This document shows positions 1 to 33,998 of a stretch of 33,998 bases of DNA, in pieces (position 1 is the first letter of the stretch; every line of letters begins with the position of its first letter). Source of the DNA: Mesorhizobium sp. (lineage in GTDB: Bacteria > Pseudomonadota > Alphaproteobacteria > Rhizobiales > Rhizobiaceae). The stretch spans positions 1 to 33,998 of the forward strand of contig NZ_SUEO01000042.1 of assembly GCF_004962925.1 (NCBI RefSeq). The letters run 5' to 3'. The notes below the pieces were generated by a model. It was not told where the DNA came from. It ran no database searches and was given only the letters and a program-made list of their open reading frames with translations. Made by a program: the position numbers and the translations under genes.

Positions 1-180
1 TGCGTGATGGCAATCCAAGAGGACGTCGTGCCGCCGACCGCCAACTATCGCGAGCCAGATCCCGCTTGCGACCTCGACATCACACCCAATGTGCCGCGCG
101 AGCGCAAGGTGCGCGTCGCCATGAGCAACGCCTTCGCCATGGGCGGTACGAACGCAGTTCTGGCATTCAGGCAGGTGTAG
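1..180 (+). CDS. nodE: Beta-ketoacyl synthase NodE, 3' end only
   Basis: The window opens inside this gene; 59 codons remain before a TAG stop. The peptide reads [19 protein letters not shown] and later [15 protein letters not shown]. This is the typical end of KAS II/FabF-type ketosynthases, with the PDPxCDLDxxPN block and the glycine-rich SNAFxxGGTNA block. NodE is the ketosynthase that, with the acyl carrier NodF, makes the special unsaturated acyl chain of Nod factors. The [12 protein letters not shown] wording and the nodL downstream favour NodE over housekeeping FabF. That choice is inference, because the active-site region lies outside the window. Confidence 0.68.
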
Positions 181-576
181 AAGCCATGCAAGACGCCTCA
201 TTTGAGGTCACCTGTCGTATCTAGCTGCTTGAGGGGCGGGGCATTGTGAAACAGGGGGAGCTGTGTGGCCCCTCTTTCTCGGCTCGACGATGTGGAAGGA
301 GCCTGTGCGGCGAAACGGGCCGACGCCCCCCCAGGCCCAGAACTTGGGCGAAACCAACTCCCACCAAAGCACAGCCGCTTTAGTAGCCGAACAATGAAGC
401 CTCGCTCGACGAGCCGCCGCCTCTACTGTCAGCGGCATCACGCGGTTGAAGCGAACAGCGCAGCGGCTACTGTTTCCCGCACAACTCGGACGGCAATTGG
501 GACAAGTCCGCACATGTCGTCACGTAAGCTGAACGCCGCAGGTACAGCCAAATTGGGGGCGGGGCGTTTCTGCCGT

Positions 577-596
577 TTTGATAGAATTCTATCAAA
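577..596. promoter_or_regulatory. 20-bp perfect palindrome, probable operator
   Basis: TTTGATAGAATTCTATCAAA is a perfect inverted repeat of 10+10 bases in otherwise GC-rich DNA, about 340 bp before nifA. Such palindromes usually bind a dimeric regulator. In M. loti a LacI/GalR-type activator (FixV) controls nifA2, but the centre here is AATT rather than the CG usual for LacI/GalR operators. The binding protein is unknown. Confidence 0.45.
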
Positions 597-607
597 CTGA
601 CAATTTT

Positions 608-625
608 CCTTGCACGAATGCAAGG
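608..625. promoter_or_regulatory. Hairpin with 7-bp stem upstream of nifA
   Basis: CCTTGCA-CGAA-TGCAAGG forms a perfect 7-bp stem with a CGAA tetraloop, 11 bases after the 577-596 palindrome. It is not followed by a T-run, so it is not a classical terminator. It may be a second operator or an RNA hairpin in the nifA leader. Confidence 0.35.
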
Positions 626-937
626 AGAGCTCGATTGACTCCCCTCCTTTCTTGTCAAGGATGGGTTTGCAGGCTGCGGTGCGGCAGAAGCCGGACAGAA
701 CGGCGACCGGTCGAGTAAAGGCCTGCGCAAACAAGCGCGCATATTGCGGGCGCCCGCACGGAGGAGAAGACGCTCGTCCTGGTGAAAGACAACGATGCTC
801 AGGCGCCATTGCCATTTGCCGAGGGGGTCCGCGCGCCGGAAATTTCGAAGCAACAAAGGTGAGATCGAGAATGATGATGGCGAAATACAACACAGCTCAC
901 CGTCCAGTGCAGTTCTACCGGCGGGTGGCGGAGTGGG

Positions 938-1996
938 ATGGGCTGCCAAATGGAACGTAAAAAGATCAGCAAGGAGATGCTTGGCGATAGTCAGGCGCTG
1001 CGCAAGCTGCGTGAGCACCTTGTCAAGGTGGCCAAGGCGAAGACTACGGTCCTGTTGCGAGGTGAATCCGGAACCGGCAAGGAGCTGGTTGCCAAAGCCA
1101 TTCACGAGCTCTCGCCTCGCGCCAAGCAGCCCTTCATCAAGGTCAATTGCGCGGCGCTCACCGAGACGCTTCTGGAATCTGACTTGTTCGGTCATGAGAA
1201 GGGTGCCTTCACCGACGCGAGCAGTTTGCGCAAGGGGCGCTTTGAGGCTGCCGACAAAGGCACATTGTTTCTGGACGAGATTGGCGAGATATCAGGTTCG
1301 TTCCAGGCTAAGCTGCTGCGTGTCCTGCAGGAGCAGGAGTTTGAGCGCGTCGGCAGCAACCACACCATTAAAGTTGATGTTCGCGTGATTGCCGCAACGA
1401 ACAGGGACTTGGAAACGGCAGTTCAACGCAAGGAGTTCCGGCAAGACCTCTATTATCGCATCAACGTCGTCACTTTACGCGTGCCGGCGTTGCGCGAAAG
1501 GCGAGGTGATATTCCGCTCTTGGCCGCTCAGTTTCTCAAGAATTTCAATACTGAGAATGATCACACGCTGACCTTCGCTCCCGAAGCGATTGAGGTGCTA
1601 ATGAACTGCGAATTTCCAGGTAACATCCGAGAGCTCGAAAACTGCGTTCAACGGACGGCAGTTCTGGCGACGGGTCCATCAATCCTCAGAACTGACTTTG
1701 CCTGTTATGCGGATCAGTGCTTGGCCGCGGCGCTGTGGAAGAACGGACCGCCGACGTCAGAGAAGTCGACTACGATCGAGCCTTCCGCCGCCTGTGCCGC
1801 CCCGCCCGTCGGCGACGGGCAAGCGCCGATAGGCCCTGCCACGACTCGTGGTAGGGTGCCCGATGCCGATACGGTCATTGCTGCCATGGAAAAGTGTGGC
1901 TGGGTGCAGGCAAAGGCGGCGCGCCTGCTCGGTTTGACCCCGCGCCAGATCGGCTACGTGCTGAGAAAACGCGGTATCGAGATCAAGCGTCTCTGA
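938..1996 (+). CDS. nifA: NifA, sigma-54 activator without N-terminal GAF domain
   Basis: Transcriptional activator of nif and fix genes; it uses ATP to open sigma-54 promoters. The 352 residues start almost directly with the AAA+ domain: Walker A GESGTGKE at 42-49, Walker B region GTLFLDEIGE at 108-117, arginine-rich sensor regions, then a helix-turn-helix near the end (QAKAARLLGLTPRQIGYVLR). C224-X11-C236-X19-C256-X4-C261 is the cysteine signature of oxygen-sensitive rhizobial NifA. The usual GAF domain (about 180-200 residues) is absent; stops upstream exclude a longer protein. The sigma-54 contact loop reads GAFTDA (residues 89-94) instead of GAFTGA. The start could be ATG 938 (GGAG at 930-933) or ATG 950. 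A GAF-less NifA is known from R. leguminosarum bv. trifolii. This is the only intact nifA in the window. Confidence 0.9.
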   Translation: MGCQMERKKISKEMLGDSQALRKLREHLVKVAKAKTTVLLRGESGTGKELVAKAIHELSPRAKQPFIKVNCAALTETLLESDLFGHEKGAFTDASSLRKGRFEAADKGTLFLDEIGEISGSFQAKLLRVLQEQEFERVGSNHTIKVDVRVIAATNRDLETAVQRKEFRQDLYYRINVVTLRVPALRERRGDIPLLAAQFLKNFNTENDHTLTFAPEAIEVLMNCEFPGNIRELENCVQRTAVLATGPSILRTDFACYADQCLAAALWKNGPPTSEKSTTIEPSAACAAPPVGDGQAPIGPATTRGRVPDADTVIAAMEKCGWVQAKAARLLGLTPRQIGYVLRKRGIEIKRL

Positions 1997-2582
1997 AACA
2001 ACCCGCCGAGCAAGAGCTGGAGCAGGTCAAGCATTGGTGCTCTGGCGCCGAGCCCATCGGCCAGGCTTACGAAGTGGGTGTGAACAGCGCTGCCAAGATT
2101 CCGGCCGTGTGCTTTCTACCACCAGTCGTACTGGGGCTCTGCGACTGACAAACTAAAAAGGAGTAATGCTATGGCTAGTAACTTCGCTCTACACCGCAAG
2201 GGCAAATCAATTCGACGTGCCTGAAATCCAGAAATAATCGATGTATCATTGGTGACACGCCAGCATGCGTAGAGGCGACGCGCAGATCTCCGCTGGCGGG
2301 ACCTGATCGATACATTAGCTGATGGCTTACCGCTCGATATCACGCAATCTGAGATGGGCATGAAAGTGAGTTCGACCGCTGGACAGTTGCCGACTTCGTC
2401 AGGTATTGGCCCCTGCGACCGGTTGATCTGCGATATCCAAATTCTTGGAAGTTGGTCGAGACGAAACTGTCGCCCCGGCTCGTGACCGACCGCGCGCCCG
2501 GCAAGACCGAGTTACAAAGTTGCCGAGGCAGTTTGATGTGCGTTCCTGCATCACTGTACGGGACACAACCTGACGGGAGACT
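1997..2582. other. nifA-nodL intergenic region with an 18-codon ORF
   Basis: About 590 bases without a recognisable gene. A strong ribosome site (AAAAAGGAG, ending at 2163) precedes ATG 2171, which opens an ORF of only 17 residues ending at 2224. It may be the start of a lost gene or a leader peptide. The rest (2225-2582) gives short open stretches on the plus strand that resemble decayed coding DNA but match no family I know. No convincing nod box or sigma-54 element was found before nodL. Confidence 0.4.
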
Positions 2583-3149
2583 ATGATGCGTAGCCAAAAA
2601 GAAAAGATGCTCGCAGGCGAGTTTTACAATGCGGCGGATCCGGAGATCCAAGCTGACCTGTTGGCCACCGGGGCTTGGCTCAAGCGGTACAATGATACGC
2701 TGGGGCAGACCACGGGGCATTGGCATGAGCTTTTGTCCGAGCGGCTGGGAGAGGTTGGGCGCGGAACGGTCATCCGTCCGCCCTTTTTTTGCGACTACGG
2801 ATTCAATATCCTCATTGGAGCCAATGCCTACATCAACTTCAACTGCGTTATTCTTGACGTGGTAGAGGTCAAAATCGGGCAAGGAACGGCAATTGGGCCT
2901 GCTGTGCAGATTTATACCGCCGATCATCCACATGATGCCGAGCAGCGGCAGGCCGGCCTGCAGGTCGGGCGTCCTGTTCGCATTGGCAGCCGTGTCTGGA
3001 TCGGCGGTGGAGCAATCATTCTGCCTGGCGTCACGATTGGTGATAATGCAGTGGTAGGCGCTGGCTGCGTGGTCACACGAGATGTTCCCGCCGGGGCAAA
3101 GGTAGTGGGAATTCCTGCTCGCGTCGCCAACCCACATAAACAGGCATAA
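2583..3149 (+). CDS. nodL: Nod factor O-acetyltransferase NodL
   Basis: A 188-residue acetyltransferase of the NodL/LacA/maltose-acetyltransferase family. Such enzymes move acetyl from acetyl-CoA to a sugar hydroxyl; NodL acetylates O-6 of the non-reducing glucosamine of Nod factors. The N-terminal part (SQKEKMLAGEFYNAADPEI) is the Mac domain signature. It is followed by left-handed beta-helix hexapeptide repeats (about residues 70-185), with the catalytic histidine in YTADHPHD and the closing repeats IGGGAIILPGVTIGDNAVVGAG. Length is normal for NodL. The start ATG 2583 follows GGGAG; ATG 2586 is an alternative. The plain hexapeptide family also holds sugar acetyltransferases, but a nodE-like gene upstream supports NodL. 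Confidence 0.8.
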   Translation: MMRSQKEKMLAGEFYNAADPEIQADLLATGAWLKRYNDTLGQTTGHWHELLSERLGEVGRGTVIRPPFFCDYGFNILIGANAYINFNCVILDVVEVKIGQGTAIGPAVQIYTADHPHDAEQRQAGLQVGRPVRIGSRVWIGGGAIILPGVTIGDNAVVGAGCVVTRDVPAGAKVVGIPARVANPHKQA

Positions 3150-3456
3150 TCAGCCTCCTTGACCCTGGAGGTGCATGCGAACTGTCGAAACTGTGCCAAA
3201 TTTCTGCCGAAGCTATTGAGCGCTGCATATCTTGTCGCGGTTCGGCTCGGGCGCTTCAGTTCTTTTGCCACGGGTGTCACAAAATCATGTGCGTAATGCC
3301 GCCGCAACGTGCTCACGTCCCGCAGCAGCGGGCCCTTTCACATGGCCCAACGAATTCAGAGCCTTCGTTGTGCTGCCAGTAGCATTACTGCTCAGATGTA
3401 TTCCCAACTGAGTTTTCGCCCTTGGAGGCAAGCGACTCACCAGCAATCGCCGGCCA
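3150..3456. other. Convergent intergenic region after nodL
   Basis: About 300 bases between the ends of nodL (plus) and the SIR2-like gene (minus). A weak hairpin CCTCC-N8-GGAGG at 3154-3171 lies right after the nodL stop and may help termination. Nothing else is recognisable. Confidence 0.4.
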
Positions 3457-4350
3457 TTAATCCTGGCTAGCATCGACCCCGACGAGGCGAGCCGCGGCGT
3501 TGCCGATCGGCATGTCGATGACCGTGATTGCGCCTTCGGCAAGGAAACGACGTTCGTTTCTGGTCAGCGTAGCCGAATCGATCACCGCAAAATGTGGGCC
3601 AGTGGAGCGCTTCATCATCTGTCTGGCATATGTGCGCAGCACCTGATCGTTGAAGCGACAGCCAACGAAGAAAAAGCCCCGGTTGACGCGCCGTTGCTTC
3701 ACCACGTCCGGGATCGGCGTCTGGATATCAATTTCGGTTAGGACTTCGACGTAATCGGAATCAGCCACGAGGAAGTTTGCGGCCGGCCTGACGCTGCCGT
3801 GCGGCGCATAGAGCACCGTCCTTGCCACTTGTTCGGCGTCGAGTTCTGTTCCTGACAAATCGTAAGTTCTCGTCCAGATGTTACCAATTCCGGTCGCGCG
3901 CGTCGTTCCTTGTATCTCGACAACGTCTGTTTGGCCGGCCTCTGCAAGGGCTGCCCGCATGGCGCCATCGTACCAGCTGTCGATGATGACAGACAGTTGA
4001 AGGGTTGCGAGCCAGGCGTGAAGAACGGTCGGCTCGGCGGGGGCTGCGAATATCTCCGCCATCCACGCTTGAAGAGTCCGACGATGTCGGCGCTGCTCGA
4101 TAAACTGGGCGACCGACCACATATTGGTGCGAATCCTGGAAGGGGCAGGCGCCCGCTTGTTGAGTGCCGCGGCGACATCTTCCGGGGTGCAAGGTACAGG
4201 TGATTCCGGCGCGTTAAGCTGCAGAAGACCAGGACCGAGATAGGGGATCACTCGATCGGCCTTGAGAGCGCCCTTCAGCAGGTCAATCAGCTTTTTGGCA
4301 AAACTGCCCCGGACGACGACGAGATGGTCCCAGCTCAGCATCGTGTTCAT
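3457..4350 (-). CDS. SIR2-like protein at the end of the nifB operon
   Basis: A 297-residue protein with the pattern of the SIR2_2 (sirtuin-like, NAD-binding) family. VIPYLGPGLLQ at 34-44 takes the place of the GAGxS nucleotide loop, VIIDSWYDGA at 121-130 that of the TTNxD strand, YAPHGSVRP at 181-189 carries the HG motif, and RGFFFVGCRFND at 224-235 matches the FxGxSxxD strand. Family members bind or hydrolyse NAD, and some act in phage defence. The gene starts 34 bases after fixU on the same strand behind AAAGGAAA, so it is probably the last gene of nifB-fdxN-nifZ-fixU. Its role in nitrogen fixation is unknown. The first glycine-loop residues differ from catalytic sirtuins, so catalysis is uncertain. 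I recall similar genes next to nif operons in other rhizobia, but cannot check this here. Confidence 0.7.
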   Translation of the reverse strand: MNTMLSWDHLVVVRGSFAKKLIDLLKGALKADRVIPYLGPGLLQLNAPESPVPCTPEDVAAALNKRAPAPSRIRTNMWSVAQFIEQRRHRRTLQAWMAEIFAAPAEPTVLHAWLATLQLSVIIDSWYDGAMRAALAEAGQTDVVEIQGTTRATGIGNIWTRTYDLSGTELDAEQVARTVLYAPHGSVRPAANFLVADSDYVEVLTEIDIQTPIPDVVKQRRVNRGFFFVGCRFNDQVLRTYARQMMKRSTGPHFAVIDSATLTRNERRFLAEGAITVIDMPIGNAAARLVGVDASQD

Positions 4351-4384
4351 ACGCGTTTCCTTTCCGCCACTGAACCCACCGGCA

Positions 4385-4597
4385 TCAGGCCCCGTCGGAA
4401 ATCTTCATCGCCTCGACGGTGATCGGCAAACGCGTATCGCGCGGAAGGTCGGGCAGCATGAGCCGCCAACCGTTCCTGAGCGTCACGGTCCCGCCCCATA
4501 AGTCTGCGTTCTCAATCTCGGTGATCGGCTCTTCGAGATCCTTCTTGGGGACATAAGCCGACAAGCCAGTAGCGGTCCTGCGAATCATTACTTTCAT
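4385..4597 (-). CDS. fixU: NifT/FixU family protein
   Basis: A 70-residue protein that starts MKVMIRRTATGLSAYVPKKD and contains LEEPI and WGGTVTLRNGWRLMLP. This matches the small NifT/FixU family in length and sequence. The function is not settled; it is associated with maturation of nitrogenase and mutants often show little effect. Its ATG overlaps the TGA of nifZ by four bases (ATGA), which points to translational coupling and a shared transcript from the nifB promoter. Confidence 0.93.
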   Translation of the reverse strand: MKVMIRRTATGLSAYVPKKDLEEPITEIENADLWGGTVTLRNGWRLMLPDLPRDTRLPITVEAMKISDGA

Positions 4598-4914
4598 CCG
4601 GCTGTTCCTCCGTTGGAAATGCCTTCAGCTCCGCAGGGAACCTCGACTTTGTCGAGGCTAATGAGTTCGCGCGCTCGCATGCCGACGACCGTGCCACGAT
4701 CGATCCATTCGACCGCATAGATGAAGAATTGCTGGAGAAAGGTTCCAATGTCGCGCACGTAGCCTTCGTCGCCCTTCCGCACGAGGTTTTCGCCGACCTC
4801 CTTGCCGGGATAGGTGCCGTCGTTTTTTATGTGGCGTGTCGCACGGACCCGCTCACCCTGCATGAACCGTGGCGGTCTGCCGATTTCGACCTCCTGTTCG
4901 CGTCTGGACCACAT
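4594..4914 (-). CDS. nifZ: NifZ, nitrogenase MoFe-protein maturation factor
   Basis: A 106-residue NifZ family protein. NifZ helps form the second P-cluster of the MoFe protein. Family features seen are PRFMQGERVRATRHIKNDGTYPG near the start, then GDEGYVRDIGTFLQQFFIYAVEW. I chose ATG 4914 because AAGGAG lies eight bases before it; the GTG at 4923 would sit inside that ribosome site. It lies 85 bases after fdxN and is coupled to fixU by a four-base overlap. Confidence 0.93.
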   Translation of the reverse strand: MWSRREQEVEIGRPPRFMQGERVRATRHIKNDGTYPGKEVGENLVRKGDEGYVRDIGTFLQQFFIYAVEWIDRGTVVGMRARELISLDKVEVPCGAEGISNGGTAG

Positions 4915-4999
4915 GGTGTCCACTCCTTTCTCGAGGCTTTTGGTGTGGTCCCGGTTTGCAGGCGTCCTCGTGCGGCGAACCCGACCGTTTCGGCAGGAA

Positions 5000-5194
5000 T
5001 CAAGCGGGAACGCAGGTTTTCGATACCGGACAGACCGACACGCATTGCTGCGTATCGAAGGCCTCCTTGCATTCGGTGCACTTGTTTGGATCGATCACAT
5101 AGGCGTCGCCCTTGAACTTGATCGCTTCCGAGGGACATTCGAACTCGCAGGCCCCGCATTGGGTACATTGGGATGCGATGATCTTGAAAGCCAT
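5000..5194 (-). CDS. fdxN: Ferredoxin FdxN, 2[4Fe-4S]
   Basis: A 64-residue bacterial-type ferredoxin. The first cluster motif is [12 protein letters not shown] (C-X2-C-X2-C-X3-CP). The second is [18 protein letters not shown], with eight residues between the second and third cysteines, the insertion typical of FdxN next to nifB. It donates electrons during nitrogenase function or FeMo-cofactor synthesis; fdxN is needed for fixation in S. meliloti. AGGAG precedes the start, and the gene is 29 bases after nifB. Confidence 0.95.
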
Positions 5195-5223
5195 TCTAAC
5201 TCCTGGTTATCGGACGAGACGGC

Positions 5224-6705
5224 TCAGGCCGTCGCCGCTAGTGGTCTGATCCCAAACTCTGCCGCGTAAAGTGCGCTGACTGCGGTCTCGATGTAGTCAT
5301 GGCCATAGGCGTCGGTTACGCGCAGTCCAGCTCGCGAGAGTTGTTCCTTCGGGCGATTTCCGATCTTGGCGCATAGGACTATGTGTATGCCTTCCAGCGC
5401 AGCGATGACGCCCTCGAGGGTGGCGTCTTCGCCCCCGCCTCCGAGGCAATACCGCTCGACCTTCCGATGCCCGACCAAGCTGATCCCTCTAGGCGAGACT
5501 TCATAAACCTGGAACTCCTTCGCGTGGCCGAAGTGTTCATTGACGCGTCCACCTCCCTTAGTGGCCACCGCAACCAGAAGCGACTTTTCGGAGTCTGTTG
5601 CCTTGATCATACCGATGGCCTCGCCCCTCGCCGCCTCATGATCACGGCGCTCGTGTGCGACCACCTGCCGATAGGCCTGACGCTTGCCAGCCTCGTAGGT
5701 GACATCGTTGGGAATCCCGTCCAGCGTGAATTCCTGGCCACGATCTTCACCGAGCAGGCCGACAGCATCTGCCCGGCACTGCCGGCAGTGGCGCATCAAC
5801 TTGGCGCCACCTTCAAGTCGATCCTGAAGGGCCATCATCTCCATTGCCGTTGGGCCGCGCTGCCCGATGAGTCCGTAGTGTGTGCCGTGCGCCGGGTCCG
5901 AAATCAGAGGCATCACGTTGTGCAGGAACGCGCCCCGCTCCTTGACCATTTTGTTCACCTCAAACAGGTGCTGGTCGTTCACTCCAGGAATCATCACCGA
6001 GTTGATTTTGGTGAGGATGCCGCGCGCGCTCAGCATTTCCAGGCCCAACATCTGCCGCGCGTGCAAGATTCGAGCGGCTTCGATGCCGAAGTAGCGGCGA
6101 TTTTCATAAAAGATCCAAGGATAAATCTTTGCGCCGACTTCCGGGTCGACCATGTTGATGGTGATCGTCACGTGATCAACATTCATTTCGGCAAGCTCGG
6201 CGACATGGTCCGGCAGCACGAGCCCGTTGGTGGAGACGCACAGCTTTATGTCGGGGATTTCCCTGATGACGCGGTCGAACGTTGCCTTCGTTTTCTCCCA
6301 GTCGTAACAGGCATCCCCCGGCCCAGCGATGCCAAGAACCGAAAGCTGCGGAACTTTGTTGGCAACCGCGATGACCTTGCGTAGCGCTTGGTCGGGCGTC
6401 AGCTTCTCAGACACAACACCAGGCCGGCTCTCGTTGGCGCAATCGTATTTGCGATTGCAGTAGTTGCACTGGACATTGCAAGCCGGCGCGACCGCCACAT
6501 GCATACGCGCGAAATAGTGATGCGCTTCCTCCGAAAAGCAGGGGTGATCCTTGATCTTGTCCCAAATAGCCGGATCCACATCGCCCGGGCTGGTCGGCGA
6601 CGAGCCGTAGGAGGACGGTGCGCAGCCACCGGATTTCGCGGCTGCCAGAAAACCCTCGGATGTCGTGCTAGTCGGCCCCTCAATCGAAATTATCGGTGAG
6701 GACAT
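5224..6705 (-). CDS. nifB: NifB, radical SAM FeMo-cofactor biosynthesis protein
   Basis: Makes NifB-co, the 8Fe-9S-C core of the FeMo cofactor, using S-adenosylmethionine. Of 493 residues, the N-terminal part carries the radical-SAM motif CNVQCNYC in VAVAPACNVQCNYCNRKYDC. The central part has the NifB signature GIAGPGDACYDWEKT and the cysteine motif CRQCRADAVG. The last 120 residues form the NifX/NafY-like domain (VAVATKGGGRVNEHFGHAKEF). ATG 6705 is chosen because GGAG lies eight bases upstream; the TTG before it is less likely. It heads nifB-fdxN-nifZ-fixU and probably the SIR2-like gene. A sigma-54 promoter at 6742-6757 and a NifA site at 6829-6844 lie just upstream. Confidence 0.97.
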   Translation of the reverse strand: MSSPIISIEGPTSTTSEGFLAAAKSGGCAPSSYGSSPTSPGDVDPAIWDKIKDHPCFSEEAHHYFARMHVAVAPACNVQCNYCNRKYDCANESRPGVVSEKLTPDQALRKVIAVANKVPQLSVLGIAGPGDACYDWEKTKATFDRVIREIPDIKLCVSTNGLVLPDHVAELAEMNVDHVTITINMVDPEVGAKIYPWIFYENRRYFGIEAARILHARQMLGLEMLSARGILTKINSVMIPGVNDQHLFEVNKMVKERGAFLHNVMPLISDPAHGTHYGLIGQRGPTAMEMMALQDRLEGGAKLMRHCRQCRADAVGLLGEDRGQEFTLDGIPNDVTYEAGKRQAYRQVVAHERRDHEAARGEAIGMIKATDSEKSLLVAVATKGGGRVNEHFGHAKEFQVYEVSPRGISLVGHRKVERYCLGGGGEDATLEGVIAALEGIHIVLCAKIGNRPKEQLSRAGLRVTDAYGHDYIETAVSALYAAEFGIRPLAATA

Positions 6706-6741
6706 CAAACGGCTCCGTTGCTGGTACGTCGCGGTTCAAGG

Positions 6742-6757
6742 TGCAAGAGCCATACCA
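6742..6757 (-). promoter_or_regulatory. Sigma-54 promoter of nifB
   Basis: On the minus strand it reads TGGTAT-GGCTC-TTGCA, with GG and GC exactly ten bases apart, as in -24/-12 promoters. The predicted start is near 6731, about 26 bases before the nifB ATG. Confidence 0.88.
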
Positions 6758-6828
6758 ACTTAAAAAAGCGGCTTCAGTTCACTATTTGGGTCGATGTCGG
6801 GTTGTGTGAGGCCGGCGCGACACAATTT

Positions 6829-6844
6829 TGTCCTGCTTGCGACA
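6829..6844. promoter_or_regulatory. NifA upstream activator site of nifB
   Basis: TGT-CCTGCTTGCG-ACA is a perfect TGT-N10-ACA NifA site, centred about 105 bp upstream of the predicted nifB transcription start. That is the usual distance for DNA looping to the sigma-54 promoter. Confidence 0.85.
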
Positions 6845-6946
6845 GTGCAAGTCCAAATCCGTTCAGAAGCACAAAGCACTCCTTGTCGCGCAGAGGGCGC
6901 GCAAGACCACTGGCCTGACGATTGGCTCATCCAGGCTCTTAGAATT

Positions 6947-7365
6947 TCCTTCACCTCGATGCTATGCCGGCGTATCGCCTAGCCGACTTGTCGCGGCGTG
7001 AGGCCGAGAATTCGAGCCGCATTAGCCTGAACCCAGCCGGCCTTCTCCATTGTGTCGATCAGCCGGTCACGCTCCGTCCGCCGCGGACCCAGCGCCGGTC
7101 CGGCCGTATCGTTAGAATCGCAACCGGCTATCTCGTGTTCAGGGGCGCCGATGCGCCGAACCGGCATCGTGCTGGGCCGTGAGAGCTCGTCGATGACATT
7201 GCCACGTTCCGAAAGATTGGTTCCTTCCAGAGGAGAACGCGCAAGTGTGGCTGTTCTTTACACGCAGTTCTCCAGCTCGCGGACGTTGCCGGGGGAAATA
7301 GCATTGCGAGATCAGCTCAACTGCCGACGGCGTAAAGCCATGGTTCTCCATATTTCAAGGGTAAG
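6947..7365 (-). pseudogene. nifA: Decayed second nifA (C-terminal half)
   Basis: Read on the minus strand, this piece follows the end of NifA. It has NMENHGFTPSAVELISQCYFP, then after a one-base frameshift (extra C in a C-run) GNVRELENCV, an in-frame TAA where NifA has Gln, then RTATLA. After a linker comes the DNA-binding domain DTMEKAGWVQANAARILGLTPRQVG, a TAG replacing the Tyr codon, and AIRRHSIEVKEI. Two stops plus a frameshift make it non-functional. It lies immediately before nifB, the ancestral nifA place in fixABCX-nifA-nifB clusters. The AAA+ front half is gone and an IS66 remnant starts about 70 bases further on. The intact nifA at 938-1996 must replace it. Confidence 0.9.
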
Positions 7366-7434
7366 CGCTGTGTCCTTCCAGGAGTGCCCGCGATCTGTGG
7401 GCCTGCCATTCTGAGGTGGATCGGAGATCGGCTT

Positions 7435-7749
7435 GTGTCTGAACTTGAACTTACGATTGACCCTGAGCGGCAGCCTCGGCGTTTCGAGGTGATCAACGGC
7501 GCTGTTAGTCGACGGCATTGGTCGATGGACGACAAGGGACGGAGTCATCGCCGAGACCCTGGAGCCGAACGCGGTGATCTCGGAGGTTGCCCGGCGCTAC
7601 GGGCTGCGGCCGCGGCGGAACGCTCGCAAGCTTGCTACGTCCGCAGGACAGGCCACTCCCGCCTTTGTTCCGGCGGTGGTTTCGGTGGCGCCACCGGAAC
7701 GACCCGTTGGGCCTACATCCGTGCACCAGAACTCAAGGCCGCGGCCTGA
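7435..7749 (+). pseudogene. IS66-family orfA (tnpA) remnant
   Basis: The start SELELTIDPERQPRRFEVINGAVSRRHWSMDDKGR, continued in the next frame as VIAETLEPNAVISEVARRYGLRP and ARKLATSAGQATPAFVPAVV, is the pattern of IS66 TnpA, a small helix-turn-helix protein of the transposon. A one-base insertion near 7546 shifts the frame, and the segment between GLRP and ARK (normally QQLFxWRRQ) is lost. No tnpB or tnpC follows, so only a scrap remains. It adjoins the broken end of the nifA pseudogene and may mark the event that destroyed it. Confidence 0.75.
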
Positions 7750-7760
7750 GAATCGGCCGC
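7741..7760 (-). terminator. Hairpin after the hydrolase gene
   Basis: GCGGCC-N8-GGCCGC gives a 6-bp GC stem about 22 bases after the stop of the minus-strand hydrolase. There is no T-run, so intrinsic termination is only possible, not certain. Confidence 0.3.
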
Positions 7761-7782
7761 CGCTCACCCTTTACTTGGTTCC

Positions 7783-8499
7783 TCAGCCGACAGCGCTAAG
7801 AAGGAGAGCAACTTCCGTCGGTGCGAGGATCATTGCGTCGTGGCCAGTGGCGAGTTCCTGCCACGCCCAGCCATCCTGCTTCGCGACCCATTCTCGCGCT
7901 CCCGCCATCGGCGGGTGGAGTGGATTAGTGCAGACGACATAGGTTCGGGGCCTGCCGTTGCCGAGCGGGTGCACGAGCTTAAGTCCGCTTTCGTAGGTGC
8001 CTGCCGGATGCGGTGTTATCCGGCGCCGCACCCAGTCCGTGAGCGAGTGTCCCTCGGGAATGCCGAATGCTGTTGGCGGCGGAGTCGGCATGAAGATACC
8101 CCGTCCTTCCTCCGCAACCAATTTTCGACGGGCGGCGACGATGTCGGGGGGCATGGTGCTGAATACACTTTGACCGCTCTCGACGATGGCGCCGTCGAGA
8201 TAAACGAGATGGCTGATATGGTCGGGTATCCGGTCGGCGGCGCCGGTGATGCTGATGCCGCCTAGACTGTGACCGACAAGGATCACATCGCTCAGCTCTT
8301 CCGTCACAATGTGGTTGACGATGTCGGTCACGAATGTGTCGGGCGTGATGTCCTTGCACAGCAAATGTGCGCGTTCGCCGACACCTGTCTGGGTCGGCGT
8401 GGTCACGTAGTATCCCATCTTGCGAAGATTGGCGGCCACGTCCCGCCAACACCATCCGCCATGCCAGGCACCATGCACTAGCACATACGTCTTTGTCAT
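7783..8499 (-). CDS. Alpha/beta hydrolase, plant methylesterase-like
   Basis: A 238-residue alpha/beta hydrolase. It starts YVLVHGAWHGGWCWRDVAANL (the HGAWHG oxyanion region). The nucleophile elbow GHSLGG puts the catalytic serine at residue 78, and TGHDAMILAPTEV near the end gives the catalytic histidine at 220. This layout is that of the small esterase group that includes plant methyl esterases and hydroxynitrile lyases, and bacterial esterases of the same group. The substrate is not known. It sits after fixX on the same strand, with a 266-base gap that shows no clear promoter, so it may be co-transcribed with fixABCX. The start has no good ribosome site. It lies between fixX and the dead nifA, which are adjacent in other rhizobia, so it was probably inserted. 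Confidence 0.72.
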   Translation of the reverse strand: MTKTYVLVHGAWHGGWCWRDVAANLRKMGYYVTTPTQTGVGERAHLLCKDITPDTFVTDIVNHIVTEELSDVILVGHSLGGISITGAADRIPDHISHLVYLDGAIVESGQSVFSTMPPDIVAARRKLVAEEGRGIFMPTPPPTAFGIPEGHSLTDWVRRRITPHPAGTYESGLKLVHPLGNGRPRTYVVCTNPLHPPMAGAREWVAKQDGWAWQELATGHDAMILAPTEVALLLSAVG

Positions 8500-8765
8500 G
8501 GGTTGTGCCGTTCCACTTGCTCACCGGCCGTTGTGGCTGCCATCCGGCACGATGGCCGGACGTTGTCCCAAAGGGGCTCGACCACGTGACCGGTGGTAAG
8601 TCCGGCGCACAGGGCACCGCCGTGGCCTGAGGACACCGCTAACGAGTCGAGGAAATTTGAATTGCGAAAGGCCAATATTCACTAGCTCTTTGCAAGTGGA
8701 TGGAGAGGCTCATGGTGTGCCGCAGTTGCTCGCTGCCGGCATGCTCTTGGCACGGTCCTGGCTGA

Positions 8766-9065
8766 TCATCCGAACTTGAACAGGACACCAAAGCCGCCGC
8801 GCGGATAGTTCCACTCGATGTCGCCGCCTTTCTCGCACAATATCCGGCAGGTGCCGCATTCCATGCAGCCGTCGGCGGTGATCTCGACTTGACCCTTGTC
8901 ATTCAACTCATAGCATTTCGCTGGACAGACGTAGGTCAACGCAAGCAAGTTCGCGCTTGGCTTGTCGTGCGGTCGCACTATAATATGGGGGCGGCCGGAA
9001 TCGACCAGATAGCGGTTCTGGTAAAGCTTGTCCTCGACACGAACCTTCGTCACTGCGATCGTCAT
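8766..9065 (-). CDS. fixX: FixX, ferredoxin-like protein of the FixABCX complex
   Basis: A 99-residue ferredoxin-like protein, the [4Fe-4S] partner of FixC, like the C-terminal domain of ETF-quinone oxidoreductase. Cysteines are seen in YVCPAKCYE and [11 protein letters not shown], followed by [15 protein letters not shown]. FixABCX bifurcates electrons from NADH to quinone and to ferredoxin/flavodoxin for nitrogenase. GAAGAGGG precedes the start; the gene lies 12 bases after fixC, at the end of the fixABCX operon. Confidence 0.97.
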
Positions 9066-9077
9066 CTTGTACCCTCT

Positions 9078-10382
9078 TCAGCGCCATGCCAATGCCAGGC
9101 GGACCGCGTCGCTGACCAACCCCCAGCGCGAGCGCGCGTTGATGAAGGCGGCCGTGGTGTTCTTTTCCTTCTCGATCTTCGGCGTGCCGTCGACACGCAT
9201 GAAGTTCTGAGCGGCATGCGACATCAACCGCGGATAGCTGTCAAAAAAGTTGCTGGAATTGGTGTGGAGTAAGGCTGGCATGTCCTTGTATTTCTTAAGA
9301 TCCTTGATCACAAAGGAGTCATCCAGCATCGTCTTGTAGAGCGCAAGGTTCGCTTTGGTCATAGGACCGTTGCGGCTTTTGACTTTGACGATCGCCTCAG
9401 CCGCGACACGACCCGAGGTCATGGCAAGGTTCGAACCCTCACGGTGAATGGCATTGTTCAGTTGCGCTGCGTCGCCGACGATGACCCAACCGTCGCCGAA
9501 GAGCTGCGGAATGGCCCTGTAACCACCTTCGGGGATAAGATGGGCGGCATATTCTTTCACCTCCGAGCCAGCGATCAGCGGCCGGATCGAAGGATGGTTT
9601 TTCATCGCATCTAGGAGGGCGGACGGGCTCTCCATCGTCGCGGCGAAATCCGAGACCAGGCAGCCGATGCCGAGTGAAATCGACTCCTTGTTGGTGTAAA
9701 GGAAGCCGAGCCCGGCCATGCTGCGAGAGATCGTGCCCACGGCCTCGATTACGCAGCCTTCATCGCCCTTGACACCGAACCGCTGGCCAATGACCTCTTC
9801 GGGCAAGAAATGCATTTCCTTGACGGCAAGCGCCACGGTCTCCGGCTTCGGCATCTCGCGCAGGCCTGCGCGAGTGCCAAGCAATCCCGACACCCCTTCT
9901 GCGAGAACGACCACATTCGCGAAGACCACTCCGCCAGCCCGGTCTGTGCGGACGCCGATCACCTTGCCATTGCCATCACGGACGAGTTCCGTCGCGGTCG
10001 TCTCACACAGGACCGTCGCGCCAGCCTCGCGCACCTTGCGGGAAAACCATTTGTCGAACTGGGCGCGGATGATCGTGTAGCGGTTGGGTTTCGCCTCATT
10101 GAAGTCGTCCGACCGGTAATGAATTCCGGTGTGAGACGTGTCGTCCATCACCCAAAGTCGCTGTTCGACCAGGTGCCGCTCGAGGGGCGCATCATCCCGG
10201 AAGTCCGGGATGATCTTCTCCAGCATGTTCGCGTACATTATGGCACCCTGGACGTTCTTAGAGCCCGGATATTCCCCGCGCTCCAACTGCAGTACCTTCA
10301 GCCCCTTGCTTGCCAAAGTGTAAGCAGCTGCGTTTCCGGACATGCCGGCTCCGACCACAATGGCATCGAATTGTTCAATCAT
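9078..10382 (-). CDS. fixC: FixC, flavoprotein oxidoreductase
   Basis: A 434-residue FAD protein similar to ETF-ubiquinone oxidoreductase. It has the dinucleotide fold [13 protein letters not shown] at residues 9-21, [12 protein letters not shown] soon after, the second FAD motif [15 protein letters not shown] and the conserved end [20 protein letters not shown]. With FixX it passes electrons to the quinone pool while FixAB drive low-potential ferredoxin for nitrogenase. ATG 10382 is preferred because GGGAGAGG is directly upstream; the TTG at 10403 overlaps the end of fixB. The gap to fixB is ten bases. Confidence 0.97.
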
Positions 10383-10392
10383 GTCCTCTCCC

Positions 10393-11502
10393 TCAACTCG
10401 CAAGCTTGTCTCGACTGTGCGGCGACAGCCGCCGGGTGAAGGCTTCCGTCAGTGCGGGCAGGAAGCGGATTGCATCCGTGACGATCCCGAGGTGGGCGAA
10501 CTCGAAAATCGGCGCGTTCGGATCGGTGTTGATCGCGACGATGAGATCGGCCCCCTCGACCCCAACTCGGTGCTGGATGGCGCCGGAAATTCCGGCCGCG
10601 ATGTAAAGCTTCGGTCGAATGGTCTTGCCAGTTTGGCCAATCTGCCGATCAGCCGGCATCCAGCCCTTCTGGACCAAGGGGCGCGAACAGCCATGCTCGG
10701 CGCCGATCGCTCGGGCAAGATTCTTCACAAGCTGAAGGTTCTCCGCCGCGCCGAGACCGAGGCCTCCCGCAACCACGACATCCGCATAGGCAAGATTTGC
10801 CATTGCCGACTGGTTATCCGGCAGGAAGCCGAGGACTTTGGTGACGATATCGTCCTCAACGAGCGACAGCTTGTGCCGCATGACACGCCCGACCGGCTTA
10901 TCCACCCGCTGCGGCATAGGCATGACCCTTGGTCGCACCGTCGCCATTTGCGGCCGGTAGTTTAGTGTATAGATCGTACACAACAACGAGCCACCAAAAG
11001 TCGGACGGGTCGCGGCGAGTGAACCGTCGGAATCTACATCAAGTTCTGTGCAGTCGGCCGTGAGCCCCGTCTGCAGGGTCGTCGCTACCGAGCCCGCAAG
11101 ATCCCTGCCCAGTGTGGTCGCGCCGAGAAGGAGGATTTCGGGTTTATGGGTATTGACCAGATCCGTGAGCGCCTTGGCGAACGGCTCGTTCCGGTAGTCG
11201 GCGAGCGGCGGCGCATCGACGATGTAGACAAGATCCGCCCCGTAAGCGAAGGCCTCGGCAACAGCGTCCTCGACCATCTCGCCCGGCGGTCCCAGCACGA
11301 CGCCCGCGAGCTGGACTTCAAGCTTGTCGGCTAATTTGCGGCCTTCACCCAGCAGTTCGAATGATACAGGATGCACATTGCCGCGTTCGAGCTCGAGGAA
11401 GACCCACACGTGCCGGTAGTCTTTGAAACGGTCGGGAAGTTCTTTCTTTACACCGGCACGGCCGGGGGCAATGCGAGGGGTAGTTTGGCTTGCGGTCGAC
11501 AT
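10393..11502 (-). CDS. fixB: FixB, electron-transfer flavoprotein alpha subunit
   Basis: A 369-residue ETF-alpha homologue that forms a dimer with FixA and binds FAD. The C-terminal FAD motif is visible as [10 protein letters not shown]...[37 protein letters not shown], followed by [20 protein letters not shown]. The long N-terminal part ([14 protein letters not shown]) is typical for FixB. The start was placed at ATG 11502 ([10 protein letters not shown]), 16 bases after the fixA stop; an earlier in-frame start would overlap fixA. It is the second gene of fixABCX. Confidence 0.96.
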
Positions 11503-11518
11503 TTTCTGCTCCTGGCCG

Positions 11519-12370
11519 TCACGTGCCGCTGTTGAAGGCCAGCTCATGTTCCAGCGCCGGCCGGCGGGTTAAGATATCGGCGATGAGTTCATCGGCTATG
11601 TCCTGCAAGCCCCTTTCCGCGGTGTCGATCTGCGCCGCGCTTTCTGCCCGTGCGGTGGGGGCGAAAACACGCTTGACGACTGTCGGCGAGCCACGCAGAC
11701 CGCACCGGGTGAGATCGTCAATGCCGGCGTCGGCTGCAGTCCACTTCACGACTTGGCTGCGCGCCGCGCAAAGAGCCTGCTGGAGCGAGCCCCGGCGGAT
11801 TTCGTTGGTGTCTTCCAGCATGGTAATGAGGCAAGGGAGTCTGCTCTTCAGCAACTGGGTGCCGCCTTCGGCGCGACGCGCGACTTCGATCTCGCGCGTT
11901 TTGAGATCGATGGAGGCAATCTTCGCGACATAGGTAAGTTGCGATAGATCCAGGCGCTTGGCTATGCCGGGTCCGACCTGGGCGGTATCGCCGTCAATCG
12001 TCTGCTTGCCGGTGAAGACGATGTCCGGCCTGCCGAAAGTCTCCCCAATTTTTGCGATTGCTTGCGAAAGAGCAAAGGAGGTCGCCAGCGTATCGGATCC
12101 GGCAAAATAGCGGTCCGTCAAGAGAACTGCTCGGTCAGCACCGTAACCGAGCGCCTTTCGCAGCGAGTCCTCCGCCATGGGCGGACCCATTGTGAGCACA
12201 GTAACCTCGCCACCATGAACGTCGCGCAGTTTGAGCGCTTCTTCGAGGGCGAACAGGTCGTAAGGATTGATGATGGTCGGCACACCCTGACGCATGATCG
12301 TGTTCGTCACCGGGTGGACGCGGATCTGTGCCGAATCCGGCACCTGCTTGATGCAGATTACGATGTGCAT
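11519..12370 (-). CDS. fixA: FixA, electron-transfer flavoprotein beta subunit
   Basis: A 283-residue ETF-beta homologue that starts [20 protein letters not shown] and carries the family signature [22 protein letters not shown]. With FixB it receives electrons from NADH and bifurcates them, half to FixCX/quinone and half to the nitrogenase donor. ATG 12370 is chosen because [12 protein letters not shown] is the conserved family start. The gene opens the fixABCX operon, with its own sigma-54 promoter at 12427-12442 and NifA site at 12513-12528. Confidence 0.97.
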
Positions 12371-12426
12371 TGGCGATTTCTCTAAGCTCCCAGTCCGGAT
12401 GCGTGCTTGGCGGTTCACCTCATGCC

Positions 12427-12442
12427 TGCATCGTTCATGCCA
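12427..12442 (-). promoter_or_regulatory. Sigma-54 promoter of fixABCX
   Basis: On the minus strand it reads TGGCAT-GAACG-ATGCA, with the GG-N10-GC spacing exact. The predicted start near 12415 leaves a leader of about 45 bases before fixA. Confidence 0.82.
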
Positions 12443-12512
12443 AGTCTTCTGCCTGCCTCTATTCCAGAAGGTGGCTTCGTTTGCTTCCGAGGAGCGTCAT
12501 GAGGACTGGATT

Positions 12513-12528
12513 TGTCGACTTCTCGACA
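12513..12528. promoter_or_regulatory. NifA upstream activator site of fixABCX
   Basis: TGT-CGACTTCTCG-ACA is a perfect TGT-N10-ACA site centred about 105 bp upstream of the predicted fixA transcription start, the same distance as at nifB. Confidence 0.85.
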
Positions 12529-12556
12529 TTGTCGCGTCGCAGCCGTGTCGGGCTCA

Positions 12557-12934
12557 TTACTTTCCGAACCGCTTCAGTGCAGAGTCGAGCGGGACGAAGG
12601 CGCGGCCAGGTGCGGGACATATGTTTGGATCGTGGTCCCTTAGCACCTTGAACACACGTTGCGTGAGCGGCGAGGAAGTCGCGAAATCTTCGTAGGCGCG
12701 TTCCAGCTTGGCGCGCACCCGCGCGGCGATTACCTGGTCAGGCAGACCGGAGAAATCTTCTTCGGCAAGGTATTGGCCCACGCGCTTCATGATATGGAGC
12801 CGCGAGACATTCATCACTTTCGGGTCGTAGGAGACGCCAAGGCAGGCGAAGAAGTCCTCCGCAGCCGACAGGCCTTTCAGTCGCGCCAGGATATCGGTGC
12901 GATCGATCGGGCGGCTGTCAGCGGAGCAGTTCAT
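12557..12934 (-). CDS. nifW: NifW, nitrogenase stabilising protein
   Basis: A 125-residue NifW. The protein associates with the MoFe component, helps its maturation and protects it from oxygen. Typical blocks are ILARLKGLSAAEDFFACLGVSYDPKVMNVSRLHIMKR and then RVFKVLRDHDPNICPAPGRAFVPLDSALKRF. ATG 12934 follows GGGAGAAT. nifS lies 181 bases upstream, and the fixA promoter lies downstream of nifW, so nifS-nifW are probably transcribed from the iscN promoter. Confidence 0.95.
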   Translation of the reverse strand: MNCSADSRPIDRTDILARLKGLSAAEDFFACLGVSYDPKVMNVSRLHIMKRVGQYLAEEDFSGLPDQVIAARVRAKLERAYEDFATSSPLTQRVFKVLRDHDPNICPAPGRAFVPLDSALKRFGK

Positions 12935-13115
12935 TGTATTCTCCCGGCGCGAAATTGTGGTGTCGATGCGTTGGTGACATTGCTGACGGCGTGCCGACCT
13001 CTGACACGGCGGCTGGGGCAAGAGACTTGGTGATCTCAAGCTTTTCTGAAGTGGTGAAGGCGACCCCGGGTTTGACCGCTCTCCATTGCGCAGGGTCGTC
13101 ACGTTGAGGAAGACC

Positions 13116-14327
13116 TCACGGCTCGTCGGCTATTGTGCCGCTCGGACCCGGGCCGGAATGAAGCTGTTCTGCACCTCGCCCGCACAGTCCAGCACTGGGA
13201 AGGGCCCGTAGCTTCTCGGTGATCGCAGGCAGGACCTCAAGCACGCGGTCTACGTCATCTTCGCCGTTGTCACGCGACAAGGAGAAGCGGACTGCCCCAC
13301 ATGCCGCGTTCATAGCGATCAGAACATGGCTCGGTTCCAGTGAGCCAGAGGCACAGGCGGACCCGGCGGAACAGGCGATTCCCAGCCGGCTCAGGACAAT
13401 TGGGATTGCATCGCCTTCGATACCTTCGAATCCAATGTTTGCAGTGTTTGGCAATCGCTCTTGCGGATCGCCGTTGATGGATGTGTTTGGGATGCGCTGG
13501 ATGATCCCGTTCTCAAGGCGGTCGCGCAACCATTTTATTCGTTTTGTCTCGTCCATGAATTTCAAGGCGAGTTCGGCCGCCATGCCCAGTCCGACTATGC
13601 CGGGTGTGTTTTCAGTGCCTGCACGCCGGTCGCGCTCTTGGTGCCCACCCTTGATCATGGAGGAGAAGCGCACGCCACGTCTTACATAAAGCGCGCCTAT
13701 CCCCTTTGGACCATGCAGCTTGTGGGCGGAGAGCGACAGCATGTCGATCGCGGTCGATTTCAGCTCAATCGGAAGCCTTCCGACCGCCTGCACTGCATCA
13801 GTGTGGAAAAGCGCGCCGACTTCCCTGGCTAGATCGGCAAGCTTAACCACGGGAAAGATCGTACCGGTCTCATTGTTCGCCCACATTATCGAGACGATTG
13901 CCACTTGTGGGGTGAGGGCGGTTCTGTAGGCGTCCAGGTCGAGCCGGCCGTGGTGATCGACTGGGATAATGTGCACCTTGACGCCGCGCGTCTTTTCAAG
14001 GTGCGCGCACAACTTCAGAACGGCCGGATGTTCAACCGCGGAAGTCACTATTTCCGTTCGGTCGGGCATCACCTCCAGCGCCGAAAGGATGGCTGTACTG
14101 TCGCTTTCAGTCCCGCCCGAGGTGAAGATGATCTCGTCCTCGAATCCCGCGCCGATGAGGGCTTGCAACTGTTGCCTCGCCTTTCTCACGGCTTCAGCAA
14201 CCGATGCGCCATAGGTGTGCATGGACGAATGATTGCCAAATTGCTCCGTAAAGAAAGGCAACATCGCTCCAACGACTGCAGGATCAACCCGCGTCGTTGC
14301 GTTGTTGTCGAGATAGACAGGGCTCAT
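13116..14327 (-). CDS. nifS: NifS, cysteine desulfurase
   Basis: A 403-residue PLP enzyme that takes sulfur from cysteine for the Fe-S clusters of nitrogenase. It starts PVYLDNNATTRVDP. The PLP lysine lies in SLSAHKLHGPKGIGALY, the catalytic cysteine loop reads GIACSAGSACASGSLEPSHVL, and the cofactor-binding histidine lies in SAVEHPAV. The short C-terminal tail after LPAITEKLRALP looks less conserved. An AAGGAT ribosome site precedes the ATG. The gene comes just after the nifU remnant, so NifS must now work with another scaffold, perhaps IscN or a chromosomal one. Confidence 0.97.
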   Translation of the reverse strand: MSPVYLDNNATTRVDPAVVGAMLPFFTEQFGNHSSMHTYGASVAEAVRKARQQLQALIGAGFEDEIIFTSGGTESDSTAILSALEVMPDRTEIVTSAVEHPAVLKLCAHLEKTRGVKVHIIPVDHHGRLDLDAYRTALTPQVAIVSIMWANNETGTIFPVVKLADLAREVGALFHTDAVQAVGRLPIELKSTAIDMLSLSAHKLHGPKGIGALYVRRGVRFSSMIKGGHQERDRRAGTENTPGIVGLGMAAELALKFMDETKRIKWLRDRLENGIIQRIPNTSINGDPQERLPNTANIGFEGIEGDAIPIVLSRLGIACSAGSACASGSLEPSHVLIAMNAACGAVRFSLSRDNGEDDVDRVLEVLPAITEKLRALPSAGLCGRGAEQLHSGPGPSGTIADEP

Positions 14328-14339
14328 GGGAGTGATCCT

Positions 14340-14657
14340 TCAACTGCTGAAATGATTCAAGGGTAGGCGGGCCATTGAACCTCTGGCGCATATCGTATCT
14401 GGTAAGGTGGGCGGCCGGGCGAGCGATGGCTTGGCTGACCGGTCGCTGTCGACATTGCCCTTTGGTGGCGGCATCCGCCGGGAATTCAGCTGTTTCGGGC
14501 AATTTTGTTTGCTTGCCCACGGCAACGATCGATGATCGCGATTTCGCGCATCACCGAACGCAATTGTTCCGGGCCGACAGTGCGTGTCGGCCGGTTCCAG
14601 AGCGCCGGCGGTTACCAGTTCGACGCAGTATTCCTTGGCGTCGCTATAGTCGAACAT
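14340..14657 (-). pseudogene. nifU: nifU remnant (N-terminal scaffold start)
   Basis: This 105-codon ORF starts MFDYSDAKEYCVEL and continues TAGALEPADTHCRPGTIAFGDARN. It lines up with the start of the NifU/IscU scaffold, M[WF]DYSxKVxEHFxNPxNAGALEDAxxVGxVGxIxCGDA. The first scaffold cysteine (CGDA) is replaced by Phe (FGDA), the FxNPxN block is lost, and after about 39 residues all likeness ends. About two thirds of the N-terminal domain and both other NifU domains are missing, so it cannot be a working scaffold. It sits 17 bases after iscN and before nifS, the normal place of nifU in iscN-nifU-nifS operons. The ORF may still be translated. Confidence 0.7.
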
Positions 14658-14674
14658 AGCCTGTTCCCTCGCAA

Positions 14675-14992
14675 TCATTTGCAGGACTTGCCGCAGCCGC
14701 ACGTCTCACGCGCATTGGGGTTATCGAAAACAAAGCCGGATGTTTCGAGCCCAGTGACGAAGTCCACGGTCATGCCGGCGGCATGGGGTTGGGAGCCTCT
14801 ATCCATGAACACCTTGAGCCCATCTCGCTCGATGATCGCATCGCCCTCACGTGAGACGCTCTCCAGGCCCATTGAGTATTGGAAGCCGGCGCAGCCGGCA
14901 TGGACCATGATGCGAAATCCTTCCGCCGGCTCGCTGGCGCGGTAAAGAGCGGCCTTGATGGCGGCAACAGCGTTGTCGGTGAGCGTAATCAT
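14675..14992 (-). CDS. iscN: IscN, IscA/HesB-type iron-sulfur protein
   Basis: A 105-residue A-type Fe-S carrier starting MITLTDNAVAAIKAAL. The three family cysteines are in VHAGCAGFQYSM and ETCGCGKSC. It probably delivers Fe-S clusters to nitrogenase proteins. In R. etli, iscN precedes nifU and nifS and is needed for fixation. ATG 14992 is selected because GAGGAGAAA lies upstream. It heads the minus-strand operon; a sigma-54 promoter lies at 15034-15049. Confidence 0.93.
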   Translation of the reverse strand: MITLTDNAVAAIKAALYRASEPAEGFRIMVHAGCAGFQYSMGLESVSREGDAIIERDGLKVFMDRGSQPHAAGMTVDFVTGLETSGFVFDNPNARETCGCGKSCK

Positions 14993-15033
14993 GGCTCGAT
15001 TTCTCCTCGGTCCGACGTTTTCGCGGATCATCT

Positions 15034-15049
15034 CGCATGGACCGTGCCA
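15034..15049 (-). promoter_or_regulatory. Sigma-54 promoter of iscN-nifS-nifW
   Basis: On the minus strand it reads TGGCAC-GGTCC-ATGCG, with correct GG-N10-GC spacing. It is 42 bases before the iscN ATG. Upstream there is no perfect TGT-N10-ACA, only a TGT-N12-ACA at 15144-15161 and a hairpin CCGACA-CTTAC-TGTCGG at 15124-15140, so the NifA site is uncertain. Confidence 0.82.
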
Positions 15050-15244
15050 AAGGGAAGACGTGTCAAAAACCGTAGGACATCCCGACGTCTCTTATGCTCG
15101 ATTGCTGGGGAGACGTCCGACAACCGACACTTACTGTCGGGTTTGTCGCGTCCGCGTCACAGGAAGGGCGCCTGAGTTCGCGATGCACTCACGCGTAAAG
15201 CAATGAACAGAGCCAAAGATGTTCAGAGCTTGCCGCGGAGCAAC

Positions 15245-15260
15245 TGGCACGATTTTTGTG
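15245..15260 (+). promoter_or_regulatory. Possible sigma-54 promoter of the small ORF and hmuS
   Basis: TGGCAC-GATTT-TTGT has a perfect -24 box and right spacing, but GT in place of the nearly invariant GC at -12. It lies about 96 bases before the small ORF at 15341 and is divergent from the iscN promoter. Confidence 0.4.
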
Positions 15261-15340
15261 AAGCCTTCGTTGCGGCGGCAAAATTGCCGGCCGATTCACC
15301 TTTGGGTTGCCCTCGCAATCGAAGAACGAAGGAAAGCAAT

Positions 15341-15574
15341 ATGATCCATCAGACCCGCCTTGAGTGGGAAAGCAGCACCGCCGGTGGTACCCGAATGCTC
15401 GATCGGCCGATTGGCGCCGACCACCCAACAATCGCTCTCTACCGGCGATTGGCCGCTGACCGCCCGGAGACAGGATTCGACTGGCATGTGCCTGACGATC
15501 GATCGCGTCCGCCGTGCACACCCCTGAGGCCCGTTTTTCGATCGATCGTCAAAAGAAGAACGGGGCGGGGGTAA
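15341..15574 (+). CDS. Small ORF preceding hmuS, unknown
   Basis: A 77-residue ORF starting MIHQTRLEWESSTAGGTRML, which I do not recognise. A good ribosome site (AAGGAA) precedes ATG 15341, and its stop is four bases before the hmuS start, so translation may be coupled. The sequence is polar, rich in Arg and Pro, with no membrane segment, signal peptide or metal motif. It is not HemP-like, although a small HemP gene often precedes heme-utilisation genes. It may be a real small protein or a leader. Confidence 0.4.
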   Translation: MIHQTRLEWESSTAGGTRMLDRPIGADHPTIALYRRLAADRPETGFDWHVPDDRSRPPCTPLRPVFRSIVKRRTGRG

Positions 15575-15578
15575 AAAC

Positions 15579-16715
15579 ATGGATCAGCGCAAGAAGCGGT
15601 CGCCCAACGAAATCCGGCGTGCGTGGGAAGTCTGTCCGAACATTCCCGCGCGTGATTTCGCCGCCCAATTGGCCATTTCGGAAGCGGAACTGGTCGCGGC
15701 CCATTGCGGTTTCGGCGCGGCACGCATCGACCCGCGCGTCAATCACCTTCTGACGGGCCTCGAATTCGTGGGCGAAGTGACGGCGCTGACCCGCAATCAA
15801 GGTGCCGTGCACGAAAAGATTGGCGTCTTCAACAGAGTGATAACCGGCAACAATCACGCCATGGTCCTTGGTGACGAATTCGACCTTCGCGTCTTCCCGC
15901 AGGCTTGGAGGTATGGTTTCGCTGTTGAAAGGCGCCATCGCGGCGGAATCCAGCGCAGTTTGCAATTCTTCGACGCCACCGGCGCAGCAGTGCATAAGGT
16001 GCATCTCAGGCCGGTCTCCAACCTTCATGCCTATCGAAAGCTGGTGGCCGAGCTCGTATCCGCCAACCAGGAGCCGACCATGTCGCTTAAGGCGAGAGTA
16101 GCCGACCTGGGCGCGAGGACTGCGGACTGGGCCGGCACGGTGGACGACCTACGCGAGCACTGGAGCCGGCTGACTGACGTCAACCTTCTAAAGACGCTCA
16201 AGCTCAGCCGCTGCCAGGCTTTGCGCATGGTCGGCCAGGATTACGCTTGGCTGCTCGACAATGCCGCAGTTGGCGCCGTGCTCCAGCGTGCGGCCGAAGA
16301 CGAATTGCCGATCATGTGCTTCGTCGGCAACCGAGGTTCTATCCAGACCCATTCCGGCTTAATCAAGTCGGTCAAGCAGATCGGGCCGTGCATCTATGTG
16401 CTGGACGAAACGTTCCGGCTGCATCTCAGGACCCACCAAATCCGTGAGGTTTGGGCCGTGCGCAAGCCGACCAATGACAGTCACGTCACCTCGCTCGAAG
16501 CATATGGGTCCGACGGCAAGATTATCATCCAGTTGTTCGGTGCGCGCAAGGAAGGCGAACGCGAGCGCGACGACTGGCGGGTTCTGGCGGAAAACCTGCC
16601 TCGTTTCCCCGACAGCTACATGAGAAAAGACCGATCGTCGTCGGTGGGACGCCGGCGCCCATCTGCCTCCGCAGCCAGTAGCCGGGCATTGAAGCCGAGA
16701 TCGGGGACACGATGA
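15579..16715 (+). CDS. hmuS: HmuS/ChuS-type heme-utilisation protein
   Basis: A 378-residue cytoplasmic protein of the HmuS/HemS/ChuS family, which binds or degrades imported heme to free iron. It has two repeated halves. The first shows GEVTALTRNQGAVHEKIGVF, HAMVLGDEFDLRVFPQAW and RSLQFFDATGAAVHKVHLR; the second shows MCFVGNRGSIQTHSGLIKSVKQIGPCIYVLDETFRLHLR and SLEAYGSDGKIIIQLFGARKEGE. The last 30 or so residues, rich in Ser and Arg after LPRFPDSY, look like an unusual extension, perhaps from a late frameshift. No heme receptor or ABC genes are nearby. Next to iscN it could supply iron to bacteroids making nitrogenase and leghemoglobin-rich nodules; this is inference. Confidence 0.85.
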   Translation: MDQRKKRSPNEIRRAWEVCPNIPARDFAAQLAISEAELVAAHCGFGAARIDPRVNHLLTGLEFVGEVTALTRNQGAVHEKIGVFNRVITGNNHAMVLGDEFDLRVFPQAWRYGFAVERRHRGGIQRSLQFFDATGAAVHKVHLRPVSNLHAYRKLVAELVSANQEPTMSLKARVADLGARTADWAGTVDDLREHWSRLTDVNLLKTLKLSRCQALRMVGQDYAWLLDNAAVGAVLQRAAEDELPIMCFVGNRGSIQTHSGLIKSVKQIGPCIYVLDETFRLHLRTHQIREVWAVRKPTNDSHVTSLEAYGSDGKIIIQLFGARKEGERERDDWRVLAENLPRFPDSYMRKDRSSSVGRRRPSASAASSRALKPRSGTR

Positions 16716-16874
16716 CGCAATAAGCGCGCTGTATTATCGTAACGCGATGAGCAGGAAGCAATTTGGCGCTGCCCCATCGACCGCATGGTTACGACGAAGC
16801 CGCGGCCTTTGGGCCGAGCTCAGAGGTGACAATAGCGTGAACGCCGCCGACCGTCGTCACTCCCCACCAGGCGG

Positions 16875-18107
16875 TCAGGTTTTGCGGTTCGGGCCGAGCA
16901 AAAATACTGTCAAGACAGCGAGGAACGTAGCAACCGCGCTGTAGACAAAGACACTGGCAATACCCGTGTGATCCACCAATAGGCCACCGAAAGTTGTGCC
17001 GGCTGCGATGGCCACTTGGAAGGTTATGACCATCAGTACACCAGCGCTCTCGGCCTGTTTCGGAGCGGCGCGTAGCACCATCCATGTCTGCAATCCGACC
17101 GGGACCGCGCCAAAAGCAAAGCCCCATACGGCAACTGCAATTGCCGAGGTCAAGGCCGATGCTCCCATAGTCAGGAGCGAGACAGCGGCTACGGCAATGA
17201 GCAGGGGCGGCAGGGCCGCGACCGCCTTGAGACTGTGTTTGGTGAGGAATGCGCCGGCTAAATTGCCGAAGACGCCGGCCGTGCCAAAAGCAAGGAACAC
17301 GAGCGGGATCGACTTCTTGCCGAGCGCAGGAACGCTCTCGAGAAAGGCGCGGATGTAGGCGAAGCTGGCAAAATGGCCGGAAGCGACCAATAGCACGACT
17401 AGCACCGCAACCTTCATCGCCGGATTCTTCGCGACGTCCAGCGGACTGCGGAATCTGCGCACTTCGATCGGAGGCAGTGGCGGAATGGTTACGAGTTGCA
17501 CGAGCAGCGCAACGGCACTCACGATTGCGGCGACCTTGAACGAGGCTCGCCATCCCCAAATGTCACCGACATAAGCGCCGATTGGAGCCGCGCAGACGGA
17601 GGCGACAGAAACGCCGGTGAGGATGATCGACATGGCGCGCGGCATGAGGTGACTTGGAACCAGCCGCATCGCCAACGCTGCCGAAATTGACCAAAAACCA
17701 CCAAGCGATATGCCAAGGACGACGCGTGCCGCCAGCAAAACCGGCAGCGACCCCGCAACCTCCGCCAGAACGTTCGACAGGATCAGCAGGAGCGTCATCG
17801 CCCAGATGACGACCCTGCGGTCCAGACGCTTTGTCACGATGGCGATTATCGGTGCCGAGATCGCCGCGACGATTGCGGTCGCTGTTAGCGCCTGTCCAGC
17901 CGTGCCCGTGGTGATACGGAGATCATGCGCGAGCGGTGTCAGAACGCTGGCGGGCAGAAACTCTGCCGTCACAAGCCCGAAGGTGCCGAAGGAAAGCGAA
18001 ATGATGGCACCCCATGCAGGGCCAGAACGTTGATAGGGACTTTCTGGGTCAAGCCGATCTCGGTCGAACAAAGCCGCGTCCACTAAATCTGTCGCCGATT
18101 CGGTCAT
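16875..18107 (-). CDS. MFS transporter, DHA1-type efflux pump
   Basis: A 410-residue inner-membrane protein of the major facilitator superfamily with about 12 hydrophobic segments. The start SLSFGTFGLVTAEFLPASVLTPLAHDLRIT followed by AGQALTATAIVAAISAPIIA is typical of the DHA1 group that includes AraJ, SotB and purine-efflux pumps. Motif A appears as TKRLDRRVVI, and LLAARVVLGISLGGFWS matches the motif-C side of TM5. The substrate cannot be read from the sequence. GGAGAAC lies nine bases before ATG 18107. It is convergent with hmuS. An orphan sigma-54 promoter 600 bases upstream points toward it. Confidence 0.88.
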   Translation of the reverse strand: MTESATDLVDAALFDRDRLDPESPYQRSGPAWGAIISLSFGTFGLVTAEFLPASVLTPLAHDLRITTGTAGQALTATAIVAAISAPIIAIVTKRLDRRVVIWAMTLLLILSNVLAEVAGSLPVLLAARVVLGISLGGFWSISAALAMRLVPSHLMPRAMSIILTGVSVASVCAAPIGAYVGDIWGWRASFKVAAIVSAVALLVQLVTIPPLPPIEVRRFRSPLDVAKNPAMKVAVLVVLLVASGHFASFAYIRAFLESVPALGKKSIPLVFLAFGTAGVFGNLAGAFLTKHSLKAVAALPPLLIAVAAVSLLTMGASALTSAIAVAVWGFAFGAVPVGLQTWMVLRAAPKQAESAGVLMVITFQVAIAAGTTFGGLLVDHTGIASVFVYSAVATFLAVLTVFLLGPNRKT

Positions 18108-18438
18108 GAATGAGTTCTCCGGCTAGGAGCTGTTGCAGCAGGGGTGGCTACATCGCCGGGGATCAAAGCCGCGAGACCTTCCGGCGGCGGCCAGTCGGCA
18201 TCAGTCGAGGCCTCGGCGCCCGACGCATCCGAGGCCTCATCGGAGGGCCGACGGACCCAACCGTCGACAATGCGGGAGAGTTCTCGGCGCGGTCGCATCG
18301 ATCGCATTCGTCGAAGTGCGGCCTGTTCACTGCGAACCAAGCAAGCCGAACGCGGTGTCCTCGATCGAGGCCTTGATGGGGGGATGATCGACGATCTCTA
18401 TATTGCTTTGAAGCAGGAAGTTCCGTCGCCATATGTGG

Positions 18439-18552
18439 TTATCCTGGCAGCCAGAATTGAGCGGTTGTCGCAAGCACCAAGGCGGTCGCAATGAGTGCAA
18501 CGAGGCGGAAGTCTGATCGATGGCTGCGGTTCGATGGCCGCGCGATCGACAA
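18439..18552 (-). CDS. Possible 37-residue membrane peptide
   Basis: Read from a TTG at 18552, this frame gives a basic start (ARPSNRSHRSDFR) and one hydrophobic helix (LVALIATALVLATTAQFWLP), then TAA. This is the form of a small single-span membrane protein with its basic end inside. There is no clear ribosome site and the start codon is a guess. It lies about 140 bases downstream of the predicted start of the orphan sigma-54 promoter. Confidence 0.22.
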   Translation of the reverse strand: MSIARPSNRSHRSDFRLVALIATALVLATTAQFWLPG

Positions 18553-18703
18553 AATTGAGGTGATGAGTTATCCCTTTTGAAGCCGTTGCTCCCAATTTTG
18601 GGATAAGGTAATTGCAGGCGGTCCCAGCAACGTCGGGCGGCCTTTTTGGTGATCGAATTCATGGGACGACACTCTCGGTCCGTGACGCATCTGCGAATGA
18701 CTG

Positions 18704-18719
18704 CGCAAGTTCCGTGCCA
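18704..18719 (-). promoter_or_regulatory. Orphan consensus sigma-54 promoter
   Basis: On the minus strand it reads TGGCAC-GGAAC-TTGCG, the best sigma-54 match in the window. No perfect NifA site lies within 150 bp upstream. Its transcript would run through decayed DNA toward the MFS gene at 18107. Confidence 0.72.
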
Positions 18720-19361
18720 TCAACGACAAATCTGGCTCTGCTGAGCGGGTGGTGGAGGCACGAGCGTGGGCTATCCCAAGAGCTTGCCGCAAGGTTGTTC
18801 GAAGTTGAGGTGCCGGATAGACCGCAAATATGTCGGGCGGCCTGGGGTTGGCCAACACGAAGATGCGCAAGTTCAAAAGGACGAGCTGAACCCTTGCCGA
18901 TATCCGTCCGAGGCTGATCTGGAGAAGGTCAAGAACTGCGTCTTGAAGGCTTCCGCCGCACCGGCAAATGCGAACCCAAGGTGCTGGGCAAGATGGACAG
19001 GGCCATCCAACCCGTCGACTGGACGCTCATTAATGGCGTCGGTGTGGCTCTGTAGCTGGCGAGAAAAACGCCCTGCTGAAAGACAAAAGCTCGTGTGGCC
19101 GGCTCTGAAGGACGGCCAATGAGGCAGGCGAGGAGAGGCTATAGTCCATTCGTGTAGACTGATCTTGTCCCACGGAGGCGGCTAACCACCCCGCCAGACA
19201 TCATCGAGGGGAGCGCCACTAGGCTCACCCCAAGTGTTGGTCATTTCCACCTGGGTGACCTCGGCCAAGTCACCAAGCCGCTTAGCGCAAGCTTTCGAAC
19301 TGGATGCTCCCCGGGCACATGATCGGCTAGCGATCCCACCAGTTGAGTTGCTCCAAGTCGG

Positions 19362-19398
19362 TGTCTAGCTTTCTACATTCTGTGTCCGACGCTGGACA
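19362..19398. promoter_or_regulatory. Two tandem NifA sites of the P450 operon
   Basis: TGT-CTAGCTTTCT-ACA at 19362-19377 and TGT-CCGACGCTGG-ACA at 19383-19398 are both perfect TGT-N10-ACA sites. Their centres are 21 bp apart, two helical turns, so two NifA dimers would sit on the same face. They lie about 138 and 117 bp before the predicted start. Confidence 0.87.
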
Positions 19399-19481
19399 AG
19401 AATGTTGCAATCCCGACCAGCAAGTCAGCGCAGGCGCCACCTGCTGCCCAGCAAACAGCAAGGATTATCGAAAGACGAATT

Positions 19482-19497
19482 CGGCACGGAGCTTGCA
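19482..19497 (+). promoter_or_regulatory. Sigma-54 promoter of the P450 operon
   Basis: CGGCAC-GGAGC-TTGCA has GG-N10-GC spacing and a full TTGCA -12 box. The predicted start is near 19508, practically at the first ATG of the P450. Confidence 0.82.
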
Positions 19498-19508
19498 CCA
19501 ACGATTGC

Positions 19509-20774
19509 ATGCAAATGCCGACAGCATCTCATGAACGGTCTCTCGATTCTGGCGCGGTTAAATCGCGGCCGGTTCCAGATCATGTCCCGCCCGAAATGGT
19601 GAGGGACTTCAGCCTGTTTACGTCGCCCGGCATGTTGCCGACCGCTAACGGGGATCCGCATGCAGCGGTTGCTTGCGTTCATGCCGGGCCTCCGATCTTT
19701 TATTCAACCAGCAACACGCGCGACGGTCGGGGTACCTGGGTCATCACTCGCGCGAGCGACCAGCGCCGGGTGCTGCAGGACACCGAAACGTTTTCCAGCC
19801 ATCGCAGCATCTTCGCCTCTGTGCTCGGCGAGAGCTGGCCGATGATCCCGCTTGAGCTCGATCCGCCATTCCACGGTGTTTTTCGCTCACTGCTCAATCC
19901 GCTGCTTTCGCCAAAGCGGGTAATGGCATTGGAGCCGGCTGTCCGGGAACGAGCGATCAAGCTGATCGACAGGATCGCCGCATCAGGCACGAGCTGCGAC
20001 ATCATGAAGGATTTTGCAGTTCCGTTCGCGGTCAATATCTTCCTTCGCTTTATTGGGCTTTCGGACAACGGACTAGAAACATTTGTCGGCTGGGCTAGAG
20101 ATCTGCTCCACGGCGATAAGGAGCAACGACCACCCGCAGCCCGGACGATCGTGGCCTTCATCGACGAACTTGCCACCGAGCGCCGCAAGGAGCCGGTCGA
20201 TGATTTCATGACCTTCATCGTGAAGGCAAAGGTCGAGGGTCGTCTGCTCAGTGACGAAGAAGTCCGTGGCATCGGCGTGCTTGTGTTCGTCGCGGGACTC
20301 GACACGGTCTCAGCAGCCATATGCTTCGACTTGGCCCATCTCGCGCGCAACCCCAAAGATCAGGAATTGCTACGAAGCGAACCGGACCGGATTGCCGTCG
20401 CTGCGGAAGAATTGCTGCGCGCCTATTCGACCATTCAGATGATCCGAGTGGCAACGAAGGATGTCGACTTCAAAGGCGCGCCGATCCGCAAGGGAGACTA
20501 TGTTTCCTGTGCCACGATGATTGCCAATCGTGACCCGGCGGAATTCGAATGCCCGAATGAGATCGATCTGGCGCGCGAGGACAACCGGCACGCTGCCTTT
20601 GGCTATGGTCCCCATCGTTGTCTTGGCTCACACCTTGCCCGGCGGGAGATTGTCATTGGCCTGGAGGAGTGGCTGGCGCGCATCCCAGCCTTTCGGATCA
20701 AGACAGGGACTGAACCTATCACCTTCGGCGGCCATGTGTTCGGGATCGAGAATCTGATCCTGGACTGGTCCTGA
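19509..20774 (+). CDS. Cytochrome P450 (symbiotic, CYP127-like)
   Basis: A soluble bacterial P450 of up to 421 residues. The heme loop is [17 protein letters not shown] with the cysteine ligand at about 371. The I-helix oxygen motif is VAGLDTV and the K-helix ExxR motif is EELLR. Members insert oxygen into small molecules using ferredoxin electrons; the next gene encodes such a ferredoxin. P450s of the CYP127 type are known on rhizobial symbiotic plasmids and islands, but the exact subfamily is from memory. The start is uncertain: ATG 19509 or 19515 would make the mRNA nearly leaderless, while ATG 19596 would remove the conserved VPDHVPPE block. It is the first gene of a NifA-controlled operon. 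Confidence 0.9.
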
Positions 20775-20803
20775 AGTTTCAGCCAACGACATTGGAGTTC
20801 GCT

Positions 20804-21652
20804 ATGCGTGTCGTCGTACATAAAGCCAGATGCCAGGGTCATGCGCGCTGCTGGGCGCGGGCGCCGAGAGTCTTCAAGCTTGATGACGCCGGCTACATCT
20901 TGCCCGGTGATATTGATGTTGCCGATGGGGAGCAACTGCTTGCCTCAAAAGGGGTACGAGCCTGCCCCGAACAAGCTCTGGAAGTTGACGAGCCCCCCGC
21001 TAACTCAGTTGTAGAGAGAGACACACGCAAAGTGCAGACTGGCATCGGGAAGGACAAAACAATCATACAATTCGCGACAGACCCTGTCGACCACGCGAAA
21101 CTTACCGAACTGCGTGACCGAGAGGCGATCCGCAACTGCCTGTATCGGTACTGCCGCGGGATAGACCGCGCCGATGAGGCGGCGCTGCGTAGCGCATACT
21201 GGCCCGAAGCGTATGACAGGCACGGTCCCTATTGCGGACCGGCAGAGGACTTCATCCAATTTGCTCTCGGTCTGCCGGGGCACCGTAACATCCATCAAAT
21301 CACGAACAGCCTGATCGACTTCATCAGTTCAGCAGAGGCCGCGGTCGAGAGCTATTTCACCGCGCTGCAACGCGGACCGGATACAGACCAAGAAATACGT
21401 CAGACGCTGCTTTGCGGCCGTTACTGCGATCTGTTTCAGAAGAGGCAGGACGAGTGGCGAATTGCGGAACGGACAGTCGTCTACGATTGGGTTGAGGAGC
21501 AAATCCCGCCAGCGATTCTTGAGGCAGATAGGTTCGGCCAGCGACAGCCGATTGGAGCACCACATCCAGACGATCCCATCTACCAGTTGCTCAAGGGTCA
21601 CATCCCCACCGACCAAGATGGCGTCGAGGGTCCCCAACTGGGAGCTGCATAA
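20804..21652 (+). CDS. [3Fe-4S]-type ferredoxin fused to a SnoaL-like domain
   Basis: Residues 1-65 form a P450-type ferredoxin: [21 protein letters not shown], later VRACPEQAL. Three cysteines plus a histidine at the usual fourth-ligand place indicate a [3Fe-4S] or His-ligated cluster. After a linker, residues 90-260 ([41 protein letters not shown]) match the SnoaL/NTF2-like fold used by small cyclases, dehydratases and ring-hydroxylase beta subunits. The first part should carry electrons to the P450 30 bases upstream; the second may bind or transform the product. I chose ATG 20804, six bases after GGAG; a TTG at 20792 overlaps that site. Such a fusion is unusual. Confidence 0.82.
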
Positions 21653-21800
21653 GTGGGTAGAAATGGAGGATGAGCGCCTTACGGGAACGACATCTGTGTG
21701 GGGCCGCAACTGGCGGTCACTGCAACGATTTGGCTCGACCCTTCATTCCGCCCAAGGTTGATGGGCTGAGATCACAAGCGGTCATCGTGGAGAAGCTCTC

Positions 21801-23402
21801 GTGAAACTGGCAGCACGCACCGTAATCATCACAGGCGCTGCGGGCGGGATCGGCCGTGCCCTGGTCGATATCCTTGCCGCGGACGGAGACACTGTAGTTG
21901 CGGTGGACCTTCCGGGCAGTGGTGTGGTTGAACTGGCTCGGGATCTCGGGTCGCCGCACGTCGGTCTGGAGTGCGATGTGTCGCGAGAGAAGGACATGCT
22001 CTCACTTTTCGGCCAGGTCGAAGCACGGTTCGCGCAAATCGATGTCCTCATCAACAATGCGGCGGTTGGGCCCACGATGGATAGGATCATCGACACCGCT
22101 GTCGATACCTTCCGACGCGGCGTGACAGTGAACCTTATTGGGCCATTCGTTATGGCCCGGGAAGCGGCGCGGCGCATGAGGCCTGGCGGTGCGATCGTCA
22201 ATGTGGCTTCGATGGCGGGCGTGGTCGGCAATCCCAGGCGCAACGCCTACGCAGCCTCGAAAGCTGGCGTGATCTCGTTGACAAAGTCCCTTGCATGCGA
22301 GTGGGCTATGCGAGGAATCCGCGTCACGGCGGTGGCGCCGGGCTCCGTCCGCACCCCAATGGTCACAGAACTGGCACGCGCTGGCAAAATGGACCTCGCG
22401 GCGATACGCCGCCGCGTGCCGATGGGGCGCTTGGCTCGCCCCGACGAGATCGCCAGGGTCGTGCGTTTTCTGAGCAGCACGCAGGCGCGCTACATCACCG
22501 GCTCGGTGCTGGCAGTCGACGGAGGCTGGATGTCATTCAACCAGCCGGGGGATGCTCACCCGCCGGTGGATGGTGCGCTCCAAGCCGAGCTCTCCTGTCC
22601 GGCCGAATGCACAGATGCGCGAATCGTGCTCGTCACCGGTGGCGCAAAAGGCATTGGCGCGGCCGTCGCTCGCCGCTTTGCCGCCAACGGCGACACCGTC
22701 GTGATTGCTGATAAAGATGGCACTGCAGCGGCAGAGCTGGCTACATCGCTCCCCGGCAAGCATCTGGCGAAATCGCTGGACGTGGCCGTCGAGAGCGATG
22801 TGGTGTCGATGTTCGAAGAACTGAGGCGACGCTTCGGGTATATCGATGTTCTGGTCAATAGTGCTGATACCGCCGACAGGATTGTGCCTGCGATCGAGCA
22901 ACTGTCGAACCAGCTCGAACACGTCCTGGATGTCAACCTTACCGGCGCCTTCACCTGCGCGCGCGAAGCGATCAAGGCTATGCGCCCGGGCGGCGTGATC
23001 CTCAATCTCGGGTCGATCGACAGCTTTCTGCCGTTCGCGCCGCGCCATGCCTACGGCGCCTCCAAGGCGGGGATGGATATGCTGACCCGTTGCATGGCGG
23101 CCGAACTCGGCCCGGTCGGAATTCGGACAGCCACCGTCGCTCCTGGCCACATCCGCACGCCCGCACTTGCTCAGTTGGCCAAAGCCGGCCGCATCGACCT
23201 GGCAGCAATCGGACGACGCATCCCCATGGGCAGGATGGGACGGCCAGAAGACGTCGCAGATGCATCGTTCTTCCTTGCTTCGTCTGACGCCTCATATATC
23301 AACGGCTCGATCCTCTACGTGGACGGCGGCTGGACCTCGTTCGGTGATGCGGGAAACGCCAGCGAACTCTATGACGAATGTTTTGCGGAGGCCGCAGGTT
23401 AA
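21801..23402 (+). CDS. Tandem short-chain dehydrogenase/reductase (two SDR domains)
   Basis: A 533-residue protein made of two complete classical SDR domains joined by a linker of about 25 residues. Domain 1 (about 1-250) has TGAAGGIG for NAD(P), NNAAVG, a catalytic serine in VASMAG and YAASK. Domain 2 (about 272-520) has TGGAKGIG, NSADT, a serine in LGSIDS and YGASK. Both active sites look complete, and both halves end with the same type of text (TGSVLAVDGGWMSF; NGSILYVDGGWTSF), so they arose by duplication. They likely oxidise or reduce alcohols made by the P450. The GTG start at 21801 follows GGAG; the gap to the ferredoxin gene is 148 bases. Confidence 0.9.
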   Translation: MKLAARTVIITGAAGGIGRALVDILAADGDTVVAVDLPGSGVVELARDLGSPHVGLECDVSREKDMLSLFGQVEARFAQIDVLINNAAVGPTMDRIIDTAVDTFRRGVTVNLIGPFVMAREAARRMRPGGAIVNVASMAGVVGNPRRNAYAASKAGVISLTKSLACEWAMRGIRVTAVAPGSVRTPMVTELARAGKMDLAAIRRRVPMGRLARPDEIARVVRFLSSTQARYITGSVLAVDGGWMSFNQPGDAHPPVDGALQAELSCPAECTDARIVLVTGGAKGIGAAVARRFAANGDTVVIADKDGTAAAELATSLPGKHLAKSLDVAVESDVVSMFEELRRRFGYIDVLVNSADTADRIVPAIEQLSNQLEHVLDVNLTGAFTCAREAIKAMRPGGVILNLGSIDSFLPFAPRHAYGASKAGMDMLTRCMAAELGPVGIRTATVAPGHIRTPALAQLAKAGRIDLAAIGRRIPMGRMGRPEDVADASFFLASSDASYINGSILYVDGGWTSFGDAGNASELYDECFAEAAG

Positions 23403-23540
23403 TTGCCAGGCATTCGCAGGGCGACCGGCCGAGCATTATGAAGCCTCGGCTCCACGACGCACCCGAGGTGCTTGAGATCCAAGCCTGCGCATGCGGAGCA
23501 CATTCCCGGTCGGCTGACGTGTCTATAACGAGGAGAAATC

Positions 23541-24593
23541 ATGGAATTTGCCACTTTCATTCTGGCCGCCCAGCGCGGCTATCACCAATCCTCAGAAAGC
23601 GTCATCCGCAACTCCATCGAACAGGCCGTCGCTTCGGAGCAGGCTGGGTTCAACACCGCGTGGTTTGCTGAGCACCACTTCAACAATTACAGCCTCATAC
23701 CATCCCCGCTGATGATGGTGGCGCACTGCGCCGGCTTGACAAGCACGATTCGCCTGGGCACTGCCGTCTGCGTGCTGCCGCTTTACCAACCGCAGCGCCT
23801 GCTGTCCGAGATCGGCTTCGCCGACATCGTTGCGAACGGCCGTCTCGAGCTCGGCGTAGGCTTGGGATACCAGCAGTTCGAGTTCGAACGGTTCGGCGTG
23901 GACATCGATGAGGCGCCGGCCGTCTTTTCGGAATACCTGGACATCATTCTCAAGGGCCTCAACCAAAACGTCTTCGAACACGACGGCCAGTATGAGAAGA
24001 TCCCCCCAACAGCGATTTCGGTCCGCACAGTCCAGCAGCCGACGCCGCCTATCTGGATCGCTGGCGGAGCCGCACGGATGGCTCGGGCCTACCGCGAGGG
24101 GCACAATTTTTTTGTCACAGCCTTCCACGACGGCTTAGAGACTTTGACCACACTGCGTGAATCAGTCGAGAGGGCGGCGGCATCCGAGGAAAAGAACGTC
24201 ACCGACGTCAAGATATCGCTGCTGCGCTGCTGCTATGCCAGCCACGACGAGTTGGAGATCAACAGCTATCTCGACAATGCCCGCTTCCAGCGCCGGCTTT
24301 CTGAAGCCCTGCATCAGCGCCGCCAACAGAGCCACGATGGCTACCTGCTGCAGGAGACACCGACCCAGCAGGATCTGTCCTTCGAGACCATGCGCAAAAA
24401 TTTGCCGATTGGCAGCGTAAATCGCGTGATTGATCGCCTGCTGGAAGAGATCGATATCTTGAAACCGGACCAGATCGCAGTTCAGACTCAATTGGGCGAC
24501 TTCGACCAAAAGACGATGCTGCGCCAGATCGAGCTCTGGGGCGACAAGATCATCCCTGCGGTCAACAAGGCGCTTTGTCATGCCGGAAGCTGA
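23541..24593 (+). CDS. Luciferase-like flavin monooxygenase
   Basis: A 350-residue LLM-class flavin-dependent oxidoreductase with a TIM-barrel fold. Typical blocks are NTAWFAEHHFNNYSLIPSPLMM, STIRLGTAVCVLPLYQP, IVANGRLELGVGLGYQQFEFERFGV and PTPPIWIAGGAARMA. Such enzymes use reduced FMN and oxygen to oxidise small molecules. AGGAG precedes ATG 23541. It follows the double SDR by 138 bases and overlaps nifQ by 14, so it belongs to the same transcript. The substrate is unknown; it is a second oxygenase of the P450 pathway. Confidence 0.88.
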   Translation: MEFATFILAAQRGYHQSSESVIRNSIEQAVASEQAGFNTAWFAEHHFNNYSLIPSPLMMVAHCAGLTSTIRLGTAVCVLPLYQPQRLLSEIGFADIVANGRLELGVGLGYQQFEFERFGVDIDEAPAVFSEYLDIILKGLNQNVFEHDGQYEKIPPTAISVRTVQQPTPPIWIAGGAARMARAYREGHNFFVTAFHDGLETLTTLRESVERAAASEEKNVTDVKISLLRCCYASHDELEINSYLDNARFQRRLSEALHQRRQQSHDGYLLQETPTQQDLSFETMRKNLPIGSVNRVIDRLLEEIDILKPDQIAVQTQLGDFDQKTMLRQIELWGDKIIPAVNKALCHAGS

Positions 24594-25206
24594 AGCCGGC
24601 CGTTACGATGATGGCTGCCTATCCAGCGCGCAATGGCGTGGGTCCGAGCTAGGGAGGAGCTTCGATCAGCATGTGCTGCCCTGCGTACATTCACGTTCGC
24701 TTGAGGAGGTCCAGGCGGGCGAGGTGTTGGCGACGGAGGGGACAGGCCTTTCGTCTGTCGAATTGCGTGATGTCTTGGCCGCAACTTTCCCGTCTACCTC
24801 CAGCAGCGTATTCGCTTTGGAGGAGTTGAGCGAGCCCGAGCCGGAACTGGAAGAGGAGCTGCTACGCCGGCTGCTGCTAGCGCATGCTGCGCCGGCCGAC
24901 CCGGCGAGCGCCCGCTTGGCCAAGATCATCGCCCGGCGTGCGATGCGCATGGACCATCTTTGGCGGGATCTTGGCCTCTCAAATCGCGCTGAGCTCAGCC
25001 GCCTGCTTGCCAGACATTTTCCCGCGCTGGCGGCAGGCAACACAGAAAACATGAAATGGAAAAAGTACTTTTACCGCAAGCTGTGTGAGGCCGAAGGCTT
25101 TTCGTCATGCACAGCACCCAGTTGCGGGGAATGCCATGACTTCGAAAGCTGCTTCGGCCCGGAGGAAGTTGAGAGTCGCCTCTCGCCGACCACGAATGTC
25201 GGTTAG
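24580..25206 (+). CDS. nifQ: NifQ, molybdenum donor for FeMo-cofactor
   Basis: A 208-residue NifQ, which carries a Mo-Fe-S cluster and gives molybdenum to NifEN/NifH during cofactor synthesis. The C-terminal block MKWKKYFYRKLCEAEGFSSC is family-typical, and the metal motif C-X4-C-X2-C-X5-C is complete in CTAPSCGECHDFESC. MRMDHLWRDLGLSNRAELSRLL is the usual middle part. The N-terminal 40 residues are poorly conserved, so the true start may be later. It overlaps the monooxygenase by 14 bases and ends four bases into the 3' end of the convergent rpoN. Confidence 0.92.
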   Translation: MPEAEAGRYDDGCLSSAQWRGSELGRSFDQHVLPCVHSRSLEEVQAGEVLATEGTGLSSVELRDVLAATFPSTSSSVFALEELSEPEPELEEELLRRLLLAHAAPADPASARLAKIIARRAMRMDHLWRDLGLSNRAELSRLLARHFPALAAGNTENMKWKKYFYRKLCEAEGFSSCTAPSCGECHDFESCFGPEEVESRLSPTTNVG

Positions 25207-26636
25207 TCACTTCGCTTGATCGCAACTGCGGACAAACGCTTTTCGCGGCGCCGTCGTATGGAGGAAGGGATGTTCATCGCCTCGCGATATTTGGTGACGG
25301 TACGGCGAGCGACATCGATGCCGGTCTCCTTGAGTTTAGCAACGATGTCTTCGTCGGAATGTACCTTGTCGAGCGATTCTTCGGCTATGATTGCCTTGAT
25401 CCGATGGCGGACAGCTTTGGCGGAGTGCGCGTCGCCGCCCTCGCAGGATGCGATTGGCGCAGCGAAAAAATACTTCAGCTCGAACACCCCGCGCGGAGTC
25501 AACATGTACCTGTTCGAAGTCACCCGGCTTACCGTCGACTCGTGCATGCCGATCTCGTCAGCGACATTTTTGAGACAGAGAGGCCGCAGATGGGCGGCGC
25601 CGTGTGTAAAAAAGGCATCCTGCTGGCGCACGATTTCGGTCGCAACCTTAAGGATCGTCTTAGCGCGCTGCTTGAGACTGCTGATCAGCCAGTTCCCTTT
25701 TTCCTGGCAATGGTCGAGAAACGCTTTGCCTTCCGGATTTTGATTGGTCAGCTGCGAGATTTCGGCGATATAGGTGTGGTTGATCAACACTTTGGGCAGC
25801 GTGGCCGGATCAAGCTCCACCCGCCATCCACCTTCGGACTTGGGCATTACCCAGACGTCCGGTACGATGGTTTCCGGCGTCCCGGACTGGAACCGGTCTC
25901 CAGGCTTGGGATCGAGCGCGCGGATTTCGTTCCTCATGTCGAGGAGATCCTCCTCGTCGACTCCGCAACGCTGCTTCAATCCCTGAAAATCCCCCCGTGC
26001 AAGCATCTCGAGATTGGCGACCAAAGCTGCCATAGCCGGGTCGAACCGGTCTTGCTGGCGCAGCTGAATCTCCAGGCATTCGCTGAGAGTTCGCGCAAAA
26101 ATCCCCGGCGGATCAAATTGCTGCAAGATTCCGATGACCCGTTCCACATCAGCTTGCCGAACGTTTAACCTCCTGGCCAGATCGAAAAGGTTTACCTGAA
26201 GATAGCCAGTGTCCTCCAGATGGGCGGCGAGCTGTCCGGCAATCAGCCGCTCCTGGGGGGTGAACGGGGTGAGGGCGACTTGGCGGGCGACATGGTCGTG
26301 CAATGTTTCGGTGTGGGCGGTAAACTCCTCGACGGCAGGTCGATCGTTGCCGCTACTGCGTTGCGACTTCCATTGCCCGCGCCCGCCAGACGGCCCGCCA
26401 ATGGGCGATTCGCCGATTTCGCTTCTGCTTTGACTGCTCCGCTGATCCTCCCCTGGCAGCGGCGAAACGTCGTCAAACGGGTCAGGCTTCAAAACGGGGT
26501 TCTTCTCGAGTGCCTGCTCCACGAGCTGATGGAGTTCAGTATGCGTCAATCGCAGCAAGCGAATAGCTTCAATGGCTTGAGGCGATAAGACCATACGTTG
26601 CTTCTGGCGTTGAAGCAGGCTTGCTGAGAGATGCAT
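25203..26636 (-). CDS. rpoN: RNA polymerase sigma-54 factor RpoN
   Basis: A 477-residue sigma-54. Region I is glutamine- and leucine-rich (SLLQRQKQRMVLSPQAIEAIRLLRLTHTELHQLVEQAL), followed by an acidic/glycine-rich region II. The core-binding and DNA-binding parts end with the RpoN box ARRTVTKYRE at about 443-452. It directs polymerase to the -24/-12 promoters seen all over this window. An island rpoN (rpoN2) beside a peroxiredoxin gene is known in R. etli, and in M. loti the island copy is the one needed for fixation. The gene is 69 bases after prxS; no strong ribosome site is seen at ATG 26636, so coupling or a different start is possible. Confidence 0.96.
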   Translation of the reverse strand: MHLSASLLQRQKQRMVLSPQAIEAIRLLRLTHTELHQLVEQALEKNPVLKPDPFDDVSPLPGEDQRSSQSRSEIGESPIGGPSGGRGQWKSQRSSGNDRPAVEEFTAHTETLHDHVARQVALTPFTPQERLIAGQLAAHLEDTGYLQVNLFDLARRLNVRQADVERVIGILQQFDPPGIFARTLSECLEIQLRQQDRFDPAMAALVANLEMLARGDFQGLKQRCGVDEEDLLDMRNEIRALDPKPGDRFQSGTPETIVPDVWVMPKSEGGWRVELDPATLPKVLINHTYIAEISQLTNQNPEGKAFLDHCQEKGNWLISSLKQRAKTILKVATEIVRQQDAFFTHGAAHLRPLCLKNVADEIGMHESTVSRVTSNRYMLTPRGVFELKYFFAAPIASCEGGDAHSAKAVRHRIKAIIAEESLDKVHSDEDIVAKLKETGIDVARRTVTKYREAMNIPSSIRRRREKRLSAVAIKRSD

Positions 26637-26705
26637 GTTGAACCGGTAATCTGCCGAGGAGGCTCTAGTGTGTGCTGGGGTTGTGTGAGACTTGCCACTT
26701 CTGGG

Positions 26706-27239
26706 TCATGCCGCCGCCTTCAGTTTGTCGAGAACGTTTTGCGGGGATGAAACGCCATAGGGGTCCGTCTCGCAGTTGTCACAGAAGCCTTCCTCCTCGA
26801 ACCACTGCTCCACCACGCCATCGTCGATCAGAGCGGCGTATCGCCAGGAGCGCATTCCAAAGCCCAGATTGTCCTTCGCGACCAGCATGCCCATCTTGCG
26901 CGTGAACTCGCCCGACCCGTCTGGGATCAGCTCGATCTTCTGCAGCCCCAAGGACTTTCCCCACGCATTCATGACGAAAGCATCGTTGACTGAGACGCAG
27001 TAGATCGCGTCAATTCGCAGTTCCAGAAATTGATCATAGAGTTTTTCGAAATCGGGCAGTTGGAAGGTCGAGCAGGTCGGGGTGAAGGCGCCAGGCAGCG
27101 AGAACAGGATAACGCGCTTGCCCCCGAAATAATCGTCGGAGGTCTTGTTCTCCCACCGATAAGGATTTGGCCCCCCGATCGACTCATCGCGAACACGCGT
27201 GCGAAAGGTCACGAGAGGAACGTTCTTTCTATCGGTCAT
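26706..27239 (-). CDS. prxS: Peroxiredoxin PrxS (Prx5 type)
   Basis: A 177-residue thiol peroxidase of the Prx5 group. The peroxidatic cysteine is in PGAFTPTCS, followed by NDAFVMNAWGKSLG; further cysteines in GFCDNCETDPYGVSSPQNVL may resolve the disulfide. It reduces peroxides, useful in bacteroids with high respiration. In R. etli, prxS is co-transcribed with rpoN2 and induced in bacteroids; the same order is seen here. GGGAG precedes ATG 27239. A NifA/sigma-54 promoter lies about 260 bases upstream. Confidence 0.93.
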   Translation of the reverse strand: MTDRKNVPLVTFRTRVRDESIGGPNPYRWENKTSDDYFGGKRVILFSLPGAFTPTCSTFQLPDFEKLYDQFLELRIDAIYCVSVNDAFVMNAWGKSLGLQKIELIPDGSGEFTRKMGMLVAKDNLGFGMRSWRYAALIDDGVVEQWFEEEGFCDNCETDPYGVSSPQNVLDKLKAAA

Positions 27240-27280
27240 TAATTTGCTCCCAGGCCAAAGTGGTACGGTGCATCTTTCGG

Positions 27281-27496
27281 TTAAACTGAAGCGGCATCGA
27301 CTTCCGTCGACAGTTCCGGCAGCCTCGCGCCTTGGCGTGGTTGCCTCGGACAGGTCTTGTGCAAGACCGCCCCCGAGCAGGGACGTTTAACGGCGACGAG
27401 CTTCCAGTTTTCCGCGGAGACGGGGAATGTTTGCTCGCGGGCTTTATCGAGCTTTGAGAGGTAGGCATGGTCTCCAAACGTGGTTTTGACTGCGTT
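27281..27496 (-). pseudogene. 72-codon open frame without start in the prxS leader
   Basis: Between the predicted transcription start (near 27499) and prxS, the minus strand keeps a frame open from a TAG at 27497-27499 to TAA at 27281. It reads KTTFGDHAYLSKLDKAREQT and later FPVSAENWKLVAVKRPC, which looks like real protein. It has no ATG or GTG near its start, so it is likely the tail of a lost gene. I do not recognise the family. Confidence 0.35.
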
Positions 27497-27509
27497 CTAT
27501 CGACCGAGT

Positions 27510-27525
27510 CGCAAGCGCCATGCCA
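27510..27525 (-). promoter_or_regulatory. Sigma-54 promoter of prxS-rpoN
   Basis: On the minus strand it reads TGGCAT-GGCGC-TTGCG, with correct GG-N10-GC spacing. It gives prxS-rpoN a leader of about 260 bases. Confidence 0.85.
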
Positions 27526-27654
27526 ATTGACCCGATGCCTTGGGTTCACTTCGGTTTTTGCAGCAACTTTCGTGTTGTGCAGTAATGCCGGTCGATATTA
27601 TTGCTCAAGCAGCACTGGAAATTGGGTGCGACTCCGTTCGGCAAACCCGGCCTT

Positions 27655-27670
27655 TGTCCGAAGCCGGACA
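27655..27670. promoter_or_regulatory. NifA site of prxS-rpoN
   Basis: TGT-CCGAAGCCGG-ACA is a perfect TGT-N10-ACA, centred about 163 bp before the predicted start. With the promoter it makes rpoN a NifA target, so sigma-54 and NifA reinforce each other. Confidence 0.82.
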
Positions 27671-28235
27671 CGAATGTCGGGAATTAGCCAAACGCCAGGA
27701 CCTGGGGCGGGTTAAGAAACGTTGCCGTGGGCACCGGCTTCAGCACAATTGCGCCACGCGAGCATGGCTCCCAGCGTCAATGCCCTGCAGCAGCGAGACG
27801 AAAGTCACTGCAGAATATCAACCTCTGCGAAGTCGTTGAGACCCAGCATGTGCGAGCCGTTCGAGGCGCAGATCAAGGCATGCTCGAGGAAGAGCTCGTG
27901 CTCTCGGCAGCAAGTGTTGCGACGTCTGACAAGGATAGTCGCGCTTCAAGGAAAAGAACCTGAATGGTGCACGGCTTGTGAAGGCCTGGCGCATGGAAAT
28001 GGCTGGGCTGATCATCCTCCATGGCGGTTGGATGAAGAGCTGGCCCCTATCTCCCTCAGCTGCAACGGGGGGAGATAGGGCATGTCCGTCCTATCGCGCT
28101 CGGTAACATTCCTCGGTGAGGCAATAAGGGGGAGCAATTTCTCATTTCGGCCGACACGACCCAGCTCTCCTTTCATGCGCTGATTCCCCTAGGGAAATCG
28201 CGACTCCAGCCTTCCTATGCAGCGAATCGCGGTGC
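27671..28235. other. Intergenic region between prxS and asnB promoters
   Basis: About 560 bases with no recognisable gene. Its one strong structure is the hairpin at 28045-28080. A short frame near 27800-27960 (EVVETQHVRAVRGADQGMLEE) looks protein-like but has no identifiable family. Confidence 0.4.
28045..28080. repeat. Perfect 11-bp inverted repeat
   Basis: CCCTATCTCCC-N14-GGGAGATAGGG pairs perfectly over 11 bp with a 14-base loop. No T-run follows on either strand. It may be an RNA hairpin or the trace of a mobile-element end. Confidence 0.5.
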
Positions 28236-28251
28236 TGTCCGATGTCCGACA
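28236..28251. promoter_or_regulatory. NifA site of the asnB remnant
   Basis: TGT-CCGATGTCCG-ACA is a perfect TGT-N10-ACA, about 95 bp before the predicted start at 28338. It overlaps the small palindrome TCCGACA-A-TGTCGGA at 28245-28259. Confidence 0.78.
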
Positions 28252-28311
28252 ATGTCGGATGCGGATCGTAGCTGGGCTAGATCCGTCACTTTGCCTCGAA
28301 TGGTTTCCCAC

Positions 28312-28327
28312 TGGCATAATATCTGCT
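28312..28327 (+). promoter_or_regulatory. Sigma-54 promoter of the asnB remnant
   Basis: TGGCAT-AATAT-CTGCT has correct GG-N10-GC spacing. It is still well kept although the gene it served is destroyed. Confidence 0.78.
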
Positions 28328-28371
28328 TCGCCCCAAATGCGGCGACAGTTATCTCAGGAGGGAGCCAAAAT

Positions 28372-29017
28372 CTGTGCGGCATCTGTGAATGGATCGACTT
28401 CAATCGAGACCTCGGAGGTCCCGACGCGCGAAGGGAGCTTGCCGATATGACGGCCACCATGGCGAACCGCGGTCCGGACGACGAGGGGACTTGGATCGGC
28501 GGGCCTGCGGCGCTGGGACACCACACCTGGCAATCATCGATATCCAGGGCGGCCGTCAGCCGATGATGCTCCAGGAGGATGGCCGACCTGACTTGGTGCT
28601 CGTCTACACGGGTGAGACTTACAACTACCGCGAGCTGCGTCAACAGCTGGCCGGCCTAGGCCATCGCTTCGACACGAGCAGTGACACCGAGGTGGTGCTG
28701 CACCGCCCACGCGAGTGGGGCTCTTCGGCGGGTACACTTTTTTCACGAAACCCATGAATGTTTCTCGCGACATCATCCCGCAATCGGTGGTGCAGCGGGT
28801 GAAGAGCCCGTATCCGGCTATCCAGGATGCCGCCTACGACAAAATGCTACGTACGCGGTTCACTGCGGTGCTGGACGACCTAGTGCGGCAGTGGCACCGC
28901 TGTTGTCCGTCGACAGGTCCCGCGCTTGCTCGGTGCGACCAACAACCTTAAGGGCTAGGGCGTATCCTGACCCTGCAAGATCTCCTCACCGACTATAAGG
29001 TGCGCCTCACGATCTGA
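28372..29017 (+). pseudogene. asnB: Asparagine synthetase (asnB) pseudogene
   Basis: The front part is the glutaminase domain: CGICEWIDFNRDLGGPDARRE, then ANRGPDDEGTWIGG, then after a one-base frameshift LAIIDIQGGRQPMML and YTGETYNYRELRQQL up to TEVVLH. The normal start ATG is replaced by CTG (28372), behind a fine ribosome site AGGAGG. The sequence then jumps to the ATP-binding centre (LFGGYTFF) and jumps again to the C-terminal end (VVQRVKSPYPAIQDAAYDKML). A lost start, a frameshift and at least two internal deletions leave about a third of the usual 600 residues. An intact enzyme would make asparagine from aspartate and glutamine. The NifA promoter shows that it once served the bacteroid. 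Confidence 0.85.
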
Positions 29018-29154
29018 GACGATGGGACAGGATGGCCAAGGAGGTGCGCCGTCTTGCATGCCCGCCAGCGAGGCGAACCCTCTTGGCTACGCGCGCCACC
29101 AGAGACGCTCCATATCGTCAGGCCCGCGTCTCATGCTCAGATGAGCCGGTATTT

Positions 29155-29184
29155 GGCTCTCTCATCAAGCGAACCGAGAGAGCC
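29155..29184. repeat. 9-bp perfect inverted repeat
   Basis: GGCTCTCTC-N12-GAGAGAGCC ends one base before the ATG of the IS21-like remnant. It might belong to that element or act as a terminator for the dead asnB. Confidence 0.4.
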
Positions 29185-29185
29185 C

Positions 29186-29395
29186 ATGCCAAGACGGAAG
29201 CAAGCAAGACGAACGAGCGTCAGAGATACCCTGCGCCTGACCCATAAACAGGGCAGTCTGGTGGGCGAGGTGGCAGAGCAACTGATGTTCGGCAAGACCT
29301 CGGTTTCCACCTATTTCTGCGGGCGCTGGAGGCGGGCTGTCGTGCTGGCCCTGCATGCGGCTTTGACGACGATGCGATGTTGAAACACCGTCTGT
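29186..29395 (+). pseudogene. IS21-family istA remnant (N-terminal)
   Basis: PRRKQARRTSVRDTLRLTHKQGSLVGEVAEQL and FGKTSVSTYF match the start of IS21 IstA transposases (helix-turn-helix, RxxLRLxxxxGLSxxEIAxxLGxSxSTVxxYL). A frameshift near 29340 brings in PCGFDDDAMLKHRLLGR, like the LPxDLDDxxLExxLF that follows in IstA. The catalytic DDE part and istB are absent. Confidence 0.55.
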
Positions 29396-29591
29396 TGGGC
29401 CGAATCGGCCGTCGGCCACACGTTGGGTCGTCATCAGGTTCTCGACAGCTTCCCGGTGTCAAATCCAAACCGTGGTCGGCGATCCCCACCAGGGTGGGAA
29501 GGCAGCGCTGATATAGCCGAACGTCGATCAAGTCACGATCAACGATTGCCTCATGTCACATGCCCTGCGGGACTGAAAAACGGAGAAGAAC
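29396..29591. other. Region before the hisC-like gene
   Basis: About 200 bases, perhaps still partly the IS21 remnant. No NifA site or sigma-54 promoter was found, so the hisC-like gene is probably read from another type of promoter. Confidence 0.4.
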
Positions 29592-30788
29592 ATGTGCGAT
29601 GCAAAACTGAAGACCGTGCTTTCGCTTTTTTCGCCGGTGGCCAGCAAATTAGATGCTCTCTCGTCCAACGGACCAGCGACGGATGCAAATTGCGTTAAGC
29701 TAAATACGAACGAGAACCCGTTTCCGTTGCCGAAGAGCGTAATGCAAAGTGCAATTGCTGCGATCGAACACCAGTATCTTTATCCGGAAGACGACAATCT
29801 CAGCTTAAGGGCAGCTGCCTCCGATGCTTACGGATTTTCCGAAGATCAGGTGATTGCCGGCAACGGTTCGTCGGAGCTGCTCGGACTCATCTACAGAGCT
29901 TTCCTCGCCCCAGGAGATAGAGTGGCGATGCTGTCGCCCGGATTTTCGTTCAACCGTAAACTTGCCATGTTGCAGGGTGCCGAGTTTCTCGAAATCGCAT
30001 CGAGCGAAGCTCATCCCCTGCCGATAGAAAAACTGCTGTCCGGCCCCGCAAAAGACGCGAAGTTCATTCTGTTGGCTAATCCGAACAATCCGACCGGAAC
30101 ATTCGTGCCGGTGGCCGAAATCGAACGCCTTGTGGAGCAAGCAGATCGCTTGATCGTCTTGGATGAGGCCTACGTTGACTTCGCACCCGACCATGCCCTG
30201 CGCCTCGTCAATAGACATCCGAATCTTTTGATCTTGAGGACTTTTTCAAAGAGCTATGCTGCCGCTGGCGTGCGAGTCGGCTTCGGTTTCGGTCACCCAG
30301 AAATCATTGGCAGGCTGCGCAACATCCAGAATGTCTTCAACATGAACGTGATCGGGCAGGCGGTCGGGAAAAGCATTCTTGCGCATCGCCACGCCTACGA
30401 AGAGAACCACAGGCACATCAAGCATGAACGACAGCGAGTGACCCTGGCGCTGTTGCAACTTGGCTTTTCAGTAACACCCTCCCACGCAAACTTTTTGCTG
30501 GCCCGTGTGCCGGCGGGACAGGAGGGCTCATGCTGGCAAGCCGCGTTGAAAGAGCAGAAGATCCTCATCGCCAGCTTTCCTGACATAGATTTGAAGAACT
30601 GCATTCGCGTCAGCATTGGCACCACAGAGCAGATGGACAAATTCCTTGCTGCCGCCAAACACGTCTGTATGAACTTTAAGAGGAATCGCGGTATGCACAA
30701 GCATGAAGTCAATTCACATTGCTTTGGAAATGTATCAAGTAATAAGTGTCGATGTGTTGTGAGTTATGATGTTTCCAATAGTGGATAA
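29592..30788 (+). CDS. hisC: HisC-like aminotransferase with an extra C-terminal tail
   Basis: A class-II PLP aminotransferase close to histidinol-phosphate aminotransferase: LNTNENPFPLP at the start, AGNGSSELLGLIYRAFL, LANPNNPTGTF, the PLP lysine in RTFSKSYAAAGVRVGFGFG and IRVSIGTTEQMDKFL near residue 345. HisC proteins normally stop soon after this. Here about 39 more residues follow, with three Cys and three His (MHKHEVNSHCFGN... KCRC), encoded by AT-rich DNA. GGAGAAGAAC precedes the ATG. As no other his genes are here, the enzyme may serve a different pathway, for example with the oxidoreductase that follows 27 bases later. Confidence 0.83.
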   Translation: MCDAKLKTVLSLFSPVASKLDALSSNGPATDANCVKLNTNENPFPLPKSVMQSAIAAIEHQYLYPEDDNLSLRAAASDAYGFSEDQVIAGNGSSELLGLIYRAFLAPGDRVAMLSPGFSFNRKLAMLQGAEFLEIASSEAHPLPIEKLLSGPAKDAKFILLANPNNPTGTFVPVAEIERLVEQADRLIVLDEAYVDFAPDHALRLVNRHPNLLILRTFSKSYAAAGVRVGFGFGHPEIIGRLRNIQNVFNMNVIGQAVGKSILAHRHAYEENHRHIKHERQRVTLALLQLGFSVTPSHANFLLARVPAGQEGSCWQAALKEQKILIASFPDIDLKNCIRVSIGTTEQMDKFLAAAKHVCMNFKRNRGMHKHEVNSHCFGNVSSNKCRCVVSYDVSNSG

Positions 30789-30815
30789 ATCATAGGTAAT
30801 TTGGAGAATAATTAA

Positions 30816-31850
30816 TTGAAGAAAATTTTCGCTTCGGGCCTGACCTTCGGCATCTTCGATCATCTGGACGAAAACGGCGATGACATCGCCCAACAATATG
30901 CAGATCGGCTGAGCCTAGCAGAAGCGTGCGATGGCTATGGCTTTTATGCGTATCATCTCGCAGAGCACCACTGTACGCCGCATGGCAGAGGTCCATCACC
31001 GAATTTGTTCTTAGCGAGCGTCGCCCAGCGAACCCGCAGTCTTCGTGTTGGTCCCATGGTAATGCTACTTGCGCTCTATCATCCGCTGCGTGCCTTCGAG
31101 GAGATCTGCATGCTTGATCAGTTGAGCGGCGGCAGGCTTGAACTCGGCATAGGGCGCGGCTCTGCTCCGACTGAATTGGGATACTTCGGGGTTGCTGTAG
31201 AAGCAGCACCAGAACAGTATGCGGAGGCCAGCGAGATTCTCATCAATGCAATGAAAGGCGGGACGCTTTCTTATGAGGGCCGCCACTTTGAGTTGAAAGA
31301 CGTTCCGCTGACGTTGAGACCTCACCAATATCCCCATCCGCCGACATGGATCGCCACCAATCGACCCGAGCCGGCTAGCTGGGCCGCCGCGAATGGGGCA
31401 AACATCGCCTGCGTCGGACCTTCCACTTCTGTTCGCAGCGTTACCGACGCGTTCCGCGCCGCCCGAATTCACGATGCTGACATTGGCCACCAAGCGCCAT
31501 TTCTTGGATTGCTCCGAATGGTGGTGATAGAGCGTTCTGAAACAGATGCGTATTTGCTCGCAGCACCTGCCTATGAACGATGGCTCAAGAGCTTCAAATT
31601 TCTATACGAACTAAATGCCATTCCCACTCCACCAAACTTGCCTCTGAACTTCGATGCAGCAATTGAAAGTGAATTGTGCGTCGTGGGAACGGCAGCTTCT
31701 GTCCGAAAAGCTCTCCTTGATCAGTTGGAAGAGGCAGGTGCTAATTATCTTCTGTGTCAACTGGCATTTGGGGATTTGCCGCTGGATGCGTCCCTATACA
31801 CCGCATCGACCATTCGATCCGAAATCATGGCTCGAGTTGGCGCATCGTGA
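30816..31850 (+). CDS. Second luciferase-like flavin oxidoreductase
   Basis: A 344-residue LLM-class enzyme that shares the fold of the one at 23541 but clearly differs in sequence: GYGFYAYHLAEHHCTPHGRGPSPNLFLA, RVGPMVMLLALYHPLRAFEEICMLDQLSGGRLELGIGRGSAPTELGYFGV and PPTWIATNRPEPASWAA. It probably uses reduced FMN to oxidise an unknown small molecule. The start is TTG 30816, with GGAGAA seven bases upstream; there is no ATG near the conserved start. It lies in one unit with the hisC-like gene and ends before a strong hairpin at 31868-31893. Confidence 0.87.
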   Translation: MKKIFASGLTFGIFDHLDENGDDIAQQYADRLSLAEACDGYGFYAYHLAEHHCTPHGRGPSPNLFLASVAQRTRSLRVGPMVMLLALYHPLRAFEEICMLDQLSGGRLELGIGRGSAPTELGYFGVAVEAAPEQYAEASEILINAMKGGTLSYEGRHFELKDVPLTLRPHQYPHPPTWIATNRPEPASWAAANGANIACVGPSTSVRSVTDAFRAARIHDADIGHQAPFLGLLRMVVIERSETDAYLLAAPAYERWLKSFKFLYELNAIPTPPNLPLNFDAAIESELCVVGTAASVRKALLDQLEEAGANYLLCQLAFGDLPLDASLYTASTIRSEIMARVGAS

Positions 31851-31867
31851 AATCCGTCGTGTGATTG

Positions 31868-31893
31868 GAGGAGCAGCGGCAGCGCTGCTCCTC
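31868..31893 (+). terminator. Strong hairpin after the second monooxygenase
   Basis: GAGGAGCAGC-N6-GCTGCTCCTC is a perfect 10-bp stem that starts 17 bases after the stop. No T-run follows, but its place and strength suggest a transcription end or an mRNA-protecting structure. Confidence 0.55.
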
Positions 31894-31927
31894 ATTGCGA
31901 AACGGTTGTGGGGGCCGGACTCCTGTG

Positions 31928-32045
31928 TCAGGTGTAAACCATTGGAGCACGTCCTATCTGATCCAGGTCATATCCTGCGGCTGTGAAGTAGTTGGCACAT
32001 TCGGCTGGGGTGAAGAGGTCGACGACCGCGCCGAGGCGTCCTGAC
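31928..32045 (-). pseudogene. IS630-family transposase tail
   Basis: On the minus strand this reads GAVVDLFTPAECANYFTAAGYD, then a short tail to TGA. It is the common C-terminal end of IS630-family transposases (FTPxECANYFxAAGY). The rest of the gene is absent; the neighbouring IS3 element begins where it breaks off. Confidence 0.65.
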
Positions 32046-32105
32046 CTTGCCCCTCTGATCTAATCCGGTTTGAAGTTCGTTCTGGCCCATCCAGAGGACC
32101 AGGAC

Positions 32106-33022
32106 ATGAAACGCAGCCGCTTCTCTGAAGAGCAGATCATCGGAATTTTGAAGAAACACGAGGCCGGGGTATCGGTTGGCGATCTGTGCCGCAAGCACGG
32201 GGTCAGCGACGCCTCGATCTACAACTGGAAGGCCCGCTTCGGCGGGATGGATGTGTCCGAGGCTCGGCGACCTGAAGGCTCTGGAGGACGAGAACACGCG
32301 GCTGAAGCGGCTTCTGGCCGACCCCATGCTCGACAATGCCGCGTTGAAGGACCTTGTGGGAAAGAAATGGTGACGCCCGCGGCCAAGCGGAAAGCTGTCG
32401 CTCGCCTGAAGGAAGGCTTCGGGATGAGCGAACGGCGGGCGTGTAAAGCCATCGGCTGTTGCCGCATGACGGTTCGCTACCAGACCAGCAGGCCGGACGA
32501 CCGCGAGGTTCGCGAGCGGATGAAGGCGATCGCGCAGGTGCGACGCCGGTTCGGCTACCGGCGTCTTCTCGTGATGCTGAGGCGGGAGGGCCTGGTCGTG
32601 AACCACAAGAGGCTGTTCCGGCTCTATCGGGAGGAGAAGCTCGCCGTTCGCCGCCGTGGCGGCCGCAAGCGGGCGATCGGGACCAGGGCGCCGATGCTGG
32701 TGCCGCTGAGGCCCGACGAGCGCTGGTCGCTCGACTTCGTATCGGACCAGCTCACCGACGGGCGCCGCTTCCGCATCCTGGCCGTCGTCGACGACTGCAC
32801 GAGACAGTGCCTGCGCACTCATCGTTGATACGTCTCTCTCGGGCATGCGGGTTGCCGCGAATTGGACCGGCTCATCAAGAGCGCGGCCGGCCCAGGATGA
32901 TCGTCAGCGACAATGGCAGCGAGTTCACCTCGAACGCCATCCTCCCCTGGGCGGATCAGAACCGCGTCGAATGGCATTACATTGCGCCCGCCAAGCCGAT
33001 GCAGACGGATGTTGTAGAATAG
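32106..33022 (+). pseudogene. IS3-family transposase orfA/orfB, frameshifted and truncated
   Basis: OrfA starts MKRSRFSEEQIIGILKKHEAG and SVGDLCRKHGVSDASIYNWK; a one-base insertion near 32268 moves its leucine-zipper part (LKALEDENTRLKRLLAD) to another frame. OrfB starts at ATG 32367 (MVTPAAKRKAVARLKEGFGMSERRAC) and keeps the first catalytic Asp region (ERWSLDFVSDQL). It is broken by indels at about 32815-32900, after which RPRMIVSDNGSEFTSNAIL with the second Asp is in another frame. It ends at HYIAPAKPMQ, before the catalytic Glu, where the IS110 element starts. It is dead. Confidence 0.85.
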
Positions 33023-33032
33023 CCCCTTCTTC

Positions 33033-33998
33033 TCATTCGGCCGCTTTTTCCACAGCCTTCTGCCTTTCCGGCCTCGTTCGCCATCGGGAAGTCTCTGCTG
33101 CATAGGCAGCTTCTGCCTTTTCGACTTGGGATCGTTCTTCGGCGCGCTTGGCCGGGATGTTGTAGTCGAAGGCGGTGCCGCGCCTGGCATGGTTCATAGG
33201 GAGGCCGGCACGCAGCTCGACCGATCTGAACTTGCGGGCGAGTAAGGCCGGCCGGGCCCAGATGTAGTCGGCATTTTTGCTCAGCATGTGCCAGATGATC
33301 TTCGCAAGCTTGCGCGCGGTGGCGACGGCCGCGATATGCTTCCCGCGACGCGAGGCGATCCGCTTGTAGAAGGCGCGCAGAGGACCCGGTGAGCGGGCAG
33401 CCGCCCATGCCGCCTCGACCAGCATTCCCCGTGCATGCCCTCGGCCCTGCTTCGTTATGCGTCCATGATAGGCCGGTCCCTCACCGGACTGCCGCACGCT
33501 GGGATTGAGGCCAAGATAGGCGACAAGCCTCTGTGGATCGCTGAAGCGACGAATGTCGCCGATTGCCGCGGCAACGCTCGCAGCCACGGTGACGTCGAGC
33601 CCGGGCAACGTCATTAGGCGGCGGATTGTCGGGTCCTGGAGGGCATGCACCGCGATATCCGCCTCGACCACCGTCAACGCCTCGTTGACCTGGTTAATCA
33701 AGCCGAGGTGGCGCTCGATGGCGGCGCGCTCATCGGCAGGCAATATTTGCCTCGCCAGCCATTTGCGCCCGCTGATCCCGACGAGGTTCCCATGCGGACA
33801 CGGCGGGATCAGGTGGGCGTGGAGGATTGACTGGATCAGGTTCTTCAGCCGCGAACGCTGGCGAACCAGCTGTGTGCGCCTGGTGACCTGTCTTCGAAGC
33901 GCAAGCGTCTCAGGGTCTGGGACCCAGACCTCCGGCAGAAAGCCCGAGGCATAAAGCTTCGCAAGGACAGTGGCGTCGATCATGTCGGTCTTCACCTT
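33033..33998 (-). CDS. IS110-family transposase, partial at the window edge
   Basis: The last 320 or so residues of an IS110/IS116/IS902-type transposase, running off the right edge. KTDMIDATVLAKLYASG belongs to the end of the RuvC-like DEDD domain. The C-terminal domain shows LMTLPGLDVTVAASVAAAIGDIRRFSDPQRLVAYLGLNPSVRQSG, with the helix-hairpin-helix and the conserved serine region (GRITKQGRGHARGMLVEAAW). IS110 elements move by a DEDD/serine mechanism guided by a bridge RNA from the element's non-coding end. This copy has inserted into or next to the IS3 orfB near 33010. The open frame looks intact. Confidence 0.88.
   Translation of the reverse strand, partial: KVKTDMIDATVLAKLYASGFLPEVWVPDPETLALRRQVTRRTQLVRQRSRLKNLIQSILHAHLIPPCPHGNLVGISGRKWLARQILPADERAAIERHLGLINQVNEALTVVEADIAVHALQDPTIRRLMTLPGLDVTVAASVAAAIGDIRRFSDPQRLVAYLGLNPSVRQSGEGPAYHGRITKQGRGHARGMLVEAAWAAARSPGPLRAFYKRIASRRGKHIAAVATARKLAKIIWHMLSKNADYIWARPALLARKFRSVELRAGLPMNHARRGTAFDYNIPAKRAEERSQVEKAEAAYAAETSRWRTRPERQKAVEKAAE

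Follow-up and report, generated by a model that had tools for sequence, protein, structure and literature searches.

The window analysed here is a stretch of 33,998 nucleotides of Mesorhizobium sp. (contig NZ_SUEO01000042.1) and represents a symbiosis island, probably of the chickpea type; strains coded Ca, M. mediterraneum and M. muleiense are taken by us to be chickpea symbionts. Its features are as follows.

16875..18107, - strand: divergent MFS transporter gene (PF07690)
18704..18720, - strand: sigma-54-like site ATGGCACGGAACTTGCG, toward the divergent MFS gene
19362..19377, + strand: NifA upstream activator site (UAS) 1, TGTCTAGCTTTCTACA, perfect TGT-N10-ACA
19383..19398, + strand: NifA UAS 2, TGTCCGACGCTGGACA, perfect TGT-N10-ACA
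19481..19497, + strand: sigma-54 -24/-12 promoter, TCGGCACGGAGCTTGCA, with similar sites in relatives
19509..20774, + strand: cytochrome P450 (PF00067)
20792..21652, + strand: ferredoxin-SnoaL fusion in one frame of 286 aa (PF13459, Fer4_15; PF13577, SnoaL_4)
21653..21800, + strand: gap between SnoaL and SDR; a flavin reductase gene stands here in the related cluster
21801..23402, + strand: double short-chain dehydrogenase (SDR), two SDR domains (PRK06484, 722.5 bits against a cut-off of 713)
23541..24593, + strand: luciferase-like (LLM) flavin-dependent monooxygenase (PF00296, Bac_luciferase)
24580..25206, + strand: nifQ (PF04891)

The sequence-only reading had placed two perfect NifA sites and a sigma-54 promoter ahead of five genes in one direction, four of them a redox tailoring set; the reading frames, sites and Pfam domains bear this out. 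The TGT-N10-ACA motif occurs 8 times in the whole window against a mean of 4.11 expected, and the start-to-start distance to the -24/-12 site is 119 nt from UAS 1 and 98 nt from UAS 2. The arrangement of a NifA/sigma-54 regulon member, a UAS upstream of a -24/-12 site, is present at the P450 operon. Of 300 dinucleotide shuffles of the window, scored with weights of our own making, 1 had a UAS followed 70-150 nt downstream by a -24/-12 site scoring at least 23. Among GTDB loci carrying the P450 (the best 80 of 119, of which 27 are near-copies of the window), the pair lies at most 700 nt upstream of the P450 at a score of at least 21 in 71 of the 80, where 0.06 were expected, and in 27 of 34 when near-identical upstream stretches are grouped. 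Within this distance it is absent in 9 of the 80 (L106, L107, L108, L120, L134, L135, L139, L143 and L146); little upstream sequence is available for L120, and in L108 a pair occurs farther out, at 1653 nt.

The GG..GC at 19394 was rejected as a promoter, as its spacer has 11 bases (GG-N11-GC). By the position rule for sigma-54 promoters +1 is predicted at about 19507, which would leave scarcely any leader before ATG 19509, and for this reason the true P450 start may be ATG 19515 or 19596. No sigma-70-like site was found on the + strand across 19000-25400, no Rfam match within 18000-25400, and no excess of terminator-like sites (3 against 5.0 in shuffles). Two more sigma-54-like sequences on the + strand, at 20623 and 22654, are intragenic and without a UAS, and no UAS-like sequence lies 60-200 nt upstream of ATGGCACGGAACTTGCG. 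The divergent MFS gene, present in 34 of 88 loci examined, could possibly encode an exporter for the pathway.

Control by NifA, well supported by the sequence, also has a measured counterpart in msi332 of M. loti R7A, the orthologue of the P450, whose NifA dependence was published in 2013 (PMC3538637). In R7A nodules an msi332::lacZ fusion gave 446.6 Miller units against 14.6 in the nifA2 mutant, the fusion strain retaining an intact msi332 copy (PMC3538637, Table 4). The pair msi332-msi331 resembles the present operon in that a NifA/RpoN promoter precedes P450 and ferredoxin, its table entry giving these two only; it differs in having a fragment of nifQ upstream, the intact gene being at another place and without a NifA promoter (PMC3538637). 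In the window the nifQ frame opens with ATG 24580 and shares 14 nt with that of the LLM gene, which makes it plausible that nifQ is on the operon transcript, while the NifQ domain begins only at residue 45. That nifQ is the last gene, as had been read from the sequence, holds for the window and is not general: of the 53 less similar loci, 25 have nifQ downstream of the P450 and 16 have it upstream, and in 12 it was not found in the stretch.

Families of cytochrome P450 are named by more than 40% identity to named members. The P450 of the window is 74-86% identical to other rhizobial copies, among them 74% to that of Sinorhizobium fredii NGR234 and 83% to the M. loti-type copies. By this kinship it may be regarded as CYP127-type, the family name being taken from the literature, where CYP127A3 of M. 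loti is tabulated as a testosterone hydroxylase (PMC8197338). All sequence motifs of a functional class I P450 are present (AGLDT with the I-helix acid-alcohol pair, ExxR and the haem cysteine loop), and the closest solved chains are camphor P450s. A Croceicoccus relative (40%) was considered as a lead to the substrate and set aside, since it sits amid other oxygenase genes and gives no clear lead. Among 394 genomes of the family the P450 (E 1e-90 or better) is found in 16, nifH (E 1e-100 or better; 22 of 23 above the family cut-off, that of G257 partial) in 23 and both in 14 (Fisher P 5e-18); nifH was not found in two of the 16 P450 genomes (G029, G194), nor the P450 in 9 of the 23 nifH genomes.

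The second gene joins a ferredoxin at about residues 1-70, with the three-cysteine pattern CxxHxxC...CP, to a SnoaL_4/NTF2-fold domain at about residues 98-270. The nearest ferredoxin chains are P450-linked ferredoxins. Among the best 80 of 119 loci the fusion is present in 27/27 near-identical loci and in 4/53 others, and in most relatives the two parts are separate reading frames. The SnoaL domain has the NTF2 fold of the LinA/scytalone dehydratase-like SnoaL_4 group; the nearest fold is that of LinA (Z 18.9, 1.8 A over 140 residues), and bile-acid 7-alpha-dehydratase follows at a small distance. The catalytic dyad of LinA is Asp-His, and the dyad D125 and H168 aligned with it is invariant in 39 of 39 rows. 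In the double SDR, catalytic motifs are present in both halves. For the LLM, the profile search ranked luciferase alpha chains first (6e-37) and 3,6-diketocamphane monooxygenase much lower (4e-11), so that it was not placed nearest to the diketocamphane (type II Baeyer-Villiger) monooxygenases; the structure model was too poor for use (pLDDT 48.4).

The camphor breakdown of Pseudomonas uses a P450 with ferredoxin, a dehydrogenase, a luciferase-like oxygenase and a separate flavin reductase, and on paper the logic of the operon resembles it. The operon differs in lacking a ferredoxin reductase and a flavin reductase and in having an extra SnoaL dehydratase, and its LLM is only remotely similar to the diketocamphane monooxygenase of that pathway. 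On pNGR234a of NGR234 (NGR_RS30330-30305) the order P450, NTF2/SnoaL, SDR and LLM is shared and nifQ is nearby; there, however, the cluster begins with nifQ and a dicarboxylate symporter and is followed by nifH, and no ferredoxin match was found at the equivalent place. No pair of UAS and -24/-12 site was found up to 1800 nt from the NGR234 P450. The genes of this cluster presumably carry the y4v names, and a literature search on y4vG/y4vI/y4vJ returned unrelated papers only.

A related gene cluster lies outside symbiosis. For neighbourhood comparison 16 stretches were fetched, 12 of them non-operon, with greedy ORF calls that include spurious frames. In 11 of these 12 places the genes for IclR, SDR, ABC binding protein, SMP-30, CoA ligase, SnoaL, flavin reductase and double SDR are found, with a permease in 9/11 and the LLM in 7/11; at the remaining place (L048) the cluster is absent, SnoaL and a weak match to SMP-30 being all that was found of it. 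This cluster of Rhizobiaceae-type genomes is mostly chromosomal, judged from contigs longer than 3.8 Mb in 6/11, and from its genes it looks catabolic. Its SnoaL, double SDR and LLM are orthologues of those in the operon and have equal order and direction; it lacks the P450 and ferredoxin and carries genes for an importer of the LIV-ABC type, a regulator, a lactonase-type protein, a CoA ligase and a flavin reductase, whereas Pfam gave no CoA ligase, SMP-30, importer or flavin reductase between 19362 and 25206. In trees of rows from the fetched loci (length limit, more than 40% identity) the symbiotic rows and remnants form a single clade, with support of 95/80 for the LLM, 100/100 for the double SDR and 94/90 for SnoaL, the last being under the star level of the tool. 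Flavin reductase relics between SnoaL and SDR were detected in relatives, at 6 of the 71 gaps searched (tblastn E <1e-5, on a small set of gaps), and in 44 of the 71, the window's own gap among them, no relic was seen at E 1 or better. By eye only, about 21683-21727 resembles the end of a flavin reductase. The Pseudosulfitobacter version of the cluster has a flavin monooxygenase with one of the two Baeyer-Villiger fingerprints; its neighbourhood and that in Variovorax were tried as a key to the substrate and are suggestive, not decisive. A literature search on gluconolactonase/SnoaL gave no papers.

A gene was scored as intact-looking when its best tblastn match was free of stops and spanned 85% or more of the query. 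The P450, ferredoxin, SnoaL, SDR and LLM are intact-looking in 27/27 near-identical loci; among 53 other loci, of which 7 have stretches that end early, this holds for the SDR in 29 and the LLM in 35. In four plasmids of clover, Galega and Medicago symbionts SnoaL and LLM are open and the P450 is not. It is conceivable that the genes downstream of the NifA promoter are leftovers of a catabolic operon, useless now or with nifQ alone useful, as many other rhizobia lack the SDR and LLM or have broken-looking copies, the flavin reductase is gone, and most NifA2-regulated genes beyond the well-known nif/fix genes are dispensable for fixation in R7A (PMC3538637). We hold this to be quite unlikely: these five parts look intact in all near-identical loci while nifQ is apparently damaged in two (L094, L097), and dN/dS is low for each gene and lowest in the LLM, the values being rough where dS exceeds 1.

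A second alternative is that the enzymes carry out the last steps toward a signal or hormone, with a skeleton supplied from elsewhere in the cell or by the plant and a product that acts on the host. CYP127 is reported together with the gibberellin P450s CYP112, CYP114 and CYP117 (and CYP173) in 10 species (PMC8197338), the diterpenoid operon msi071-064 of R7A is likewise NifA-dependent (PMC3538637), and the divergent MFS gene, a possible exporter, adjoins the operon in part of Mesorhizobium. Like the present one, the rhizobial gibberellin operon occurs in symbionts and has NifA-linked genes for P450, ferredoxin and SDR; going by descriptions of it (PMC3557214 among them), the present operon differs in having no diterpene/prenyl synthase and one P450 instead of three. 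A gibberellin operon in the genome was rejected: no diterpene/prenyl synthase is in the operon, and no three-P450 array was seen when the P450 neighbours on contigs C66 and C90 were surveyed by Pfam and those on C222 and C417 as ORF lists. The five P450 places of the draft genome are scattered over five contigs and none adjoins another. With no core synthase in the operon and the kinship of SnoaL, SDR and LLM to the catabolic-looking cluster, such tailoring appears unlikely. The isoflavone cluster ifc of Variovorax V35, reported in some rhizobia, also serves oxidative breakdown of a legume compound; its IfcA is an FAD-binding monooxygenase and its IfcB a glyoxalase-type enzyme, and the terms SnoaL and luciferase are absent from the main text on it (PMC11069340). 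As the Pfam content of the operon includes no ifcA/ifcB-type genes of this published description, ifc was rejected as the same system.

A third possibility is that P450 and LLM chiefly consume oxygen or balance redox and so shield nitrogenase, whatever the substrate. Both oxygenases are under NifA, and in a comparative study the P450 (cpx) controlled by NifA is classed, along with other genes, as adaptation to microoxia (PMC4999443). Four enzymes including a dehydratase and a double SDR suit a pathway better than a sink, however, and the four plasmids lost the P450 while SnoaL and LLM remained open, which makes this very improbable.

The best reading is a co-opted ring-oxidation pathway by which a compound would be modified or removed rather than made de novo. 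Gene order, conserved promoter, intact motifs, purifying selection, kinship with the catabolic cluster and decay of the reductase support oxidation in nodules; that the NifA/sigma-54-driven operon there oxidises a cyclic terpenoid- or steroid-like plant compound we judge about evenly balanced. The P450, with electrons from the ferredoxin, would hydroxylate a ring, the double SDR would convert alcohols to ketones, and the LLM, with reduced flavin from elsewhere in the cell, may add an oxygen atom beside the ketone, as in a Baeyer-Villiger reaction, or open the ring in some other way, while the SnoaL domain may eliminate water. Several observations count against this oxidation: the published co-occurrence of CYP127 with gibberellin P450s, which could point to hormone synthesis; the nearness of the LLM to luciferase; the lack of a flavin or ferredoxin reductase in the operon; the SDR and LLM broken or not found in many other loci; the missing ferredoxin match in NGR234; and the two P450 genomes without nifH. 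A plant-derived substrate, proposed earlier from the sequence, is favoured, because SnoaL, SDR and LLM are kin to an importer-bearing, catabolic-looking cluster and no gibberellin-type array was seen. Of the earlier proposal that a product is made in bacteroids, the NifA control stands, and biosynthesis is less likely than modification or removal. The latter is also likelier than feeding the cell, because importer, lactonase and CoA ligase lie outside the operon.

As a tentative history, which we consider less likely than not, the later steps of a catabolic pathway from soil bacteria became a bacteroid-only means to detoxify a host compound or remove a host hormone when a steroid/terpenoid-type P450 was put first, NifA control was gained, and the import and energy-yielding steps were lost. 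In some symbionts of clover, Galega and Medicago it would later have been pared to a SnoaL-LLM core, and the chickpea-type lineage would have fused the ferredoxin to the dehydratase domain; if so, the fusion would keep electron supply and water elimination together.

What is new here, as judged from sequence comparison, is that SnoaL, SDR and LLM form one symbiotic clade, kin to a mostly chromosomal, catabolic-looking cluster; the reductase relics, the distribution of the ferredoxin-SnoaL fusion and the plasmids with open SnoaL and LLM in which the P450 is not open are also new. The operon spans nodule bacteria of several genera and looks kept by selection, and nodule expression of its first gene under NifA is on record for M. 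loti (PMC3538637). The fused and reduced versions reveal which parts are dispensable, and the kinship with a non-symbiotic, probably catabolic cluster provides a practical handle on the compound oxidised by bacteroids.

The five genes proposed in the sequence-only reading, for a P450, a ferredoxin-SnoaL fusion, a double short-chain dehydrogenase (SDR), a monooxygenase (luciferase-like and flavin-dependent, LLM) and nifQ, were borne out by open reading frames and domains. Its promoter was found as described, with two tandem perfect NifA sites starting at 19362 and 19383 and a sigma-54 promoter after them, and other sites of these kinds were located in the window along with a divergent transporter gene.

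19481-19497: sigma-54 promoter TCGGCACGGAGCTTGCA, downstream of both NifA sites
16875-18107, minus strand: MFS transporter gene, divergent from the P450 operon
18704-18720, minus strand: strong sigma-54-like site toward the MFS gene, without a close NifA site (UAS)
27655-27670 and 27510-27526, minus strand: a NifA site with a sigma-54 site, upstream of prxS-rpoN2
12513-12528 with 12427-12443, minus strand: NifA-site and sigma-54 pair, score 22.5
6829-6844 with 6742-6758, minus strand: NifA-site and sigma-54 pair, score 22.0
15034-15050, minus strand: TTGGCACGGTCCATGCG, same as the nifS-nifW promoter of M. loti R7A (PMC3538637 Table 1)

A UAS-promoter pair of equal quality was obtained in one of 300 shuffles of the window. 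Such a pair lies within 700 nt upstream in 71 of 80 GTDB P450 loci (the best 80 of 119), against 0.06 expected from Markov shuffles, and in 27 of the 34 groups left when near-identical upstream stretches were merged. The promoter stands mostly about 90-570 nt ahead of the matched P450 start in other loci and 28 nt ahead of the longest P450 frame in the window clade. The work of Sullivan et al. 2013 (PMC3538637) on R7A places a promoter ahead of "nifQ frag, msi332-331", msi332 being the orthologue of the window P450 gene, and also reports NifA and sigma-54 sites for prxS-rpoN2. Their msi332::lacZ fusion gave 446.6 Miller units in nodules, against 273.5 in the absence of nifA1 and 14.6 in that of nifA2; since the fusion strain retains intact msi332, these data describe expression and not a knock-out phenotype. 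A search of open-licence PMC papers for msi332 brought up no other paper.

The window P450 is 99-100% identical to 27 GTDB records, 26 titled Mesorhizobium and one "Bacterium M00", with M. mediterraneum and M. muleiense among them; we read this group, from the organism names, as a chickpea lineage. Among 394 genomes of the family the P450 was found in 16, nifH in 23 and both in 14 (Fisher P 5e-18). Among the matches listed from the plasmid collection (60 of 229 records), identity drops from 54-87% in rhizobia to 40% or less elsewhere, so that in this collection the P450 group seems restricted to rhizobia that are symbionts. The MFS gene adjoins the operon in 34 of 88 loci examined, in part of Mesorhizobium, ten of them outside the near-identical group (27 near-copies of the window locus) and there at 68-78% identity; at one locus (L051) it adjoins rpoN2 instead. 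In NGR234 (L001, 4632-6125) a dicarboxylate symporter gene separates nifQ from the P450.

Relatives of the SnoaL domain (about 57-70% identical) were also located where this P450 is not a neighbour, mostly in genomes that do not have it. Twelve such places were fetched, and 11 share one arrangement: an IclR regulator, an SDR, an ABC binding protein, an SMP-30 protein, an ATP-grasp CoA ligase, SnoaL, a flavin reductase and a double SDR are present in all, with a LIV-type permease in nine, an LLM of the operon type in seven and a second, distant LLM in six. Six of the 11 clusters are borne on contigs above 3.8 Mb. A Pseudosulfitobacter plasmid holds a similar set, in which a PF00743 flavin monooxygenase, with one Baeyer-Villiger fingerprint (GGVWYWNRYPGARCD) and another without its histidine, takes the place of the double SDR. 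Judged from its genes, this kind of cluster would import and degrade a small organic compound. Symbiotic rows and remnants form one clade in the trees of LLM (95/80), SnoaL (94/90) and the double SDR (100/100, midpoint root), and in the LLM tree this clade is nested among non-symbiotic rows relative to two outgroup rows. One genome (G064) has both kinds, the non-symbiotic cluster (L049) and the symbiotic operon (L014/L064), and is a good strain for comparing them.

The cluster order SnoaL, flavin reductase, SDR, LLM is the symbiotic order plus the reductase, and reductase relics were detected between SnoaL and SDR in six of 71 symbiotic gaps by tblastn at E below 1e-5 in a small search set (L132 5e-14, L110 3e-11, L111 7e-9, L104 and L140 2e-8, L102 2e-6). 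In the window, the 153-nt gap itself yielded no tblastn match to the reductase; about 21683-21727 resembles the relic ends by eye. In the simplest history, a SnoaL-reductase-SDR-LLM set would have been captured once behind a P450-ferredoxin pair and a NifA promoter, the reductase would then have decayed, and the LLM would now be fed reduced flavin from elsewhere.

By motif reading, the P450 has its AGLDT I-helix, ExxR and haem loop, and each half of the double SDR has TGxxxGxG and Ser-Tyr-Lys motifs. The ferredoxin part carries CQGHARC and a later CP, as is typical of P450 ferredoxins with three cysteines. In sequence the SnoaL domain can be aligned to LinA (E 0.00074), also the best structural match of the predicted fusion model (Z 18.9, 1.8 Å, 140 residues), ahead of a scytalone-dehydratase-like protein (Z 17.9) and bile-acid 7-alpha-dehydratase (Z 17.3). 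Only the SnoaL part of this model is good (pLDDT 75-97 over ten-residue blocks, 101 to 240), the ferredoxin part being below 50. Asp125 and His168 are unchanged in 39 of 39 alignment rows. The window-clade SnoaL (20792-21652) lacks a few residues right before the catalytic-His stretch, deviates at usually conserved positions and has a long tree branch (0.25). When the window genes were compared with other symbiotic copies, LLM had the lowest dN/dS (0.07-0.11); the values were 0.13-0.21 for P450 (intact copies), 0.20-0.27 for SDR (broken L132 copy left out), 0.09-0.34 for SnoaL, 0.09-0.41 for ferredoxin and 0.13-0.32 for nifQ.

Ferredoxin and SnoaL share a single frame in 27/27 near-identical loci and in 4/53 others (L134, L137, L139, L146); in the rest they are split by stops or frame changes, or one was not found. 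All five of P450, ferredoxin, SnoaL, SDR and LLM look intact in 27/27 and 27/53 respectively, seven of the 53 stretches stopping within 4.5 kb of the P450. On four plasmids, two of S. meliloti (Medicago lupulina) and two of R. leguminosarum (Trifolium ambiguum, Galega), SnoaL and LLM are open and the P450 carries a frameshift or is cut short. None of the four gave a ferredoxin match, one keeps a long SDR match and two (L003, L057) keep the upstream NifA-type site pair. The R. tropici-type plasmid pRCCGE532b has SnoaL and partly broken SDR and LLM without the P450. Since SnoaL and LLM persist where the P450 is broken or absent, they may be the core activity; in the window clade the SnoaL activity may have shifted.

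Already on record were the genes, the family of the P450, the dependence of the R7A copy on NifA, and a single in vitro activity, shown for a relative. Neither a nodule substrate nor a link of the operon to the non-symbiotic cluster turned up in the open-licence PMC papers searched. As far as searched, what is new is the kinship with that cluster, the remains of the reductase gene, the lineage-restricted fusion, the pared-down form and, for part of Mesorhizobium, the divergent MFS gene. The overall picture is firm where it concerns regulation and kinship.

Our best guess for the substrate is a cyclic terpenoid- or steroid-like molecule, because sequence places the P450 nearest to camphor P450s among solved structures, a table in a 2021 survey (PMC8197338) enters M. 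loti CYP127A3 as a testosterone hydroxylase, the SnoaL fold is of dehydratase type and close to bile-acid 7-alpha-dehydratase, and the related cluster has flavin oxygenases and lactonase-type and CoA-ligase genes. We infer every chemical step: the cyclic molecule would be hydroxylated, oxidized to a ketone and oxygenated in the ring, and water would be lost. The LLM reaction is the weakest link, as the profile of this enzyme puts bacterial luciferase closer to it than diketocamphane monooxygenase. The same survey records CYP127 together with gibberellin P450s in 10 species, as would fit de novo synthesis of a product; this seems less likely, because the operon has no core synthase and the five P450 places of the draft genome are scattered over five contigs. 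In R. leguminosarum bacteroids of bean nodules P450 genes, not equated with this operon, rise 60- to 150-fold, and the authors propose that compounds of the nodule are what they work on (PMC6421345). Since the operon is without import or energy-yielding genes and stands under NifA, it more likely serves to modify or remove a compound of the host than for nutrition.
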